Of a DNA stretch of 52,728 nucleotides, positions 1-52,728 are shown piece by piece. Positions within the stretch are counted from its first letter, which is position 1. Every line of letters starts with the position of its first letter. This DNA comes from Nitrospirota bacterium (GTDB lineage Bacteria; Nitrospirota; Thermodesulfovibrionia; Thermodesulfovibrionales; JdFR-86): assembly GCA_016207905.1 (NCBI GenBank), contig JACQZC010000001.1, positions 1 to 52,728 on the forward strand, given 5' to 3'. A program made the position numbers and the translations under genes. The notes under the pieces were generated by a model. The model was not told the origin of the DNA. It saw only the letters and a program-made list of their open reading frames with translations, and ran no database searches.

Positions 1-2
1 AC

Positions 3-200
3 CTGGAGTTCCACCATGCAATGAGTCAGATAGAAAGGGAGGATATAGAAGAGGGCATGGTCGTCGAGGAGCTTAGAAAAGGCTATATGTACAGGGATAA
101 GGTTCTCAGGGCATCGCTTGTTTGTGTCTCTAAAAAACCTCGTAAAGAGGAAGAGTCTGAGGACAGTAATAAGATTAATATAGAAGAGATGGAGGAGTGA
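3..200 (+). CDS. grpE: GrpE nucleotide exchange factor, C-terminal part
   Basis: Partial gene cut by the left edge; 65 residues remain. GrpE releases ADP from DnaK in the cytoplasm. The visible part is the C-terminal beta domain: an [11 protein letters not shown] segment, then [16 protein letters not shown] and [11 protein letters not shown], which match the family end, followed by an acidic low-complexity tail. The stop lies 4 bp before dnaK, and the dnaK Shine-Dalgarno sequence (GGAGG, 191-195) sits inside the last grpE codons, so the two are one operon and probably translationally coupled. Identification is firm because of the motif match and the dnaK-dnaJ neighbours. Confidence 0.92.
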
Positions 201-204
201 TTAT

Positions 205-2100
205 ATGGCTAAAGCTATAGGAATAGACTTAGGAACAACTAACTCTGTTGTGGCAGTTGTTCAGGCAGGCGAGCCTGTTGTCATACCCAATCAGGAGGGA
301 AACAGGACAACGCCATCTGTAGTGGCATTTACCGAAAAGGGCGAAAGGCTTGTAGGGCAGATTGCAAAAAGGCAGTCTATAACGAACCCGGAAAATACAG
401 TGTTTTCCATAAAAAGGCTAATGGGAAGAAGATTTAATTCCCCTGAGGTCGAGCATGCAAGAAAGAGGCTCCCATATAAGATAGCTGAGGCTGAAAACGG
501 AGATGCACATGTGGAAATCAGGGGGAAAAGGTATTCTCCACCAGAAATCTCTGCAATGATACTTCAGAAGCTTAAACAGGCCGCAGAGGACTATCTTGGA
601 GAGACCGTAACCGATGCAGTCGTTACTGTGCCTGCTTATTTTGACGATAGCCAGAGACAAGCAACAAAGGATGCAGGAAAGATAGCTGGGCTTAATGTCC
701 TGAGAATCATAAACGAGCCAACTGCCGCCTCCTTAGCCTATGGTATGGATAAAAAAAAGGAGGAAAAGATTGCGGTCTATGACCTTGGCGGAGGGACATT
801 CGACATCTCCATACTGGAAATCGGAGAGGGTGTAATAGAGGTCAGGTCGACAAATGGAGATACATACCTTGGAGGAGATGATTTCGACCTGAGGGTGATG
901 GACTGGATGGTTGATAACTTTACAAAAGAGCAGGGGATAGACCTAAAGAGAGATAAGATGGCTCTTCAGAGACTCAAAGAAGCCTCTGAAAGGGCAAAGA
1001 TAGAGCTTTCAACTGCAATGGAGACGGATATAAATCTTCCGTTTATCACTGCCGATGCAACAGGGCCAAAGCACCTTCTTATGAAGCTTTCGAGGTCAAC
1101 GCTCGAACAGCTCGTAGGAGACCTGATTGAAAAGACAGTGGGGCCATGTAAGACTGCATTGGGAGATGCAAGTCTTGAAGCCCGTAGTATCGACGAGGTT
1201 TTACTCGTAGGAGGACAGACAAGAACACCAAAGGTTCAGCAGACCGTACAGGGATTTTTTGGAAAAGAGCCTAACAGGTCCGTTAACCCAGATGAGGTTG
1301 TTGCAGTTGGTGCGGCTATACAGGCCGCTGTCTTAAAAGGAGAGGTAAAAGAGATCTTACTACTTGATGTTACACCTCTTTCACTTGGAATAGAGACGCT
1401 CGGAGGAATCTTTACAAAGATTATAGAGAAAAATACCACTATACCAACAAGGAAAAGCCAGGTTTTTTCCACTGCCTCTGACAACCAGCCTGCAGTGACA
1501 ATCAGAATATGTCAGGGAGAAAGAGAGATGGCTGCCGATAATAAGCTCCTTGGGCTTTTTGAGCTTGTTGGCATACCGCCTGCTCCGAGAGGCATCCCAC
1601 AGATAGAGGTCTCCTTTGACATAGATGCAAACGGTATCCTTCATGTTGCGGCAAAAGACCTGGGAACAGGCAAGGCACAGTCTATAAGGATTACTGCTTC
1701 AAGCGGACTTGCAGATGATGAGATAAGACGCATGACACGGGATGCAGAATCTCATGCAGAAGATGACAAAAAGAAAAGACACCTTGCAGAGACAAAAAAC
1801 GAGGCAGATACACTTATATATGCAGTTGAGAAATCCCTCAAGGAATACGGGAATAAACTTACAGAGTCCGAGAAGAAGGATATACAGGATGCATTAGAGG
1901 AATGCAGGAAGAAAAAGGATAGCAATGATGTAGGAGAGATAAGGTCTGCCATCGAAAAACTGACCACTTCGTCCCATAAGATAGCCGAGCATATATATAA
2001 GGCAGGAGGCGCAAGACCCGAAACAAAGGAGGAGGCTCCAAAAGAAGAAAAGGTGGTCGAGGCAGAGTTTGAAGAAGTGGATAAGTCAAAAGAGCAATAA
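205..2100 (+). CDS. dnaK: Chaperone DnaK (Hsp70)
   Basis: Cytoplasmic ATP-dependent chaperone working with DnaJ and GrpE. At 631 residues it is the normal family length. The nucleotide-binding domain carries [10 protein letters not shown] (5-14), [11 protein letters not shown] (about 170-180) and [10 protein letters not shown] (193-202), plus a VGGQTRTP variant of the usual VGGMTRMP. The substrate-binding domain includes [14 protein letters not shown] and a charged helical lid. The acidic C-terminus ends [14 protein letters not shown]. The ATG follows a GGAGG placed 9 nt upstream inside grpE. Order grpE-dnaK-dnaJ is the classic heat-shock operon; its promoter would lie left of the window. Nothing suggests damage. 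Confidence 0.98.
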
Positions 2101-2106
2101 ACTGAA

Positions 2107-3222
2107 ATGGCTGACAGGACATCTATGAAGGACTACTACCAGATATTAGGCATTGACAGGTCTGCTTCTTCAGAGGATATAAAGAAGGCATTCAGAAGGC
2201 TTGCCCTTAAGTATCATCCTGATAGAAACCCCGAGGACAAAGACGCAGAGGAGAATTTTAAAGAGGTAAACGAGGCATACTCCTGTCTTAACGATGCGGA
2301 GAAAAGAATGAACTATGACAGGTTTGGCACTGCCGAGGCACCTCGTTTTGAGCCATTTGGAGCAGGGTTTGGAGACATATTCGACAACATATTCGGAGAC
2401 TTCTTTGGGACATTCGCAGGCAGAAAGACTGCAAGGCCTGTTAAGGGCACAGACCTCAGATATGACCTTGACATAACACTTGAAGAGGCTGCATCAGGGA
2501 TAGAGAAGCTCATCGATGTTCCGAGATGGGAGGACTGCCCTTCATGCAGGGGAGGAGGCTCAAAGGGAAAAGGCACAACTACATGCACTCGCTGTAAAGG
2601 CACAGGACAGGTGAGGTTTCAACAGGGCTTCTTCAGCATATCAAAGACCTGCGATAAATGTCATGGACAGGGCAGGGTTATTACAGACCCATGCGATGCC
2701 TGTGCAGGCAATGGTAAGGTAAGAAAATACAGGAAGGTATCTGTAGATATTCCTTCTGGTGTGGATACAGGCTCGAGGTTGAAGCTCTCAGGCGAAGGAG
2801 ATGCAGGGATTCGCGGAGGCCCAGCAGGGGACCTCTATATAGTAATCGATGTCAAAGAGCATCCTTTCTTCAGAAGAGAAGGTGTGAACTTATACTGCGA
2901 CCTGACCCTGTCGTTTGCTCAGGCAGTATTAGGAACCGAAATAGAAGTGCCAACCCTCTATGGCACACACAAGCTTAAAATAGCTCACGGAGCACAGCCA
3001 GGGGAAAGCCTTCGCATAAAAGGCGCTGGGATGCCGAGGCTTGGAAGTAAGGTTAAAGGAGACCAGATTGTAACTATCGGCATAACCGTTCCAAAACATA
3101 TAAGTGAAAGACAAAGGGAAATCCTCGAGGAATTCGCAAGGCTTAGCGGTGACAACTCAAGCCAGCCAAAAACCCTAAAAGACAGGTTTAAGGATTTCTT
3201 TACAGGTGCAGGAACTTCATGA
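2107..3222 (+). CDS. dnaJ: Chaperone DnaJ (Hsp40)
   Basis: Co-chaperone that stimulates DnaK ATPase. The J domain has HPD at residues 37-39. A short Gly/Phe region ([18 protein letters not shown]) follows. The zinc region (about 144-207) has four CxxCxGxG repeats: [24 protein letters not shown] and CDACAGNG, so it is a type I DnaJ. C-terminal substrate-binding domains complete the protein. The gene starts 6 bp after dnaK with no strong Shine-Dalgarno; the more typical N-terminus [10 protein letters not shown] begins 18 bp further in (2125) and is an equally possible start. It overlaps the next gene by ATGA. Confidence 0.97.
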
Positions 3223-3725
3223 AAGGCATTAAAGGACAGCTTTCTTCCCTGCCTGTTTCAGACCTCATGCAATGGATTGAGATGAACAGAAAATCCGGTA
3301 TGCTGATTATCTCAGGAGATAAAAAAAGCACCTGCTTTTGCTTTAAAGAGGGAAGTGTTCTTCTTGCCTCATTCAATGAAGACGGAAAAAGGTTTGGAGA
3401 TTACCTCGTAAGGGAAGCACATATCGAGGCAGGTAAGATAAAAGAGATACTGTCCATTAGCAGGGATAAAAAGGCGTCATTTATAAGTTATCTTGCTGAC
3501 AATAAGATAGTCTCTGAGGACTTCATAAAGGCAATATTAGAGCAGGTTTCAGAGTTTGTGCTGGTAGATATACTTGGATGGCAGGAAGGCTCGTTTCAGT
3601 TCATAGAAGCACTGCCCGACATTATTGGAGACAGTCCAGTTAGGCTTAATACGAGCCACCTCGTGTTTGAATCCGTCAGAAAATACGATGAGTCTTTAAG
3701 AGAGAAAAGCTCTTCAGGGGCATGA
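3219..3725 (+). CDS. DUF4388 domain protein
   Basis: 168-residue soluble protein. The N-terminal half ([20 protein letters not shown], then [19 protein letters not shown] and [10 protein letters not shown]) matches the DUF4388 (PATAN-type) pattern often found in signalling or motility proteins of delta-proteobacteria and Nitrospirota. The second half is helical and ends in a short charged tail. Its ATG overlaps the dnaJ stop (ATGA) and rsmE starts on the very next base after its stop, so it is translationally coupled inside this operon. The biochemical role is unknown; a signalling or adaptor role is family-based inference only. Confidence 0.75.
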
Positions 3726-4469
3726 ATGCCTCGTATCTTCGTTCAATCAATCTTAGAGCAAGGTGTAGTAGAGCTCACAGGCGATAATGCCCGCTACATC
3801 CTTAGGGTCTTAAGAGCCAAAAAAGGAGACATGCTTCACATCTTTGATTCTCAAGGGAAAACCTGCTCTGCTTCTATTATAAGGGTTGCAGATAAAAAGG
3901 TGTATGTGGAGGTCAGGGAGTGTATCTCAGAGGTCAAAGAATCTCCGTTAAGGCTTATACTTCTTCAGGCTATCTTAAAGGGACAGAAGATGGACATTGT
4001 GATTCAGAAGGCAGTTGAGCTTGGGGTAGCAGAACTCACCCCTATTATTACAGGTAGGACAGAGGTAAAAGAGACAAGAAAGCATGGAAGGTGGCAAAAG
4101 ATTGCACTTGAGGCAACACGACAGTCAGGAAGAAGCATTGTGCCTTCGGTGAAAGAGCCTGTTACACTGAAGGAGTTTTTTTCTCTCTCGGGGCATCTTA
4201 AGGGTATAGTGCTTTATGAAAAAAGGGGCATGAGCCTCATGGAGGCTGTTGGTAAGATAAGCAAATCATTTGACTTTAAAAAGGATTTGGTTTTTGCGCT
4301 CATAGGCCCTGAGGGCGGATTGCGAGATGATGAGGTTTCTATTGCAGAGGCTAATGGGCTTTATGCCGTGCATCTGGGCAAAAGGATTCTTCGTGCCGAG
4401 ACAGCCACAATTGCAGTTATTGCCATACTTCAAACCCTTATGGGAGATATGGGAGGGAGCTTACAATAA
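3726..4469 (+). CDS. rsmE: 16S rRNA (uracil-1498-N3)-methyltransferase RsmE
   Basis: SPOUT-class methyltransferase that modifies U1498 of 16S rRNA using S-adenosylmethionine. The 247-residue length is typical. It has an N-terminal PUA-like region (MPRIFV...HLRVLR-type segment at DNARYILRVLRAKKGD), KGQKMDIVIQKAVELGV, and the SAM-binding trefoil-knot motifs IGPEGGL (193-199) and LGKRILRAETA near the C-terminus. It begins immediately after the DUF4388 stop, completing the dnaK-side operon. In many bacteria rsmE lies near dnaJ (often dnaJ-prmA-rsmE); here the DUF4388 gene replaces prmA. Confidence 0.95.
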   Translation: MPRIFVQSILEQGVVELTGDNARYILRVLRAKKGDMLHIFDSQGKTCSASIIRVADKKVYVEVRECISEVKESPLRLILLQAILKGQKMDIVIQKAVELGVAELTPIITGRTEVKETRKHGRWQKIALEATRQSGRSIVPSVKEPVTLKEFFSLSGHLKGIVLYEKRGMSLMEAVGKISKSFDFKKDLVFALIGPEGGLRDDEVSIAEANGLYAVHLGKRILRAETATIAVIAILQTLMGDMGGSLQ

Positions 4470-4535
4470 GAGTTCCCACATAAAAAAGGTGGCAGTTAAT
4501 CGGACTTCCTGATATAATAAGACTTAGGAGGTTTT

Positions 4536-4955
4536 ATGAATAAAATACTCGTTGCGCATGATGGTTCAAAACTCTCTGATGCCGCACTTAGAACAGCAGT
4601 AGAGATAGCAGTGAAGTTTAATGCCTCTTTAACTGTGCTCAGTGTGATTCCCGATCTATATCTTACGGAGCTTTCGGATACTGACAGGCAGAAGATAATG
4701 GATGCACTTATGGAGGAGACAAGGATTTCAATGGAAAAAATAAGGGTTTCTCTTTCAGGAAAACCCATTGAGGCAAAAACAATAATAAGGCAGGGGTCGC
4801 CTGCTGAAAAAATTATCGAGACAGCCCAGAAGATGAAGGTTGACCTTGTAGTGGCAGGCTCTCATGGAAGACACGGGGCAAAAAAATTCCTAATGGGCTC
4901 TGTGTCCTCAAAGGTTGTTGACCATGTATCCTGTCCTGTGCTCATAGTGAAATAA
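4536..4955 (+). CDS. Universal stress protein (UspA family)
   Basis: 139-residue single-domain Usp. It starts MNKILVAHDGSKLSDAAL and carries the ATP-binding signature G-2x-G-9x-G(S/T) as GSHGRHG (108-114) through LMGSVSSKVV, ending CPVLIVK, so it is likely an ATP-binding Usp. A good Shine-Dalgarno (TAGGAGG) precedes the ATG by about 5 nt. It is separated from rsmE by 66 bp and converges with the SDR gene on the other strand, with a 14-bp overlap of the two 3' ends. The stress it responds to cannot be told from sequence. Confidence 0.93.
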   Translation: MNKILVAHDGSKLSDAALRTAVEIAVKFNASLTVLSVIPDLYLTELSDTDRQKIMDALMEETRISMEKIRVSLSGKPIEAKTIIRQGSPAEKIIETAQKMKVDLVVAGSHGRHGAKKFLMGSVSSKVVDHVSCPVLIVK

Positions 4956-5820
4956 AAAGTCTCAGGGCATCCTTAAAGGTCATTGGCTCAAAACCAAAGT
5001 TCTTCTTAACACTCTCAGGGTCACAGATATTGTCCACATCCAAAAGCCTTATCTGCTCTACTGTTACAATACCTAAAACAGGAGCAGTGAGCTTTACAAA
5101 TAAAGATGGTATGTGAACTATTGGCTTTTGAGAGCCCATCGCACTTGCTACTGCTTGAACAATCTCTTTGTATGTTAACTGCTCTGTCCCGCCAAAGGAA
5201 TATGTCTTTCCAATTGCATCGGGGTTATCTATTATCTTAAAGAAGCACCTGACCCAGTCTTTGACATATATTGGCTGAAACCTTGCCTTTCCCTTTCCAG
5301 GCACAGCAATAAGAGGGCTTAAAGAGGCTATCATGTCTTTTATCTTTTTTGTAAAACCATCGTTTTCTCCAACAACGATGGATGGTCTAAATATGGTAAA
5401 GGGAATGCCTGAGCCTTTGATTAGTTCTTCTGCCTGTGCCTTTGTCCTTAGATACCCTGCCCATGAATCGAGGTCAGCTCCAAGGGCAGATTGATAAAAG
5501 AAGTGCTTTATCCCTTGTTTTTTTGCCACATCGAGAAGGTTTCTGGTTCCCTCCACATGGACAGCCTTAAAGGTCTGAGTGCCTTTTTCCTCTATGATGC
5601 CAATAAGGTGAATGACCATACTACAGCCATCCAATGCTCCTTTAAGGCTTTCTCTGTCTGTAAGCTCACCGATAACTGATTCGAAGCCCTGTGCCTTACA
5701 GAGCTCTGCCTTTTCAGGTGTTCTCACCAGACAGCGGACATCATATTTATCTTCCCTTAGTGCGGAGACGAGATGTCTTCCAATGAAACCAGTTCCGCCT
5801 GCTATGAATATCTTATCCAT
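4942..5820 (-). CDS. NAD(P)-binding SDR, complex I NDUFA9-like
   Basis: 292-residue atypical short-chain dehydrogenase. It has a Rossmann nucleotide-binding motif GGTGFIGRHL near the N-terminus, then RCLVRTPEK, GELTDRESLKGAL and MVIHLIGI, the pattern of the NDUFA9/YwnB-like NAD(P)H-binding group. Members bind NAD(P)H, sometimes as complex I accessory subunits, and in bacteria most have no proven substrate. It lies 13 bp downstream of the fumarase beta gene on the same strand, so it may be the last gene of the ferritin-fumarase transcript. No metal or membrane signals are seen. Confidence 0.82.
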   Translation of the reverse strand: MDKIFIAGGTGFIGRHLVSALREDKYDVRCLVRTPEKAELCKAQGFESVIGELTDRESLKGALDGCSMVIHLIGIIEEKGTQTFKAVHVEGTRNLLDVAKKQGIKHFFYQSALGADLDSWAGYLRTKAQAEELIKGSGIPFTIFRPSIVVGENDGFTKKIKDMIASLSPLIAVPGKGKARFQPIYVKDWVRCFFKIIDNPDAIGKTYSFGGTEQLTYKEIVQAVASAMGSQKPIVHIPSLFVKLTAPVLGIVTVEQIRLLDVDNICDPESVKKNFGFEPMTFKDALRLFISL

Positions 5821-5833
5821 ATAAAGATTGCCC

Positions 5834-6424
5834 TTATCCCAAAAGTTTAAGGAGGTTTTCGAGGGAGAGTTTCTCTATTTCCTCATGGAGGCTTCTTCCA
5901 TGAGAGTCCATTGTGACAAATGCAGGGAAGTCCTCGACCTCGATGAGCCACATTGCCTCTGCCATGCCGAATTCCTCGAGCATGAAACTGCCCCTGACTG
6001 CTCTAACCCTGTCTGAAAGATAAGATGCCGCACCTCCAATCGTATGAAGATACACACAGCCATATGTCTTTAATGCCAGAAGAGTTTCTTTGTCCATTCC
6101 ACCTTTTCCCATGACCCCCCTTAAGCCATACTGTCCTATTACCCATGGCTCATACATCTGAACCCTACTACTTGTCGTAGGACCGATTGCTATAACCTCG
6201 AAGCCTTTATCTATTTTTTTCACTATAGGTCCTGTATGATATAAAACTGCACCTTCGAGCTTAAATGGTATGTCTTCCTTCGAGGGCTTTTCATGGAAAA
6301 TGTACTTGTGGATTTTATCCCTGCCTGTTACGAGATCTCCGCTTATAAGAATCATATCGCCTGTATGAAGCCCTCTAACATCTTGTTCTGTGAGAGGAAG
6401 TGTTATCTTTCGTGCCCTTACCAT
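5834..6424 (-). CDS. Fumarate hydratase class I, beta (C-terminal) subunit
   Basis: 196-residue protein matching the C-terminal (FumA-C/TtdB) half of class I hydro-lyases, which interconvert fumarate and malate with an oxygen-sensitive 4Fe-4S cluster carried by the alpha subunit. Visible segments are GDMILISGDLVTGRD, GAVLYHTGPIV, IGPTTSSRVQMYEP, GVMGKGGMD and GCVYLHTIGGAA. Its start overlaps the alpha-subunit stop by 7 bp, so the two are coupled. L(+)-tartrate dehydratase beta is the main alternative name; with no tartrate genes nearby, fumarase in the TCA or reverse TCA pathway is more likely. Confidence 0.92.
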   Translation of the reverse strand: MVRARKITLPLTEQDVRGLHTGDMILISGDLVTGRDKIHKYIFHEKPSKEDIPFKLEGAVLYHTGPIVKKIDKGFEVIAIGPTTSSRVQMYEPWVIGQYGLRGVMGKGGMDKETLLALKTYGCVYLHTIGGAASYLSDRVRAVRGSFMLEEFGMAEAMWLIEVEDFPAFVTMDSHGRSLHEEIEKLSLENLLKLLG

Positions 6425-7263
6425 ATAAGTCTTCCCCTTCTGTTAGCCCAGCAGGCAATAGATATATCGACGAAATAAGATGCAGGATGCCTGTGATTAA
6501 CCCCTATCTTTATGCCGATTGTAGTTGAGATGCCTCCAAGACCGAGAGGTCCTATGCCAAGAAGGTTTGTCTCTCTGAGGAGTCTTTCCTCAAGTGACCT
6601 CAGGGAATCATAGGTGTTTTTGTCAGGCAGTTTTCTAAGGAGCTGTTCCTTTGCGAGCTTAGCCACCTGGTCTTTTGAGCCTCCTATAGCAACCCCAACT
6701 GTGTAGGGAGGACAACCCTTCCCCTGTGCCCTCTGAACCGCATCCAGAACGCATTTTCTTATGCCCTCGATGTCTCGCTCTGCATTAAGCAGGGGGTCAG
6801 GCAGTTTATATGTATTGCCCTGATTTTCGCATCCAGAGCCCTTAAGCATCAAGTCTACTATGAGGGAAGCATCCTCGGATTCCTCGAAATATATCGTGGG
6901 AAACCCAATGCCTGTGTTGTCCCCTGTGTTTTTTTCGGTCATTATATCCACTGCATTTGGCCTGAGAGGGACCTTTTTGGTTGCAAGCCTTACTGCCTCG
7001 AGTATTGTCTCTTTTATGTCCTTATGGCTAAGACCCTTTGGGAGTTTCACAAAAAATACAGGCATTCCCGTGTCCTGACATATGGGTCTCGATGTCTGCC
7101 TCGAAAGCCTTATACTTTCAAGTATGATTGACATGACCTCCTTTTGCCTTGAGCCTTCCTCTTCCATGCCATAGGCAGACCTGAGGCTATCCTCCACATC
7201 AGGAGGCAAGGAGGTCGAGACCTTTCTTATAAGCTCCACTATGCCGTCACGAAGTTTAAGCAT
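6418..7263 (-). CDS. Fumarate hydratase class I, alpha (N-terminal) subunit
   Basis: 281-residue Fe-S hydro-lyase subunit. The three conserved cysteines expected to hold the 4Fe-4S cluster are seen in RPICQDTGMP, GSGCENQG and GKGCPPYTVG. Other family blocks are LRPNAVDIMTEKNTGDNTG and GPLGLGGISTTIG. It pairs with the beta subunit directly downstream (7-bp overlap). The two-subunit form is common in anaerobic bacteria and archaea and fits an anaerobic lifestyle. The gene starts 14 bp after the ferritin-like gene, so all these minus-strand genes may be one transcript. Confidence 0.94.
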   Translation of the reverse strand: MLKLRDGIVELIRKVSTSLPPDVEDSLRSAYGMEEEGSRQKEVMSIILESIRLSRQTSRPICQDTGMPVFFVKLPKGLSHKDIKETILEAVRLATKKVPLRPNAVDIMTEKNTGDNTGIGFPTIYFEESEDASLIVDLMLKGSGCENQGNTYKLPDPLLNAERDIEGIRKCVLDAVQRAQGKGCPPYTVGVAIGGSKDQVAKLAKEQLLRKLPDKNTYDSLRSLEERLLRETNLLGIGPLGLGGISTTIGIKIGVNHRHPASYFVDISIACWANRRGRLIW

Positions 7264-7277
7264 AAAATTTCAAATCA

Positions 7278-7772
7278 CTACGAAGTCTCTGCAATCTTAT
7301 ATCTCAGTTTCTTGAGATAATCTATGTGGGATTGTTCCCGTTTCATCATGTCTTTCATGAATTCCCTTGTGCTTGTATCTTCTGCTGTCTCGGAGAGTTT
7401 TTTATAGTGGATGTATGCCTTTGCCTCTATCTCGAGGGCAATCGTAAGCGCACCGAGGTCATCGAGGAATAATGGGCTTTCTATTTCTTTTTCAAGGTAA
7501 TCTTTAAGCACACCGCCTTCGACTGTTTCAGGCTTGATTTTACTTTTAAAGCTCTCAAAGCTGAGCATCTCTTTTTCTTCCCTTATGGACTGATAAAGGG
7601 ACTGTATATACTGCATGTGTTCCTCTTCCCATCTTGCGAGCTCACCGAATGCCCGTCTTGCCTCAGAGTCTATTGCCTTTATAGATGCCTTTGTGTAAAA
7701 CTCATTTGTCCCCTTTTCCATAATAAATACCTCAATCATTGCCTGAAGTAGCTCATCTTTTCCTGTAATCAT
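7278..7772 (-). CDS. Ferritin-like di-iron protein (rubrerythrin-type domain)
   Basis: 164-residue four-helix protein. Glutamate and histidine ligands expected of a di-iron ferritin-like fold are visible in EVFIMEKGTNEFY, ARWEEEHMQYI, ALEIEAKAYIHYKK and MKREQSHIDYLKK. There is no C-terminal rubredoxin (CxxC) domain, so it is not a full rubrerythrin. Likely roles are peroxide reduction or iron handling in an anaerobe; the sequence alone does not decide. It sits between the AcsE-like gene (14 bp upstream) and the fumarase alpha gene (14 bp downstream). Its position beside an oxygen-sensitive Fe-S enzyme suggests a protective role, which is inference. Confidence 0.85.
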   Translation of the reverse strand: MITGKDELLQAMIEVFIMEKGTNEFYTKASIKAIDSEARRAFGELARWEEEHMQYIQSLYQSIREEKEMLSFESFKSKIKPETVEGGVLKDYLEKEIESPLFLDDLGALTIALEIEAKAYIHYKKLSETAEDTSTREFMKDMMKREQSHIDYLKKLRYKIAETS

Positions 7773-7786
7773 GGCTTCTCCTTTCT

Positions 7787-8566
7787 TTAAGTTATGTCTG
7801 CCGGAGAGAATACTATCTCGTCCCTGAAGGATTTTACGAAGTAAATCGCCTTTTTAATGCTCGGATCGAGCACATCCAGCATACCTGCATCAAGCCCTGC
7901 GCCTCCTGCATATAAGAAGAAAGATGCCTCGATACTCTTTCTGAGGGCAAAAGGCATCCCAGAGGATACATTGGAGACCCACGCAATGGTTTTTATCGGA
8001 GGCTCTATCAGCTCCTTAAGCAGTTTGATACATTCTGTGGAGTTGGCAAGATGCTTCTGTCCTTCTCCTCCTCCAATATGGATAAGCGAGGGGTCTCCAA
8101 AAAGCCTCTCATTAGGGATGTCATGGGCATTTGCCATTTCGAGAAGCTCCTCGATTATCTGAAGCTTTCCCTCGAGGGATGTTGGCGGTGTGCTCCTCGA
8201 TGCCCTGAGCACCAACGAGGCACCTGAGCTTGCCACAAGGGCAAGAAGCTCTTCTGGGTCCTCTGGCTCTGTATAAGAAATGAAGTTAATAAGCGGCGGT
8301 TGGGGGCAAAGAGGAACAACCCTCCTTAGGGCATGGACATTCCTCGAATCCAGAGATATAAGACTGCTAACCGTCTTGAGTGTAACTTCAACGAGCCACG
8401 GAAGTGTCTCTTCGTCTTCTGAGCCATCGAGAGAGCATTGAAGATTAATCATATCTGCATGGGAGAGCCTTTTTACAAGCTCTGAGATGGCATTTTCGTT
8501 TCTTGCCTTGAGGGCAGACATGAAAGCCCTGTTCCTTGTGTTCAGGTTATCGGCAATGACTATCAT
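7787..8566 (-). CDS. Pterin-binding methyltransferase domain protein, AcsE-like
   Basis: 259-residue TIM-barrel protein of the dihydropteroate-synthase superfamily. Its length and pattern are close to 5-methyltetrahydrofolate:corrinoid iron-sulfur protein methyltransferase (AcsE): ADNLNTRNRAF at the start, then WLVEVT, the pterin-binding D and N in LISLDSRN and LINFIS, GDPSLIHIGGG and WVSNVSSG. No corrinoid protein or acs genes are in view, so its partner is unknown. The start is supported by GGAGG 4 nt before the ATG, and a TATAAT box lies 30-40 bp upstream on the minus strand. The residue after the first motif differs from true AcsE, so I leave the symbol empty. Confidence 0.75.
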   Translation of the reverse strand: MIVIADNLNTRNRAFMSALKARNENAISELVKRLSHADMINLQCSLDGSEDEETLPWLVEVTLKTVSSLISLDSRNVHALRRVVPLCPQPPLINFISYTEPEDPEELLALVASSGASLVLRASRSTPPTSLEGKLQIIEELLEMANAHDIPNERLFGDPSLIHIGGGEGQKHLANSTECIKLLKELIEPPIKTIAWVSNVSSGMPFALRKSIEASFFLYAGGAGLDAGMLDVLDPSIKKAIYFVKSFRDEIVFSPADIT

Positions 8567-8698
8567 CTTGCCTCCGCATAAAAAAGGATTTATTTCACTA
8601 AGATTATATCATTAAATGTTGGAAATTGAGATGCCTAAAAGTAAGCATCTCTTTTCCCGTGGCAGATTTTTAGAAAAGTCTTTTGTTAAAATATTTAT

Positions 8699-9592
8699 AT
8701 GGACTGTGTAATAAATCTCAATAAGCCAAGGGGCATTACCTCGCAGGAGGCTGTAACAAGGGTTAAGAAAGCCCTTGGTGTTAAAAAGGCAGGGCATGCA
8801 GGCACATTGGACCCAATTGCAGAAGGAGTCCTTCTAATCTTGATTAACGAGGCAACCAAGATAGCCGAATTCCTCTTTGATATGGACAAGGAATACATTG
8901 CCACCTTAAAGTTAGGCGAGCGCACAGATACATTTGACTCCGATGGCAGGGTTATAGAGAAAAAAGAATGCCTCTCCATAAAAATGGATGACATTAGCCG
9001 GGTTATTGAAACTATGAAAGGCACACTCAAGCAGGTTCCACCCATGTATTCTGCCTTAAAACATAAAGGCAAGCCTCTTTACAGCCTCGCAAGGAAAGGT
9101 ATAGAGATTGAAAGGTCCGAAAGGACAGTGAATATATACAGGCTTGACATCAAAAGATTTAATTCGCCATATCTGGAGCTTTCGATTGCCTGCTCAAAAG
9201 GCACATATATAAGAAGCCTTGCAGAGGGCATCGGAAATAGCCTCGGAGTCGGCGCCCACATTACTGAGCTTAAAAGAGTAAGAATTGGAGAATTCAAGGT
9301 CAGTGACTCTGTCAGCCTAAAAGAGATTGGTAATGAGGCTGTCTGCTTTACTTTGGATTCAGCCTTATCTCACCTCAGGGAAGTTGTTCTAAGTGAAAAG
9401 GACTTCTCCTATGCAAGAAACGGTAGACCCATAGCACTTAAAGAGCCACAACTACTGCCTGAAAAAAAGACTTTTTTAAGGCTTAAAAGCCCTGATGGCA
9501 AACTCTTTGCTGTAGGTGTTTTGCAAAGAGATGTGGAAGGCACGGTGCCCCTCATAAAGATACAAAAACAACTTCATCTTTCCAAATCTTAA
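8699..9592 (+). CDS. truB: tRNA pseudouridine(55) synthase TruB
   Basis: Makes pseudouridine 55 in the T-loop of tRNAs. The catalytic block HAGTLDP is at residues 33-39 with Asp38 as nucleophile. KPRGITSQEAV, the YSALKHKGKPLYSLAR segment and GTYIRSLAEGIG follow the family pattern, and the C-terminal 70 residues form a PUA-like domain. Length of 297 is normal. There is no Shine-Dalgarno; a TAAAAT box (8687-8692) ends 6 nt before the ATG, so the message may be leaderless. In most bacteria truB follows rbfA; here it stands alone before the pil operon. Confidence 0.96.
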   Translation: MDCVINLNKPRGITSQEAVTRVKKALGVKKAGHAGTLDPIAEGVLLILINEATKIAEFLFDMDKEYIATLKLGERTDTFDSDGRVIEKKECLSIKMDDISRVIETMKGTLKQVPPMYSALKHKGKPLYSLARKGIEIERSERTVNIYRLDIKRFNSPYLELSIACSKGTYIRSLAEGIGNSLGVGAHITELKRVRIGEFKVSDSVSLKEIGNEAVCFTLDSALSHLREVVLSEKDFSYARNGRPIALKEPQLLPEKKTFLRLKSPDGKLFAVGVLQRDVEGTVPLIKIQKQLHLSKS

Positions 9593-9644
9593 ACTAATAT
9601 TTGAAGGTTTTCTTTGAAGGGTTGGATTTATTTAAAAAAAACAC

Positions 9645-9680
9645 TTGACAAGTTTGCAAATTTTTGTTATTTATATCCTA
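9645..9680 (+). promoter_or_regulatory. Sigma70-type promoter of pilMNOPQ, predicted leaderless start
   Basis: Perfect -35 TTGACA (9645-9650), 17-bp spacer, -10 TATTTA (9668-9673). Counting 7 nt on places the transcription start at about 9680, which is the A of the pilM ATG. No Shine-Dalgarno sequence precedes that ATG. This is the only strong promoter I see for the pil operon. Confidence 0.72.
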
Positions 9681-10732
9681 TGCCTTTTGGCGGAAAAGAT
9701 TCAATAGGGTTAGACATAGGCTCCACTTATATTAAGGTAGTTCAGCTTAAGGAGAAGAAGAATGTCTATTATCTGGAGCTTTTTGATATGTTGCCGATTC
9801 CGCCTGACATCATAGTGGAAGGCGCTATAATAGACTCTCTGAGGCTTGTAGATGCCTTGAAGGACCTTATAAAGAAGGCACGCATAAAGCCAAAGAATTG
9901 CGTGCTTGGCATTGCAGGGCATGCATCGGTCATTATAAGGAGGATTTCCCTTCCTGAGATGTCAGAAGAGGAACTAAGCGAATCCATCAAGTTTGAGGCA
10001 GAGCAGTATATACCTTTTGATGTCGAGGATGTAAGCATGGACTTCCAGATACTTGGTCCAAAGGAAGAGGCTGGTCAGATGGATGTCATGCTTGTGGCTG
10101 TCAAAAAAGATATTGTCAATGAATATGTCTCTGTGGCAAAGGAGGCTGGGCTTAATCCAATTATTGTTGACATCAATGCCTTTGCCCTCGAAAACATGTA
10201 TGAGGTCAACTACGAGGTAGTGCCAGGAAGAAATGTAGCACTTGTCAACATAGGAGCACACACCATAAACCTGAATGTCCTTAAAGGAGGATCTTCGGTT
10301 TTTACCAGAGACAGTGCAATGGGCAGTAACCTCCATACAGAGGCACTTCAGAAAGAGTTCAATGTCTCTTACGAGAACGCAGAGAGGCTTAAGAAAGGAG
10401 AGGCAGTGGAAGGGGTTTCTCCTGAGGCGGTCTCCTCTGTAATGACATCTGTGTCCGAGGAGATACTGGATGAGATAAGCCGCTCATTAGATTTCTTCAA
10501 AACCACAACATTCAATGAAGAGGTAAACGAGGTTGTCTTAAGCGGCGGGGGTGCACTCATAAAGGATTTCCCGATGCTTCTGGCTGAAAAGGTTGGCGTT
10601 GAGGTTATAACCGCAGAGCCCTTCAAAAACATACAGATTCCAAAGAAATTCGACATTTCTTATATAGAGGAAATATCTCCGATTGCAACGGTTGCCATGG
10701 GTCTTGCACTCAGGAGGTTGGACGACAGATGA
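9680..10732 (+). CDS. pilM: Type IV pilus inner-membrane platform protein PilM
   Basis: Actin-like ATP-binding protein that sits on the cytoplasmic face of the pilus machine and binds the PilN N-terminus. I choose the ATG giving MPFGGKDSIGLDIGSTYIK, because PilM proteins start just before the phosphate-1 loop (LDIGSTYIKVVQL) and the promoter ends here; the open frame extends 22 codons further up to a TTG (9614) that would precede the promoter start. Other actin-fold blocks are ILGPKEE-MDVMLVAVKK, VVDINAFALEN and VVLSGGGALI. The last bases overlap pilN (ATGA). About 350 residues, the usual length. Confidence 0.95.
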   Translation: MPFGGKDSIGLDIGSTYIKVVQLKEKKNVYYLELFDMLPIPPDIIVEGAIIDSLRLVDALKDLIKKARIKPKNCVLGIAGHASVIIRRISLPEMSEEELSESIKFEAEQYIPFDVEDVSMDFQILGPKEEAGQMDVMLVAVKKDIVNEYVSVAKEAGLNPIIVDINAFALENMYEVNYEVVPGRNVALVNIGAHTINLNVLKGGSSVFTRDSAMGSNLHTEALQKEFNVSYENAERLKKGEAVEGVSPEAVSSVMTSVSEEILDEISRSLDFFKTTTFNEEVNEVVLSGGGALIKDFPMLLAEKVGVEVITAEPFKNIQIPKKFDISYIEEISPIATVAMGLALRRLDDR

Positions 10733-11274
10733 TAAAAATAAACCTACTTCCTTATAAAAAGAAAAAGAAAAAGCCCAAACCCCTGCCTGGCTTCTTAATA
10801 ATGTGTATCCTCCTTTTAGCGGTCTCCGTAACAGCAGGGCTGATTTATGACCTTTATTTCCTTAAATCAAAGATAGCCTCCCTTGAGGGTCGCAAGGCTG
10901 AGAATGCAAAAAAGATTGTCCAGCTCGGAGAAAAGATTACGGAGGTTCAGGACTTTGAAAAGCTTAATAAGCAATTTACCGATAGGAAAAACATTATTGA
11001 GTCTTTAAGGAAGAACCAGAACCTTCCGGTCAGAATTTTAGATGAGATGAGCAACACCCTCACAGAAGGCATCTGGCTTACAGGCATGTCAATAGACAAC
11101 CTGAACATAAACATCGATGGTGTCGGATTTACTAACCCGGAAATCGTTGCATTTGTGCAGAAACTGAAGTCCTCACCCCTTTTTACAGAGGTTTATCTAC
11201 ATGGCACTACAAAGTCTTCTGCCGAAGGTATAGAGGTCTTTACATTCAAGATAACACTACAGGCAAAGGGTTAA
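10729..11274 (+). CDS. pilN: Type IV pilus assembly protein PilN
   Basis: Bitopic inner-membrane protein of the PilMNO platform. It starts MIKINLLPYKKKKKKPK, and the INLLP motif is the known PilM-binding peptide. A single membrane helix (about residues 21-43) follows, then a coiled-coil (LKSKIASLEGRKAENAKK) and a ferredoxin-like periplasmic domain ending in a beta-rich segment. 181 residues is normal. Start overlaps pilM by 4 bp (ATGA), and the stop is 1 bp before pilO. Confidence 0.93.
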   Translation: MIKINLLPYKKKKKKPKPLPGFLIMCILLLAVSVTAGLIYDLYFLKSKIASLEGRKAENAKKIVQLGEKITEVQDFEKLNKQFTDRKNIIESLRKNQNLPVRILDEMSNTLTEGIWLTGMSIDNLNINIDGVGFTNPEIVAFVQKLKSSPLFTEVYLHGTTKSSAEGIEVFTFKITLQAKG

Positions 11275-11275
11275 G

Positions 11276-11863
11276 ATGGCTATAAAGATAGATATAAAAA
11301 ACCTTCCGAAGACAGTCAAGATAATAATAGCAGTTCTTCCTGCTTTGATTTTCATTGGTGTTTATATATACTTTGCCATTCTTCCGAAGCACAAACAGAT
11401 AAATGGACTCAAGCAGGAGATTTCCAAGCAGGAAAACAATATAACCGAGAGTCAGCGAAAAGCAGAAAAGCTCGATGAGCTAAAGGCTGAAAACCAGAGG
11501 CTCAAAGAGAGGCTTACCGAGCTCGGAAAACAGCTTCCAACTGAAAAAGAGATATCCCCACTCCTGACTCTGGTCTCTGACCTTGGAACAAAGTCGGGTC
11601 TGAACATAATATCATGGAAGCCCTCTCGGTGGACACCACATCCAAGCGGAATAGTCTTTGAAGTTCCTGTTTCAGTTGAGATTACAGGCTCTTACCATAA
11701 ACTCGCATCTTTCTTTAGCAAGCTAACGCTTCTTGACAGGATTGTCAACATAATCAATATCAGGCTCGGAGGCCCAAGGGTTGTAGGCGAGGAAGCAATT
11801 CTCGGCGTGAGCTTTTCTGCAGTTACATTTACTAATGCGACTGAAGGAGGTGCTCCCAAATGA
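11276..11863 (+). CDS. pilO: Type IV pilus assembly protein PilO
   Basis: 195-residue partner of PilN. One membrane helix (about residues 14-36), a long coiled-coil region rich in Gln, Glu and Lys (KQEISKQENNITESQRKAEK), then the periplasmic ferredoxin-like domain containing GLNIISWKPS and the PVSVEITGSYHKLASFF segment typical of PilO. It overlaps pilP by 4 bp. Together with PilN it links the cytoplasmic ring to the secretin through PilP. Confidence 0.93.
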   Translation: MAIKIDIKNLPKTVKIIIAVLPALIFIGVYIYFAILPKHKQINGLKQEISKQENNITESQRKAEKLDELKAENQRLKERLTELGKQLPTEKEISPLLTLVSDLGTKSGLNIISWKPSRWTPHPSGIVFEVPVSVEITGSYHKLASFFSKLTLLDRIVNIINIRLGGPRVVGEEAILGVSFSAVTFTNATEGGAPK

Positions 11864-12357
11864 GAAGGTGGGTAGTGCTGATTGTATCTATTTCCCTTCT
11901 GTGCGTTACTGTTACTGTGGCAGAGGAGAGAAAACAGGAGGAAAGACAGACACAACAGCCTCTGGCGCAACAGGCTCAGGAGGAGCAGGAACTTAAAGTG
12001 GAAAAACAGCATTATATATATAATGCAGCTGGAAGGCGGGACCCATTCCTTTCCATAATAGTAGCGCAGAGGGATGCGGAAAAAAAGAAACAGGCTGATA
12101 AAAGGCTCCTGCCTCCTATGGAAAAGTTTGACCTTAGCCAGTTCACTCTTATTGCCATAGTATGGAACATAAAGGAAGTCTATGCAGTTGTTAAGCTTCC
12201 AGACGGAAAGTTTTATAATCTAAAAGAGGGCATGAATGTAGGCGTTAACGACGGCGTGATTATAAGCATTACTCCTGACACAGTGATTGTCAGAGAAAAG
12301 ACGGTAGACTTTAGAGGGAAAGTAACACCAAAGGATAGAACATTAAAACTCCGATAA
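11860..12357 (+). CDS. pilP: Type IV pilus assembly protein PilP
   Basis: 165-residue periplasmic protein joining PilNO to the secretin. It has an N-terminal signal (RRWVVLIVSISLLC), a Gln/Glu-rich linker, and the PilP core beginning at GRRDPFLS with LSQFTLIAIVWNIKEVYAVV and GKFYNLKEGM. The signal has a Cys but not a clear lipobox, so I cannot say whether it is a lipoprotein. Start overlaps pilO by 4 bp, and pilQ follows after 12 bp with its own GGAGGA ribosome site. Confidence 0.92.
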   Translation: MRRWVVLIVSISLLCVTVTVAEERKQEERQTQQPLAQQAQEEQELKVEKQHYIYNAAGRRDPFLSIIVAQRDAEKKKQADKRLLPPMEKFDLSQFTLIAIVWNIKEVYAVVKLPDGKFYNLKEGMNVGVNDGVIISITPDTVIVREKTVDFRGKVTPKDRTLKLR

Positions 12358-12369
12358 GGAGGAGGAAAT

Positions 12370-14430
12370 ATGAGAAAAAAAGCATACTTTATTATTTTAT
12401 TAACCGCTCTGATAACTGGTCTCATGTCAGTTCAATCTGCCATAGCCGAGGAGACCCCTGTCCTTACATCCATCGATGTGAAGGACAATGTAGTAGAGCT
12501 GAAGGCAAGTTCTGCCTTTATCTATACAATGTATAAGCCTTCTGACCCATATCTGGTAGTCGTGGAATTGCCAGGTGTTGGTGCTGGAAACATAAGCAAG
12601 AGGATAACCTCCGATAAAAAGGGAATCTCGGAGATAAAGCTCTCAGAGATAGGTCCTCCTACATCTGCCCTGAAAGTAGAGATACTCCTTGAATCCCCTG
12701 CTGATTTAGTGCCGGTTTATCAGGGCAATTCCCTCATATTGACTGTAAAAGATGCCCCGATTTTGGCTAAAGAGCCTTATCCAGAAACCATGCCCTCTGA
12801 TGTATCAGGCAAGGAAACAGTGGAAGTTCTTAGTGGCGAGCCTGCAACAGAGATTCAGACCGTAGGGTTTGAGTATGCCGAAAAGACATTGAGATTGGTT
12901 ATCAAAGGCGATGGAAAAATGCAGCCAGCAGTGTATTCATTCGAGGATAAAATCGTACTGGACATCCCGAATGTTTCCATGAAGGCAACACTACCTGGGA
13001 CCGTCGTGGCACCTATAAAGAGTCTCAGATATGGAATGCATAAAGACATGGTAAGGATTGTTGTTGACCTGAAAGAAAAGGCAGACTTCAATACACTATC
13101 AGAGCAAAACTCCATTGTCATAGCCTTCAGGGTCAAAGAGGCTCCGTTAGGCATGGCACCAGCAGAAGAAGAGATTTCTTTAGTAGAGAAAGAAAAGCTT
13201 CCAATAGAGCAAAGGATTCCTCCTAAGGAGACAAAGTATGAAGGGAAGCTCATAAACTTAGATTTTCAGAACGCAGACATAGTGCCTATATTCAGATTAC
13301 TTGCCGATATGAACAACTATAACAGCATAATACACCCTGCTGTGTCAGGAACAGTAACGCTTAAGCTCATAAATGTTCCATGGGATCAGGCATTGGACAT
13401 TATTTTAGAGCTTACCAACTTTGACAAGCAAATAGATGGTAATATCCTAAGTATTGCGCCTGGAGGGTTTTTTGCAAAGAGAAAAGATGAAGAAAGAAAA
13501 CGATTGGAAGCCCAAATAAAGGAGGACCCACTTATAGAGGAGTCCGTACCGCTCAGCTATACAGGTACGGCTGAGATAAAAACGCTGATAGAAGAAAAAA
13601 AGCTTTTGAGCACAAGAGGCAGTATTTCTATACATCCAGGGGAAAACACCATTATGATAAGGGACACGGAGAAAAAAATTAATGATGTGAAGGAATTCAT
13701 CGAAAAGGTAGATACCCCTGTGCCACAGGTTATGATTGAGGCAAAGATAGTAGAGGTAAGCTCAGACTACTCAAGGACTTTGGGCATAAGATGGTCAGGA
13801 ACACATACACCTACAACTAAGGCTCTTCACGAGGTTGGCACTATGAATTTCTCTGTTAACACGCCTCTGACAGCTGTTACAGGTGAGGGTGGCGTTGCTC
13901 AGCTTTCTATTGGAACAGGCAATACAACAACGATAAGTATGTCTCTTGCGGCAGCAGAGGTTGTGGGGAAACTGAAAAAACTCGCAAATCCAAGGGTCCT
14001 TACTATGAACAAAAAGTCAGCATCGATTCAACAGGGTGTGCAGATTCCTGTTCAGACAACAACTGCCGAAGGCTCTACAACCGTGTTTGTTAATGCAAAC
14101 CTGAGCCTTAATGTGACCCCAACTATTAAGGCAGACACTGTCCAGCTTGAAGTCAGTGTGAACAACGATACCCCTGTGAATGTTGGAGGTGCAACTGGAA
14201 TCAATACCCAGTCTGTTAAGACAGAGGCAGTTGTTAGAGATGGCGAGACACTCGTTATAGGTGGCATTTACACAAACTCGGCTGATAAAGGCGAGGTAGG
14301 CGTTCCGTTCCTGAGCAAGATTCCCATCATAGGCTGGCTGTTTAAGACAAAGACAGAGAAATCTACCACAAAGGAGCTTTTGATATTTATAACTCCTACG
14401 ATTATTAAGACAACTACTCTGATGCAGTAA
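12370..14430 (+). CDS. pilQ: Type IV pilus secretin PilQ
   Basis: Outer-membrane channel for the pilus. Signal peptide about 1-26, one or two AMIN domains (residues about 30-240: VLTSIDVKDNVVELKAS and VGFEYAEKTLRLVIKG), then N0/secretin-TonB short domain (LINLDFQNADIVPIFRLLAD), N1, and the secretin core ending with VPFLSKIPIIGWLFKTK, the diagnostic secretin gate sequence. Full length (686). An AAGGAGGAGG site precedes the ATG. The last 17 bp overlap the end of malQ from the other strand. No pilB, pilT or pilin genes are nearby. Confidence 0.96.
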   Translation: MRKKAYFIILLTALITGLMSVQSAIAEETPVLTSIDVKDNVVELKASSAFIYTMYKPSDPYLVVVELPGVGAGNISKRITSDKKGISEIKLSEIGPPTSALKVEILLESPADLVPVYQGNSLILTVKDAPILAKEPYPETMPSDVSGKETVEVLSGEPATEIQTVGFEYAEKTLRLVIKGDGKMQPAVYSFEDKIVLDIPNVSMKATLPGTVVAPIKSLRYGMHKDMVRIVVDLKEKADFNTLSEQNSIVIAFRVKEAPLGMAPAEEEISLVEKEKLPIEQRIPPKETKYEGKLINLDFQNADIVPIFRLLADMNNYNSIIHPAVSGTVTLKLINVPWDQALDIILELTNFDKQIDGNILSIAPGGFFAKRKDEERKRLEAQIKEDPLIEESVPLSYTGTAEIKTLIEEKKLLSTRGSISIHPGENTIMIRDTEKKINDVKEFIEKVDTPVPQVMIEAKIVEVSSDYSRTLGIRWSGTHTPTTKALHEVGTMNFSVNTPLTAVTGEGGVAQLSIGTGNTTTISMSLAAAEVVGKLKKLANPRVLTMNKKSASIQQGVQIPVQTTTAEGSTTVFVNANLSLNVTPTIKADTVQLEVSVNNDTPVNVGGATGINTQSVKTEAVVRDGETLVIGGIYTNSADKGEVGVPFLSKIPIIGWLFKTKTEKSTTKELLIFITPTIIKTTTLMQ

Positions 14431-16555
14431 AAGCCATGTCTTTAAATACACTGGCAAGTTCCATGAGCCTCTCATCCGAGAGGATTGCAGAAACCTCAAG
14501 AGGGTGTCTCTGCCGCCAGTTCGGGTATTCATCCACAGTGCCGGGCAGATTTTGCTGGTTCAGAACTCCGATTATATCGTCTAAGCTGACTGCCACTAAC
14601 TTACAAGGTGTTTGAGCCAGAAATCTATAAACCGAAAGGCAAAGAGGAGAAGTCATCTCAGGAATGGATTCTGCATCTTGTGGAAATCCTTCTGGCAAAA
14701 AAAGGTTAACTTCCTCAAGAATCAGAGCCTTATCAGTCTTTCTTTCTTCTATATCCCTATCTCTAAGGCTACTATTGGGGTATAATCCGAGGACTCCTTT
14801 AACCTCAATGTCCCTGCCAATCCAGAAGCCATAAAGTGTTGGTAGGTCATGTGTAGTCACGCTTGTTAGTGCCACCTCAGGATAGGACCCAGGAGGAAGG
14901 AAATCCCTCGATGGCCATCTCCTTTCAAAATAAAACAACCTGTAGGAAAGCATCTTGAACCTTCTTAAAGCCTCTCGGGCTTCCTCTGTCACTGTCCCAA
15001 GGTCTTCTGCTATGATTACTGCTTTGTTCCTTACACTTTCAAGTGCAATGATTCTCAGAAGGTCCTCTGATGGGTATCTCAAATAGGCACCCTCTTTAGG
15101 GCTCATCCCCTCTGGCACAAGAAAGACCCTGAATAAGCCCAATGCGTGGTCAATCCTCAAGGCACCTCCGTGTCTTAGGTTTTCCCTGATAACCCTAAGG
15201 AAAGGCTCATAACCGGATTCCTTGAGCTTTTCGGGTATGAATGGGCAGACCCCCCAGTCCTGACCATTCGGGTTAAACGAATCGGGTGGAGCCCCAACAC
15301 TTACTGCCTCTCCTAAGACTTCCCTGTATGCCCATGCATCGAATCCGCCTTTTGCAGAGCCAACTGCAAGGTCATTGTAAAGTCCAATCCGCATACCAAG
15401 CTCATTTGCCCTCTTTGAGACTGCCTCAAGCTGTTTGTCTATTTGCCACTGGATATACTGATAAAAGAGGATTTCTCTGCCATGATTTTTCTTAAACTTA
15501 TGTGTCTCAGGACTCTCAGGGTCTCTTAAGGCTGGATGCCACTGCCTCATATCGTATATATTGCCCTTTTCTTTGCCTATTGCCATGAATACTGAAAATC
15601 TCTCCAAAGCCATCCCCTGTTCTTTGACATAGTTTTTGAATTCAAGCCCCCTTAATGTATCTGAAATATAATGATTATCGTAAAAATAAGAAAAACCTTC
15701 CCTTAGAGCCTTTTCTTTGAGCTTTGCCACTTCCCTGTAATCGATTAGGTCTGGTAGGTCAGGTAGGTCGGGCTTTACGGTTGAAGGAGATTCTTTGTAA
15801 TCAGAAACCTCATCCATGCCAATGTAGATAAGATTCCTGTAAAGCCTGCTTATAGGATAATATGGACTTATACCAAAAGGAGGCTCATTCGGGATAGCAT
15901 GAAGGGGATTGATGCCAATGAACCCGCCTCCTAATCTTACAGTTCCCTCGACAAAGTCCCTCAGGTCTATGAGGTCTCCTATACCCCAATTTCTTTTTGA
16001 GCGAAGTGAATAAAGATTAAGTGTAATTCCCCATGTTCTGCCTTCCGGGCTAAAGCATTCATCAGGGCTGATTATAAGCCTCATTACACCTTTAATCCCA
16101 TTACATTGGACTGCCACATCATAATACCCAATTGCCAATTTATCCTTAAGCGGCAGTTTCACTCTGACATATCTTATGCCATTTATCACATTTATAGCAG
16201 TAGGGGAAATCCCCTCGAGGCTCATCTCATCCGTGTTTCCCTTTTCGTCTTTCAGGGAATAAGTAATCAGTAGAGCTTTTTCATCTGCCTCATCACACTT
16301 CAGATGGATTGCAATCGAAACCGGTTGGCAGGCAACCGATACGACCATCGAAGGCTCTATGAATCTGTTCCATGGTTTTAACCTTCTCTGAAGGAGTTCA
16401 TCTTCAGAGACCTCAACATCTATTGCCTTAAGGAGTGCAGACTTTGTTTTAATGGATGTGACATGCTTATTTCCCCACATGTCAAAGTAATAAGGGACAA
16501 TGCCATAAAGCTCCGAGAGCTCGTTTATGAGTTTATCTGGCGGTAGGTCATTCAC
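14414..16555 (-). CDS. malQ: 4-alpha-glucanotransferase (amylomaltase), GH77
   Basis: Transfers maltooligosaccharide segments in glycogen or maltodextrin metabolism. GH77 blocks seen include SPYYPISRLYRNLIYI, NDLAVGSAKGGFDAW, GAPPDSFNPNGQDWG, LRIDHALGLFRVF (with the catalytic Asp), IAEDLGTVT, TTHDLPTLYGFW and the C-terminal GTVDEYPNWRQRHP. I prefer the GTG start placed 2 bp after the glgC stop (713 residues); an upstream in-frame ATG at 16624 would overlap glgC by 67 bp. Neither has a strong ribosome site. An N-terminal carbohydrate-binding-like region precedes the catalytic barrel. It is downstream of glgC in one glycogen operon. Confidence 0.92.
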   Translation of the reverse strand: MNDLPPDKLINELSELYGIVPYYFDMWGNKHVTSIKTKSALLKAIDVEVSEDELLQRRLKPWNRFIEPSMVVSVACQPVSIAIHLKCDEADEKALLITYSLKDEKGNTDEMSLEGISPTAINVINGIRYVRVKLPLKDKLAIGYYDVAVQCNGIKGVMRLIISPDECFSPEGRTWGITLNLYSLRSKRNWGIGDLIDLRDFVEGTVRLGGGFIGINPLHAIPNEPPFGISPYYPISRLYRNLIYIGMDEVSDYKESPSTVKPDLPDLPDLIDYREVAKLKEKALREGFSYFYDNHYISDTLRGLEFKNYVKEQGMALERFSVFMAIGKEKGNIYDMRQWHPALRDPESPETHKFKKNHGREILFYQYIQWQIDKQLEAVSKRANELGMRIGLYNDLAVGSAKGGFDAWAYREVLGEAVSVGAPPDSFNPNGQDWGVCPFIPEKLKESGYEPFLRVIRENLRHGGALRIDHALGLFRVFLVPEGMSPKEGAYLRYPSEDLLRIIALESVRNKAVIIAEDLGTVTEEAREALRRFKMLSYRLFYFERRWPSRDFLPPGSYPEVALTSVTTHDLPTLYGFWIGRDIEVKGVLGLYPNSSLRDRDIEERKTDKALILEEVNLFLPEGFPQDAESIPEMTSPLCLSVYRFLAQTPCKLVAVSLDDIIGVLNQQNLPGTVDEYPNWRQRHPLEVSAILSDERLMELASVFKDMAFTASE

Positions 16556-16557
16556 AC

Positions 16558-17778
16558 TTATTCGGGTCTTGTTTTTCTTCCGCCTCTGGGAAGTATGGCA
16601 ATCCCTGAGGGCTCTATATGGCATCTGAATCTGTCTTTGGCAGGGTCAAAGCCAATGTCGTCGCCTTCTTCGATAATGTTTAGCTTATCTATAATCACCC
16701 GTTTGAGCTTGCAGTTTTTCTTAAGCACTACATTGTCCATTATAATGGAATCCTCAACGCTTGCTCCATCCATAATAATCACATTGCTTCTGATTATGGA
16801 GTTTTGGATTTTTGCCTTATGGATGGTAACACCATCTGCTATGAGGCTGTTTCGGATAGTGCCTTTCAGGATTTTTGTAGAAGTCCCAACATATCCTCCG
16901 GGGAATATGGGCCAGTGTATATTATTGAGCTCAAAAGCAGGTGCTGGTCCCAGCATGTCCATATGAGCCTTGAAGAATGCCTCTATGGTTCCAATGTCGC
17001 GCCAGTATCCGACCTCTTCATAGGGCTTTGTGCCCGGGATTTGGTTTGTTGCAAAATCATATGCAAAGAGTTTCTCTGTATGGACAAGCTCAGGCAGGAT
17101 ATGAGTGCCAAAGTCATGCTGTTTTTTTCTCTGCGAGGTTGCAAGTGCATGAAGGAGCACATCCCTGCTAAATATATAATTGCCCATTGACACATATGCT
17201 CGTGTTGGGTCAGAGGGCATGGGTGTAGGCTTTTTGGGTTTTTCCTGAAACTCGGTAATCCTTCCGTCAGGCAGGGAGGCAATAACTCCAAATGCCGATG
17301 CCTCCCTTAAGGGCACAGGTCTTGCCGCAACCGTGACATCTGCGTCATGTTCAACATGGAAATCTATCATCTGGCGAATGTCCATTCTGTATATGTGGTC
17401 TGCGCCAAACACTAAGACAAGCTCGGGATTATGCTGTCTTATGAGATTTATGTTTTGAAATATAGCATCGGCAGTGCCCTGAAACCACTCAGGACCCATC
17501 CGCATCTGGGGAGGCACTACTGCTACGAAATGATTCCTGATAACAGGCGACAACACCCAGTTCTGTCTAATGTGCTCTATAAGGGACTGGGATTTATACT
17601 GCACTAAGAGATATATGGAGTATATATGGGAGTTCACAAGGTTGCTTAGGACAAAGTCCACAATCCTGTATCTTCCTCCAAAAGGCACAGAGGGCTTTGA
17701 GCGCATTGCAGTAAGAGGGAAAAGCCTCTCGCCCTTTCCACCTGCAAGAACAAATGAAAGAATCTTTGGGTGTGCCAT
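16558..17778 (-). CDS. glgC: Glucose-1-phosphate adenylyltransferase (ADP-glucose pyrophosphorylase)
   Basis: Makes ADP-glucose for glycogen synthesis from glucose-1-phosphate and ATP. The N-terminal nucleotidyltransferase domain has LAGGKGERLFPLT and KPSVPFGGRYRIVDF; GADHIYRMD is the metal/substrate block; EFQEKP and the C-terminal left-handed beta-helix (repeated hexapeptides such as SIIMDNVVLKKN) follow. 406 residues is typical. A GAGG sits just before the ATG and a clear promoter lies upstream. First gene of a glgC-malQ operon. Confidence 0.96.
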   Translation of the reverse strand: MAHPKILSFVLAGGKGERLFPLTAMRSKPSVPFGGRYRIVDFVLSNLVNSHIYSIYLLVQYKSQSLIEHIRQNWVLSPVIRNHFVAVVPPQMRMGPEWFQGTADAIFQNINLIRQHNPELVLVFGADHIYRMDIRQMIDFHVEHDADVTVAARPVPLREASAFGVIASLPDGRITEFQEKPKKPTPMPSDPTRAYVSMGNYIFSRDVLLHALATSQRKKQHDFGTHILPELVHTEKLFAYDFATNQIPGTKPYEEVGYWRDIGTIEAFFKAHMDMLGPAPAFELNNIHWPIFPGGYVGTSTKILKGTIRNSLIADGVTIHKAKIQNSIIRSNVIIMDGASVEDSIIMDNVVLKKNCKLKRVIIDKLNIIEEGDDIGFDPAKDRFRCHIEPSGIAILPRGGRKTRPE

Positions 17779-17790
17779 ATCGCCTCAAAA

Positions 17791-17820
17791 ATTATAGGCT
17801 TTTAAGGTATCTTAGGTCAA
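17791..17820 (-). promoter_or_regulatory. Sigma70-type promoter of glgC-malQ
   Basis: Reading the minus strand: -35 TTGACC (17815-17820), 18-bp spacer, perfect -10 TATAAT (17791-17796), then 12 nt with a GAGG before the glgC ATG. The leader is very short. Confidence 0.72.
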
Positions 17821-17871
17821 CCCAAAAGTTGTTTTGGGGACATGGGAGGGGATTAAATTGAAATGAGTTGC

Positions 17872-18681
17872 TTACTTACCCCAGTTGCCAGTAACAAGCT
17901 GGATAAGCGAATCTGCTGGAACGAGGCTGACAATTACAGAGCCATCTGGAAGGATTATAGCAGGTGTGCCTGTAATGCCGAATTCCTTTGCAAGATTGAT
18001 ATTGTTGTCAACTTCTTCGGATTTACATGTGGCTTTTGGAAGAGGTTTCCCCTCGAATGCATTTTCAAGTGCCTTCAGGGACTTCTCGCACACGATGGAC
18101 TTTGCCTTCTCATAAGCAGTGGGATGCATTGGAAGTGGATAGAGCTTTATAAAAAACACTATATCCTTTGTTTTTGCCAGAACCTTCTTCATCTCCAGAT
18201 GAAGTTCCCTGCAGGCAGGTCATTCAGGGTCCGAAAAGACTATCACCTTATATCCGGCAGATGTCTCTCCCATCTGAAGTGCCTCATCGAGTGGAATCGT
18301 TGACACATCCACCTTCATGAGTTCCTGTCGTCTTTGGGATGTAATATCTACCTTTTCCTTTACATCTATTATGATGCCCTGTATGATTTTTCCTTTTGAG
18401 AAATCAATATATAGAATATCTTTTGGTCCCTGCCCAAGTTTAATATCCACTTCCCAGAGACCCCGTACAGGGCTTAATCGAACATCTATAACCTCTGAGA
18501 TTACGCCCGGGGCAATGGCATTGAGGATTCCGAATGCCTCCTTTTTTGTAAGTGTATGACACTTCTGGCAGTCAGGCTCGCATGCACCTGCAATCTCTCC
18601 GAAGCCAAATGTATTACTGCGGAATAAAATAAGGACTCCAAGAAGGAGTAAAACAGATAAAAGCACTACAAACCGTTTCAT
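17872..18681 (-). CDS. DsbC-like thiol:disulfide interchange selenoprotein (UGA = Sec154)
   Basis: One 269-residue protein if the in-frame TGA at 18220-18222 is read as selenocysteine. The first part has a membrane or signal helix (residues 4-20), a CEPDCQKCH segment holding a CxxCH motif (38-42), and a DsbC-like dimerisation domain ending VIVFSDPE. The TGA stands exactly where the first active-site Cys belongs, giving U-P-A-C followed by [10 protein letters not shown]. The frame then continues through the thioredoxin fold with [12 protein letters not shown] and the cis-proline loop [13 protein letters not shown]. Length and domain order match the DsbC/G family. A stem-loop of SECIS type follows the TGA. 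A standard stop and nonsense pseudogene is the alternative; preserved coding on both sides argues against it. Confidence 0.88.
18187..18204 (-). promoter_or_regulatory. Candidate bacterial SECIS element of the DsbC-like gene
   Basis: Beginning 16 nt after the UGA on the minus strand, CTTCATC pairs perfectly with GATGAAG around a UGGA loop (7-bp stem, GG in the apical loop). Distance of the loop G from the UGA (about 24 nt) lies in the range known for bacterial SelB-binding elements. It lies wholly within coding sequence. Confidence 0.8.
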
Positions 18682-18687
18682 GCCGAA

Positions 18688-18693
18688 ATTATA
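18688..18693 (-). promoter_or_regulatory. -10 box of the DsbC-like gene (leaderless type)
   Basis: Perfect TATAAT on the minus strand ends 6 nt before the ATG at 18681. No Shine-Dalgarno is present. The -35 is weak (TTAACA with about 19-bp spacing). Confidence 0.55.
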
Positions 18694-18740
18694 ACATAAA
18701 CTTTGCTTTAGATGTTAAAAAATTCGTAAGGCAACATCCT

Positions 18741-19742
18741 ATGAAATATTCTATGATAAAATACCCTATGCCTATCTATGTCCTTAAAAGGCTCCTTCTG
18801 ATGGTACCACTTATATTTGGCATTACGCTCATCACATTCGCAGTCATACATCTTGCCCCTGGGGGGCCCGTTGAGGTTCAAACAGAGATGTCTCTTAAGG
18901 CATCTGCTCAGGCAAGGGAAAATCTAAAAAGACTCTATGGGCTCGATAAACCACTTCATGTTCAGTACCTCGATTGGCTTAAAAGATTCGTGAGATTAGA
19001 TTTTGGCAAGTCATTCGTTGACGGAAGATTGGTAAGCACCAAGATTATAGAAAGGATACCCATAACCTTAATCATAAACCTTCTTTCCCTTTTGCTGATT
19101 TTAGTTATTGCGATTCCAATTGGTGTTATCTCTGCGACAAGGCAGTATTCTTTGTTTGACAAGGCATCGACAGTGTTTGTCTTTATCGGGTATTCGACTC
19201 CTACATTTTGGCTTGCACTTCTCCTGATGCTTTTATTTGGGGTTTATTTAGGGGTGCTTCCAATATCAGGTATTCAAAGCATAGATGTATCAGGCATGGG
19301 GACATTCGAAAGACTTCTTGACTGGGTCAAGCACCTCATACTTCCAGTCGGGGTCTCTGCATTTGGGGGCATAGCAGGCATCTCGAGGTATTCGAGGTCA
19401 AGCATGCTTGAGGTAATAAGGCAGGACTATATAAGGACTGCGAGGGCAAAGGGTCTTTCTGAGTCAAAGGTCATACTAAGGCATGCCTTAAGAAATGCCC
19501 TCCTACCCATAGTGACAATCTTAGGACTTTCGGTGCCAGGGCTCATAGGTGGAGGCGTTATCTTTGAGACAATCTTTGCAATTCCAGGAATGGGACAGCT
19601 ATTTTATGCATCCACCATGTCGAGGGACTACCCAACTATAATGGGCATACTGGTCATAGGAGCAGTCCTTACGCTGGTTGGAAACCTCATAGCAGACATA
19701 TCATATGCACTCGTTGACCCGAGGATAAGGGTAAGAAAATGA
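18741..19742 (+). CDS. ABC transporter permease, OppB/DppB family
   Basis: Inner-membrane permease of a peptide/nickel-type ABC importer. Six predicted membrane segments; the first follows [18 protein letters not shown], and the conserved N-terminal [10 protein letters not shown] and the EAA coupling loop [23 protein letters not shown] are present. The ATG at 18768 ([10 protein letters not shown]) is a likely true start: family members begin there and a TAAAAT box lies 5 nt before it. The stop overlaps the OppC-type gene by 4 bp. No substrate-binding protein or ATPase gene is adjacent, so they must be elsewhere and the substrate cannot be named. Confidence 0.93.
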
Positions 19743-20584
19743 GGCTTTCGCTTGTCATAGGAAAGAGATTTCTAAGGAATAGACTTGCCGTTTCGGGTGC
19801 AATTGCTGTTTTCATATTGGTAATCTGTTCTGTTTTTGCTCCTCTAATAGCTCCGTATGAGCCTACTGCCATAGACATTGAAAATGTTCTTTCCTCGCCG
19901 AGCATAAGGCACCCCCTTGGAACCGATGAGCTTGGAAGGGATGTGTTTTCCCGAATGCTCTGGGGAGGAAGGGTGTCCCTTAAGGTGGGATTTGTTGCAG
20001 TTGGCATAGCAATATCCATTGGAGTGCTGATTGGCTCCATATCGGGTTTTTATGGTGGGAAGGTGGACACTGTGCTCATGAGATTCGTTGACATAATGCT
20101 TGCATTTCCAACATTCTTCCTTATCCTTGCAGTTATAGCAATCCTTGAGCCGAGCATATTCACGATAATGGCAGTTATAGGTATAACAAGCTGGATGGAT
20201 GTCTCAAGACTTGTAAGGGCAGAGTTCCTTACGCTCAAAGAGAGGGACTTTGTGCTTTCTGCAAAGGCATTAGGCGCAGGCAACCTGAGGGTTATGTTCA
20301 AGCACATACTTCCAAATGCCCTTTCGCCTGTTTTTGTATCCGCAACATTTGGCATAGCAGGTGCAATCCTCGTTGAATCAGGGCTTTCCTTCCTTGGCCT
20401 TGGGGTTCAGCCACCTAACCCAAGCTGGGGGAATATCTTGACCGCAGGCAAAGACAACATAGAGGTTGCATGGTGGCTTTCCCTTTATCCTGGGCTTGCA
20501 ATACTCATAACTGTTTTAAGCTATAACCTTGTTGGTGAGGGTCTGAGGGATGCCCTTGACCCAAGGCTTTGGGATATGGAGTAG
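19739..20584 (+). CDS. ABC transporter permease, OppC/DppC family
   Basis: Partner permease of the gene upstream (ATGA overlap). 281 residues with an N-terminal membrane helix ([21 protein letters not shown] region), the family motif [19 protein letters not shown], and the EAA loop [19 protein letters not shown], ending [13 protein letters not shown], which is the usual C-terminus. It forms the heterodimeric pore of a peptide- or nickel-type importer. Confidence 0.94.
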
Positions 20585-20592
20585 TTAATCAA

Positions 20593-21150
20593 TTAGTTAA
20601 AAAAATCCCTCATTGTCAACACAGAATAAACAGGGTAGCCCATCTTCTCTATATTCTCTTTTCCATTCTGTTCACACCTGTCAAGCAAGACAATGACACA
20701 GAGGATATTTAAGCCTTCGGCATTTGCAACCTCAATTGCCTTTATAGTGGACTTGCCTGTTGTAAGCACATCGTCTATGATGACTACATCATCGCCTTTT
20801 TTGACATTTCCCTCTATCTGCTTCATCGTGCCATGGGTCTTTGGCTCTTTTCTTATAGTAAATGCCTCAATTGGTGTGCCTCTTAGATATGAGCAGTATG
20901 CAACTGATGTTGCCACAGGGTCTGCACCCATTGTAAGTCCTCCGATTGCCTTTGGTTTTAATCCTAATTCTTTGAGTTTATCGCAGATGAGGTTTCCTAT
21001 GAGGTATTGACCTTCAGGTGAAAGAGTAGTTCTTCTAAGGTCAAAGTAGAAGTTACTCATCTGACCAGAGGAGAGCTTAAAGACAGGCTTATCGCTCTTT
21101 AAGAAAGAGTGGGTTTTTATGTATTCTATGAGTCTTTCCTTAAACTCCAT
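20593..21150 (-). CDS. pyrE: Orotate phosphoribosyltransferase PyrE
   Basis: Pyrimidine synthesis enzyme joining orotate to PRPP. The PRPP-binding motif VVIIDDVLTTGKS and the N-terminal FKLSSGQMSNFYFDLRR are clear; GGLTMGADPVA and RKEPKTHGT follow the family. 185 residues, full length. Convergent with the oppC-like gene (8-bp gap) and divergent from the PP-loop gene, with which it shares a 58-bp intergenic region. Confidence 0.95.
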   Translation of the reverse strand: MEFKERLIEYIKTHSFLKSDKPVFKLSSGQMSNFYFDLRRTTLSPEGQYLIGNLICDKLKELGLKPKAIGGLTMGADPVATSVAYCSYLRGTPIEAFTIRKEPKTHGTMKQIEGNVKKGDDVVIIDDVLTTGKSTIKAIEVANAEGLNILCVIVLLDRCEQNGKENIEKMGYPVYSVLTMRDFFN

Positions 21151-21155
21151 GAAGG

Positions 21156-21201
21156 ATTTTAGCTTAGATATGTTTGATTTTTCAAATCCCTATGGTTTAA
21201 T
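21156..21201. promoter_or_regulatory. Back-to-back promoters of pyrE and the PP-loop gene
   Basis: Minus strand: TTGAAA (21180-21185), 18-bp spacer, TAAAAT (21156-21161), 5 nt before the pyrE ATG. Plus strand: TTGATT (21174-21179), 16-bp spacer, TTTAAT (21196-21201), 7 nt before the ATG at 21209. The two -35 boxes touch, and neither start has a Shine-Dalgarno. Confidence 0.6.
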
Positions 21202-21208
21202 TTAAATA

Positions 21209-22237
21209 ATGGCACGGGCAATTGCACTTTTATCAGGTGGGCTTGATAGCACACTTTCTGTCGTCATTATGACAAGACAGGGCATAGAGGTTACAGCCAT
21301 AACATTTCTCACGCATTTTGGTTGTGACATTACCGATAGCTCCTCATGCTCAGGAGATTCATCCCACAATGCAAAAAAATTTGGTTTTGAGCTTAAGCTC
21401 TGCCATCTTTCCGAGAAGTTCATAGAGATAGTGAAAAACCCCAGATACGGTCATGGAAGGAACATGAATCCATGCATCGACTGTAGGGTGCTAATGCTCA
21501 AGGAGGCTAAAGAGCTGATGCGGATTACAGGTGCCGATTTTATAATAACTGGAGAGGTGATAGGACAAAGGCCAATGAGTCAGAGGCGTGAGACATTTCC
21601 TTTTATAGATAAAGAAGCCCATGTCGAGGGATATGTCTTAAGACCACTTAGCGGAAGACTCCTTAAGCCCACTATACCTGAGATAAATGGTCTTGTTAGC
21701 AGGGATAAGCTATATGCCATATCGGGCCGCTCAAGAAAGCCCCAAATAGCACTGGCAAAAGAGCTGTGCCTTACTGACTATCCAGCACCTGCAGGCGGAT
21801 GCCTTCTTACAGAGCCTAATTATTCTCATCGGCTCAGGGAACTTCTATGGCACGCACCTGAGCCATCTTTGAATGACCTTTATCTTTTAAGGCTCGGAAG
21901 GCATTTCAGGCTTCCAAGCGGACACAAAGCAATAGTGGGAAGAAACGAAAATGAAAATAAAAGGCTTGAAAGGCTCGCAGGCAGTAGAGATTATCTTATG
22001 AAAGTAGAAGATTTTGGAAGCCCAATTACATTACTTGAGGGATTAGGAGATGACAATGACATCCTCATTTCTGCCTCTATATGCTCAAGATACTCTGATG
22101 CAAAGCATATAAGAGATGTGAGGGTCAGGGTCATACATGGCAAAGAGGTCTTTTACCTTACTGTTAACCCAGCAGATGATGACCTGATTGAATCCCTGAG
22201 AATCGGTAAGAGGCAGTGGGTGCATGCTAAAGTTTAA
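21209..22237 (+). CDS. PP-loop ATPase, ThiI/MnmA-like tRNA thiolation enzyme
   Basis: 342-residue protein with the adenylating PP-loop SGGLDS (9-14) near the N-terminus, then a CIDC pair (89-92) and a third Cys in PAGGCLLTEP, as in PP-loop enzymes that thiolate tRNA uridines. The C-terminal third (about 230-342) is an extra domain I do not recognise. Homologues are commonly labelled tRNA thiouridine synthase or MnmA-like; the exact target base is unknown. No ferredoxin or THUMP domain is seen. The cysteines could carry a persulfide or a Fe-S cluster; this is inference. Its stop overlaps the end of the YfcE-type gene by 11 bp. Confidence 0.78.
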   Translation: MARAIALLSGGLDSTLSVVIMTRQGIEVTAITFLTHFGCDITDSSSCSGDSSHNAKKFGFELKLCHLSEKFIEIVKNPRYGHGRNMNPCIDCRVLMLKEAKELMRITGADFIITGEVIGQRPMSQRRETFPFIDKEAHVEGYVLRPLSGRLLKPTIPEINGLVSRDKLYAISGRSRKPQIALAKELCLTDYPAPAGGCLLTEPNYSHRLRELLWHAPEPSLNDLYLLRLGRHFRLPSGHKAIVGRNENENKRLERLAGSRDYLMKVEDFGSPITLLEGLGDDNDILISASICSRYSDAKHIRDVRVRVIHGKEVFYLTVNPADDDLIESLRIGKRQWVHAKV

Positions 22238-22706
22238 TAATCTCTGCGCACATGCTTTTTAGATTAAGAAGGGCAAGTGTGGATTTTCCCTTATGAAGCT
22301 TTGCTACTTTACCGGGATTTATGATAAGTGTGTTTTTTAAATTTCTTATATCAGGCGTATGGGTATGTCCATAGATTACAATATCGAACTCTGAGCTTTG
22401 AGCCAATGCCTCTACAAGCTCGGGCTCATGCACCATGACGATTTTCTTATTCGAGATGCTTAGCATATGAGGCTGGTTATAGATATTCCCTTCTGATTTT
22501 TCTTTTAGAAGAAGCCTGTCTCCATCGTTGTTGCCAAATATGCCTGTTAGTTTTGCTTTAAGGTCTCTTAGGATTTCAAATGTAAAAGGAGAGACGAGGT
22601 CCCCTGCATGGAGCACATGTGAGACACCTTCTTTATTTAAGACGAGGACTGCCTTTTCTATGGCAGACATGTCGTCATGGGTGTCAGAGATGATTCCAAT
22701 CAGCAT
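22227..22706 (-). CDS. YfcE/MJ0936-type metallophosphoesterase
   Basis: 159-residue phosphodiesterase. Metal-binding motifs in order: GIISDTHDD, HAGDLVSP, GNNDGD, MVHEP and YGHTHTP. It likely hydrolyses phosphodiesters with two Mn or similar metal ions; the natural substrate is unknown for most of this family. A TATAAT box at about 22727-22732 on the minus strand and GGAGAAGG before the ATG support the start. Confidence 0.9.
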   Translation of the reverse strand: MLIGIISDTHDDMSAIEKAVLVLNKEGVSHVLHAGDLVSPFTFEILRDLKAKLTGIFGNNDGDRLLLKEKSEGNIYNQPHMLSISNKKIVMVHEPELVEALAQSSEFDIVIYGHTHTPDIRNLKNTLIINPGKVAKLHKGKSTLALLNLKSMCAEIIKL

Positions 22707-22745
22707 AATACCTTCTCCACAGAGGGATTATACCATTAAATACTA

Positions 22746-22758
22746 CTGATAGTATCAG
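22746..22758. repeat. 13-bp perfect palindrome between divergent genes
   Basis: CTGATA-G-TATCAG lies in the 137-bp region between the phosphoesterase gene and the secreted small protein gene, close to the phosphoesterase promoter. It could be an operator for an unknown regulator; nothing else supports that. Confidence 0.35.
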
Positions 22759-22781
22759 ACTGTATTAGGAAATATAAAATC

Positions 22782-22809
22782 TTGACAATGAAGTGGAAAT
22801 GCATATAAA
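22782..22809 (+). promoter_or_regulatory. Sigma70-type promoter of the small exported protein gene
   Basis: TTGACA (22782-22787), 16-bp spacer, TATAAA (22804-22809), then about 35 nt of leader containing TAAGGAGG before the ATG at 22844. This gene therefore uses a normal leader and ribosome site. Confidence 0.7.
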
Positions 22810-22843
22810 ATGGGTGAAATAATATTTTCTAAGGAGGTCTGTA

Positions 22844-23203
22844 ATGATTAAAAGGATTGTTGTCGTAGCTATATTATTGCTTGCCCTATTTCAGGGCAAA
22901 GCATTTTCAGCGGATACATCAGGAGAGGTAGTGTTTAGAGATGCGATTTATGGTGCAGGTATTGGTGCAATACTTGGAGGTGCAATCTATCTTGCGGATG
23001 ACGACCACTTTGGCTCAAAGATTGGTATCGGCATTGCAGTTGGAACGATAGGCGGTCTGATATATGGGGTCTCAGAGACAAGGGGAGTCGTAGAGATAAG
23101 AAAAGAAAAAGGCAGTATAAAGCTCAATCCACCTATTATCTCTGTTCAGAAAAAAGATGGGGATTTATTCTATTCGACGAATATCCTGAAGATTAGCTTT
23201 TAG
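22844..23203 (+). CDS. Small exported protein with glycine-zipper segment, function unknown
   Basis: 119 residues. Signal peptide of about 22 residues (MIKRIVVVAILLLALFQGKAFSA). The middle has small-residue rich hydrophobic stretches (GAGIGAILGGAIYLA and GIGIAVGTIGGLIYG), a glycine-zipper pattern that could insert in or line a membrane. The C-terminal part is polar. I do not recognise a named family. It has its own promoter and a strong ribosome site, so it is probably a real single-gene unit. Converges with the acyl-CoA synthetase remnant (4-bp overlap). Confidence 0.7.
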   Translation: MIKRIVVVAILLLALFQGKAFSADTSGEVVFRDAIYGAGIGAILGGAIYLADDDHFGSKIGIGIAVGTIGGLIYGVSETRGVVEIRKEKGSIKLNPPIISVQKKDGDLFYSTNILKISF

Positions 23204-24629
23204 GGGGAGAACTCCTTTAGCTTAAGCTCTTTTCTTTTGATTTTTCCGCTTACTGTTTTTGGGAGCTCTTTGACGAAGGCGATTTTTCTTGGATACTTAT
23301 AGGGTGCGGTGTGATTTTTTACAAAATCCTGTAGCTCCTTTACGAGATACTCCGAAGGCTCATAACCTTTTGTCAGCACAATAAATGCCTTAACCACCTC
23401 GCCCCTTAGTGGGTCAGGACTTGCTGTGATAGCAGACTCCTCTACAGCAGGATGCTCTATGAGCACGCTTTCTATTTCAAAGGGCCCGATTCTATAGCCT
23501 GATGTAAGGATTACATCATCGGCCCTTCCAATGAACCAGAAAAACCCATCCTCATCCTTATAAGCCCTGTCTCCTGTTATATAGAAGTCTCCCTTAATTG
23601 TCTCCCCTGTTGCCTTGGGGTTTCCGAGATATTCCCTGAAAAGCCCAACCGGCCTAACAGGCTTGACCCTGATGGCAATGTCTCCTTCTGCGCCTGTCGT
23701 AACAGGCAGTCCTGTTTCATCGACGACATCCACATCGAAGCCGGGTGTTGGCACTCCCATCGAGCCAGCTCTCCAAAGGCATCTGAGATTAGCAAGTACA
23801 TTGACCGTCTCTGTCTGCCCATATCCATCGTAGATGTATAAGCCTGTTTTTTCCCTCCAGAGCTCAATCACCTCTTTGTTAAGAGGCTCGCCTGCTCCTA
23901 CACAATGCCGGAGTCCTTTAAGCTCTATCTTACCCTGCCACTCCTTGACCATCATCCTGTATGCAGTTGGAGGGCCGCAGAATGTCGTAACCGAATATTT
24001 CTCAAGCACCTCTATGGTTGCCTGTGGGTCGAATCTTCCATATCTAAAAAAAGAAAAAACACATGCACCCATATGCCATGGACCAAAGAGGCTACTCCAT
24101 GCGGCCTTTGCCCAGCCAGTGTCTGAGAGATTGAAATGCAGGTCATCTGCCTTGAGGTCAAGCCAGAACCTGCCTGTTATACGATGAGCAAATGGATAGG
24201 ATGCCTGTGTGTGCAAAACCATCTTTGGAAGCCCTGTTGTGCCTGATGTGAAAAAAATGAGGGCAGGTGAATCCGAAGACGCTCTTTCCCCGACAAAAGG
24301 GCTTTCAGACGCCCTCTCTCTCACATACTCATCGGTAGTTATAAGAATCGGAGGATGCTCTATGTTCTCGGATGCCTCCTTGAACTTCTGAATGTTTTCC
24401 TCATCCGTAATGACTGCCTTTATGTCAACTGCCTTTAGCCTGTAAAGGATGTCCTTTGCCGTTAGAAGCGTTGTGGCAGGTATCGGTATTGCATTTATCC
24501 TCATAAGAGAAAGCATTACCTCCCACCAGGCAGATGCCTGTCAAAGACATCGAGAGGAAACGAGAAAGTGTCAGGCACAGAAAGGGAGAAAGCCTGTCTT
24601 AGTTTTTTATATTCCTCAATTCCTGTCAT
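23200..24629 (-). pseudogene. Acyl-CoA synthetase (AMP-forming), internally deleted and frameshifted
   Basis: The main 438-residue frame (23200-24516) has ANL-superfamily blocks: FFTSGTTGLPKMV (AMP-binding P-loop), YGQTETV, YITGDRAYKDEDGFFWFIGRADD and the C-terminal PKTVSGKIKRKELK with the catalytic lysine. It starts abruptly at the region WWEVMLSLMRINAIPIPATT, normally about 90-100 residues in. A proper family N-terminus (37 residues from an ATG at 24629, with YKKLRQAF and FPLDVFDRH) lies directly upstream in another frame and ends at a stop at 24516. About 60 residues between them are missing. It belongs to the medium-chain/benzoate-type synthetases. An assembly error is possible. Confidence 0.75.
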
Positions 24630-24706
24630 TGATAGATAATATCACACAGTATCAAAATAAGGGCATTTAGGTTATTATATATGATATAGATTTTAAGGAG
24701 GAAGAA

Positions 24707-25021
24707 ATGCTGACAATCACTGAAGGTGCAGTAAAGAAATTTAAGGAGTTTATAAAGGAAATCGGCACAGCCCAAGGGGGCATAAGGATATTCCTTATGC
24801 AAGGTGGATGAAGCCCGTCTCTGGCTATGGACATAGCCAATAACTCGATGGAAGGAGATACGACCTTAGAGAAAGACGGTCTCAAGGTATTCCTCGAGCA
24901 AAATGCAAACCGCATGCTTTCAGAGGCAACAATAGATTTTTCTGACGAGCAGGGTTTTCTTATAAGCGGAACTCAGAGCGGAACTCAGAGGGACTCATGC
25001 GGTGAGTCGTGTTGCAGGTGA
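24707..25021 (+). CDS. IscA/HesB-like selenoprotein (UGA = Sec35)
   Basis: 104-residue protein if TGA at 24809-24811 is selenocysteine. The start MLTITEGAVKKFKEFI and GGIRIFLMQGG match the HesB-like Fe-S biogenesis fold, and U35 takes the place of the first conserved cluster-binding Cys (G-G-U-S-P-S). The frame stays open to residues DSCGESCCR, the Cys-rich tail expected for this group. HesB-like selenoproteins are a described class. AAGGAGG lies 6 nt before the ATG. A SECIS-like hairpin follows the TGA. A read of either half alone would lose the Cys-type ligand or the start, so one continuous selenoprotein is the best explanation. Confidence 0.9.
24822..24839 (+). promoter_or_regulatory. Candidate bacterial SECIS element of the HesB-like gene
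   Basis: From 11 nt after the UGA, TGGCTAT pairs perfectly with ATAGCCA around a GGAC loop (7-bp stem). The loop carries the GG expected for SelB recognition, 18-19 nt from the UGA. Same architecture as the hairpin in the DsbC-like gene. Confidence 0.82.
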
Positions 25022-25082
25022 TGTTTCTCGACATTATCATCTTGGCAGGCTTAGTGCATTTTATTTTTTTAGAGGAAGTCTA

Positions 25083-25481
25083 TCATTCTGTTTCTTTCAG
25101 GATGTCAAGCAGGCTTTTCAGTGCAAACAACTTGCCTCTTTTCCTGCCTGAGATTTCAGTAATTATGCCTTTTTTCTCAAACCTTGTGAGAAGATTATAA
25201 ATAGTTTGATTGCTTACATCTGCAAGTCTTTTTCTTATGGTAGGGAAGGAAACTATTGGCGAGTAAAACAATATGTCAAGTAGTTTAATAGCATGTACTG
25301 AAGTAGTAGAGACCTCTGCTTTAAATCGCTCATATAAATCGTACATGTCATAGATTGTTGTCTGTGTCTTAAGAGCCTGACTTGAAAGGGCATTCAGAAA
25401 AATCCTTAACCATAAATGCCAGTCCCCTGATTCGTTTACTCTGTTTAAGGCGTCGTAATAAAGTTTCCTGTGTTTGCCTTA
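25083..25481 (-). pseudogene. C-terminal remnant of a Fic-family protein
   Basis: The longest ATG frame is only 87 residues (25083-25346), but the same frame extends upstream to a stop at 25479-25481, adding a stretch reading HRKLYYDALNRV then DWHLWLRIFLNALSSQA. This is the region that follows the Fic catalytic core, and the ATG frame itself is a winged-helix domain (FPTIRKRLADVSNQTIYNLLTRFEKKGII). The Fic motif HPFxxGNGR and everything before it are missing and no start codon or ribosome site fits, so AMPylation activity is lost. A short free-standing wHTH protein remains possible. Confidence 0.7.
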
Positions 25482-25489
25482 TGGGTATT

Positions 25490-25551
25490 CTTATTCTAAG
25501 AATAAGCAAAAAATAGAATAAGTCAGGGCTTTATTCTAATTGGTTAGAATA
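25490..25551. repeat. Cluster of TATTCTAA/AGAATA palindromes, possible operator
   Basis: CTTATTCT-A-AGAATAAG (25490-25506) is an 8-bp-arm palindrome; a half-site TAGAATAAG follows at 25514-25522; TATTCTAA-4 nt-TTAGAATA (25532-25551) is a second 8-bp-arm inverted repeat. All use the same core. Position directly upstream of the Fic remnant suggests the old operator of a self-regulated Fic/wHTH gene. Confidence 0.5.
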
Positions 25552-25671
25552 TAATCAAGTTTAGGGTGCAGGGCTTCAGCTTACATTAAAAATGAGATTT
25601 TGCAGGCATGATGAAAAATCAGGAAGTAGCAAGCAGAGGCATATTTGATTTCTTCATGTTACACTACTGAT

Positions 25672-26085
25672 ATGAAAAAAGTCATGTTTCTCTGCACAGG
25701 GAATTCCTGTAGGTCTCAGATGGCAGAAGGACTTTTAAGGCACATTGGCAAAGGCTCCTTTGAAGTCCATAGCGCTGGGCTTTTCCCTGCAGGGCTTCAT
25801 CAAAGGGCAGTTTTTGTCATGAAGGAAATAGGCATTGACATCTCAGAACAGAAATCAAAAGAGATAAATGAAACCCTCCTAAGAAAGATGGATATTGTCA
25901 TAACCCTCTGTGGAAATGCAGAGGCATACTGCCCTCAAACACCACACGGAATAAGAAGGCTTCACTGGCCCATAGATGACCCGGTTGGAACAGTAGGCGA
26001 TGAAGAAAAAAAGATGCAGGAATTTAGAAAATGTAGGGATGAGATAAAGGGGAGGATTGAAGAATTCTTAAAAACAGGCAAATAG
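25672..26085 (+). CDS. arsC: Arsenate reductase, thioredoxin-coupled (LMW-PTP fold)
   Basis: 137 residues from the ATG giving MKKVMFLCTGNSCRSQMAEG. The phosphatase-type loop CTGNSCR is Cys8 to Arg14. The resolving pair LCGNAEAYCP matches the two later cysteines of the thioredoxin-linked ArsC family, and HWPIDDPVG has the conserved general-acid Asp. It reduces arsenate to arsenite. A TTG 27 bp upstream is in frame but unneeded. No arsR, acr3 or arsB neighbour is seen, so it stands alone. LMW protein tyrosine phosphatase is the alternative, less likely because of the Cys pair. Confidence 0.9.
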   Translation: MKKVMFLCTGNSCRSQMAEGLLRHIGKGSFEVHSAGLFPAGLHQRAVFVMKEIGIDISEQKSKEINETLLRKMDIVITLCGNAEAYCPQTPHGIRRLHWPIDDPVGTVGDEEKKMQEFRKCRDEIKGRIEEFLKTGK

Positions 26086-26095
26086 CCCTCCCTTG

Positions 26096-26236
26096 TCACC
26101 TATACAGTCTCAAAAACTCCTCTACACTTATTCCTGCCTTTGCTATCTGGTCTCTTAAAAGACCCTGCTTTATCGGCTTGCCCTTATGCACAGGGATTGA
26201 GAGGATATATGGGATTCCCTCTTTTGTGAGCTTTAC
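26096..26236. repeat. 141-bp exact direct repeat, left copy (hicA 3' end)
   Basis: Identical to 27648-27788. It contains the HicA C-terminal coding sequence on the minus strand. The two copies bracket a 1.4-kb segment with two unknown genes, the usual trace of a duplication or a recombination between related hic loci. Confidence 0.9.
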
Positions 26237-26281
26237 GTTATGAATGCCAGTCATCTTCATCTTGCCCTCTATTCTTTTCAC
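26096..26281 (-). pseudogene. HicA-type toxin, N-terminally truncated
   Basis: 61-codon frame whose second half (LSIPVHKGKPIKQGLLRDQI then AGISVEEFLRLYR) is a clear HicA C-terminus. HicA is a small dsRBD-fold ribonuclease toxin. The usual start (MxxPRxxGKExxKxLEKxGF) is absent and the region with the catalytic His (GSHxxxRH) appears as the altered GIHNVKLTKEG. No Shine-Dalgarno precedes the ATG and no hicB partner follows. Its last 141 bp are duplicated exactly 1552 bp to the right. Probably inactive. Confidence 0.65.
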
Positions 26282-26361
26282 ATTTTTAGTTTAGAGCAAA
26301 GGGAAGATGATTGATATACCCGTATTAAGTGATGTTTTATATGGGAATGGTTATCTGTTTC

Positions 26362-27132
26362 TTAAAGTTTTTTTATTATTTCAAGAGCTTTATCGTATGA
26401 TCTTTTGACAGCTTTATAGATTTTATTTACTTCTGGATTATATGTGGGGTTTTCGTCAATTCCTGAAAGTCTCTTTGCTATTTCTACGAAGCTTAGTCTT
26501 TCTTTATGGCGCATCTTATAAATTTCCCAAGGGGGATATGTATATCTTTTGTTTCGTGTTTTTTCTCGCTTGACATGCTTTATATAATAATCTATTGTTT
26601 CATTAACACCGGCTAAAATAGATTGTTTCTTTTTGGACAGGTCTATTTGAAGCATTAAATATTTGCCATCAAACAGACAGGGACTAAAATCAAATCCTAT
26701 AAGTTTGCCATTTTTATCTCTTAATTCTCTGTACTTATTTGCCTTAATTACTGTTACTATGGGTGGGTCGTGGAAAAATTCCTTAATGCCCTGCACGTCT
26801 AACCATTTAAGCTCTGATTCATCACAGATGGGTGTAGAGATTCTATACTTCTTGCATATTTCATTTTCTTTTTTCCAATACTGTTCCTCATCTTTAGGAT
26901 TATCGGTTTTAAGGGCAATTCCAGCCAAATCGTCAAGCTCGCTGCAGTCTTTCTGGTATTCTGGCATTATAATCAATACTTGTATCATATCGTAGATTTC
27001 TTGAATTCTTGGGTCTTTCTTCGCTTTGGTTAGTTGCTTTAATGATTCAGTTCTTTGTCTATCCATAAGATCTTTTAGTTCATTAGTTAGCCTTTCCGCT
27101 TTTTCTCTCTTGGTTTCTACTTTCTTTTTCAC
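26362..27132 (-). CDS. Protein of unknown function, 256 residues
   Basis: No family recognised. N-terminal 55 residues are highly charged and helical (KREKAERLTNELKDLMDRQR). The middle holds KWLDVQGIKEFFHDPPIVTVI and a beta-like segment FSPCLFDGKYLMLQIDLSKKK. The C-terminal part (YPPWEIYKMRHKERLSFVEI, AKRLSG, then KIYKAVKRSYDKALEII) reads like a helix-turn-helix: a segment resembling terminase-small or sigma-like DNA-binding helices. Starts at GTG with GAGGT upstream. It lies between the two hicA direct repeats, so it may have arrived with that duplication. A DNA-binding role is a guess. Confidence 0.6.
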   Translation of the reverse strand: MKKKVETKREKAERLTNELKDLMDRQRTESLKQLTKAKKDPRIQEIYDMIQVLIIMPEYQKDCSELDDLAGIALKTDNPKDEEQYWKKENEICKKYRISTPICDESELKWLDVQGIKEFFHDPPIVTVIKANKYRELRDKNGKLIGFDFSPCLFDGKYLMLQIDLSKKKQSILAGVNETIDYYIKHVKREKTRNKRYTYPPWEIYKMRHKERLSFVEIAKRLSGIDENPTYNPEVNKIYKAVKRSYDKALEIIKKL

Positions 27133-27229
27133 TTTCTATTTACCTCTCTACACTCAAATGTCAAATATCTTTACATTCAGAGATACGCTGTTAGAAACTC
27201 TTGCTTTTGAGAGCTACTCTCTCCCCTGC

Positions 27230-27481
27230 TTATTTTTTCTTTCCGATACCCTTTAGTGCATAAAAGATGAGAAATGTTGAACCTATGACAGTAATTGAAC
27301 GCATTGCAATCGTCCCGATGTCTCTCTGTGGAGCAAACCCTTCAACAAGAGTCCCCTTAAAGGTTTTGGGGTTATACTTTATTTTGTTTCCTTCCACAGA
27401 AATGAATTGTGGAGTTGTCCAGAGAACTACAGCTAAAGCAATAGCCCCTAATACAAGAACAATCCTTTGAAAAATATTCAT
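27230..27481 (-). CDS. Small membrane protein, function unknown
   Basis: 83 residues from the ATG giving MNIFQRIVLVLGAIALAVVL, which has a GAAGGGGG ribosome site; an in-frame start 8 codons upstream is less likely. Two membrane helices (about 5-22 and 58-76) flank a polar loop with FISVEGNKIKYNPKTFKG. The layout resembles small two-helix proteins found near mobile DNA, but I recognise no family. It lies within the segment bounded by the hicA repeats. Confidence 0.55.
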   Translation of the reverse strand: MNIFQRIVLVLGAIALAVVLWTTPQFISVEGNKIKYNPKTFKGTLVEGFAPQRDIGTIAMRSITVIGSTFLIFYALKGIGKKK

Positions 27482-27647
27482 GCCACTGCCCCCTTCGAAT
27501 GTCACTTTTTTTGAACAGGTTGCTTAAACTTTCAATTTCTCGCCCTGTGAAGTCGCATCTGTTGCACTTCGAGGTTGAATGTAGGTATGCTTCCACTTCA
27601 TAGTTGCAAATAATATCTTCTTGCTTGACTTAAAGCCTAATCCCTTC

Positions 27648-27788
27648 TCACCTATACAGTCTCAAAAACTCCTCTACACTTATTCCTGCCTTTGCTATCT
27701 GGTCTCTTAAAAGACCCTGCTTTATCGGCTTGCCCTTATGCACAGGGATTGAGAGGATATATGGGATTCCCTCTTTTGTGAGCTTTAC
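27648..27788. repeat. 141-bp exact direct repeat, right copy (hicA 3' end)
   Basis: Second copy of the hicA 3' segment. It has no start codon of its own. On the minus strand it follows directly from the truncated HicB-like tail of the MerR gene, whose stop codon lies inside the repeat, so a hicB-hicA junction seems to have been created by deletion. Confidence 0.9.
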
Positions 27789-28306
27789 AAGAGTGACGAA
27801 CACTCTACCCAGTACCCGCCATCCTCTGTATCAGGGTGAAGGACAACTGGGTATCTCCTGCCTCTCACCACGACCATATATTTCCTCTCTTTTTGCAAAG
27901 CTACTACTTCCCCTTTAATGTACTCCATAATTTCACCGAGTGCGATGGAAAAGACAATTTGCCCGCTCCTAAGGACATCAATAATCTGTCTCTTATCACT
28001 TGTAATCACAAAGATGGTTTCCCCGTCTGTTAAAAACCTGAGTTCTGAAAGTGGCTTTTTCACCTCAGGCATATTCTTCTTAAGATAGGTAACAGCCTTT
28101 CTTATCTTCTGAAGGCTCAGTCCTTTATCCAGTAAAGTCTTGGCAACCCTCATCTGAATCAGGTCATTAAAAGAGTAAAGCCGTACAGAGCCATAGCCTG
28201 AGGCTTCTTTTACAGATGGGTTGATAAAATCCGTCCTGTCCCAGTAGTCAATCTGCCTTATGCTTAAGTTTGTAATCTTTGATACGGTTTTTGTATTGAA
28301 GTTCAT
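27785..28306 (-). CDS. MerR-family regulator with truncated HicB-like tail
   Basis: 173 residues. N-terminal winged helix-turn-helix of MerR type (KTVSKITNLSIRQIDYWDRT, then SVRLYSFNDLIQMRVAKTLL) and a dimerisation helix region. The last 30 residues (YPVVLHPDTEDGGYWVECSS) match the beginning of a HicB antitoxin, which normally continues LPGCxSQGxTxEEA. Here the frame breaks into the hicA repeat after SSLL. So the original protein was probably a MerR-HicB fusion or adjacent hicB. GAGGTGAGAT gives a good ribosome site. DNA binding is probably intact. Confidence 0.72.
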   Translation of the reverse strand: MNFNTKTVSKITNLSIRQIDYWDRTDFINPSVKEASGYGSVRLYSFNDLIQMRVAKTLLDKGLSLQKIRKAVTYLKKNMPEVKKPLSELRFLTDGETIFVITSDKRQIIDVLRSGQIVFSIALGEIMEYIKGEVVALQKERKYMVVVRGRRYPVVLHPDTEDGGYWVECSSLL

Positions 28307-28325
28307 ATCTCACCTCGTTTTAAAA

Positions 28326-28347
28326 TTAAATACATCGCTGTATTTAA
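28326..28347. promoter_or_regulatory. Palindromic operator upstream of the MerR gene
   Basis: TTAAATACA-TCGC-TGTATTTAA is a perfect inverted repeat with 9-bp arms. On the minus strand it lies between a TTGTAA -35 and a TTTAAT -10 spaced 18 bp, the layout expected for a MerR-type self-regulated promoter. Confidence 0.65.
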
Positions 28348-28370
28348 CTTACAAGACAATGTAGTCAAAG

Positions 28371-29255
28371 TCAAGAGGAAAGATGCCGACTGTCAAGCCC
28401 CGTAATATTTTTCCTCATCCTCATATAAAGGTCATAGTATCTTTCACCAATAACCACTGTCACCACTGTCAGCCCCACACCTGCTATGACATCCACAACA
28501 TAATGATACCTCATATAAACAGTTGAAAACAAAAGGAGCGCTGTTATAGGCATTAGCACATAAAACAACCCTCTTACATATCTCCTTGAAAGGAAAACTA
28601 CAAGAAGCGCAACTGCTGTGTGTCCGCTTGGAAATGCATCCCTTTTAATACCCTCAAGCCTGTTAAGGAGTTCCTGAATCGGTGTTGCGAGAAATAAACC
28701 TGAAAGTGGCACTTCATGCTTTATTGTAAACCTTGGCCCAAGCGCAGGCATGAGTATATAGCCTACATATGAAAGGAAAAAGCAAAATATGATAAGAAAT
28801 AGAAACCTCTGAAACTCATCTTCCATGCCCTTAATCTTTAGTGCGATGCCAAGCGAAAGGGGTATAAAATAATATGTAGAGTATGAGACCTGAAGGAGCT
28901 CTGTAAGCAGGGGGTGTGTTATACTTTCAAGCATCAAAGTAGGATGCCCTCCAAAAAGAAGGTAATCTAATCTTATAAGAATCGGGTCTATGTCAACAGG
29001 GTTTACATAATGCACCAGCCCTCCTAAGCTGTCAAATACAGTTATGACGACAATAAGAGGAAATATAATGTCATGGACGAGGTTTGGCACCTTGTCCTTT
29101 AATAAGATAAGGAGCACCTGAAAGGCAATAAGACAGAGATAGATGCTTAATAGTAGGGAAATATCAGGGATTTTCTTTCTATATAAGGTGCTGATACAAA
29201 GGAGTGCAAGAAGAAAAATTAGTATAAGGAGCTCGACCAGCCTTAGCCTTTTCAT
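28371..29255 (-). CDS. PAP2-superfamily membrane phosphatase
   Basis: 294 residues, about six membrane helices. The C-terminal half carries PAP2 motifs FPSGHTAVALLV and YMRYHYVVDVIAG, which hold the catalytic His residues; the motif-1 Lys/Arg region is weaker (GPRFTIKHEVPLSG). The pattern is closest to the inositolphosphotransferase-like Aur1/Ipt1 group. Substrate would be a lipid phosphate. Its start overlaps the stop of the NYN gene by 1 bp, so both are on one minus-strand transcript with the YkgJ-type gene. Confidence 0.85.
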   Translation of the reverse strand: MKRLRLVELLILIFLLALLCISTLYRKKIPDISLLLSIYLCLIAFQVLLILLKDKVPNLVHDIIFPLIVVITVFDSLGGLVHYVNPVDIDPILIRLDYLLFGGHPTLMLESITHPLLTELLQVSYSTYYFIPLSLGIALKIKGMEDEFQRFLFLIIFCFFLSYVGYILMPALGPRFTIKHEVPLSGLFLATPIQELLNRLEGIKRDAFPSGHTAVALLVVFLSRRYVRGLFYVLMPITALLLFSTVYMRYHYVVDVIAGVGLTVVTVVIGERYYDLYMRMRKNITGLDSRHLSS

Positions 29256-29722
29256 TAAAGCTTGTTAATCGCCTTTCTTTGAGCCTTTAGCTTTTTTGAA
29301 AGCATCAGGGGGTTGCCTTTATATCGCCTCTCCGTATTTTCATTAGATGTTTTTTCAGTTTCACCCTCGATAATTCGAAGAAACTCTTCTGAGTCGACAG
29401 GGACCGAGTCATGAGACCATGCATATGACTGTATATCCCTGTCTGAGCTGATGACTATGTAGTGCCTTTTGTCCTCAAGAAGCCTTTTTATTACAATATC
29501 TGCCTTTTCGCCAAGCCTTGAGTAAACAACCCTTATGCCCGAATCGATGTAAAGGGTCTCTGTGTGACTTCCTCTTTTCCATCCGTCAAAGACAACCGTT
29601 ATATCATGTGCCTTTTGCTTTTTGTAAACAGAAAGTTTTCCTATGAGTTTTTGCCTCTGAGCCTCCATGTCTTTATGAAGGACACCTATGAGGTTATAGC
29701 CATCTATTATAACAGAGGAGAT
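29255..29722 (-). CDS. YacP-like NYN-domain ribonuclease, probable AUC start
   Basis: The first ATG in frame (29668) gives 137 residues that lack the front of the domain. The same frame extends upstream without stop through VIIDGYNLIGVLHKD, which is the catalytic N-terminal motif of the YacP/NYN family (metal-binding Asp). No ATG, GTG or TTG occurs in that extension. An AGGAGG sits exactly 7 nt before an ATC codon (29720-29722), so I place the start there, giving 155 residues. The rest has VVFDGWKRG, IRVVYSRLGEKADIVIKRLL and ISSDRDIQSYA, as in the family. It overlaps the preceding YkgJ stop with its ribosome site. Confidence 0.75.
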   Translation of the reverse strand: MSSVIIDGYNLIGVLHKDMEAQRQKLIGKLSVYKKQKAHDITVVFDGWKRGSHTETLYIDSGIRVVYSRLGEKADIVIKRLLEDKRHYIVISSDRDIQSYAWSHDSVPVDSEEFLRIIEGETEKTSNENTERRYKGNPLMLSKKLKAQRKAINKL

Positions 29723-29733
29723 ACCTGAGCCTC

Positions 29734-30276
29734 CTACGATTTATTGCCTATCTCTAATTGATTTACCATATCGACGAGCATCTCCGAAGTAGTTTTTTTA
29801 TAACGGTCTTCGATGCCAAGAGATGCCCTTAGCTCTTTTTCAAGCTCTGCCAATGCCCTGTAATGAGGTGTCCTGTCTATTCTTACATCTAAGCCCTTCA
29901 TCTGACTTTGAAACCTGCTACAGCCACCTCCCTCGATAAGCATACCATCAGGCCTTCTGAATACATATGGCATGCCATGAAGCCTGCATATCATGGGCCT
30001 TGATTCATAAAGGGAGCATAAGCCGTCAAAATTGGCAGGGCACATGAGATTAGATGTCGTGCCTGTGTCTGAGTCTTTATGATACGAATCTAAGACTGCA
30101 TTTGCCCTACTCAGTATCTTTTCCCTCAGCGCAGGGTCTTCTTTTTTAATGGCATCGAGGAGGCCATAGTATTCTGTCAAGGTGTGATGATGAAATCTCT
30201 GGGCACAGCAGTTTGAAATGCAGTCTTTGCAAGAAAACCCATAATGGGATGCCACTTGCTCGTATGCCCTGTCCAT
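29734..30276 (-). CDS. YkgJ-family cysteine cluster protein
   Basis: 180 residues. Cysteine motifs: CKDCISNCC, CPANFDGLCSLY and RPMICRLHG, the pattern of the putative zinc- or iron-chelating YkgJ group. The middle carries a helical segment and the C-terminus has LASLGIEDRY-like helices. The function of the group is unproven; metal or Fe-S binding is assumed from the cysteines. First of three minus-strand genes (YkgJ, NYN, PAP2) that are tightly spaced and probably one operon. Confidence 0.85.
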   Translation of the reverse strand: MDRAYEQVASHYGFSCKDCISNCCAQRFHHHTLTEYYGLLDAIKKEDPALREKILSRANAVLDSYHKDSDTGTTSNLMCPANFDGLCSLYESRPMICRLHGMPYVFRRPDGMLIEGGGCSRFQSQMKGLDVRIDRTPHYRALAELEKELRASLGIEDRYKKTTSEMLVDMVNQLEIGNKS

Positions 30277-30396
30277 AGTCTCATAGATTTCCCTAAGCCT
30301 TTTAAGAAACCTTTCTATTGTAAATTACCTCCTTTGTCCTGTCTAAATATTATAGGTTCTTAGATATTAGAAGGTCAATAAGACTTGGAAATGTAT

Positions 30397-30494
30397 CAGG
30401 TGAAGGATTTCAGGTGAAGGATTTCAGGTGAAGGATTTCAGGTGAAGGATTTCAGGTGAAGGATTTCAAGTGAAGGATTTCAAGTGAAGGATTT
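30397..30494. repeat. Seven tandem copies of a 14-bp repeat
   Basis: Unit CAGGTGAAGGATTT repeated five times followed by two units with CAAG in place of CAGG. There are no spacers, so it is a minisatellite and not a CRISPR array. It sits in the intergenic region between the YkgJ operon and the first phage-type gene and contains GGTGAAGG stretches that could act as weak ribosome sites. Confidence 0.92.
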
Positions 30495-30548
30495 CATATG
30501 GACTGCTTCATAAGCCCTGTAATAAGATTGCTTCTGAAAGGAGGACTT

Positions 30549-30725
30549 ATGAAAAAATCATTTGACAGATGGGCAGTTGAGCAGATTAAAGAGAGGGTTA
30601 GATGTAGGGTCGAGAGGTCTATGACATGCCTTCCTTTAAAAGGAGACCCGATTTGCAGTGCATGCTATGAGGCAGATAAGGAAGATGCTACCTCGGAAAG
30701 GAGCAGGGCAGAGAAAAAACGATGA
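30549..30725 (+). CDS. Small Cys-containing protein, copy 1, function unknown
   Basis: 58 residues from the ATG preceded by AAAGGAGG. The core reads FDRWAVEQIKERVRCRVERS, MTCLPLKGDPICSACYEADK, with four Cys (one in RCR, one in TCLP and a CxxC pair), a possible zinc site. A near-identical core occurs in a second gene at 33611. The function is not recognised; the pattern could be a small zinc ribbon. The in-frame ATG upstream (30498) overlaps the tandem repeats and lacks a ribosome site. It marks the left end of the phage-type region. Confidence 0.65.
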   Translation: MKKSFDRWAVEQIKERVRCRVERSMTCLPLKGDPICSACYEADKEDATSERSRAEKKR

Positions 30726-30760
30726 GCTTGGTCTGAATATCCCATAGAAAGGATTTTAAC

Positions 30761-30811
30761 ATGGCAGTGGTGAAAATCAATATAGGTGCAGAGGATAATG
30801 CAACTCCAATA
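30761..30811 (+). pseudogene. 5' fragment of a tape-measure-like (MAEV) gene
   Basis: Starts ATG with AGGATTTTAAC before it, and reads MAVVKINIGAEDNATPI, like the starts of the three MAEV genes in this region (for example MAEVNLAITAKDNATSK). The frame continues to 31045 only through sequence that overlaps an opposite-strand gene, so I regard just the first 17 codons as the genuine homologous part. It duplicates the 5' end of the gene at 31047. Confidence 0.5.
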
Positions 30812-30819
30812 ATAAGTTT

Positions 30820-31032
30820 TTATTTCCTGTGGGCAGATATAAGGCGCCATATAAGGACGAGTCCGAAGTACATGAGCATATATCCTACTGCCCTACTGAT
30901 TCCTCTGGAAAGAGGCCACACTATGTCAATCCCTAAAATAACTAATATGGTGATAACAGCAATAATTTCCCTGTCAAATTCTTTAACGAATGCTTTAAAA
31001 AGTGCCTTGAAATATTTTTCATCGTATTCCAT
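30820..31032 (-). CDS. Small antisense membrane protein, type 1
   Basis: 70 residues: polar, charged N-terminus (MEYDEKYFKALFKAFVKEFD) followed by two likely membrane helices (IIAVITILVILGIDIVW and GYMLMYFGLVLIWRLIS). A related protein occupies the same position before the second MAEV gene (45823 leftwards). No ribosome site is visible upstream, which lowers confidence. Its start lies 14 bp from the MAEV start and transcription would be divergent. The function is unknown; a holin-like or anchor role is only a guess. Confidence 0.5.
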   Translation of the reverse strand: MEYDEKYFKALFKAFVKEFDREIIAVITILVILGIDIVWPLSRGISRAVGYMLMYFGLVLIWRLISAHRK

Positions 31033-31046
31033 AGGAGGATTTTAAC

Positions 31047-32066
31047 ATGGCAGAGGTAAACTTAGCAATAACCGCAAAGGACAATGCAACCAGCAAGCTC
31101 AGTGCTATAGAAAGGAGCATAGATAGTTTAGGCAAAGCATTCAATCACTTAAAAGAATCAAGTAGTGCTTCTAAGTATGTAGAAGCCTCAGTATTTGGTA
31201 ACCCGAAATTCTTGGACTACATATTAAAACTTGCTCCAGCTGCTATCTCGATAATAGACCGTCTTCTGGAAAGGTTCAAGGATAATAAAGTTGAGGAAAC
31301 TATTAAATCTATAGAGCCTGCTGTTTCAAAAATCAAAGATTTTAAGTCACCAGTGGAAGAACTGTCAGGTGCAATGAAGACGCTCATAGACCATCTTAAA
31401 CCTGTTAAGGAGCATTTTGAAAGCATTAACAGGCTTATAGCAGAAATCAAAAAGCAAGAGAATGCTATGGCTATATTTAAAGATTTTCAAAAAGCCATAG
31501 AAGCCACCGGAGCCTATGTGGATTTCTCTGAGCTTGAAGGTGTAATCTTCAAACTCAAAGAGGAACTCTCCTACAGAACTGGATATGACCCAACTGCATT
31601 TGACAGCCTCGACGCCTCTGAAGCAATAAAGAAAATAAAGGAGCTTCATGAAAAGATTAAAGAGCCGATTTCTTTAAACCTTGACCCTGAGAATTTCTTT
31701 CACAACCTTCAGTCTGCATGGGATACTTTCAGGAATGTGCGAGAACGAATTATAACACCAATAGCATTAAGCCTCGATATGGTTATTAAATACATGACAC
31801 TGGCATCTCCTATAAAGCCATTCTCAGAGGGCATTGAATATATAAGGTCAAAGATGGAGTCTCTGCCAATTGAAAGCACACATATCATAAGACATGATGT
31901 AAAGGCAGACAATGCAGTTAATCAGGGGCTAACTGTAAACTACAACCCCCAAATAACAATCAATACCCTCTCAAGCAATATAAGAGAGCTTGAAAGGGTT
32001 CTATCTGAAAGGCTTTCTTATGAAAGAGGAGAGCTATCGAGGACGCTTAAAAAGGTAGTTTCATGA
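31047..32066 (+). CDS. Short tape-measure-like phage protein, copy 1
   Basis: 339 residues starting MAEVNLAITAKDNATSK, IERSIDSLGKAF, the N-terminal style of phage tail tape measure proteins. It is mostly helical with coiled-coil segments (ESINRLIAEIKKQEN) and a C-terminal segment VNYNPQITINTLSSN. It is much shorter than the real tape measure at 47608. Shares a 141-nt identical block with the gene at 45839. ATAGGAGG precedes the ATG. Overlaps the Mor gene by 4 bp (ATGA). Confidence 0.68.
   Translation: MAEVNLAITAKDNATSKLSAIERSIDSLGKAFNHLKESSSASKYVEASVFGNPKFLDYILKLAPAAISIIDRLLERFKDNKVEETIKSIEPAVSKIKDFKSPVEELSGAMKTLIDHLKPVKEHFESINRLIAEIKKQENAMAIFKDFQKAIEATGAYVDFSELEGVIFKLKEELSYRTGYDPTAFDSLDASEAIKKIKELHEKIKEPISLNLDPENFFHNLQSAWDTFRNVRERIITPIALSLDMVIKYMTLASPIKPFSEGIEYIRSKMESLPIESTHIIRHDVKADNAVNQGLTVNYNPQITINTLSSNIRELERVLSERLSYERGELSRTLKKVVS
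31639..31779. repeat. 141-nt block identical to 46413-46553, copy 1
   Basis: Base-for-base identical to a block in the second short tape-measure-like gene, whereas the flanks have drifted. It codes for ELHEKIKEPISLNLDPENFF and following residues in both. A recent copy or gene conversion explains this best. Confidence 0.9.
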
Positions 32067-32335
32067 ATGACTGGCTCAAGGAAATCTCAATCAATGACCT
32101 GCCTGAGATATATCAGGAGGTTGCAAGGATTGTTGGTCTTGAAAACGCTGTGAGGCTTTCGGAAATCTTTAAGGGACAGGTTGTTTATTTCCCGATGCTT
32201 GAAAGCCTAATAAGGGCAAAGCGGGATGAGGCTATAAAGAGGGAGTTTAATGGCAAAAATTATAGGGAGCTTGCAAGGAAATATGGGATTTCGGGAAAAC
32301 AATTAATAAGAATACTGACCGGAAAAGGCAGGTAG
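32063..32335 (+). CDS. Mor-family phage transcription activator
   Basis: 90 residues. The C-terminal half has the Mor/C DNA-binding pattern: VYFPMLESLIRAKRDEAIKR, then EFNGKNYRELARKYGISGKQ and LIRILTGKGR, the helix-turn-helix of the Mu middle-operon activator family. Short for the family (Mu Mor has 129 residues) and the beta-strand dimer region is compact. ATG overlaps the MAEV stop. It is the only recognisable regulator in the phage part. A 52-bp repeat with a 21-bp palindrome begins 10 bp after its stop and again upstream of the lysis block, candidate binding sites. Confidence 0.82.
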   Translation: MNDWLKEISINDLPEIYQEVARIVGLENAVRLSEIFKGQVVYFPMLESLIRAKRDEAIKREFNGKNYRELARKYGISGKQLIRILTGKGR

Positions 32336-32344
32336 CAATCACAT

Positions 32345-32396
32345 TTTCAGGGACATGTTTTTAAGACACATGTCTAAGACATGTGTTAGAAGACTT
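32345..32396. repeat. 52-bp direct repeat with 21-bp palindrome, copy 1
   Basis: Differs from copy 2 (33529-33580) at only one base, at the palindrome centre. The palindrome is ACACATGTCT-A-AGACATGTGT (32366-32386). It lies between the Mor-like gene and the DUF5678 gene; both copies precede phage genes. A similar ending TTTAAACTC plus CTCATGAAG extends beyond it in each copy. Confidence 0.88.
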
Positions 32397-32527
32397 CCCC
32401 AAGTCCCATCTTTTAAACTCACCTCATGAAGGACGCAAGTATGGATGCCTTGGCAAAGCAGAAGTGTATTATCACACTGGAGGGGGTATGCCAACCAGTT
32501 AATTTTATGGGTGGCACGATTTTTGAC

Positions 32528-32558
32528 TTGACAAAAGCACTTTGCAGTATGGTATAAC
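32528..32558 (+). promoter_or_regulatory. Possible promoter of the DUF5678 gene
   Basis: TTGACA (32528-32533) and TATAAC (32553-32558) are good boxes, but the 19-bp spacer is long, so it may need an activator such as the Mor-like protein. The DUF5678 ATG lies about 60 bp downstream. Confidence 0.45.
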
Positions 32559-32615
32559 AATGGCACTTGACACAGTGCTCGAACTATCGTAACTTATATT
32601 TAAAAGGGGATATTT

Positions 32616-32864
32616 ATGAATGCTTCTTCTCTTGAGAAAGAGTTTAGATTTTATCTTGATAATCAGGCCGAGCTTGTAAAAAAATACAACGGCAAATTTG
32701 TTGTTATCAAGGATGCTCAGGTAATTGGGGCTTACGATTCTGAGGTTGAGGCTGTAGAAAAAACCTCAAAGACACATGCATTAGGGACCTTCCTTGTTCA
32801 AAAATGTGAACCGGGTACTGAGAGTTATACTCAGACTTATCATTCACGGGTAGTATTTGTTTAA
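32616..32864 (+). CDS. DUF5678-type small protein
   Basis: 82 residues, no membrane helix. The pattern FYLDNQAELVKKYNGKFVVI, then VIGAYDSEVEAVEK matches DUF5678, a small beta-rich domain of unknown role. AAAAGGGGA precedes the ATG. It is 3 bp before the retropepsin-like gene, so the two form a pair. DUF5678 genes next to aspartyl-protease genes are seen in other bacteria to my recollection; the joint function is not known. Confidence 0.72.
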   Translation: MNASSLEKEFRFYLDNQAELVKKYNGKFVVIKDAQVIGAYDSEVEAVEKTSKTHALGTFLVQKCEPGTESYTQTYHSRVVFV

Positions 32865-32867
32865 ATA

Positions 32868-33455
32868 ATGCCCTTAAACCCATCTCCTCCGCCTCATAGC
32901 AGCTTTACTCAACACTATAAGAGAAGAACAAACATGCTTGTAACTCAAATTTTTATTTCACGCCCTTTTTTAGATAGCACACCCAAGACAGAAGTTGATG
33001 AAATAATAACCTGTAAAAAAGAATATATGGGGATTTGGGATACCGGCGCGACCAATTCTGTCATTTCACAAAAGGTCATCGATGAATGTGGGTTAAAACC
33101 AACTGGGATGACGCAAGTTCGTCATGCAGGTAGCGATACTCCGATTGATGTTGAGACCTATCTTGTAAGTATATTCCTTCCGAATAAGGTTATCATCACC
33201 GCTATAAGAGCGACTAAGGGTTATGCAGGGGAGTTTGACATCTTAATCGGTATGGATGTCATCAATCAGGGAGACTTCGCGATAACTCATCATACTGGGA
33301 ACACAACATTTTCATTTAGACTCCCATCAAAAGAAAAGATAGATTTCGTTAAGCAGAGGCCCGAGCCTATTCATTCCACAAAAGTAAGCCGCAATGCGCC
33401 TTGCACCTGTGGTAGTGGCAAAAAGTATAAAAAATGTTGCGGTAAAAACATCTAA
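32868..33455 (+). CDS. Retropepsin-like aspartic protease with C-terminal SEC-C zinc motif
   Basis: 195 residues, or 173 from the ATG at 32934 ([12 protein letters not shown]), which I think is a plausible alternative start since the first 22 residues are proline and basic rich. Active-site motif [13 protein letters not shown] with the single catalytic Asp of a dimeric retropepsin (residue 58 from the first start), and the second hydrophobic block [14 protein letters not shown] matching the flap-proximal Ile-Gly-x-Asp motif. The C-terminus reads [19 protein letters not shown], a SEC-C zinc-binding motif. The fused pair is unusual. Cytoplasmic; the substrate is unknown. Confidence 0.78.
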
Positions 33456-33528
33456 AAGCCCCTCCTTTACAGTGCCTCATGTAAGTTGCAGCAGACATTC
33501 CTTAGTCCTATCCTTAAAAGCCGACCCC

Positions 33529-33580
33529 TTTCAGGGACATGTTTTTAAGACACATGTCTTAGACATGTGTTAGAAGACTT
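33529..33580. repeat. 52-bp direct repeat with 21-bp palindrome, copy 2
   Basis: Second copy; palindrome ACACATGTCT-T-AGACATGTGT (33550-33570). It ends 30 bp before the second small Cys gene that opens the lysis block. Confidence 0.88.
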
Positions 33581-33610
33581 TCATTAGTCCCTTTCTTTAA
33601 ACTCTCTCTC

Positions 33611-33823
33611 ATGAAGAGAAGAACCTTTGATGGATGGGCAATCACACAACTCAGGGAAAAGGCAATCTGCAGGGTTGAGAGGTCTATGACCTGCCTTCCT
33701 TTAAAAGGAGACCCGATTTGCAGGGCATGCTATGAGGGGGATACTTCACCCTCCCCCAACCCCTCCCATCAAGGGAGGGGAGATATATCAACCCTCTCCC
33801 CTTGCGGGAGAGGGAGAGGGTGA
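33611..33823 (+). CDS. Small Cys-containing protein, copy 2, function unknown
   Basis: 70 codons; the first 44 match copy 1 at 30549 (FDGWAITQLREKAICRVERS, MTCLPLKGDPICRACYEGD). The rest (from about SPSPNPSHQG) is translated from a palindromic B repeat at 33741, so the natural C-terminus was probably overwritten. Conserved Cys and the LPLKGDPIC core suggest a zinc-binding small protein. No ribosome site is obvious before the ATG. It precedes the endolysin. Confidence 0.6.
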   Translation: MKRRTFDGWAITQLREKAICRVERSMTCLPLKGDPICRACYEGDTSPSPNPSHQGRGDISTLSPCGRGRG

Positions 33824-33828
33824 GGGGT
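33741..33828. repeat. Palindromic B repeat (33741-33828)
   Basis: Two linked hairpins: CCCTCCC...GGGAGGGG around TCAAG, then CCTCTCCCC-TTGC-GGGAGAGG with the GAGGGTGAGGGG tail. The tail provides the G-rich ribosome site of the endolysin gene. Confidence 0.85.
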
Positions 33829-33835
33829 AAATTCT

Positions 33836-34330
33836 ATGCCAAGTAGAAAAATCGAAGACCTTAATTTAGTAGTTCGAGAGAAATGTAGACAGTTTATTTC
33901 TCTCTGCAAAGAAAAAGGCATAGATGTCATCATCACATCTACCTTAAGGACAGAGGCAGAACAGCTTGCTTTATTCAGTCAGGGAAGAAAAACACTTAAG
34001 GCAGTTAATGAATTAAGAAAGTCTGCTGGATTGCCACCAATCACTGAGAAGGAAAACAAAAGAAAAGTAACAGGGCTTCTTACATCTACACATCAGTTTG
34101 GGTGTGCATTTGATTGTGCAATAGGGGGGCAAAAGGGGATTACTTATGACATAAAGGCAGATATAAATAAAAACCATATTCCTGATTATGAGGAGATTGG
34201 AAGAATCGGTGAGTCCATAGGTTTAAGATGGGGAGGTCGTTTCAAATTCAAAGACTATGTTCATTTTGAATATACAGGAGGCATAACGCTTTCTGAATTA
34301 AAGGCAGGCAAAAGGCCTGAGGAGGTTTAA
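33836..34330 (+). CDS. Phage endolysin, M15-family peptidase
   Basis: 164 residues. Metal-binding pattern of the M15 (VanY/endolysin) peptidases: STHQFGCAFDCA holds His and Asp, and KDYVHFEY holds the catalytic His. Early part has IIITSTLRTEAEQLAL, the SxxR block. It likely cleaves L-alanyl-D-glutamate or D-Ala-D-Ala bonds in peptidoglycan at lysis. GAGGGG from the upstream repeat acts as ribosome site 11 nt before the ATG. Followed directly by holin-like genes. Confidence 0.88.
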   Translation: MPSRKIEDLNLVVREKCRQFISLCKEKGIDVIITSTLRTEAEQLALFSQGRKTLKAVNELRKSAGLPPITEKENKRKVTGLLTSTHQFGCAFDCAIGGQKGITYDIKADINKNHIPDYEEIGRIGESIGLRWGGRFKFKDYVHFEYTGGITLSELKAGKRPEEV

Positions 34331-34331
34331 A

Positions 34332-34496
34332 ATGAAAAACTGGAGAACCACTGTTTCAGGTTTAATAGGCTCGTTGGGAATATTAGTCCCAATATTTGGA
34401 TTGCCTATGGAGTTGGGCAATGCCCTAACAACGGTTGGCATATTTTTCTTGGGAGTATTTTCTAAAGACAGTGCAGTAGTAGGTAAGGGGCTATAG
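34332..34496 (+). CDS. Small holin-like phage membrane protein
   Basis: 54 residues, too short for most gene callers. MKNWRTTVSGLIGSLGILVP, then a second hydrophobic stretch ALTTVGIFFLGVFS. Two membrane helices with a polar C-terminus (KDSAVVGKGL). Ribosome site GGAGG inside the endolysin end (stop shares the region). Overlaps the next gene (TAGTG). Position after the endolysin fits a holin or pinholin-type function; inference from context. Confidence 0.65.
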   Translation: MKNWRTTVSGLIGSLGILVPIFGLPMELGNALTTVGIFFLGVFSKDSAVVGKGL

Positions 34497-34837
34497 TGGA
34501 ACAGGAGCTTCTGAAGGCACTCATAAATGCAGGTGTGGGGGCGGTGATTGCCCTGATAATTCTTGTGGGGCTTTACAGAATCACAAGCAGGTTAGGGCTT
34601 AAATTCATCGAGGCACAGGAGGAGCAGGCAGGTGCCCTCATAAGGCAGGCTCAGTCCATGGAGGGGCTTACAAAGTCCATTCAGGATTTTGTTGGAAGGG
34701 ATTCAGGAGAGCACAGAGAGATGCTTGTGCTTCTTAGGTTCATTGCACAACAACAGCAAGCATTCGAGGAGGTAAGGCTTGAACACAGAGAGCGTAAAGA
34801 ACAGACGCATCCGCATTGCCCTGTTAAACCTTCTTAA
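34496..34837 (+). CDS. Membrane-anchored phage lysis-region protein (spanin- or holin-like)
   Basis: 113 residues starting at GTG. An N-terminal membrane helix (VGAVIALIILVGLYRI, residues about 12-28) and a long coiled-coil-like segment (KFIEAQEEQAGALIRQAQSM and following) with the C-terminal tail overlapping the next gene. Similar topology to i-spanin or tail-anchored Rz proteins, but no family match is certain. Overlaps the small holin-like gene by 1 bp and the wHTH gene by 59 bp. Confidence 0.6.
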   Translation: MEQELLKALINAGVGAVIALIILVGLYRITSRLGLKFIEAQEEQAGALIRQAQSMEGLTKSIQDFVGRDSGEHREMLVLLRFIAQQQQAFEEVRLEHRERKEQTHPHCPVKPS

Positions 34838-35078
34838 GACAGAGTATCCCGGGGCATTGGACTTAAAGGCAATCCGTTTTGCATTAGACAACCTCGGCTA
34901 TCCGATGCTTGAAGGAGCACTTGAGGCTCATTTGAGATACCTCGAGGAGAAAGGCTATGTGAGCCTTGAAAGAAAAAAAGGATTTGGCTTTGACATCGCA
35001 TTTGCAGAGCTTACTGCAAAAGGCTGGGACCTTATAGATGGCTATCTTAGAGAAAGAGGTATCGATGAAAAGCTCTAA
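34779..35078 (+). CDS. Mu gp26-like winged-helix phage protein
   Basis: 99 residues starting at TTG, supported by GGAGG 7 nt upstream. A winged helix: IRIALLNLLKTEYPGALDLK, AIRFALDNLGYPMLEGALEA, HLRYLEEKGYVSLERK. It matches the VpaChn25_0724-type proteins that sit between lysis and terminase genes in Mu-like phages. Overlaps both neighbours. Possible role in packaging or regulation; not proven. Confidence 0.72.
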   Translation: MNTESVKNRRIRIALLNLLKTEYPGALDLKAIRFALDNLGYPMLEGALEAHLRYLEEKGYVSLERKKGFGFDIAFAELTAKGWDLIDGYLRERGIDEKL

Positions 35079-35400
35079 GAAGAAGCCTGCCCTTGAAGAA
35101 AAAATGCTAAGGGCACTCCTCAGACAGAAAAGGAAATACGAAATATACCTGAGCTCCAGAGCAGACATCTCAAAAAGCGACATTGCCAAAGAGAACGGAA
35201 AAATCAAAAAGGGTAAGAAGGATGAAAATAATGAGAAAGCTGAATTAGACCACAAGGCAGAGCATGCTTACACGCATATCATAAAAACCATCATAGAGCT
35301 TTCAAGAAAGCTCTCACTTTCCGAGGAAACCGACCCCGAGGAGATGAAGAGAAGGGCAGAGGAGATTTTAGAAAGTGAATTTGGCATTAAAAGAAATTAA
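35038..35400 (+). CDS. Mu gp27-like protein, position of terminase small subunit
   Basis: 120 residues with a highly charged, helical composition (RRKK and EEK rich; KKKPALEEKMLRALLRQKRK and HAYTHIIKTIIELSRKLS). The likely start is the ATG at 35065 (MKSSKKKPALEEK) with GAGG upstream; the longer start overlaps the previous gene by 41 bp. It lies directly before terL, the place of the DUF3486/gp27 terminase small subunit in Mu. No HTH is certain. Overlaps terL by 26 bp. Confidence 0.6.
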   Translation: MAILEKEVSMKSSKKKPALEEKMLRALLRQKRKYEIYLSSRADISKSDIAKENGKIKKGKKDENNEKAELDHKAEHAYTHIIKTIIELSRKLSLSEETDPEEMKRRAEEILESEFGIKRN

Positions 35401-36925
35401 AGTCCCGACCACCCACCCTTACTTAAGCATGGGGGAGACACAGTCTCCCCCATGCCCCCCCTCCAAAGAACTGAAGGCTTTGCCTTCTGCACAAACCACA
35501 TTCGAGGGGACTCTTATTCTCCTTCCATATCAGCAAAGATGGGTCAATGATAAATCCCCTCTTAAAATCTGGCTTGCAGGAAGACAGGTCGGAAAATCCT
35601 TCTCGATTGCAATGGAGGCTATGACAGAGGCACTTGAAAGCAAATGCAATAATCTGATTCTCAGCTCCTCAGAAAGACAGTCTAAGGAGGTCATGCAAAA
35701 GGTTTATTCCTTTCTTAGATATTTCAAGGTTCGCTCTGATGAGATTATCAAGGCAGAAAGAGAAACAAAGGAAGAAGTCCAACTTCCAAATGGCTCTCGC
35801 ATCATCTCACTTCCAGCAAACCCTGACACTGTGAGGGGCTTTTCAGGAAATGTCTTCCTCGATGAGTTTGCATTCCATAAAGACAGTAGGGAAATCTGGC
35901 GTGCAATGTATCCGACTGTTACAAGGGGCTATAAGGTGAGGGTTACATCAACACCAAATGGAAAACAGAATATGTTTTATGAGCTATGGAATTTAGGGGG
36001 ACAAAAGGGGGATTTAGAAAAAGAAGGACAGGGAGGATTTTCTAAACACAAGACCGACATTTATGATGCTGTGGCTGAAGGGCTTAAGGTAGACATAGAG
36101 CAGTTAAGGCAGGGCATAGGAGACCCTGATTCATGGGCAGGTGAGTTTGAATGCCGGTTTGTGGATGAGGCAACTGCATTTATCACATACGAGATGATTA
36201 CAAGCTGTGAGGATGAGGGAGCGACAAAGGAGATAACAAATCCCCCTATATCCCCCTTTACTAAAGGGGGACAGGAGGGGGATTACTTCCTCGGCGTTGA
36301 CATTGGGCGTAAGCACGACCTCACAGTATTCTGGCTATGGGAAAAAGTAGGGGATGTTTTCTGGAGCAGAATGGTTAAGGAAATGAAAGGTGCGACATTT
36401 AAAGAGCAGAGGGATTTTCTTTTTTCACTAATGGAAGGGGGCTTTTCCCTGTCATTCCCGCCCCATCTGTCATTCCCGCTTGTCGGGAATCCTTCCGAAG
36501 AAGGATTGCGAACAAGTCGCAATGACAAAAAACAAGCCGGCATGACAGTGAGACGTTGTTGCATTGACTCCACAGGTCTTGGCATGCAACTCAGTGAGGA
36601 GGCAGTAGAGAGATTCGGCTCTCGTATAGAGGCAATTACATTTACAGGAAAGGTCAAGGAAGATTTAGCAATCACCATGAGAAGAAAATTCGAAGACCGT
36701 CAGGTTCGGATTCCCATAGATAAAAACATCAGGGATGACATCCATTCTGTAAAGAAATTCACTACTTCGGCAGGCAATATCAGGTTTGATGCAGAGAGAA
36801 CAGAGCAGGGTCATTCGGATAGGTTCTGGGCATCCTCTCTGGGGATTCATGCAGGTCAGATGCCTGAGGAAGCCATATCTTACGAATCCCTTTCAAAAAG
36901 AAGTTTTCTTAAGGAGCTGATATGA
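35375..36925 (+). CDS. terL: Phage terminase large subunit, Mu gp28-like, carrying in-frame repeats
   Basis: 516 residues. ATPase: Walker A AGRQVGKS (68-75) and Walker B FLDEFAFHKD (about 160); nuclease domain: LGVDIGRKHDL (about 307) with the metal-binding Asp and later CIDSTGLG. It cuts and packages DNA into the head. GTG start. Two stretches look like translated repeats: TNPPISPFTKGGQEGD (about 289-304) and a 33-codon piece (about 359-391, LSFPLVGNPSEEGLRTSR), which families of TerL lack. Both keep the reading frame. ATGA overlap with the portal gene. Confidence 0.88.
   Translation: MNLALKEIKVPTTHPYLSMGETQSPPCPPSKELKALPSAQTTFEGTLILLPYQQRWVNDKSPLKIWLAGRQVGKSFSIAMEAMTEALESKCNNLILSSSERQSKEVMQKVYSFLRYFKVRSDEIIKAERETKEEVQLPNGSRIISLPANPDTVRGFSGNVFLDEFAFHKDSREIWRAMYPTVTRGYKVRVTSTPNGKQNMFYELWNLGGQKGDLEKEGQGGFSKHKTDIYDAVAEGLKVDIEQLRQGIGDPDSWAGEFECRFVDEATAFITYEMITSCEDEGATKEITNPPISPFTKGGQEGDYFLGVDIGRKHDLTVFWLWEKVGDVFWSRMVKEMKGATFKEQRDFLFSLMEGGFSLSFPPHLSFPLVGNPSEEGLRTSRNDKKQAGMTVRRCCIDSTGLGMQLSEEAVERFGSRIEAITFTGKVKEDLAITMRRKFEDRQVRIPIDKNIRDDIHSVKKFTTSAGNIRFDAERTEQGHSDRFWASSLGIHAGQMPEEAISYESLSKRSFLKELI
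36240..36281. repeat. C-type repeat inside terL
   Basis: CCCCTTTA-CT-AAAGGGGG hairpin flanked by CCCCCTATATCCC and AGGAGGGGGATT, in frame within terL. The same type occurs between 43082 and 43136. Confidence 0.7.
36450..36548. repeat. A-type repeat inside terL
   Basis: Contains GTCATTCCCGCTTGTCGGGAAT and a degraded second half (AAGAAGGATTGCGAACAAGT then CGCAATGAC). 99 nt, in frame, adding 33 codons. Related copies lie between other phage genes. Confidence 0.85.
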
Positions 36926-38163
36926 AAAAAGACAAACCCATTCTCGATGAGATTGGCATTATAACCGTAAGAAACAGATATTCGTCCTATCCATCACAGG
37001 GACTCACGCCCGAAAAGCTTGCACTGATTTTCAAAGAGGCTGATTTGGGAGATGTGGGAAGACAGGCAGAGCTATTTGAAGAGATGGAGGAAAAAGACGC
37101 TCATCTCGGCTCTGTCATGCAGACAAGAAAGCTTGCAGTTTCAGGACTTGGTTGGGAGATTATATCTGCATCTAAAGACAAAGAAGACGAAAAGATTGCA
37201 GGATTCATAAAAGAGGCTCTCACATGGTGTGAGAACTGGGACTCTGCATTGCTCGATATGCTCGATGCAATCGGAAAAGGATTTTCTGTCTCAGAAATCA
37301 TGTGGGAGATTGTAGATGAAAGGTGTTGGCTTAAAGAGCTTAAGTGGAGACATCAGAAGAGATTCACATTTATCTCAAATCTCAAATCTCAAATCTCAAT
37401 CTCTGACATCCCTCGCCTTCTCACAGACTCAGAGCCTGTTTATGGAGAAGACCTCGTCCCGAATAAATTCGTTGTCCATAAATACCGTGCAAGAAGCGGT
37501 ATTACGCCAAGGGCTGGAATCTTGAGACCCTGTGCCTATATGTATCTATTCAAGAATTACTCAATCAAAGACTGGCTCATATTCAATGAGAGGTTTGCAA
37601 TGCCAATGAGGATTGGAAAATTCTCCTCGTCCACATCGGAGGCAGATAGAAGGGTTTTAAAGAATGCAGTCTATAACTTAGGTGCCGATGCAGCCGCAGT
37701 TATATCGGATTCGACTGTTATAGAGATGATCGAGTCTGCAGGAAAAGTGCCATCTGCAGAGATATACGAAAGGCTTATCAGGGTTTGCGATTCGTCAATG
37801 TCAAAGGCAGTCTTAGGACAGACCCTTACAACAGAGCAGACCTCTGGAACATATGCAACTGCAAAGGTCCATCAGACCGTAAGGCAGGACATACTTGAGG
37901 CAGATGCAAAGGCACTTCAAAGGACGATTCAGATGCAGGTCATTCGTCCTCTAATCGAGTATAACTTTGGCATAGACAAAAGTCTTCCTGTTTTCAAGTT
38001 CCATTATGAGGAGGGCAAAGACCTCAAGGCACTGGCAGAGACCTATGGCGTCCTTGTGAGGGATATGGGCTTCGATGGAATACCAAAGTCCCATATATAT
38101 CAGAGATTCGGAATCCCCATGCCTGAAAATGGTGAGGAGACAGTAAAGGGAGAGATTAAATGA
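36922..38163 (+). CDS. Phage portal protein, Mu gp29-like (DUF935)
   Basis: 413 residues. DUF935 style: NRYSSYPSQGLTPEKLALIF, HLGSVMQTRKLAVSGLGWEI, FNERFAMPMRIGKF, VLGQTLTTEQTSGTYATAKV and QMQVIRPLIEYNFG. It forms the head-tail connector. Start overlaps terL (ATGA) and the stop overlaps the gpG-like gene. A short AAATCTC repeat run codes for NLKSQISISD (about 153-163) and may be another small insertion. The usual Mu gene order next has gpF (SPP1 gp7-like); it is absent here. Confidence 0.92.
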   Translation: MKKDKPILDEIGIITVRNRYSSYPSQGLTPEKLALIFKEADLGDVGRQAELFEEMEEKDAHLGSVMQTRKLAVSGLGWEIISASKDKEDEKIAGFIKEALTWCENWDSALLDMLDAIGKGFSVSEIMWEIVDERCWLKELKWRHQKRFTFISNLKSQISISDIPRLLTDSEPVYGEDLVPNKFVVHKYRARSGITPRAGILRPCAYMYLFKNYSIKDWLIFNERFAMPMRIGKFSSSTSEADRRVLKNAVYNLGADAAAVISDSTVIEMIESAGKVPSAEIYERLIRVCDSSMSKAVLGQTLTTEQTSGTYATAKVHQTVRQDILEADAKALQRTIQMQVIRPLIEYNFGIDKSLPVFKFHYEEGKDLKALAETYGVLVRDMGFDGIPKSHIYQRFGIPMPENGEETVKGEIK

Positions 38164-38618
38164 GAGTTAGCCTGACAGTTAGGGTTGATGCCTTAGAGGC
38201 AATGGCGGCACTTGGAAGTATCAAAGAGCGGATAAAGGACATGAGCCCAGCTATGCAAAGGGTAGCGAGTATTATGCAGTCTTCGGTAGAGAAAAACTTT
38301 GATGCCGAAGGAAGACCTAAATGGCATCCCCTTCATCCCCTGACGATACGGGATAGGATGAGACAGGGCTACTGGCCCGGCAAGATTCTGCACAGAACCG
38401 GAGCCCTCAGGGCATCTATCGCTCAATATTTTGACAGTCGGAGGGCAGGTGTTGGCACAAACCTTAAATACGCTGCAGTACATCAGTACGGAGAACTTAC
38501 GAGTATCAAAGGAAGAAGGGCTCTTATCCCTGCAAGACCCTTTTTAAAACTAACGGATGAGGAGATGGGCGAGATTACCAATGTGATTAACGATTACTTA
38601 TTAGGAGGTCTTAAATGA
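38160..38618 (+). CDS. Phage virion morphogenesis protein, Mu gpG-like
   Basis: 152 residues. Matches the gpG/tail-completion family: MRVSLTVRVD, MSPAMQRVASIMQSSVEKNF, GRPKWHPLHPLTIRDR, GKILHRTGALRASIAQYF, YAAVHQYG and ARPFLKLTDEEM. It helps head or tail completion. ATGA overlaps on both sides. Confidence 0.88.
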   Translation: MRVSLTVRVDALEAMAALGSIKERIKDMSPAMQRVASIMQSSVEKNFDAEGRPKWHPLHPLTIRDRMRQGYWPGKILHRTGALRASIAQYFDSRRAGVGTNLKYAAVHQYGELTSIKGRRALIPARPFLKLTDEEMGEITNVINDYLLGGLK

Positions 38619-39607
38619 TTTCTGAGCTTTTAAATTTGAAATCCGAGATTACAGGTATTCCATCCGAGATTCAGGTTTTACCATTAGGCTCTCATAAGAC
38701 AGACAAAGGGGACTTTATCCTCGATAAGGAATCCGCAGGTGCAATCATCGAAGATTTCAACTCTCATCAAAACGACATGGTCATTGACTATGAGCATCAG
38801 ACGCTAAGTGGTAAAGAGGCACCTGCCGCAGGATGGATTAAGGGGCTTGTAAATAAAGGCAAGGATGGGGTGTGGGCAATAGTTGAATGGACTGAGAGGG
38901 CAAGGGAGTATCTCAAGAATCGTGAATACAGATATCTCAGCCCTGTATTTTTGAAAAGGCTTTCAGATAACAAGATAGTCAGGCTTATCAATGCAGGATT
39001 GACAAACCAGCCGGCAATAGATGGAATGGTTCCTATAGTAAATAAGGATTCCGAACAAGTCGGAATAACAGAAATAAGAAAGGAGGTTTCTATGGAGAAA
39101 CTACTTGAGGTATTGGGACTGAATCCCGATACAACCGAGGATTCTGCAATCTCTGTAGTTCAGACACTGAAGTCTCAGATAAAAGAAATCTCGGATTTCA
39201 AATCTAAGATTCAGAGTGCCCTTGGACTTAATGCGGATGCAACCCTTTCAGAAGTCACAGGCACAGTCATGGCTATGAAGCAGTCTCAGAGGTATGCAGA
39301 TGACCTCGTGAAAAGGGTCTCGGAGCTTGAGACTCAGCTCAGAAAGAGGGATGCCGATGAGCTTGTAACTCAGGCAATGAAAGAAGGTAAGGTTACTCCT
39401 GCACAGAAAGACTGGGCAATGGATTATGCAGAAACAGACATTGAAGGGTTCAAGGTCTTTGTCTCAAAGGCACCTATAGTCATTGACACATTTGAGTATG
39501 CAGGCGAAGACATGCCCGGAGATGGCATCTCAATCGATGAGATTCAGATTCAGGTGAACAAAACACTCGGAGTTTCCGAGGAGACATTTAAAAAACACAA
39601 TAAATAG
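38615..39607 (+). CDS. Mu gpI-like prohead protease with nested scaffold
   Basis: 330 residues. N-terminal half is the Mu I-protein protease: KTDKGDFILDKESAGAIIED, MVIDYEHQTLSGKEAPAAGW, YRYLSPVF and GLTNQPAIDGMVPI. The C-terminal half is helical with a coiled-coil segment (VKRVSELETQLRKRDADELV), which fits a scaffold. An internal AAGGAGG plus ATG at 39092 in frame marks a separate scaffold start, as Mu gene Z lies within I. ATGA overlap with gpG gene. Confidence 0.9.
   Translation: MISELLNLKSEITGIPSEIQVLPLGSHKTDKGDFILDKESAGAIIEDFNSHQNDMVIDYEHQTLSGKEAPAAGWIKGLVNKGKDGVWAIVEWTERAREYLKNREYRYLSPVFLKRLSDNKIVRLINAGLTNQPAIDGMVPIVNKDSEQVGITEIRKEVSMEKLLEVLGLNPDTTEDSAISVVQTLKSQIKEISDFKSKIQSALGLNADATLSEVTGTVMAMKQSQRYADDLVKRVSELETQLRKRDADELVTQAMKEGKVTPAQKDWAMDYAETDIEGFKVFVSKAPIVIDTFEYAGEDMPGDGISIDEIQIQVNKTLGVSEETFKKHNK
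39092..39607 (+). CDS. Nested in-frame scaffold protein (Mu gpZ-like), predicted
   Basis: Inside the protease gene an AAAGGAGG with 6-nt spacing precedes ATG at 39092; product would be 171 residues, starting MEKLLEVLGLNPDT. In Mu, gene Z encodes the scaffold from an internal start of I. The ribosome site is the strongest in the gene, far stronger than the ATGA-coupled start of the full gene. Confidence 0.7.
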   Translation: MEKLLEVLGLNPDTTEDSAISVVQTLKSQIKEISDFKSKIQSALGLNADATLSEVTGTVMAMKQSQRYADDLVKRVSELETQLRKRDADELVTQAMKEGKVTPAQKDWAMDYAETDIEGFKVFVSKAPIVIDTFEYAGEDMPGDGISIDEIQIQVNKTLGVSEETFKKHNK

Positions 39608-39611
39608 TTTT

Positions 39612-39702
39612 GTCATTCTGGCTTGGCCTACTTCGCCGAAGTGGCTACGAAGGCTGAATCCAGAATCCTTCTTAGGAAGGATTCCCGACAAGCGGGAATG
39701 AC
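39612..39702. repeat. A-type repeat between gpI and decoration gene
   Basis: Starts GTCATTCTGG, has a CTTCGCCGAAG hairpin and ends AAGGATTCCCGACAAGCGGG plus AATGAC. Located entirely between stop and the next GGAGG. Confidence 0.85.
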
Positions 39703-39726
39703 GGAAAAAAAAGAAAAGGAGGAAAT

Positions 39727-40389
39727 ATGTCTGCATTAACAGCTGACAGGAAAACACCTTATAGAGAAGACATTACATACTCTATAGGTGTGGCAGGAGC
39801 GTCTAAGATTTTCGCAGGCTCGATAGTTGCCATTAACTCCTCAGGTTATGCCGTGCCTGCCTCAGATACGGCAGGGCTGAGGGTTATAGGCAGGGCTGAG
39901 GAGCAAGTGGACAACTCCGCAGGTGCAAACGGAGACAAGTCTGTGCTTGTCAGGAAAGGGGTATATAAGGTTGCGAGCTCAGGGCTAACGATTGCAGATG
40001 TTGGCAAGGTTGCCTTAGTCTCTGATGACCAGACAATCTCAATACTGGATACCACGAACAACATCGTTGCTGGTGTCATAGAAGCAATTGACTCTGCAAC
40101 TGAAGCTTGGGTGAGACTTGGGCTTTCAATCGGAGTAAGGGTTGTGAAGACAAGCCTAAGCTATAAGGCGGTTGCCGTAACCGTTGCCGCATCTGCAACA
40201 TCGGGCTCAAGTGCAGCAGATGCTGATCTTGAAGGTGGCGAGATTCTCGGCATCTACTCCACAGGCAACCAAGACCAGCTAATTGACAGCGTAGTGCGGA
40301 ATGCAGATGGCTCTGTAACTGTAACACTTGCTGTAGCTGCAGTTGCAAATAACACATTCAAAGTCGTTGTCCTTAGGGCAACAGGATAA
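39727..40389 (+). CDS. Phage capsid decoration protein, DUF2190-like
   Basis: 220 residues. N-terminal 120 residues follow the DUF2190 (head decoration) pattern: DITYSIGVAGASKIFAGSIV, AINSSGYAVPASDTAGLRVI, GDKSVLVRKGVYKVASSGLT. A Ser/Ala-rich C-terminal part (VAASATSGSSAAD and SVTVTLAVAAVANNTFKVVV) is beta-rich. AAAGGAGG precedes the ATG. Adjacent to the major head gene, as in Mu-like phages. Confidence 0.82.
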   Translation: MSALTADRKTPYREDITYSIGVAGASKIFAGSIVAINSSGYAVPASDTAGLRVIGRAEEQVDNSAGANGDKSVLVRKGVYKVASSGLTIADVGKVALVSDDQTISILDTTNNIVAGVIEAIDSATEAWVRLGLSIGVRVVKTSLSYKAVAVTVAASATSGSSAADADLEGGEILGIYSTGNQDQLIDSVVRNADGSVTVTLAVAAVANNTFKVVVLRATG

Positions 40390-40399
40390 GGAGGAAACC

Positions 40400-41278
40400 A
40401 TGATAATCAATCAAGCATCGCTAAGTGCAATCTACAAGAGCTTTAAGACAATCTTCAATGAGGCTTTTACAGGTATAGAGCCACTCTTCGCAAAGGTGGC
40501 TATGGTTGTTCCATCATCAGTAAGAGAGGAGACATATGCATGGCTTGGCGCATTCCCCAAGATGCGTGAGTGGGTAGGAGAAAGATTTATTAAGAATCTT
40601 TCTTTGAATACTTATAACATCAAGAACAAAGACTGGGAAGTCACTATCGAGCTTGACAGAAACGACATCGAGGACGACAGCATTGGTGTCTATAAGCCAA
40701 TCATAGCAGAATTAGGTAGGTCTGCGGCACAGCACCCAGATGAACTCGTATTCAGCCTTCTTTCGCAAGGGTTTCAAACCTCTTGCTATGACGGACAGTA
40801 TTTCTTTGACACAGACCATCCGGTTGGAAGTGGCAGTGTCTCAAACTATGGAGGTGGCGCAGGCACAGGGTGGTATCTCTTAGATGTAGGAAGGGCAATA
40901 AAGCCCCTTATATTCCAATCGAGAAGGGATGTGGAGTTTGTCTCAAAAGATATGCCTGACGATGAGCATGTCTTTATGAGAAAGAAATATATCTATGGAG
41001 TAGACAGAAGGGATAATGCAGGGTTTGGCTTATGGCAGATGGCTTATGCCAGCAAGGATACCCTTAATGCCACAAACTATGGAAACGCCCGCTCTGCCAT
41101 GCTTTCGTTTAAAGACGAAGAGGGAAAGCCACTGGGCATTATGCCAAACCTCCTCGTTGTCCCCCCAACTCTCGAAGGTGCAGCACGGGAGATTCTTATG
41201 AATGAGCGTGATGCCTCGGGTGCAACCAACAAATGGAGAAACACAGCAGAGCTTCTGGTTTCACCGTGGTTAGCATAA
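40400..41278 (+). CDS. Major head subunit, Mu gpT-like
   Basis: About 292 residues from MIINQASLSAIYKSFKTIFN; AAGGAGGAAACC precedes this ATG, so I prefer it to the upstream start. Family blocks: WLGAFPKMREWVGERFIKNL, YNIKNKDWEVTIELDRNDIE, DDSIGVYKPIIAELGRSA, HPDELVFSLL and DHPVGSGSVSNYGG. HK97-fold capsid protein. Confidence 0.92.
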   Translation: MIINQASLSAIYKSFKTIFNEAFTGIEPLFAKVAMVVPSSVREETYAWLGAFPKMREWVGERFIKNLSLNTYNIKNKDWEVTIELDRNDIEDDSIGVYKPIIAELGRSAAQHPDELVFSLLSQGFQTSCYDGQYFFDTDHPVGSGSVSNYGGGAGTGWYLLDVGRAIKPLIFQSRRDVEFVSKDMPDDEHVFMRKKYIYGVDRRDNAGFGLWQMAYASKDTLNATNYGNARSAMLSFKDEEGKPLGIMPNLLVVPPTLEGAAREILMNERDASGATNKWRNTAELLVSPWLA

Positions 41279-41284
41279 AAACCT

Positions 41285-41310
41285 GTAAGGGGGACTTGTG
41301 TCCCCCTTAC
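41285..41310 (+). terminator. Strong hairpin after the major head gene
   Basis: GTAAGGGGGAC-TTGT-GTCCCCCTTAC: 11-bp perfect stem, 4-nt loop. No T-run follows, so it may be a processing or stabilising site, or a C-type repeat, more than an intrinsic terminator. It could uncouple capsid and downstream messages. Confidence 0.4.
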
Positions 41311-41335
41311 ATATCCCCCTGCGGGGTCTAAAAAA

Positions 41336-41376
41336 AGACAAGATGCTGAATCCCGAAGCATCGGGACAGCATGACA
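41336..41376. repeat. Degraded A-type repeat
   Basis: Contains AGATGCTGAATCCCGAAGCA then TCGGGACAGCATGACA, a shortened form of the A element's second half. Next gene begins 19 nt later. Confidence 0.5.
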
Positions 41377-41394
41377 TAAGAAAGGACAATTAAA

Positions 41395-41826
41395 TTGTCA
41401 TACTCAACACTCGCTGACATAAAAAAGCTCATCCCAGAAGAAACACTCATTCAGCTTACTGACGATGAGGGATTGGGTGTTGTCAATCAAACTCGGATTG
41501 ACGAGGCAATAAAGGGTGCTGACTCCGAGATAGACTCCTACTGTGGAGGGCGGTATAAAGTTCCGCTCTCCACGGTCCCTGATATTGTAAAAAAACTTTC
41601 TATTGACATTGCAATCTATAACCTTTACTCACGAAGGGTAGAGGAAATACCGCAAACAAGGGCAGAGCGATATAAGAATGCAATCAGACAGTTAGAGGCA
41701 ATATCTAAAGGCGTAGTCTCTCTGGGCATTGACCCTCAACCCTCTGCAAGCATTGATGGAAGGGCAGAGACGAATAAGGAGACAGATGAGAATGTCTTTT
41801 CAAGGGATAAACTGGAAGGATTTTAA
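41395..41826 (+). CDS. Mu gp36-like protein (DUF1320)
   Basis: 143 residues starting at TTG (AAAGGACAATTAAA upstream). DUF1320 pattern: YSTLADIKKLIPEETLIQLT, RIDEAIKGADSEIDSYCGGR, YKVPLSTVPDIVKKLSIDIA, RVEEIPQTRAERYKNA. Head-tail connector-type protein in Mu-like phages. Confidence 0.88.
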   Translation: MSYSTLADIKKLIPEETLIQLTDDEGLGVVNQTRIDEAIKGADSEIDSYCGGRYKVPLSTVPDIVKKLSIDIAIYNLYSRRVEEIPQTRAERYKNAIRQLEAISKGVVSLGIDPQPSASIDGRAETNKETDENVFSRDKLEGF

Positions 41827-41837
41827 AGGAGGTTTTT

Positions 41838-42146
41838 ATGGGACTTAAAGAGATAGTATCAGCAGGTGATATGGCTAAGAAGCTAAGTAATGCATGTCTT
41901 ACCATGAATAGCATCAATAATACTTATAAACCTGATTATGAAGAGCTTTTAAGTGCAATTCATCAGTCCATTGGTGCAGGCAAGACACTAAGCACCCTGA
42001 CAGATGACGAGGTTAATACCTTCTTTTTTAAGGGGCTTGGCGATTTACAGGCAGTAGCAGATGCACAGGTAATTCTCATGGAATGGGAAAAGAACATACT
42101 TGCATTGAGCAAAAGCGTGGCAGTCTTGCCTGCGAATAATATATGA
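41838..42146 (+). CDS. Phage protein of unknown function, 102 residues
   Basis: AAAGGAGG plus ATG, so well-supported start. Sequence is helical: EIVSAGDMAKKLSNACLTMN, EELLSAIHQSIGAGKTLSTL, FFFKGLGDLQAVADAQVILM. I recognise no family. It lies between gp36 and the discoidin-like gene, in a position where Mu has no gene. Confidence 0.6.
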   Translation: MGLKEIVSAGDMAKKLSNACLTMNSINNTYKPDYEELLSAIHQSIGAGKTLSTLTDDEVNTFFFKGLGDLQAVADAQVILMEWEKNILALSKSVAVLPANNI

Positions 42147-42166
42147 GCATGAGTAGGGAAGGGTAA

Positions 42167-43078
42167 ATGTCAATAGCACTTCCTAAAATAGCTGACTGTG
42201 CGATTGCATCAGGGCTTGAGAAGGTCTATACTGTTGTTAAGCCCACCTGCATAAGACTCAGTAGAAACGACATAATACCTTTAATGACCTCTGACACAAC
42301 GCCTTCTCCTTATGTAATTTCGGCAAGCGAATATTTAGGTGACAACTATAGACCCTATATGGCTTTCGATAACAATAGCGATTCTATTTGGCATACTAAG
42401 GGAACATCAAGCCCATGGTGGATAAAGGTTGATTTAGGAGTTGATAATGGAAAAGTTGTAATTGGATATACGATTAAACAGCAAATAGATAACCCAACAA
42501 GAGCCCCTAAGATTTGGGAATTTCAAGGCTCAAACAATGACACTGATTGGATAGTTTTGGACGGACAAAATCAAATAAATTGGATAAATACAAAAAGAAC
42601 TTATATTTTCGCTAACAGCACAAGCTATAGATATTATAGGCTCTACATTACAGCTAATAACGGAGACACTTACTTAACGATTAGTGAAATTGAATTTCTT
42701 CAATATCCAACTACCTCCCCTTCTATTGAATCCCTATGGGTGGCAATTCCCTACAACACACTCGGCACAAATCCATTAAGTCTTTTTGAAAACTCCTTTG
42801 GAGGAACAGGCTTACTTAAATACCAATATGCCTTAAATAACGGTGCATATAATGGCACATGGCTTACACTATCAGAGCTTAATACTGCCCTTTCAGGTGC
42901 AATTATAACAGACTATACGAATTCTCTGAGGCTCAAGGCACAGTTCATAAGTAATGGCTCAGAGCAGGCAGAGCTGATTATTGCAGGTGAGTTGATGGCA
43001 AGTGGCTATATCGCAAACTACTACCTTCCGCTTGAGCCTACTGACATCTCAACCGAGTATGAGGTGGTGGAGATATGA
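42167..43078 (+). CDS. F5/8 type C (discoidin-like) phage protein
   Basis: 303 residues. About residues 50-190 form a discoidin domain: YVISASEYLGDNYRPYMAFD, WHTKGTSSPWWIKVDLGVDN, WEFQGSNNDTDWIVLDGQN and RYYRLYITANNGDTYLTISE. The tail is beta-rich and has no known domain. Discoidin domains bind carbohydrate or lipid, so a decoration or host-recognition function is likely. Lower GC than its neighbours. Confidence 0.75.
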   Translation: MSIALPKIADCAIASGLEKVYTVVKPTCIRLSRNDIIPLMTSDTTPSPYVISASEYLGDNYRPYMAFDNNSDSIWHTKGTSSPWWIKVDLGVDNGKVVIGYTIKQQIDNPTRAPKIWEFQGSNNDTDWIVLDGQNQINWINTKRTYIFANSTSYRYYRLYITANNGDTYLTISEIEFLQYPTTSPSIESLWVAIPYNTLGTNPLSLFENSFGGTGLLKYQYALNNGAYNGTWLTLSELNTALSGAIITDYTNSLRLKAQFISNGSEQAELIIAGELMASGYIANYYLPLEPTDISTEYEVVEI

Positions 43079-43081
43079 GAA

Positions 43082-43136
43082 TCTTACCCACCCACCCACC
43101 CTTTTTAGGTAAAGGGGACAGAGCCCCCTTTGACCC
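43082..43136. repeat. C-type repeat after the discoidin gene
   Basis: CCCACCCACCCTTTTTAGGT plus AAAGGGGACAGAGCCCCCTTTG: same style as the C piece in terL. It directly follows the stop. Confidence 0.6.
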
Positions 43137-43144
43137 TTCTTATT

Positions 43145-43265
43145 GTCATTCCGACTTGTTCCTTACTTGTCATTCTGGCTTGTCCCTCTGTCATGCCGAC
43201 TTGTTCGGCATCTTTCTGAAGAAGGATTCCCGACAAGCGGGAATGACAGAGGGGGCAGGAATGAC
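43145..43265. repeat. A-type repeat, tandem and partly doubled
   Basis: Begins GTCATTCCGACTTG, includes TGTCATGCCGACTTGTTCGG, then AAGGATTCCCGACAAGCGGG and AATGACAGAGG twice. Followed by a B element. Confidence 0.85.
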
Positions 43266-43298
43266 AGAGGGGATTGGGGACGAAGTCCACAAAATAAT

Positions 43299-43341
43299 AT
43301 CTCCTCTCCCCTTGTGGGAGAGGATTAAGGTGAGGGGGATT
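43299..43341. repeat. B-type repeat upstream of the 43344 gene
   Basis: CCTCTCCCC-TTGT-GGGAGAGG hairpin and GGTGAGGGGGAT tail. The tail supplies the ribosome site 6 nt from ATG 43344. Confidence 0.8.
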
Positions 43342-43343
43342 AT

Positions 43344-43673
43344 ATGGCACTTAAATCATTGACATTTACCAAAGGCGATAAGCGCATCTTACGCATTCAG
43401 GTAAAAGAAAACGGCACTCCTAAAAATATCACTGGCATGACTTTTAAATTCGGAGTGAAGGAAAACCTTGCAGATGCCTCTTATAAAATAGGTCCTGTAA
43501 CAGGCGTAATAGACGATGTCTCACAGGGGCATGTCTCATTTACATTTAATGTTGGAACAAATGTTTTCTCAGGTGTCTATGAAGTGGCAATGTATGATGC
43601 AGCAGAAAACAGAACGACCTTAACCCCTGCCGGAGGATTATCCTTCAGGGCGATGGAGAATATAATTGATTAA
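43344..43673 (+). CDS. Phage Ig-like/baseplate-type protein (BppU-N-like)
   Basis: 109 residues. Beta-rich pattern FTKGDKRILRIQVKENGTPK, NITGMTFKFGVKENLADASY, GVIDDVSQGHVSFTFNVGTN, FSGVYEVAMYDAAENRTTLT, like the N-terminal BppU domain. May be a structural adaptor of the particle. Placed between gp36 and gp37, which is unusual. Confidence 0.65.
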   Translation: MALKSLTFTKGDKRILRIQVKENGTPKNITGMTFKFGVKENLADASYKIGPVTGVIDDVSQGHVSFTFNVGTNVFSGVYEVAMYDAAENRTTLTPAGGLSFRAMENIID

Positions 43674-43688
43674 AAAAAACAACAAAAG

Positions 43689-43810
43689 TCACCCTCCCTC
43701 AATCCCTCCCGTCAAGGGAGGGAAGACATTGAAAGAACTCTCTCTGCCAATGGAGAAGATATATATAATCCCCTCTCCCCTTGCGGGAGAGGGCGAGGGT
43801 GAGGGGGAAT
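43689..43810. repeat. B-type repeat, two hairpins
   Basis: CCCTCCC-GTCAA-GGGAGGG, then CCTCTCCCC-TTGC-GGGAGAGG followed by GCGAGGGTGAGGGGG. 122 bp with a 40-bp spacer containing ATATATA. Lies between the BppU-like gene and gp37. Confidence 0.85.
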
Positions 43811-43836
43811 ATAATTGATTAAAGAGGAATTAAGTT

Positions 43837-44268
43837 ATGGACTTTGAACAAATAGAAGACAAGCTCATCGAGACCCTTAAGAGTATTCCTTATCTTAAGA
43901 CAGTCGAGACCTATGCAGGTCAGCTTGAGGCTGAAATCGAAAGCCTTCCTATCAGGTTTCCTGCCTGCTATGTTGTCTATGGAGGCTCTAACTTCGATTG
44001 GCTCGATGGTCCAAATCATCAGGAGACAGTGGATTTCACCGTGCTTGTTGCAGGTAAAAACCTAAGAGGCAGTTCATCTCTAAGAAAAGATTCAGGTGGT
44101 GCATACGACCTTATAAACGATGTCACTGCCACCCTCACGAATAAGAATTTCGATTTAGACATAGAGAGGCTTAAGCCTATGAAGGTCGCATTGGTCTTTA
44201 TATCAAAGACAGTGGCTGTTTATGGAATAGATTTTCAAACGAGTTTTGATGGGACATACGATTGGTAA
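43837..44268 (+). CDS. Mu gp37-like protein (DUF1834)
   Basis: 143 residues. Pattern of DUF1834: DFEQIEDKLIETLKSIPYLK, LEAEIESLPIRFPACYVVYG, ETVDFTVLVAGKNLRGSSSL, YDLINDVTATLTNKNFDLDI. Tail-completion-type protein. AGAGGAATTAAG upstream. Confidence 0.85.
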   Translation: MDFEQIEDKLIETLKSIPYLKTVETYAGQLEAEIESLPIRFPACYVVYGGSNFDWLDGPNHQETVDFTVLVAGKNLRGSSSLRKDSGGAYDLINDVTATLTNKNFDLDIERLKPMKVALVFISKTVAVYGIDFQTSFDGTYDW

Positions 44269-44274
44269 AGGATT

Positions 44275-44353
44275 GTCATTCTGGCTTGTCCCTCTGTCAT
44301 GCCGACTTGTTCGGCATCTTTCTTGGGAAGGATTCCCGACAAGCGGGAATGAC
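44275..44353. repeat. A-type repeat after gp37
   Basis: GTCATTCTGGCTTGTCCCTC, TGTCATGCCGACTTGTTCGG, then AAGGATTCCCGACAAGCGGG plus AATGAC. Complete copy. Confidence 0.9.
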
Positions 44354-44372
44354 GAAACTGTAAGGAGGATAT

Positions 44373-44534
44373 ATGAAGGTTAAGGCAAAGATAACGACAA
44401 TCCATCCGAAGTATGGGCAGGTCAATGAGGGCGATGTAATTGACATCGAGGAGAGAGATTTCGGTGAGGAAATCTTTGAAAAAATGGGAATCCGTCCCGA
44501 TTCATTCGGGATGAAGAAAAAAAAGGAGGAATAA
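44373..44534 (+). CDS. Small phage protein, 53 residues
   Basis: TAAGGAGG 5 nt before the ATG. Reads MKVKAKITTIHPKYGQVNEG, DVIDIEERDFGEEIFEKMGI and ends in a Lys/Glu-rich tail. It fits the position of Mu gp38 (DUF2635) before the tail genes but I cannot confirm the family. Its last codons carry the ribosome site of the tail tube gene. Confidence 0.6.
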   Translation: MKVKAKITTIHPKYGQVNEGDVIDIEERDFGEEIFEKMGIRPDSFGMKKKKEE

Positions 44535-44537
44535 AAA

Positions 44538-45572
44538 ATGGGTGTATCAGGTCCAGAAATCAAGGCAGGAGTTAAGAAGGCATCCGCATGGGCAACACCG
44601 GTTGCCTGTGGAGCAAATAACGGAGTGCTTCTTACAGGAGATAATCTTAAAAAGGCAATTGAGTCTATCCTTGACGATTCATTAGGCATGCCTTTTTCAG
44701 AGCAGAGGGACATGGGTCAGGTTAAAGTGGAAGGCTCTCTCAATGCCTTTATGAGGTATGATGGCTTAGACACCTTGATTGCCCTCGCAATGGGCGCAAC
44801 AGGCGGAGCACCTACACAGCAAGGGACAACGACTGCATATGCACAGAAGTTTACACTATCAGATATTCTCGATGGTCTTTTTGCAACGGTAGCCATAAAC
44901 AAGAAGGTCAATGTCTTTGAGTATCCGTCTGTGAAGGTCTCAGGTTGGACATTGAGGGCAGAGATGGGCAAGCCTGTTGAGATTGACTTTGATGTCATCG
45001 CTGACAATGAGGACTTCAACTCCTCTATCAACAACCTTACGAGCTTTGCCAATGTAACATACTTTGAGAAGGAAAACCGCATTCTCATGTCTCAAGGTGT
45101 ATTCAGGCTCAATGATAAATCAGGAGCCGCACTTGCAGATGGAGATAAGGTCTATCCATCAGGCTTTGAACTTTCATATAAAAGGAAGGTGACAGGTGCA
45201 TATATCGTTGGTCAGAGTAACAGGATAGATGAGCCACAGACAGATGGACTTCCAGAGGTCAAGCTCAAGCTCACATTCCCAAGATATACTGCAACTACAT
45301 ACCTAAGTGCATTAGGCTCTGATACGAGAAAGAAAATGGATATAGTATTCACAGGCTCTTTGATTGAGGCAACATACTATAGGACATTTAAGCTTCAGTT
45401 TCCTCACCTTGCCCTTTTGAATGCCGAGGCAGTAACAGACAAAGGACAGGTCAAGCATCCGCTTGAGTTTGAATGTCTTGCCACTCCAACGGCACCAACG
45501 GGAATGACAGGCATACTCAAGCCATTTCAGGTGGATGTGATAAACAGGCAGAGTTCAAATGTTCTTTCATAA
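44538..45572 (+). CDS. Phage tail tube protein
   Basis: 344 residues, strong ribosome site AAAAGGAGG. Tube_2-type pattern: GPEIKAGVKKASAWATPVAC, ESILDDSLGMPFSEQRDMGQ, SLNAFMRYDGLDTLIALAMG, LDGLFATVAINKKVNVFEYP, RYTATTYLSALGSDTRKKMD. Its single tube protein without an adjacent sheath gene argues for a long non-contractile tail joined to a Mu-like head. Ends in DRINRQSSNVLS-type segment. Confidence 0.82.
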   Translation: MGVSGPEIKAGVKKASAWATPVACGANNGVLLTGDNLKKAIESILDDSLGMPFSEQRDMGQVKVEGSLNAFMRYDGLDTLIALAMGATGGAPTQQGTTTAYAQKFTLSDILDGLFATVAINKKVNVFEYPSVKVSGWTLRAEMGKPVEIDFDVIADNEDFNSSINNLTSFANVTYFEKENRILMSQGVFRLNDKSGAALADGDKVYPSGFELSYKRKVTGAYIVGQSNRIDEPQTDGLPEVKLKLTFPRYTATTYLSALGSDTRKKMDIVFTGSLIEATYYRTFKLQFPHLALLNAEAVTDKGQVKHPLEFECLATPTAPTGMTGILKPFQVDVINRQSSNVLS

Positions 45573-45586
45573 GGATGATAGAGGCC

Positions 45587-45655
45587 CCCTCACCCCTTTC
45601 TATGGAGGAGAACTTTTTGAGTTTCTATTCCTCGAGGGAAGGGCTGAGGGGAGGG
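45587..45655. repeat. B-type repeat, degraded
   Basis: CCCCTCACCCCTTTC, ATGGAGGAG, then CTCGAGGG, GGGCTGAGGGGAGGGG. Its G-rich end lies 6 nt before an ATG that begins a truncated MAEV copy at 45663. Confidence 0.65.
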
Positions 45656-45662
45656 GTATATC

Positions 45663-45823
45663 ATGGCAGAGGTAAAAAAAGCTATATAAAGAAGTCCAAG
45701 ACCATATGCCCAGTAGGAAGAAAATATGAGTTCAATTGACAACATAGATAACAACGCGGCGACTGTAAGTAAAATCCATTTAAATTCTTTGAAGAATTCC
45801 CTAAATAAATCTTTTGGCTCCAT
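45663..45823 (-). CDS. Small antisense membrane protein, type 2
   Basis: The minus-strand frame from ATG 45823 reads MEPKDLFREFFKEFKWILLT, AALLSMLSIELIFSS and WAYGLGLLYIAFFTSAM; beyond about 45663 it runs through the B repeat, so I end the genuine part there. Charged start, two membrane helices, same position relative to the MAEV start as the 30820-31032 gene and partly similar. No ribosome site. Function unknown. Confidence 0.5.
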
Positions 45824-45838
45824 AGAAAGGAGTATATC

Positions 45839-46783
45839 ATGGCAGAAGTGAACTTAGCAATAATAGCAAAAGAGAATATAACCAGCACGTTCAGTGCTAT
45901 AGAAAAGAGCACACATAGTTTAGGCAAGGCATTTGATTACTTAAAAGAATCAAGCAGTGCTTTAAAATATGCAGAAGCCTCAGTGTTTGCTGATCCAAAG
46001 TTTTGGTTAAATCTTGCTTTTTATATAGGCACGGCAATAAAGGCTCTCTGGGAACTACGGAAGGAAAACCAGATTGAAAAAACAGCAAAGTCTATAGAGT
46101 CAGCTGTTTCACAAGTCAAAGATTTAAAGTCACCAGTAGAAGAACTGTCAGGTGCAATGAAAATACTCCTTGAATATCTTAAGCCTGTTAAGGAGCATTT
46201 TGAAAGCATTAATTCTCTTATATCCGAGATAAAGCGTTACGAAAATTTTATTTCCGATCAAAAGAGAGATTTAAAGAATGCTCTATTTACGCCAGACTTT
46301 TCAGAACTCGAAGGTATAATTGCCACCGCTAAAAAAGAACTGTCTTACCGAACTGGATATGAACCAACTGCATTTGACGGACTCGACACCCCTAAAGCAA
46401 TAAAGGCAATTGAGGAGCTTCATGAAAAGATTAAAGAGCCGATTTCTTTAAACCTTGACCCTGAGAATTTCTTTCACAACCTTCAGTCTGCATGGGATAC
46501 TTTCAGGAATGTGCGAGAACGAATTATAACACCAATAGCATTAAGCCTCGATACATACATAAAAGAAAAGATGTTCTCTTTGCCCTCTGAGACAAGACAC
46601 ACTGTAAGGGTTGATAGAGCAATAGCAGAGAAGGGCAGTAAAGGAAACATCAACTTTTCTCCAACCATAAACATCTACGGTACAGAAGGTAAAAGTGGAA
46701 GGACATTAGCAGAGGAGATAGAAAGCGTTCTTGCCCAAAGATGGAGGTCAGACCGCTCTGAATTGAAAAGGGCGATTTCATAA
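45839..46783 (+). CDS. Short tape-measure-like phage protein, copy 2
   Basis: 314 residues, MAEVNLAIIAKENITSTFSA, IEKSTHSLGKAFDYLKESSS. Clear paralogue of the 31047 gene with a 141-nt identical block (46413-46553). Start has AAAGGAG upstream. Short coiled-coil regions; ends with FSPTINIYGTEGKSGRTLAE. Between the tail tube and chaperone genes, so a tail function is likely. Confidence 0.68.
   Translation: MAEVNLAIIAKENITSTFSAIEKSTHSLGKAFDYLKESSSALKYAEASVFADPKFWLNLAFYIGTAIKALWELRKENQIEKTAKSIESAVSQVKDLKSPVEELSGAMKILLEYLKPVKEHFESINSLISEIKRYENFISDQKRDLKNALFTPDFSELEGIIATAKKELSYRTGYEPTAFDGLDTPKAIKAIEELHEKIKEPISLNLDPENFFHNLQSAWDTFRNVRERIITPIALSLDTYIKEKMFSLPSETRHTVRVDRAIAEKGSKGNINFSPTINIYGTEGKSGRTLAEEIESVLAQRWRSDRSELKRAIS
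46413..46553. repeat. 141-nt block identical to 31639-31779, copy 2
   Basis: Base-for-base identity with copy 1 nearly 15 kb away; same orientation and reading frame. Confidence 0.9.
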
Positions 46784-46800
46784 AAAACAAAGGAGGCATT

Positions 46801-47208
46801 GTGGAAATAAGTGGATTAAAAGATGACTATCATGTGTGGGTTTCATTCATGGATGCAGAGGTTTTTATGCGTTATGTCTCGATAGATGAATTAAGACAGA
46901 TTCTAAAGAAGGCAACTAAAACCTCATGGGACAGAAAGCATCAGAAGGCAGATGAGCTTGACCCTGTAGAGGCAAACAGGCTTCTGGGCAGGGCATGTGT
47001 CCGAGACTGGAAGGGCATCACCATGGAGGGCAAGGAATATCCTTATAGCCCTGAGAACTGTGATTTTCTTATGAGCAAATGGATGGAGTTTTCAAGGTTT
47101 GTCAATGAGACCTGCACAGACCTTCAGGCTCTTCAAGATGCCGAGAAAGAGAGAAAAACAAAAAACTCCTTGCTCACATCCGGGCAAGACGAGACTATCC
47201 GGGTGTGA
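46801..47208 (+). CDS. Phage tail assembly chaperone-like protein
   Basis: 135 residues from GTG; AAAGGAGG 5 nt upstream. Reads DYHVWVSFMDAEVFMRYVSI, LRQILKKATKTSWDRKHQKA, LLGRACVRDWKGITMEGKEY, FVNETCTDLQALQDAEKERK. The DPVEANRLLGRACV and W-K-G pattern is characteristic of chaperones placed before the tape measure. Its last bases overlap the next frame (GTGTGA). Confidence 0.72.
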   Translation: MEISGLKDDYHVWVSFMDAEVFMRYVSIDELRQILKKATKTSWDRKHQKADELDPVEANRLLGRACVRDWKGITMEGKEYPYSPENCDFLMSKWMEFSRFVNETCTDLQALQDAEKERKTKNSLLTSGQDETIRV

Positions 47209-47519
47209 GCTGTGAGCAATGCAGGGACATCGAGGAGAAAGATGGGGTCATACCACCTTGTAAACCCTCTCCCCTTGCGGTTCAGAGAGATATTAAAATC
47301 CCCTCTCCCCTTGCGGGAGAGGGTGAGGGTGAGGGGGGCTGTCCCATTCCTCCTCTTACCCCTGATGAGCAGAGGATTCTTGAGATGAGGAGCTTACTTG
47401 TAAGCCTTGCAGAGCTTCATATAGGAGGAGAGATTTTGAGGATGTATGGGGCAACGAAGGAGGATTTGGAGATGCTGGCAATAGTGGAAGAGGAGCTTAA
47501 GGAGAATAAGCAAGCATGA
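47205..47519 (+). CDS. Second tail-chaperone-region protein with repeat inside
   Basis: 104 residues, starting at GTG inside the overlap with the previous gene. N-terminus has CEQCRDIEEKDGVIPPCK (three Cys); the middle (about 21-47, KIPSPLAGEGEGEGG) is translated from a B-type repeat; the C-terminus (DEQRILEMRSLLVSLAELHI, GATKEDLEMLAIVEEELKEN) is a helical chaperone-like segment. In siphophages this position is often read by a -1 frameshift; I cannot show a slippery site. Confidence 0.55.
   Translation: MSCEQCRDIEEKDGVIPPCKPSPLAVQRDIKIPSPLAGEGEGEGGCPIPPLTPDEQRILEMRSLLVSLAELHIGGEILRMYGATKEDLEMLAIVEEELKENKQA
47263..47338. repeat. B-type repeat inside the chaperone gene
   Basis: CCTCTCCCCTTGCGG start, a shortened first hairpin, then CCTCTCCCC-TTGC-GGGAGAGG with GTGAGGGTGAGGGGGG. 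In frame within the 104-residue protein. Confidence 0.85.
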
Positions 47520-47607
47520 ATGCAATCATGAATGCAAGAAGACCTATTCCAGTGAGTATAAAATATAATTTTAAATATATCCTCATAGCTAAATTATGGG
47601 AGGTTTT

Positions 47608-49500
47608 ATGGCAGAAGTCAAGCTAATAATAAGTGCAGAAGATAAATTTTCTACTATCTTTGATAAATGCAAAACACATTGGTTTGGTATGACAGCGGCT
47701 ATAACAGCATCGCTCGGGACAGTTTATAAAGCAATTGATTTTGCAAAGCTTGGCGCCTCGGCACTTCAGGCAGAAGAATCTTTTAAAAATGTCACTTCGG
47801 CATATAGAGTTCATGCCGATATGATGCTCCAAAAAATGAAGGAGATTTCGGCAGGGATATTGGATAACTCGGAATTGATGCAAAGGGCGGTTAGATCCCT
47901 TCAACAAGGCTTATCGCAGACACAGATAGTCCAACTACTTGAAGTCGCCCGTTCCTCTGCAAGGGTGGCTGGCATAGACATCGCTTCTGCATTTGACCAA
48001 ATAACGACTGCAACTGCAAATCAAACAACAAGAGGACTCAAATCACTCGGCATCGTTATAGACCAAGGTAATGCTTTCAAAGAGTATGCCAAAAGCATAG
48101 GCAAGTCTGCCGACCAATTAACAGAGCTTGAACAATCACAGGCATTGGCTAATTTGGCAATTATAGAGGGACAACGGCAGATGAAGGCAATGGGGGAGAT
48201 TGCAATAAATGCTAATGAAGCTATTCAAAAAATATCTTCACAGTGGCATGAAATTAAAGAAAAAACAGGCAAAGAAATACTCACTACATTTGAAAATCTA
48301 TGGAAGGTTTTAAAGGCTTTTCCCGAAGGAGTTATAGGTTATTTTAAAAATCTCCGAACTGAAATGGATAAGACAAAGGATTCGGCAGTGGAACTAACAG
48401 ATCCCAGCCCATGGCAAAAATTTTGGATATTTATGGGTGAATTTGGACAAAATATACTTTATACTTTCGAAGGTATTTTTAATTCTTTAGGCGATATTAT
48501 AAGTTTATTTGTGATGGATTTTATAGCTGTATTTCAAGGCATTTGGGATATGCTTAAGGGTATCGGTAATTTACTAATTGGAATTTTCACTCTTGATGTT
48601 GATAAAATCAAAAAGAGCTTCAAGGAAGTAATAGAAGATACACCGCAACGATTTTTTGAAAGAACAAATCGTAATTATGAAGCATTCAGCAAGGGCATCT
48701 ATGACACATGGACCACGACCGCAGAAAATATGCAATCTACTTTTGACAATGCTTACAGTAATATTAGAGAGAAAGCAAAACTCCCGCCCCCTTATACCCC
48801 TGACCCCGCCCCCATCAAGACCTTAACCGATGTTTTTGGCGCCCTCGGCACATCGGCATCTACTGCAAAGACCGAAATCAAAGGTGTTGCTGAGGCAGTA
48901 GCAGACCTTAGTATGTTTGAGCCAAAGACTGAGACTGTTGGAGGCGTTACTCTTATTTCAGCCCCAACCGCAGGCTATGAAGATTACGCAAAAAAATGGC
49001 AAAAAGACATGGGGATATTGCCTCAACCAAAAACGCTATTGGATATTAAGACAGAATACATGGGTATTGTCTCTGAAATTCAAAAAATTCAATTAGCAGG
49101 CGGAGTCTCTCTCGGAGATGTAACGCATCTCAAAGAACTCCAAGATAAACTCTCAGGCATCAGTACAGAGCTTGAGAGACTTGCCGAGCCTCAACGATTA
49201 CTGGAAAGTTTTCCTACCGCAATTAAAGACCTCGATGAAAAATTCGCAGCACTTGGAAGCACTACAATTGCAGGGGTTATAACTGGAATCGATGATCTTC
49301 AAACTGCAATTAACAAAGACAAAACAATCCATATTTCAAATGAAGCAGGACTTCAGAGAATAAGAGATGTGAAAAACGCAATCGGCGAACTCAAAGACAA
49401 AACCATAACCATTACGGTAAATGCAGTTGGGATACAGGAATCAATCGCAAAAGATATAGCAACAGGTAGAAGTCCAATCCCTGAGGCTCTCGCTAAATGA
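47608..49500 (+). CDS. Phage tail tape measure protein
   Basis: 630 residues, starting MAEVKLIISAEDKFSTIFDK, with GGGAGG 6 nt before the ATG; the in-frame ATG 12 bp upstream lacks a ribosome site. Helical N-terminal region with SARVAGIDIASAFDQITTAT and QTTRGLKSLGIVIDQGNAFK, the tape-measure N-domain style; hydrophobic stretches near 270-345 (LYTFEGIFNSLGDIISLFVM, GIWDMLKGIGNLLIGIF) and a long helical tail. Short for a tape measure (tail of about 90 nm by the usual rule of 0.15 nm per residue). Confidence 0.88.
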   Translation: MAEVKLIISAEDKFSTIFDKCKTHWFGMTAAITASLGTVYKAIDFAKLGASALQAEESFKNVTSAYRVHADMMLQKMKEISAGILDNSELMQRAVRSLQQGLSQTQIVQLLEVARSSARVAGIDIASAFDQITTATANQTTRGLKSLGIVIDQGNAFKEYAKSIGKSADQLTELEQSQALANLAIIEGQRQMKAMGEIAINANEAIQKISSQWHEIKEKTGKEILTTFENLWKVLKAFPEGVIGYFKNLRTEMDKTKDSAVELTDPSPWQKFWIFMGEFGQNILYTFEGIFNSLGDIISLFVMDFIAVFQGIWDMLKGIGNLLIGIFTLDVDKIKKSFKEVIEDTPQRFFERTNRNYEAFSKGIYDTWTTTAENMQSTFDNAYSNIREKAKLPPPYTPDPAPIKTLTDVFGALGTSASTAKTEIKGVAEAVADLSMFEPKTETVGGVTLISAPTAGYEDYAKKWQKDMGILPQPKTLLDIKTEYMGIVSEIQKIQLAGGVSLGDVTHLKELQDKLSGISTELERLAEPQRLLESFPTAIKDLDEKFAALGSTTIAGVITGIDDLQTAINKDKTIHISNEAGLQRIRDVKNAIGELKDKTITITVNAVGIQESIAKDIATGRSPIPEALAK

Positions 49501-50231
49501 TTAAATCCTCCTATAAAAACATCCTTGAGACAGGAACGGTAAGTCTATCCGCAGGAACTGAGGATTCAAACTATCCCCTTTACCGTCTTTATGATAGGAA
49601 TATAGGAAGATTTTTCAAGACAACCTCGGCTATAACAACCGAGATAAAAATAGACCAGGGTAGTTCACCACAGGCAGTTGACAGGCTTCTAATCCCTTCA
49701 GGGCATAACCTTAATGGTATGACATTGGATATTAAATATTCAGACGATGATATTACATACACGCCTGCTATTTCACAGTGGACAGGTGCATCAGGGCTTA
49801 TTGATAAGTCATGGGCATCTATAACAAAAAGATATTGGAAGTTCATAATCACGACTCCTGCCTCTATTCCCCAAATTGCAGAGCTTTTTTTGACTCAAAC
49901 ATATGAATGGGAAAGGAATCCATCTCGTCCCGGAGAACACCTTGACCCACTGTTTAATATAGAGCGTGAGGAGTCATTTGGAGGTCAGGTAAGGTTTCTT
50001 ATAAAAGGAGACCCTCGGAAACAGAGGTTCTATCATGTCAGATGTGTAGGCGAGACACAGAAAAACAATATTCTTACTCTTAATGATGTATGGAGTGGTG
50101 GAAAACCATTTTGGTTTTATGACCATGAGGGAAATTGGCTCTTCGGAGAGCTTAAAAATCCAATAAACATAAAGGAGGTTTCATATCAGAAATATGATTT
50201 TGATTTTGAGTTTATGGAGGTAATTCCATGA
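49497..50231 (+). CDS. Phage distal tail-type protein
   Basis: 244 residues. Start by ATGA overlap with tape measure. N-terminal beta-sandwich (SYKNILETGTVSLSAGTEDS, YRLYDRNIGRFFKTTSA, WTGASGLIDKSWASITKRYW) resembles a discoidin/galactose-binding fold; C-terminal part (RFLIKGDPRKQRFYHVRCVG) is typical of proteins after the tape measure. A distal tail role is likely from position. Confidence 0.7.
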   Translation: MIKSSYKNILETGTVSLSAGTEDSNYPLYRLYDRNIGRFFKTTSAITTEIKIDQGSSPQAVDRLLIPSGHNLNGMTLDIKYSDDDITYTPAISQWTGASGLIDKSWASITKRYWKFIITTPASIPQIAELFLTQTYEWERNPSRPGEHLDPLFNIEREESFGGQVRFLIKGDPRKQRFYHVRCVGETQKNNILTLNDVWSGGKPFWFYDHEGNWLFGELKNPINIKEVSYQKYDFDFEFMEVIP

Positions 50232-50271
50232 TTTGTCGTGACAGAATAAAAAACTAAAAAGGAGATAAAAA

Positions 50272-50694
50272 ATGGCAAATGTAATTTACAATTCATTCAA
50301 GAAAAAGATAGCGGATGGTAACATTGACCTTGACACAGACACAATCAAGGTCTTACTCGTAACCTCTGCTTATGTGCCTGACCAGGACCTTCACGATTTC
50401 AAAGACGATGTAACGAATGAAATCACAGGCACAGGTTACACAGCAGGAGGACAGGCATTGGCAAATAAGACCGTTACTCAGGACAACACAAATAATAAGG
50501 CAGTATTCGATGCAGATGATGTTGTCTGGGCAAGCTCATCTTTAACAGCGAGAGGGGCTGTGATTTACAAAGACACTGGCACTGCCGGAACATCACCCTT
50601 GATTGCCTATATCGATTTTTCTGCGGATAAAACATCCTCAAATGGAAACTTCACGATTCAATGGAATGCATCGGGAATTCTAAGCCTTAGCTAA
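50272..50694 (+). CDS. Phage structural protein, common tail or capsid type
   Basis: 140 residues, AAAAGGAGAT upstream. Pattern seen widely in phages: YNSFKKKIADGNIDLDTDTI, KVLLVTSAYVPDQDLHDFKD, NEITGTGYTAGGQALANKTV, GAVIYKDTGTAGTSPLIAYI, FSADKTSSNGNFTIQWNASG. Function not settled; a minor tail or decoration protein is probable. Confidence 0.78.
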   Translation: MANVIYNSFKKKIADGNIDLDTDTIKVLLVTSAYVPDQDLHDFKDDVTNEITGTGYTAGGQALANKTVTQDNTNNKAVFDADDVVWASSSLTARGAVIYKDTGTAGTSPLIAYIDFSADKTSSNGNFTIQWNASGILSLS

Positions 50695-50705
50695 GGACAG
50701 AGAGG

Positions 50706-50784
50706 GTCATTCCCGCTTGTCCCTCTGTCATGCCGACTTGTTCGGCATCTTTCTTCGGAAGGATTCCCGACAAGCGGGAATGAC
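50706..50784. repeat. A-type repeat
   Basis: GTCATTCCCGCTTGTCCCTC, TGTCATGCCGACTTGTTCGG, then AAGGATTCCCGACAAGCGGG, AATGAC. Complete copy between structural genes. Confidence 0.9.
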
Positions 50785-50812
50785 ATAGAAATGACAGAAA
50801 AAAGGAGGCAAT

Positions 50813-51340
50813 ATGAAAGTCAAACATGCATTTCAGAGTGGCTTAACAGATGGCAGTGATACTGCTGTAGTTAGGCCCTCTAATTGGAATGCAGACCATG
50901 CGATTACATTCAGAGGGGCGCTTGTTGGCAAGTCAGGCAATGTAAGCTTACCTGCAAGTGCATGGAGCACAATAGCCTATGACACAGAGGTATATGATAC
51001 AGACAATATTCATGACAATGCTACAAACAATTCAAGGCTTACGGTTCCCTCTGGAGTTACGAAAGTAAGATTAACCTCTGTAGGTGCATTTACCGCAACG
51101 GGCTTTACTTTTGCATGTCGCCTAATTAAAAATGGCACTACGGTTATCTGTTGCAGTTTAACAGATGCACCAGTAGCCCCCGGTGGAGAAGGGCCACCAT
51201 ATTCTCTTGTATCACCTGTAATAGAAGTAGCCGCAGGAGATTATTTCGAGTTTCAACTTAATATGAATAATGCAAGAGACCTTGCGGCAACCTCATCGGT
51301 TCATGGTCCAACACAGTTTGGAATGGAGATAATAAATTAA
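50813..51340 (+). CDS. Tail fibre or receptor-binding-type protein
   Basis: 175 residues, AAAAGGAGG upstream. MKVKHAFQSGLTDGSDTAVV, RPSNWNADHAITFRG at the start, typical of phage structural linkers. The rest is a beta-jelly-roll like C1q domain: TNNSRLTVPSGVTKVRLTSV, EVAAGDYFEFQLNMNN. A receptor-binding head is likely. Confidence 0.72.
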   Translation: MKVKHAFQSGLTDGSDTAVVRPSNWNADHAITFRGALVGKSGNVSLPASAWSTIAYDTEVYDTDNIHDNATNNSRLTVPSGVTKVRLTSVGAFTATGFTFACRLIKNGTTVICCSLTDAPVAPGGEGPPYSLVSPVIEVAAGDYFEFQLNMNNARDLAATSSVHGPTQFGMEIIN

Positions 51341-51348
51341 CTTTAACT

Positions 51349-51407
51349 GTCATGCCGACTTGTTCGGCATCTTTCTGAAGAAGGATTCCCGACAAGCGGG
51401 AATGACA
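51349..51407. repeat. A-type repeat, short form
   Basis: TGTCATGCCGACTTGTTCGG, then GAAGAAGGATTCCCGACAAG, CGGGAATGAC. One hairpin pair only. Confidence 0.9.
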
Positions 51408-51423
51408 GGTAAGGAGAGTTAAG

Positions 51424-52728
51424 GTGGCATTTCAGCCAAGTGCATTTCAAAACAATGCTTTTCAGGTAAGCACGAATATAACGATTCTGCCTGATGTGCT
51501 TGTCCTTATATCTGCAAGCCATGACCCTACAATCTGCCTCGATGTTGTCCTAACACCCTCTGTTCAGGCGCTCACGCTTGAGCAGTACTCTCCATTTGTT
51601 ATTGCAGGCGTCTCTGAAACTATAATACCTGCTTCATCGAATATCTTGATTGAGCTTTATGGGGTAACAGTTCCTCAGAATGAGGCACGCATAATTCCTG
51701 AGACCTTGAGCCTCGTGTTTAATGAGCAGTCTCCTGATGTCCTCTCGGACAATATACTCACACCAGAGGCACTTAGCATCTTACTCGATATTTATCAGAC
51801 ATCGGTCCTGACAGAGATAAAAATAACCCCTGAAACCGAGAATATTTTAATCCTTCTTCATGCACCTTTTATTAAAATAACCAATGTTGAAGAAATCAAG
51901 CAAAAGCCCTACCTTAAGCCCATCTATCTAATTGAGATTACACTCAAAAACAATGGTCCCACTCTTTATCTTTCGGACAGAAACATTCAAGTTAGCTCCC
52001 TACTCTACGAAGACTATCTAAGTAGTCTTTCAGGCATAGAGGATGAACTCAGGCGTGCTGATTCAGGGGCTTTGAATTCAGATATCACGTTAGATTTTAA
52101 AAACGACAAGTGGCGAGCTTATACCTATCTCATAGAGGCAGGAGACACTTATCCATTTGAGGGTGCAGAGTGTGTGATCAAAGAGACATATCTCGATGCA
52201 GGCAATAACCCCATTGGCATAGAGACTGTGTTTAAGGGAGTCTTAGATGAGCCATATGACATAGACCTCATGTCCTTTAAGGCAAAGGCATCGAGCATGC
52301 TCTATGCAAAAGACAGATTGTGGAAGCAGGATGTGATTGACACAATCACTTATCCAAATGCCTATGAGGATGTTGGAAGATACGAGCCAATCGTTTATGG
52401 GAAAGACATTCGCATCCCAGCCCTTCGTATAGACTGGGGGGCAAAGACAACACTTAAGGTAGATATTAGTTCGGATGCAGTAAGCCTCGAGCTATCCGAT
52501 GGAAGTAGATTTCCCGCATCAGGCAGTATATGGGTCGATGGCGAAAAAATGGGCTATGTTTCTAAATCGGGAAATGTTTTAAATAACCTTCTAAGAGAGC
52601 AGGCAGGTGGCACACCCAAAACCTCTCATAGGGCTGGTGCAGAGGCATGGGAACATAAGACACAGTATGACAGTATTTTAGCTGGACATGAGCTTCACAG
52701 TGTTGGAGACATCTATGCAGAGATAGGC
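51424..52728 (+). CDS. Large phage tail protein (hub or fibre), cut by the window edge
   Basis: 435 codons open to the right edge, no stop seen. GTG start with AAGGAG 7 nt upstream. N-terminal part has many repeated short beta segments such as ILPDVLVLISAS and TPEALSILLDIYQTS, which look like Ig-like repeats; after about residue 150 (KPYLKPIYLIEITLKNNGPT) it becomes a phage tail hub-like beta domain (RNIQVSSLLYEDYLSSLSGI, PIVYGKDIRIPALRIDWGAK, RAGAEAWEHKTQY). This is probably the central tail hub or tip protein that follows distal tail genes. Confidence 0.68.
   Translation, partial: MAFQPSAFQNNAFQVSTNITILPDVLVLISASHDPTICLDVVLTPSVQALTLEQYSPFVIAGVSETIIPASSNILIELYGVTVPQNEARIIPETLSLVFNEQSPDVLSDNILTPEALSILLDIYQTSVLTEIKITPETENILILLHAPFIKITNVEEIKQKPYLKPIYLIEITLKNNGPTLYLSDRNIQVSSLLYEDYLSSLSGIEDELRRADSGALNSDITLDFKNDKWRAYTYLIEAGDTYPFEGAECVIKETYLDAGNNPIGIETVFKGVLDEPYDIDLMSFKAKASSMLYAKDRLWKQDVIDTITYPNAYEDVGRYEPIVYGKDIRIPALRIDWGAKTTLKVDISSDAVSLELSDGSRFPASGSIWVDGEKMGYVSKSGNVLNNLLREQAGGTPKTSHRAGAEAWEHKTQYDSILAGHELHSVGDIYAEIG

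Follow-up and report, generated by a model that had tools for sequence, protein, structure and literature searches.

The gene lies on the minus strand of the window (the whole 52,728-nt stretch of Nitrospirota DNA that was analyzed) and consists of one coding frame for a DsbC-like protein, with an in-frame TGA at the first residue of its predicted active site (Table 1). A preliminary description, made from the letters of the sequence, had the coordinates and reading of this frame right (18681-17872, with one TGA at 18222-18220), and the N-terminal CxxCH that it placed at residues 38 to 42 was confirmed as CQKCH (18570-18556).

Table 1. Features of the DsbC-like gene and its predicted product, in window positions
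Feature	Positions	Strand	Description or basis
Sec-containing DsbC-like protein, whole coding frame	17872..18681	-	269 codons/aa; single in-frame TGA is codon 154; stop TAA at 17874-17872
Hydrophobic N terminus, probably a signal peptide or membrane anchor, ~residues 1-25	18607..18681	-	Sequence; helix 2-19 in model
CxxCH motif C38-Q-K-C41-H42 (CQKCH), candidate heme c attachment site	18556..18570	-	Conserved in homologs
DsbC_N-like dimerization domain, ~residues 63-114	18340..18495	-	Pfam PF10411 and Foldseek matches to DsbC
Sec U154, first residue of UxxC active site U-P-A-C, in-frame TGA	18220..18222	-	TGA/Cys column
Resolving cysteine C157 of UxxC	18211..18213	-	Invariant in alignments
SECIS, 7-bp stem CTTCATC/GATGAAG, TGGA loop	18187..18204	-	Comparison of Sec and Cys copies
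C198, extra cysteine of thioredoxin domain	18088..18090	-	Invariant; aligns with DsbC second cysteine pair
C219, partner of C198	18025..18027	-	Invariant; aligns with DsbC second cysteine pair
T239-P240, cis-proline loop	17962..17967	-	P240 invariant

For a Pfam search of the 269-aa protein, the TGA (selenocysteine, Sec) was entered as Cys. Thioredoxin_2 (PF13098) matched on both sides of the TGA with an E value of 5e-16, over the cut-off, and DsbC_N (PF10411) scored 25.5 bits, barely above its cut-off of 25. The top PDB sequence matches found by phmmer were DsbC structures (E = 7e-14), and an AF2 model, built from the window protein and 36 homologs with a mean pLDDT of 92, had DsbC as its top Foldseek matches, followed by DsbP and DsbG. 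Whole-chain TM-scores of the monomer model against DsbC were only approximately 0.5 to 0.6, indicating that the domains are alike but oriented differently in this model. The NCBIfam DsbC equivalog NF008129 fell below its cut-off (62.6 versus 215 bits); the protein is DsbC-like without being an equivalog of Escherichia coli DsbC. Its assignment to the DsbC/G type in the preliminary description is upheld by Pfam, phmmer, and Foldseek, as is the thioredoxin fold on both sides of the TGA, including a conserved cis-Pro loop. Position 154 (Sec or Cys) and C157, together with C198 and C219, were invariant in alignments, giving a CxxC-type center and a second cysteine pair; by alignment with DsbC, C198 and C219 probably form a structural disulfide.

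Selenocysteine codon and SECIS hairpin

Homologs were searched for in 396 genomes of the phylum and identified in 224, from which 131 copies were fetched; at the active-site column 69 of these had TGA and 62 had Cys. Adding 80 loci from further contigs gave 178 distinct homolog sequences, with TGA in 71, Cys in 107, and no third state. The TGA thus sits at the position of the active-site Cys, as had been proposed. The same description had pointed to Cys-aligned homologs as a check and to homologs ending at the TGA as the contrary outcome; Cys stood opposite the TGA in 107 of the 178, and none terminated at the residue 154 column or had another residue there.

A perfect 7-bp hairpin at SECIS distance, also reported earlier, was found at 18204-18187, beginning 18 nt past the first base of the TGA; its loop is UGGA, with GG central. 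An Rfam scan of the window gave no match, and single-sequence folding of the window hairpin on its own was not significant (z of approximately -0.9), so reliance was placed on comparing Sec copies with Cys copies. In Sec copies, the sequence CTTCATC-NNNN-GATGAAG stands at a constant spacing past the UGA, at nucleotides 18 to 36 as counted from its first base. All seven pairs were formed in 70 of the 71 TGA copies versus 3 of the 107 Cys copies; GG was present in the apical loop of 67 of the 71 Sec copies, and three Sec copies had a compensated stem pair (T-A to C-G). At codons 160 to 165, Sec copies had zero or near-zero synonymous entropy and the entropy of Cys copies was normal; at most of the other codons compared, the two sets differed little. 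As this third-base freeze occurs in Sec copies only, the hairpin is not explicable by coding constraint alone. Folding energies of nucleotides 12 to 45 also separated Sec from Cys copies (P = 2e-20, a value that is indicative only, as the sequences are related). These comparisons indicate that the SECIS is under selection in Sec copies, and they make Sec insertion at codon 154 close to certain.

The genome containing the window (2.03 Mb, 98% complete) was checked for sel genes, as the preliminary description had advised, and selA, selB, selD, and a tRNA-Sec with anticodon TCA (selC) were all present. Its selD gene (L148 1501-2418) has an in-frame TGA of its own, in the context SGUAAK, and is an internal positive control for Sec decoding in this genome. 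A 6-bp hairpin with a GGC loop follows the UGA of selD. Among the 61 genomes with a Sec copy, G140 (loci L024, L139, and L236) was alone in having no detected selA; no selB over the cut-off was found in it either. G140 is called 99% complete and carries two Sec copies and a tRNA-Sec; given this tRNA, its sel genes may be absent from the assembly only, and the case may be an assembly gap or a real oddity.

The CxxCH motif and a candidate heme

CxxCH was identified in 167 of the 178 distinct homologs (66 Sec and 101 Cys), from Nitrospirota and "Deltaproteobacteria." The pairing of Sec with CxxCH had been presented as unusual; it is not peculiar to this gene, as CxxCH is the rule in a broad family, in Cys and Sec forms alike. 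Nine of the 11 homologs without CxxCH lack the whole motif and the other two have CxxGH (L022) and CxxCY (L220), the motif having mostly been lost as one block (both Cys and the His together). The motif His was present in 124 of the 131 fetched copies, and its retention jointly with both Cys favors heme c over a plain dithiol. The window genome encodes ResB, of the system II heme attachment pathway (307 bits), and a multi-CxxCH protein near ccdA, making heme attachment possible, and the hydrophobic N terminus of the candidate protein makes its export probable. From the conservation of the motif, we lean toward the view that the CxxCH, near the mature N terminus, carries covalent heme c.

A substantial share of the probability, if a smaller one, goes to a CxxCH without heme, serving as a second dithiol (a relay or shuttle to the UxxC) or as a metal site, in an enzyme that works purely by thiol/selenol chemistry. 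Such a role would suit a motif adjoining a thioredoxin-fold enzyme and dispensable to 11 homologs, and it agrees with the covariation check, in which no Met or His among the homolog columns tracked the presence of CxxCH and hence no distal axial ligand covaried with it; His161 and His186 are conserved with or without the motif. No cytochrome domain was detected in the protein by Pfam, and residues 21 to 40, before and around the CxxCH, were modeled with low confidence (pLDDT of 51 to 66). However, a plain dithiol has no need of the His that is kept alongside the two Cys, CxxC without His was seen in one homolog only (L220), and a heme c attachment system is present in the genome.

Were heme c carried, disulfide chemistry could plausibly be linked to electron transfer, and the monoheme segment would perhaps be a second electron port of the protein. 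One-electron transfer by this heme, with the cytochrome pool of the periplasm on one side and the UxxC center on the other, is a further step that we regard as doubtful. If true, thiol/selenol folding would be fed by, or would sense, anaerobic respiration, beyond the DsbD/CcdA thiol relay alone, and a heme-bearing CxxCH would be a new electron input into periplasmic disulfide chemistry.

Proposed function, partners, and known relatives

In DsbC, the first active-site residue attacks the substrate disulfide and the second resolves the intermediate, with the dimer cleft holding the unfolded protein. The window protein is predicted to be an exported DsbC-type thiol:disulfide oxidoreductase with Sec as the attacking active-site residue (probability of roughly 0.85), most likely a periplasmic seleno-DsbC acting as an isomerase or reductase. 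SelB would insert Sec at the UGA, guided by the SECIS hairpin immediately downstream, and the Sec would be expected to speed attack on mispaired disulfides and to resist irreversible oxidation. Electrons would likely be donated to the seleno-DsbC by a CcdA-type membrane protein and, less certainly, heme c on the CxxCH would connect the protein to the cytochrome pool by a second route, for single electrons. The window genome has one DsbD_TM match, in a frame of approximately 250 aa that is CcdA sized; a CcdA-type donor is considered likely because no larger DsbD was seen in the genome. VKOR was not found in the window genome.

It is unlikely that the protein, instead of being a general disulfide isomerase, acts mainly as a CcsX/ResA-like reductase of apocytochrome CxxCH cysteines, serving heme attachment in an anaerobe rich in cytochromes. 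In favor of such a role, the genome encodes ResB and also a CcdA-type protein, which usually donates electrons to reductases of this kind. Against it, the layout of the window protein, with a dimerization domain and C198/C219, is that of DsbC and not of ResA or CcmG, and cytochrome maturation genes do not adjoin the gene. Across 93 loci, no conserved redox partner was identified beside the gene, and the neighbors, judged by eye, were mostly housekeeping genes (dapB, relA/spoT-like, and prfA-like). The gene is followed by one for a small, uncharacterized secreted protein in 8 of the 93 loci and directly by one for a membrane sensor kinase in 6, and an NtrC-type regulator cluster was found in 35; L157, L164, L173, and L180 are among the loci with such neighbors.

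The best match to the proposed seleno-DsbC, by both sequence and fold, is DsbC of E. coli, Salmonella, and Yersinia, with which it shares the DsbC_N and thioredoxin domains, a CxxC-type center, the second cysteine pair, and the cis-proline. It differs in that identity in the fold alignments is approximately 20 to 26%, the first Cys is replaced by Sec, and a CxxCH precedes the dimerization domain. A search of the open-access literature turned up no description of a DsbC that carries CxxCH. Monoheme c-type cytochromes resemble it as exported CxxCH proteins in a genome with the ResB system II, whereas the window protein has a thioredoxin/DsbC fold and no distal ligand could be identified in it.

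UxxC selenoproteins were already known, as the preliminary description had stated; passages of two surveys describe DsbG-like and Thioredoxin_2 kinds (PMC1088965, PMC1794560). The DsbG-like proteins (COG1651), reported from the Sargasso Sea (PMC1088965) and bacterial genomes (PMC1794560) and given as NF041057 in a 2026 review (PMC13188914), are, as described in those passages, predicted bacterial selenoproteins of the DsbC/G type with UxxC, like the window protein. The NF041057 model did not match the window protein even at an E value of 1, and the relevant passages of the three papers mention no CxxCH for the DsbG-like proteins. A thiol:disulfide interchange selenoprotein with PF13098 and UxxC (WP_011366075.1) is described from Geobacter and Syntrophus (PMC1794560). 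Compared by that description only, it shares with the window protein PF13098, UxxC, and lineages in which the window family occurs; in contrast, the Geobacteraceae and Desulfuromonadales members of the window family that were seen have Cys. Among the matches listed for 13 genomes reached via "Deltaproteobacteria"/Desulfuromonadales loci, no Thioredoxin_2 protein had an in-frame TGA. A peroxiredoxin-like selenoprotein fused to a domain called DsbC (PMC9402790) also combines Sec with a domain of that name but belongs to Pfam11412 and has another architecture. Reviews list selenoprotein disulfide isomerases from few sequences; here there are dozens of Sec copies, mostly from one bacterial order.

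Decoding of the UGA and exchange between Sec and Cys

Two 98-nt tRNA-Cys(GCA) genes with a tRNA-Sec-like build were identified in the window genome (L010 1497-1594 and L011 1497-1594, both on the minus strand). Both score above the Rfam threshold for tRNA-Sec and are consistent with selC* tRNA-Cys, a tRNA-Sec-like type that has been reported from Nitrospirae, sometimes with an opal anticodon (PMC7609411). Genes of this type could suggest that the UGA is read as Cys rather than Sec. This was rejected as very improbable, since the anticodon of both is GCA, the TCA tRNA is called tRNA-Sec and has G preceding its CCA, and the hairpin and the selD control indicate SelB-dependent Sec.

A quickly built tree of the 178 protein sequences, made with column 154 left out, required 24 Sec/Cys changes, of which at least eight were forced by well-supported branches; on this tree Sec and Cys forms interchange repeatedly. 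A sequencing error, a disabling mutation (pseudogene), or two separate genes, as a single in-frame stop and a downstream start codon (ORF 18192-17872) might suggest, was rejected as having next to no probability, being contradicted by the homolog comparison: the same codon in 71 distinct homologs, the 24 changes on the tree, a conserved SECIS, and no other stop or residue at that column.

Two of the three fully paired Cys copies, L020 (TGT) and L181 (TGC), have the exact Sec-type hairpin and are apparent SECIS fossils left by recent Sec-to-Cys reversions. SECIS-bearing Sec genes and SECIS-less Cys genes are otherwise separated almost completely, and this separation, together with the apparent fossils, makes the family a good natural experiment on the gain and loss of Sec in one enzyme. 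Sec copies were identified in genomes of the phylum or in records labeled Nitrospirae, Nitrospira(les), Thermodesulfovibrionales, or uncultured bacterium, and the members seen in records labeled Deltaproteobacteria, Desulfuromonas, and Geobacteraceae have Cys. Both forms coexist in 24 of the 92 genomes with fetched copies.
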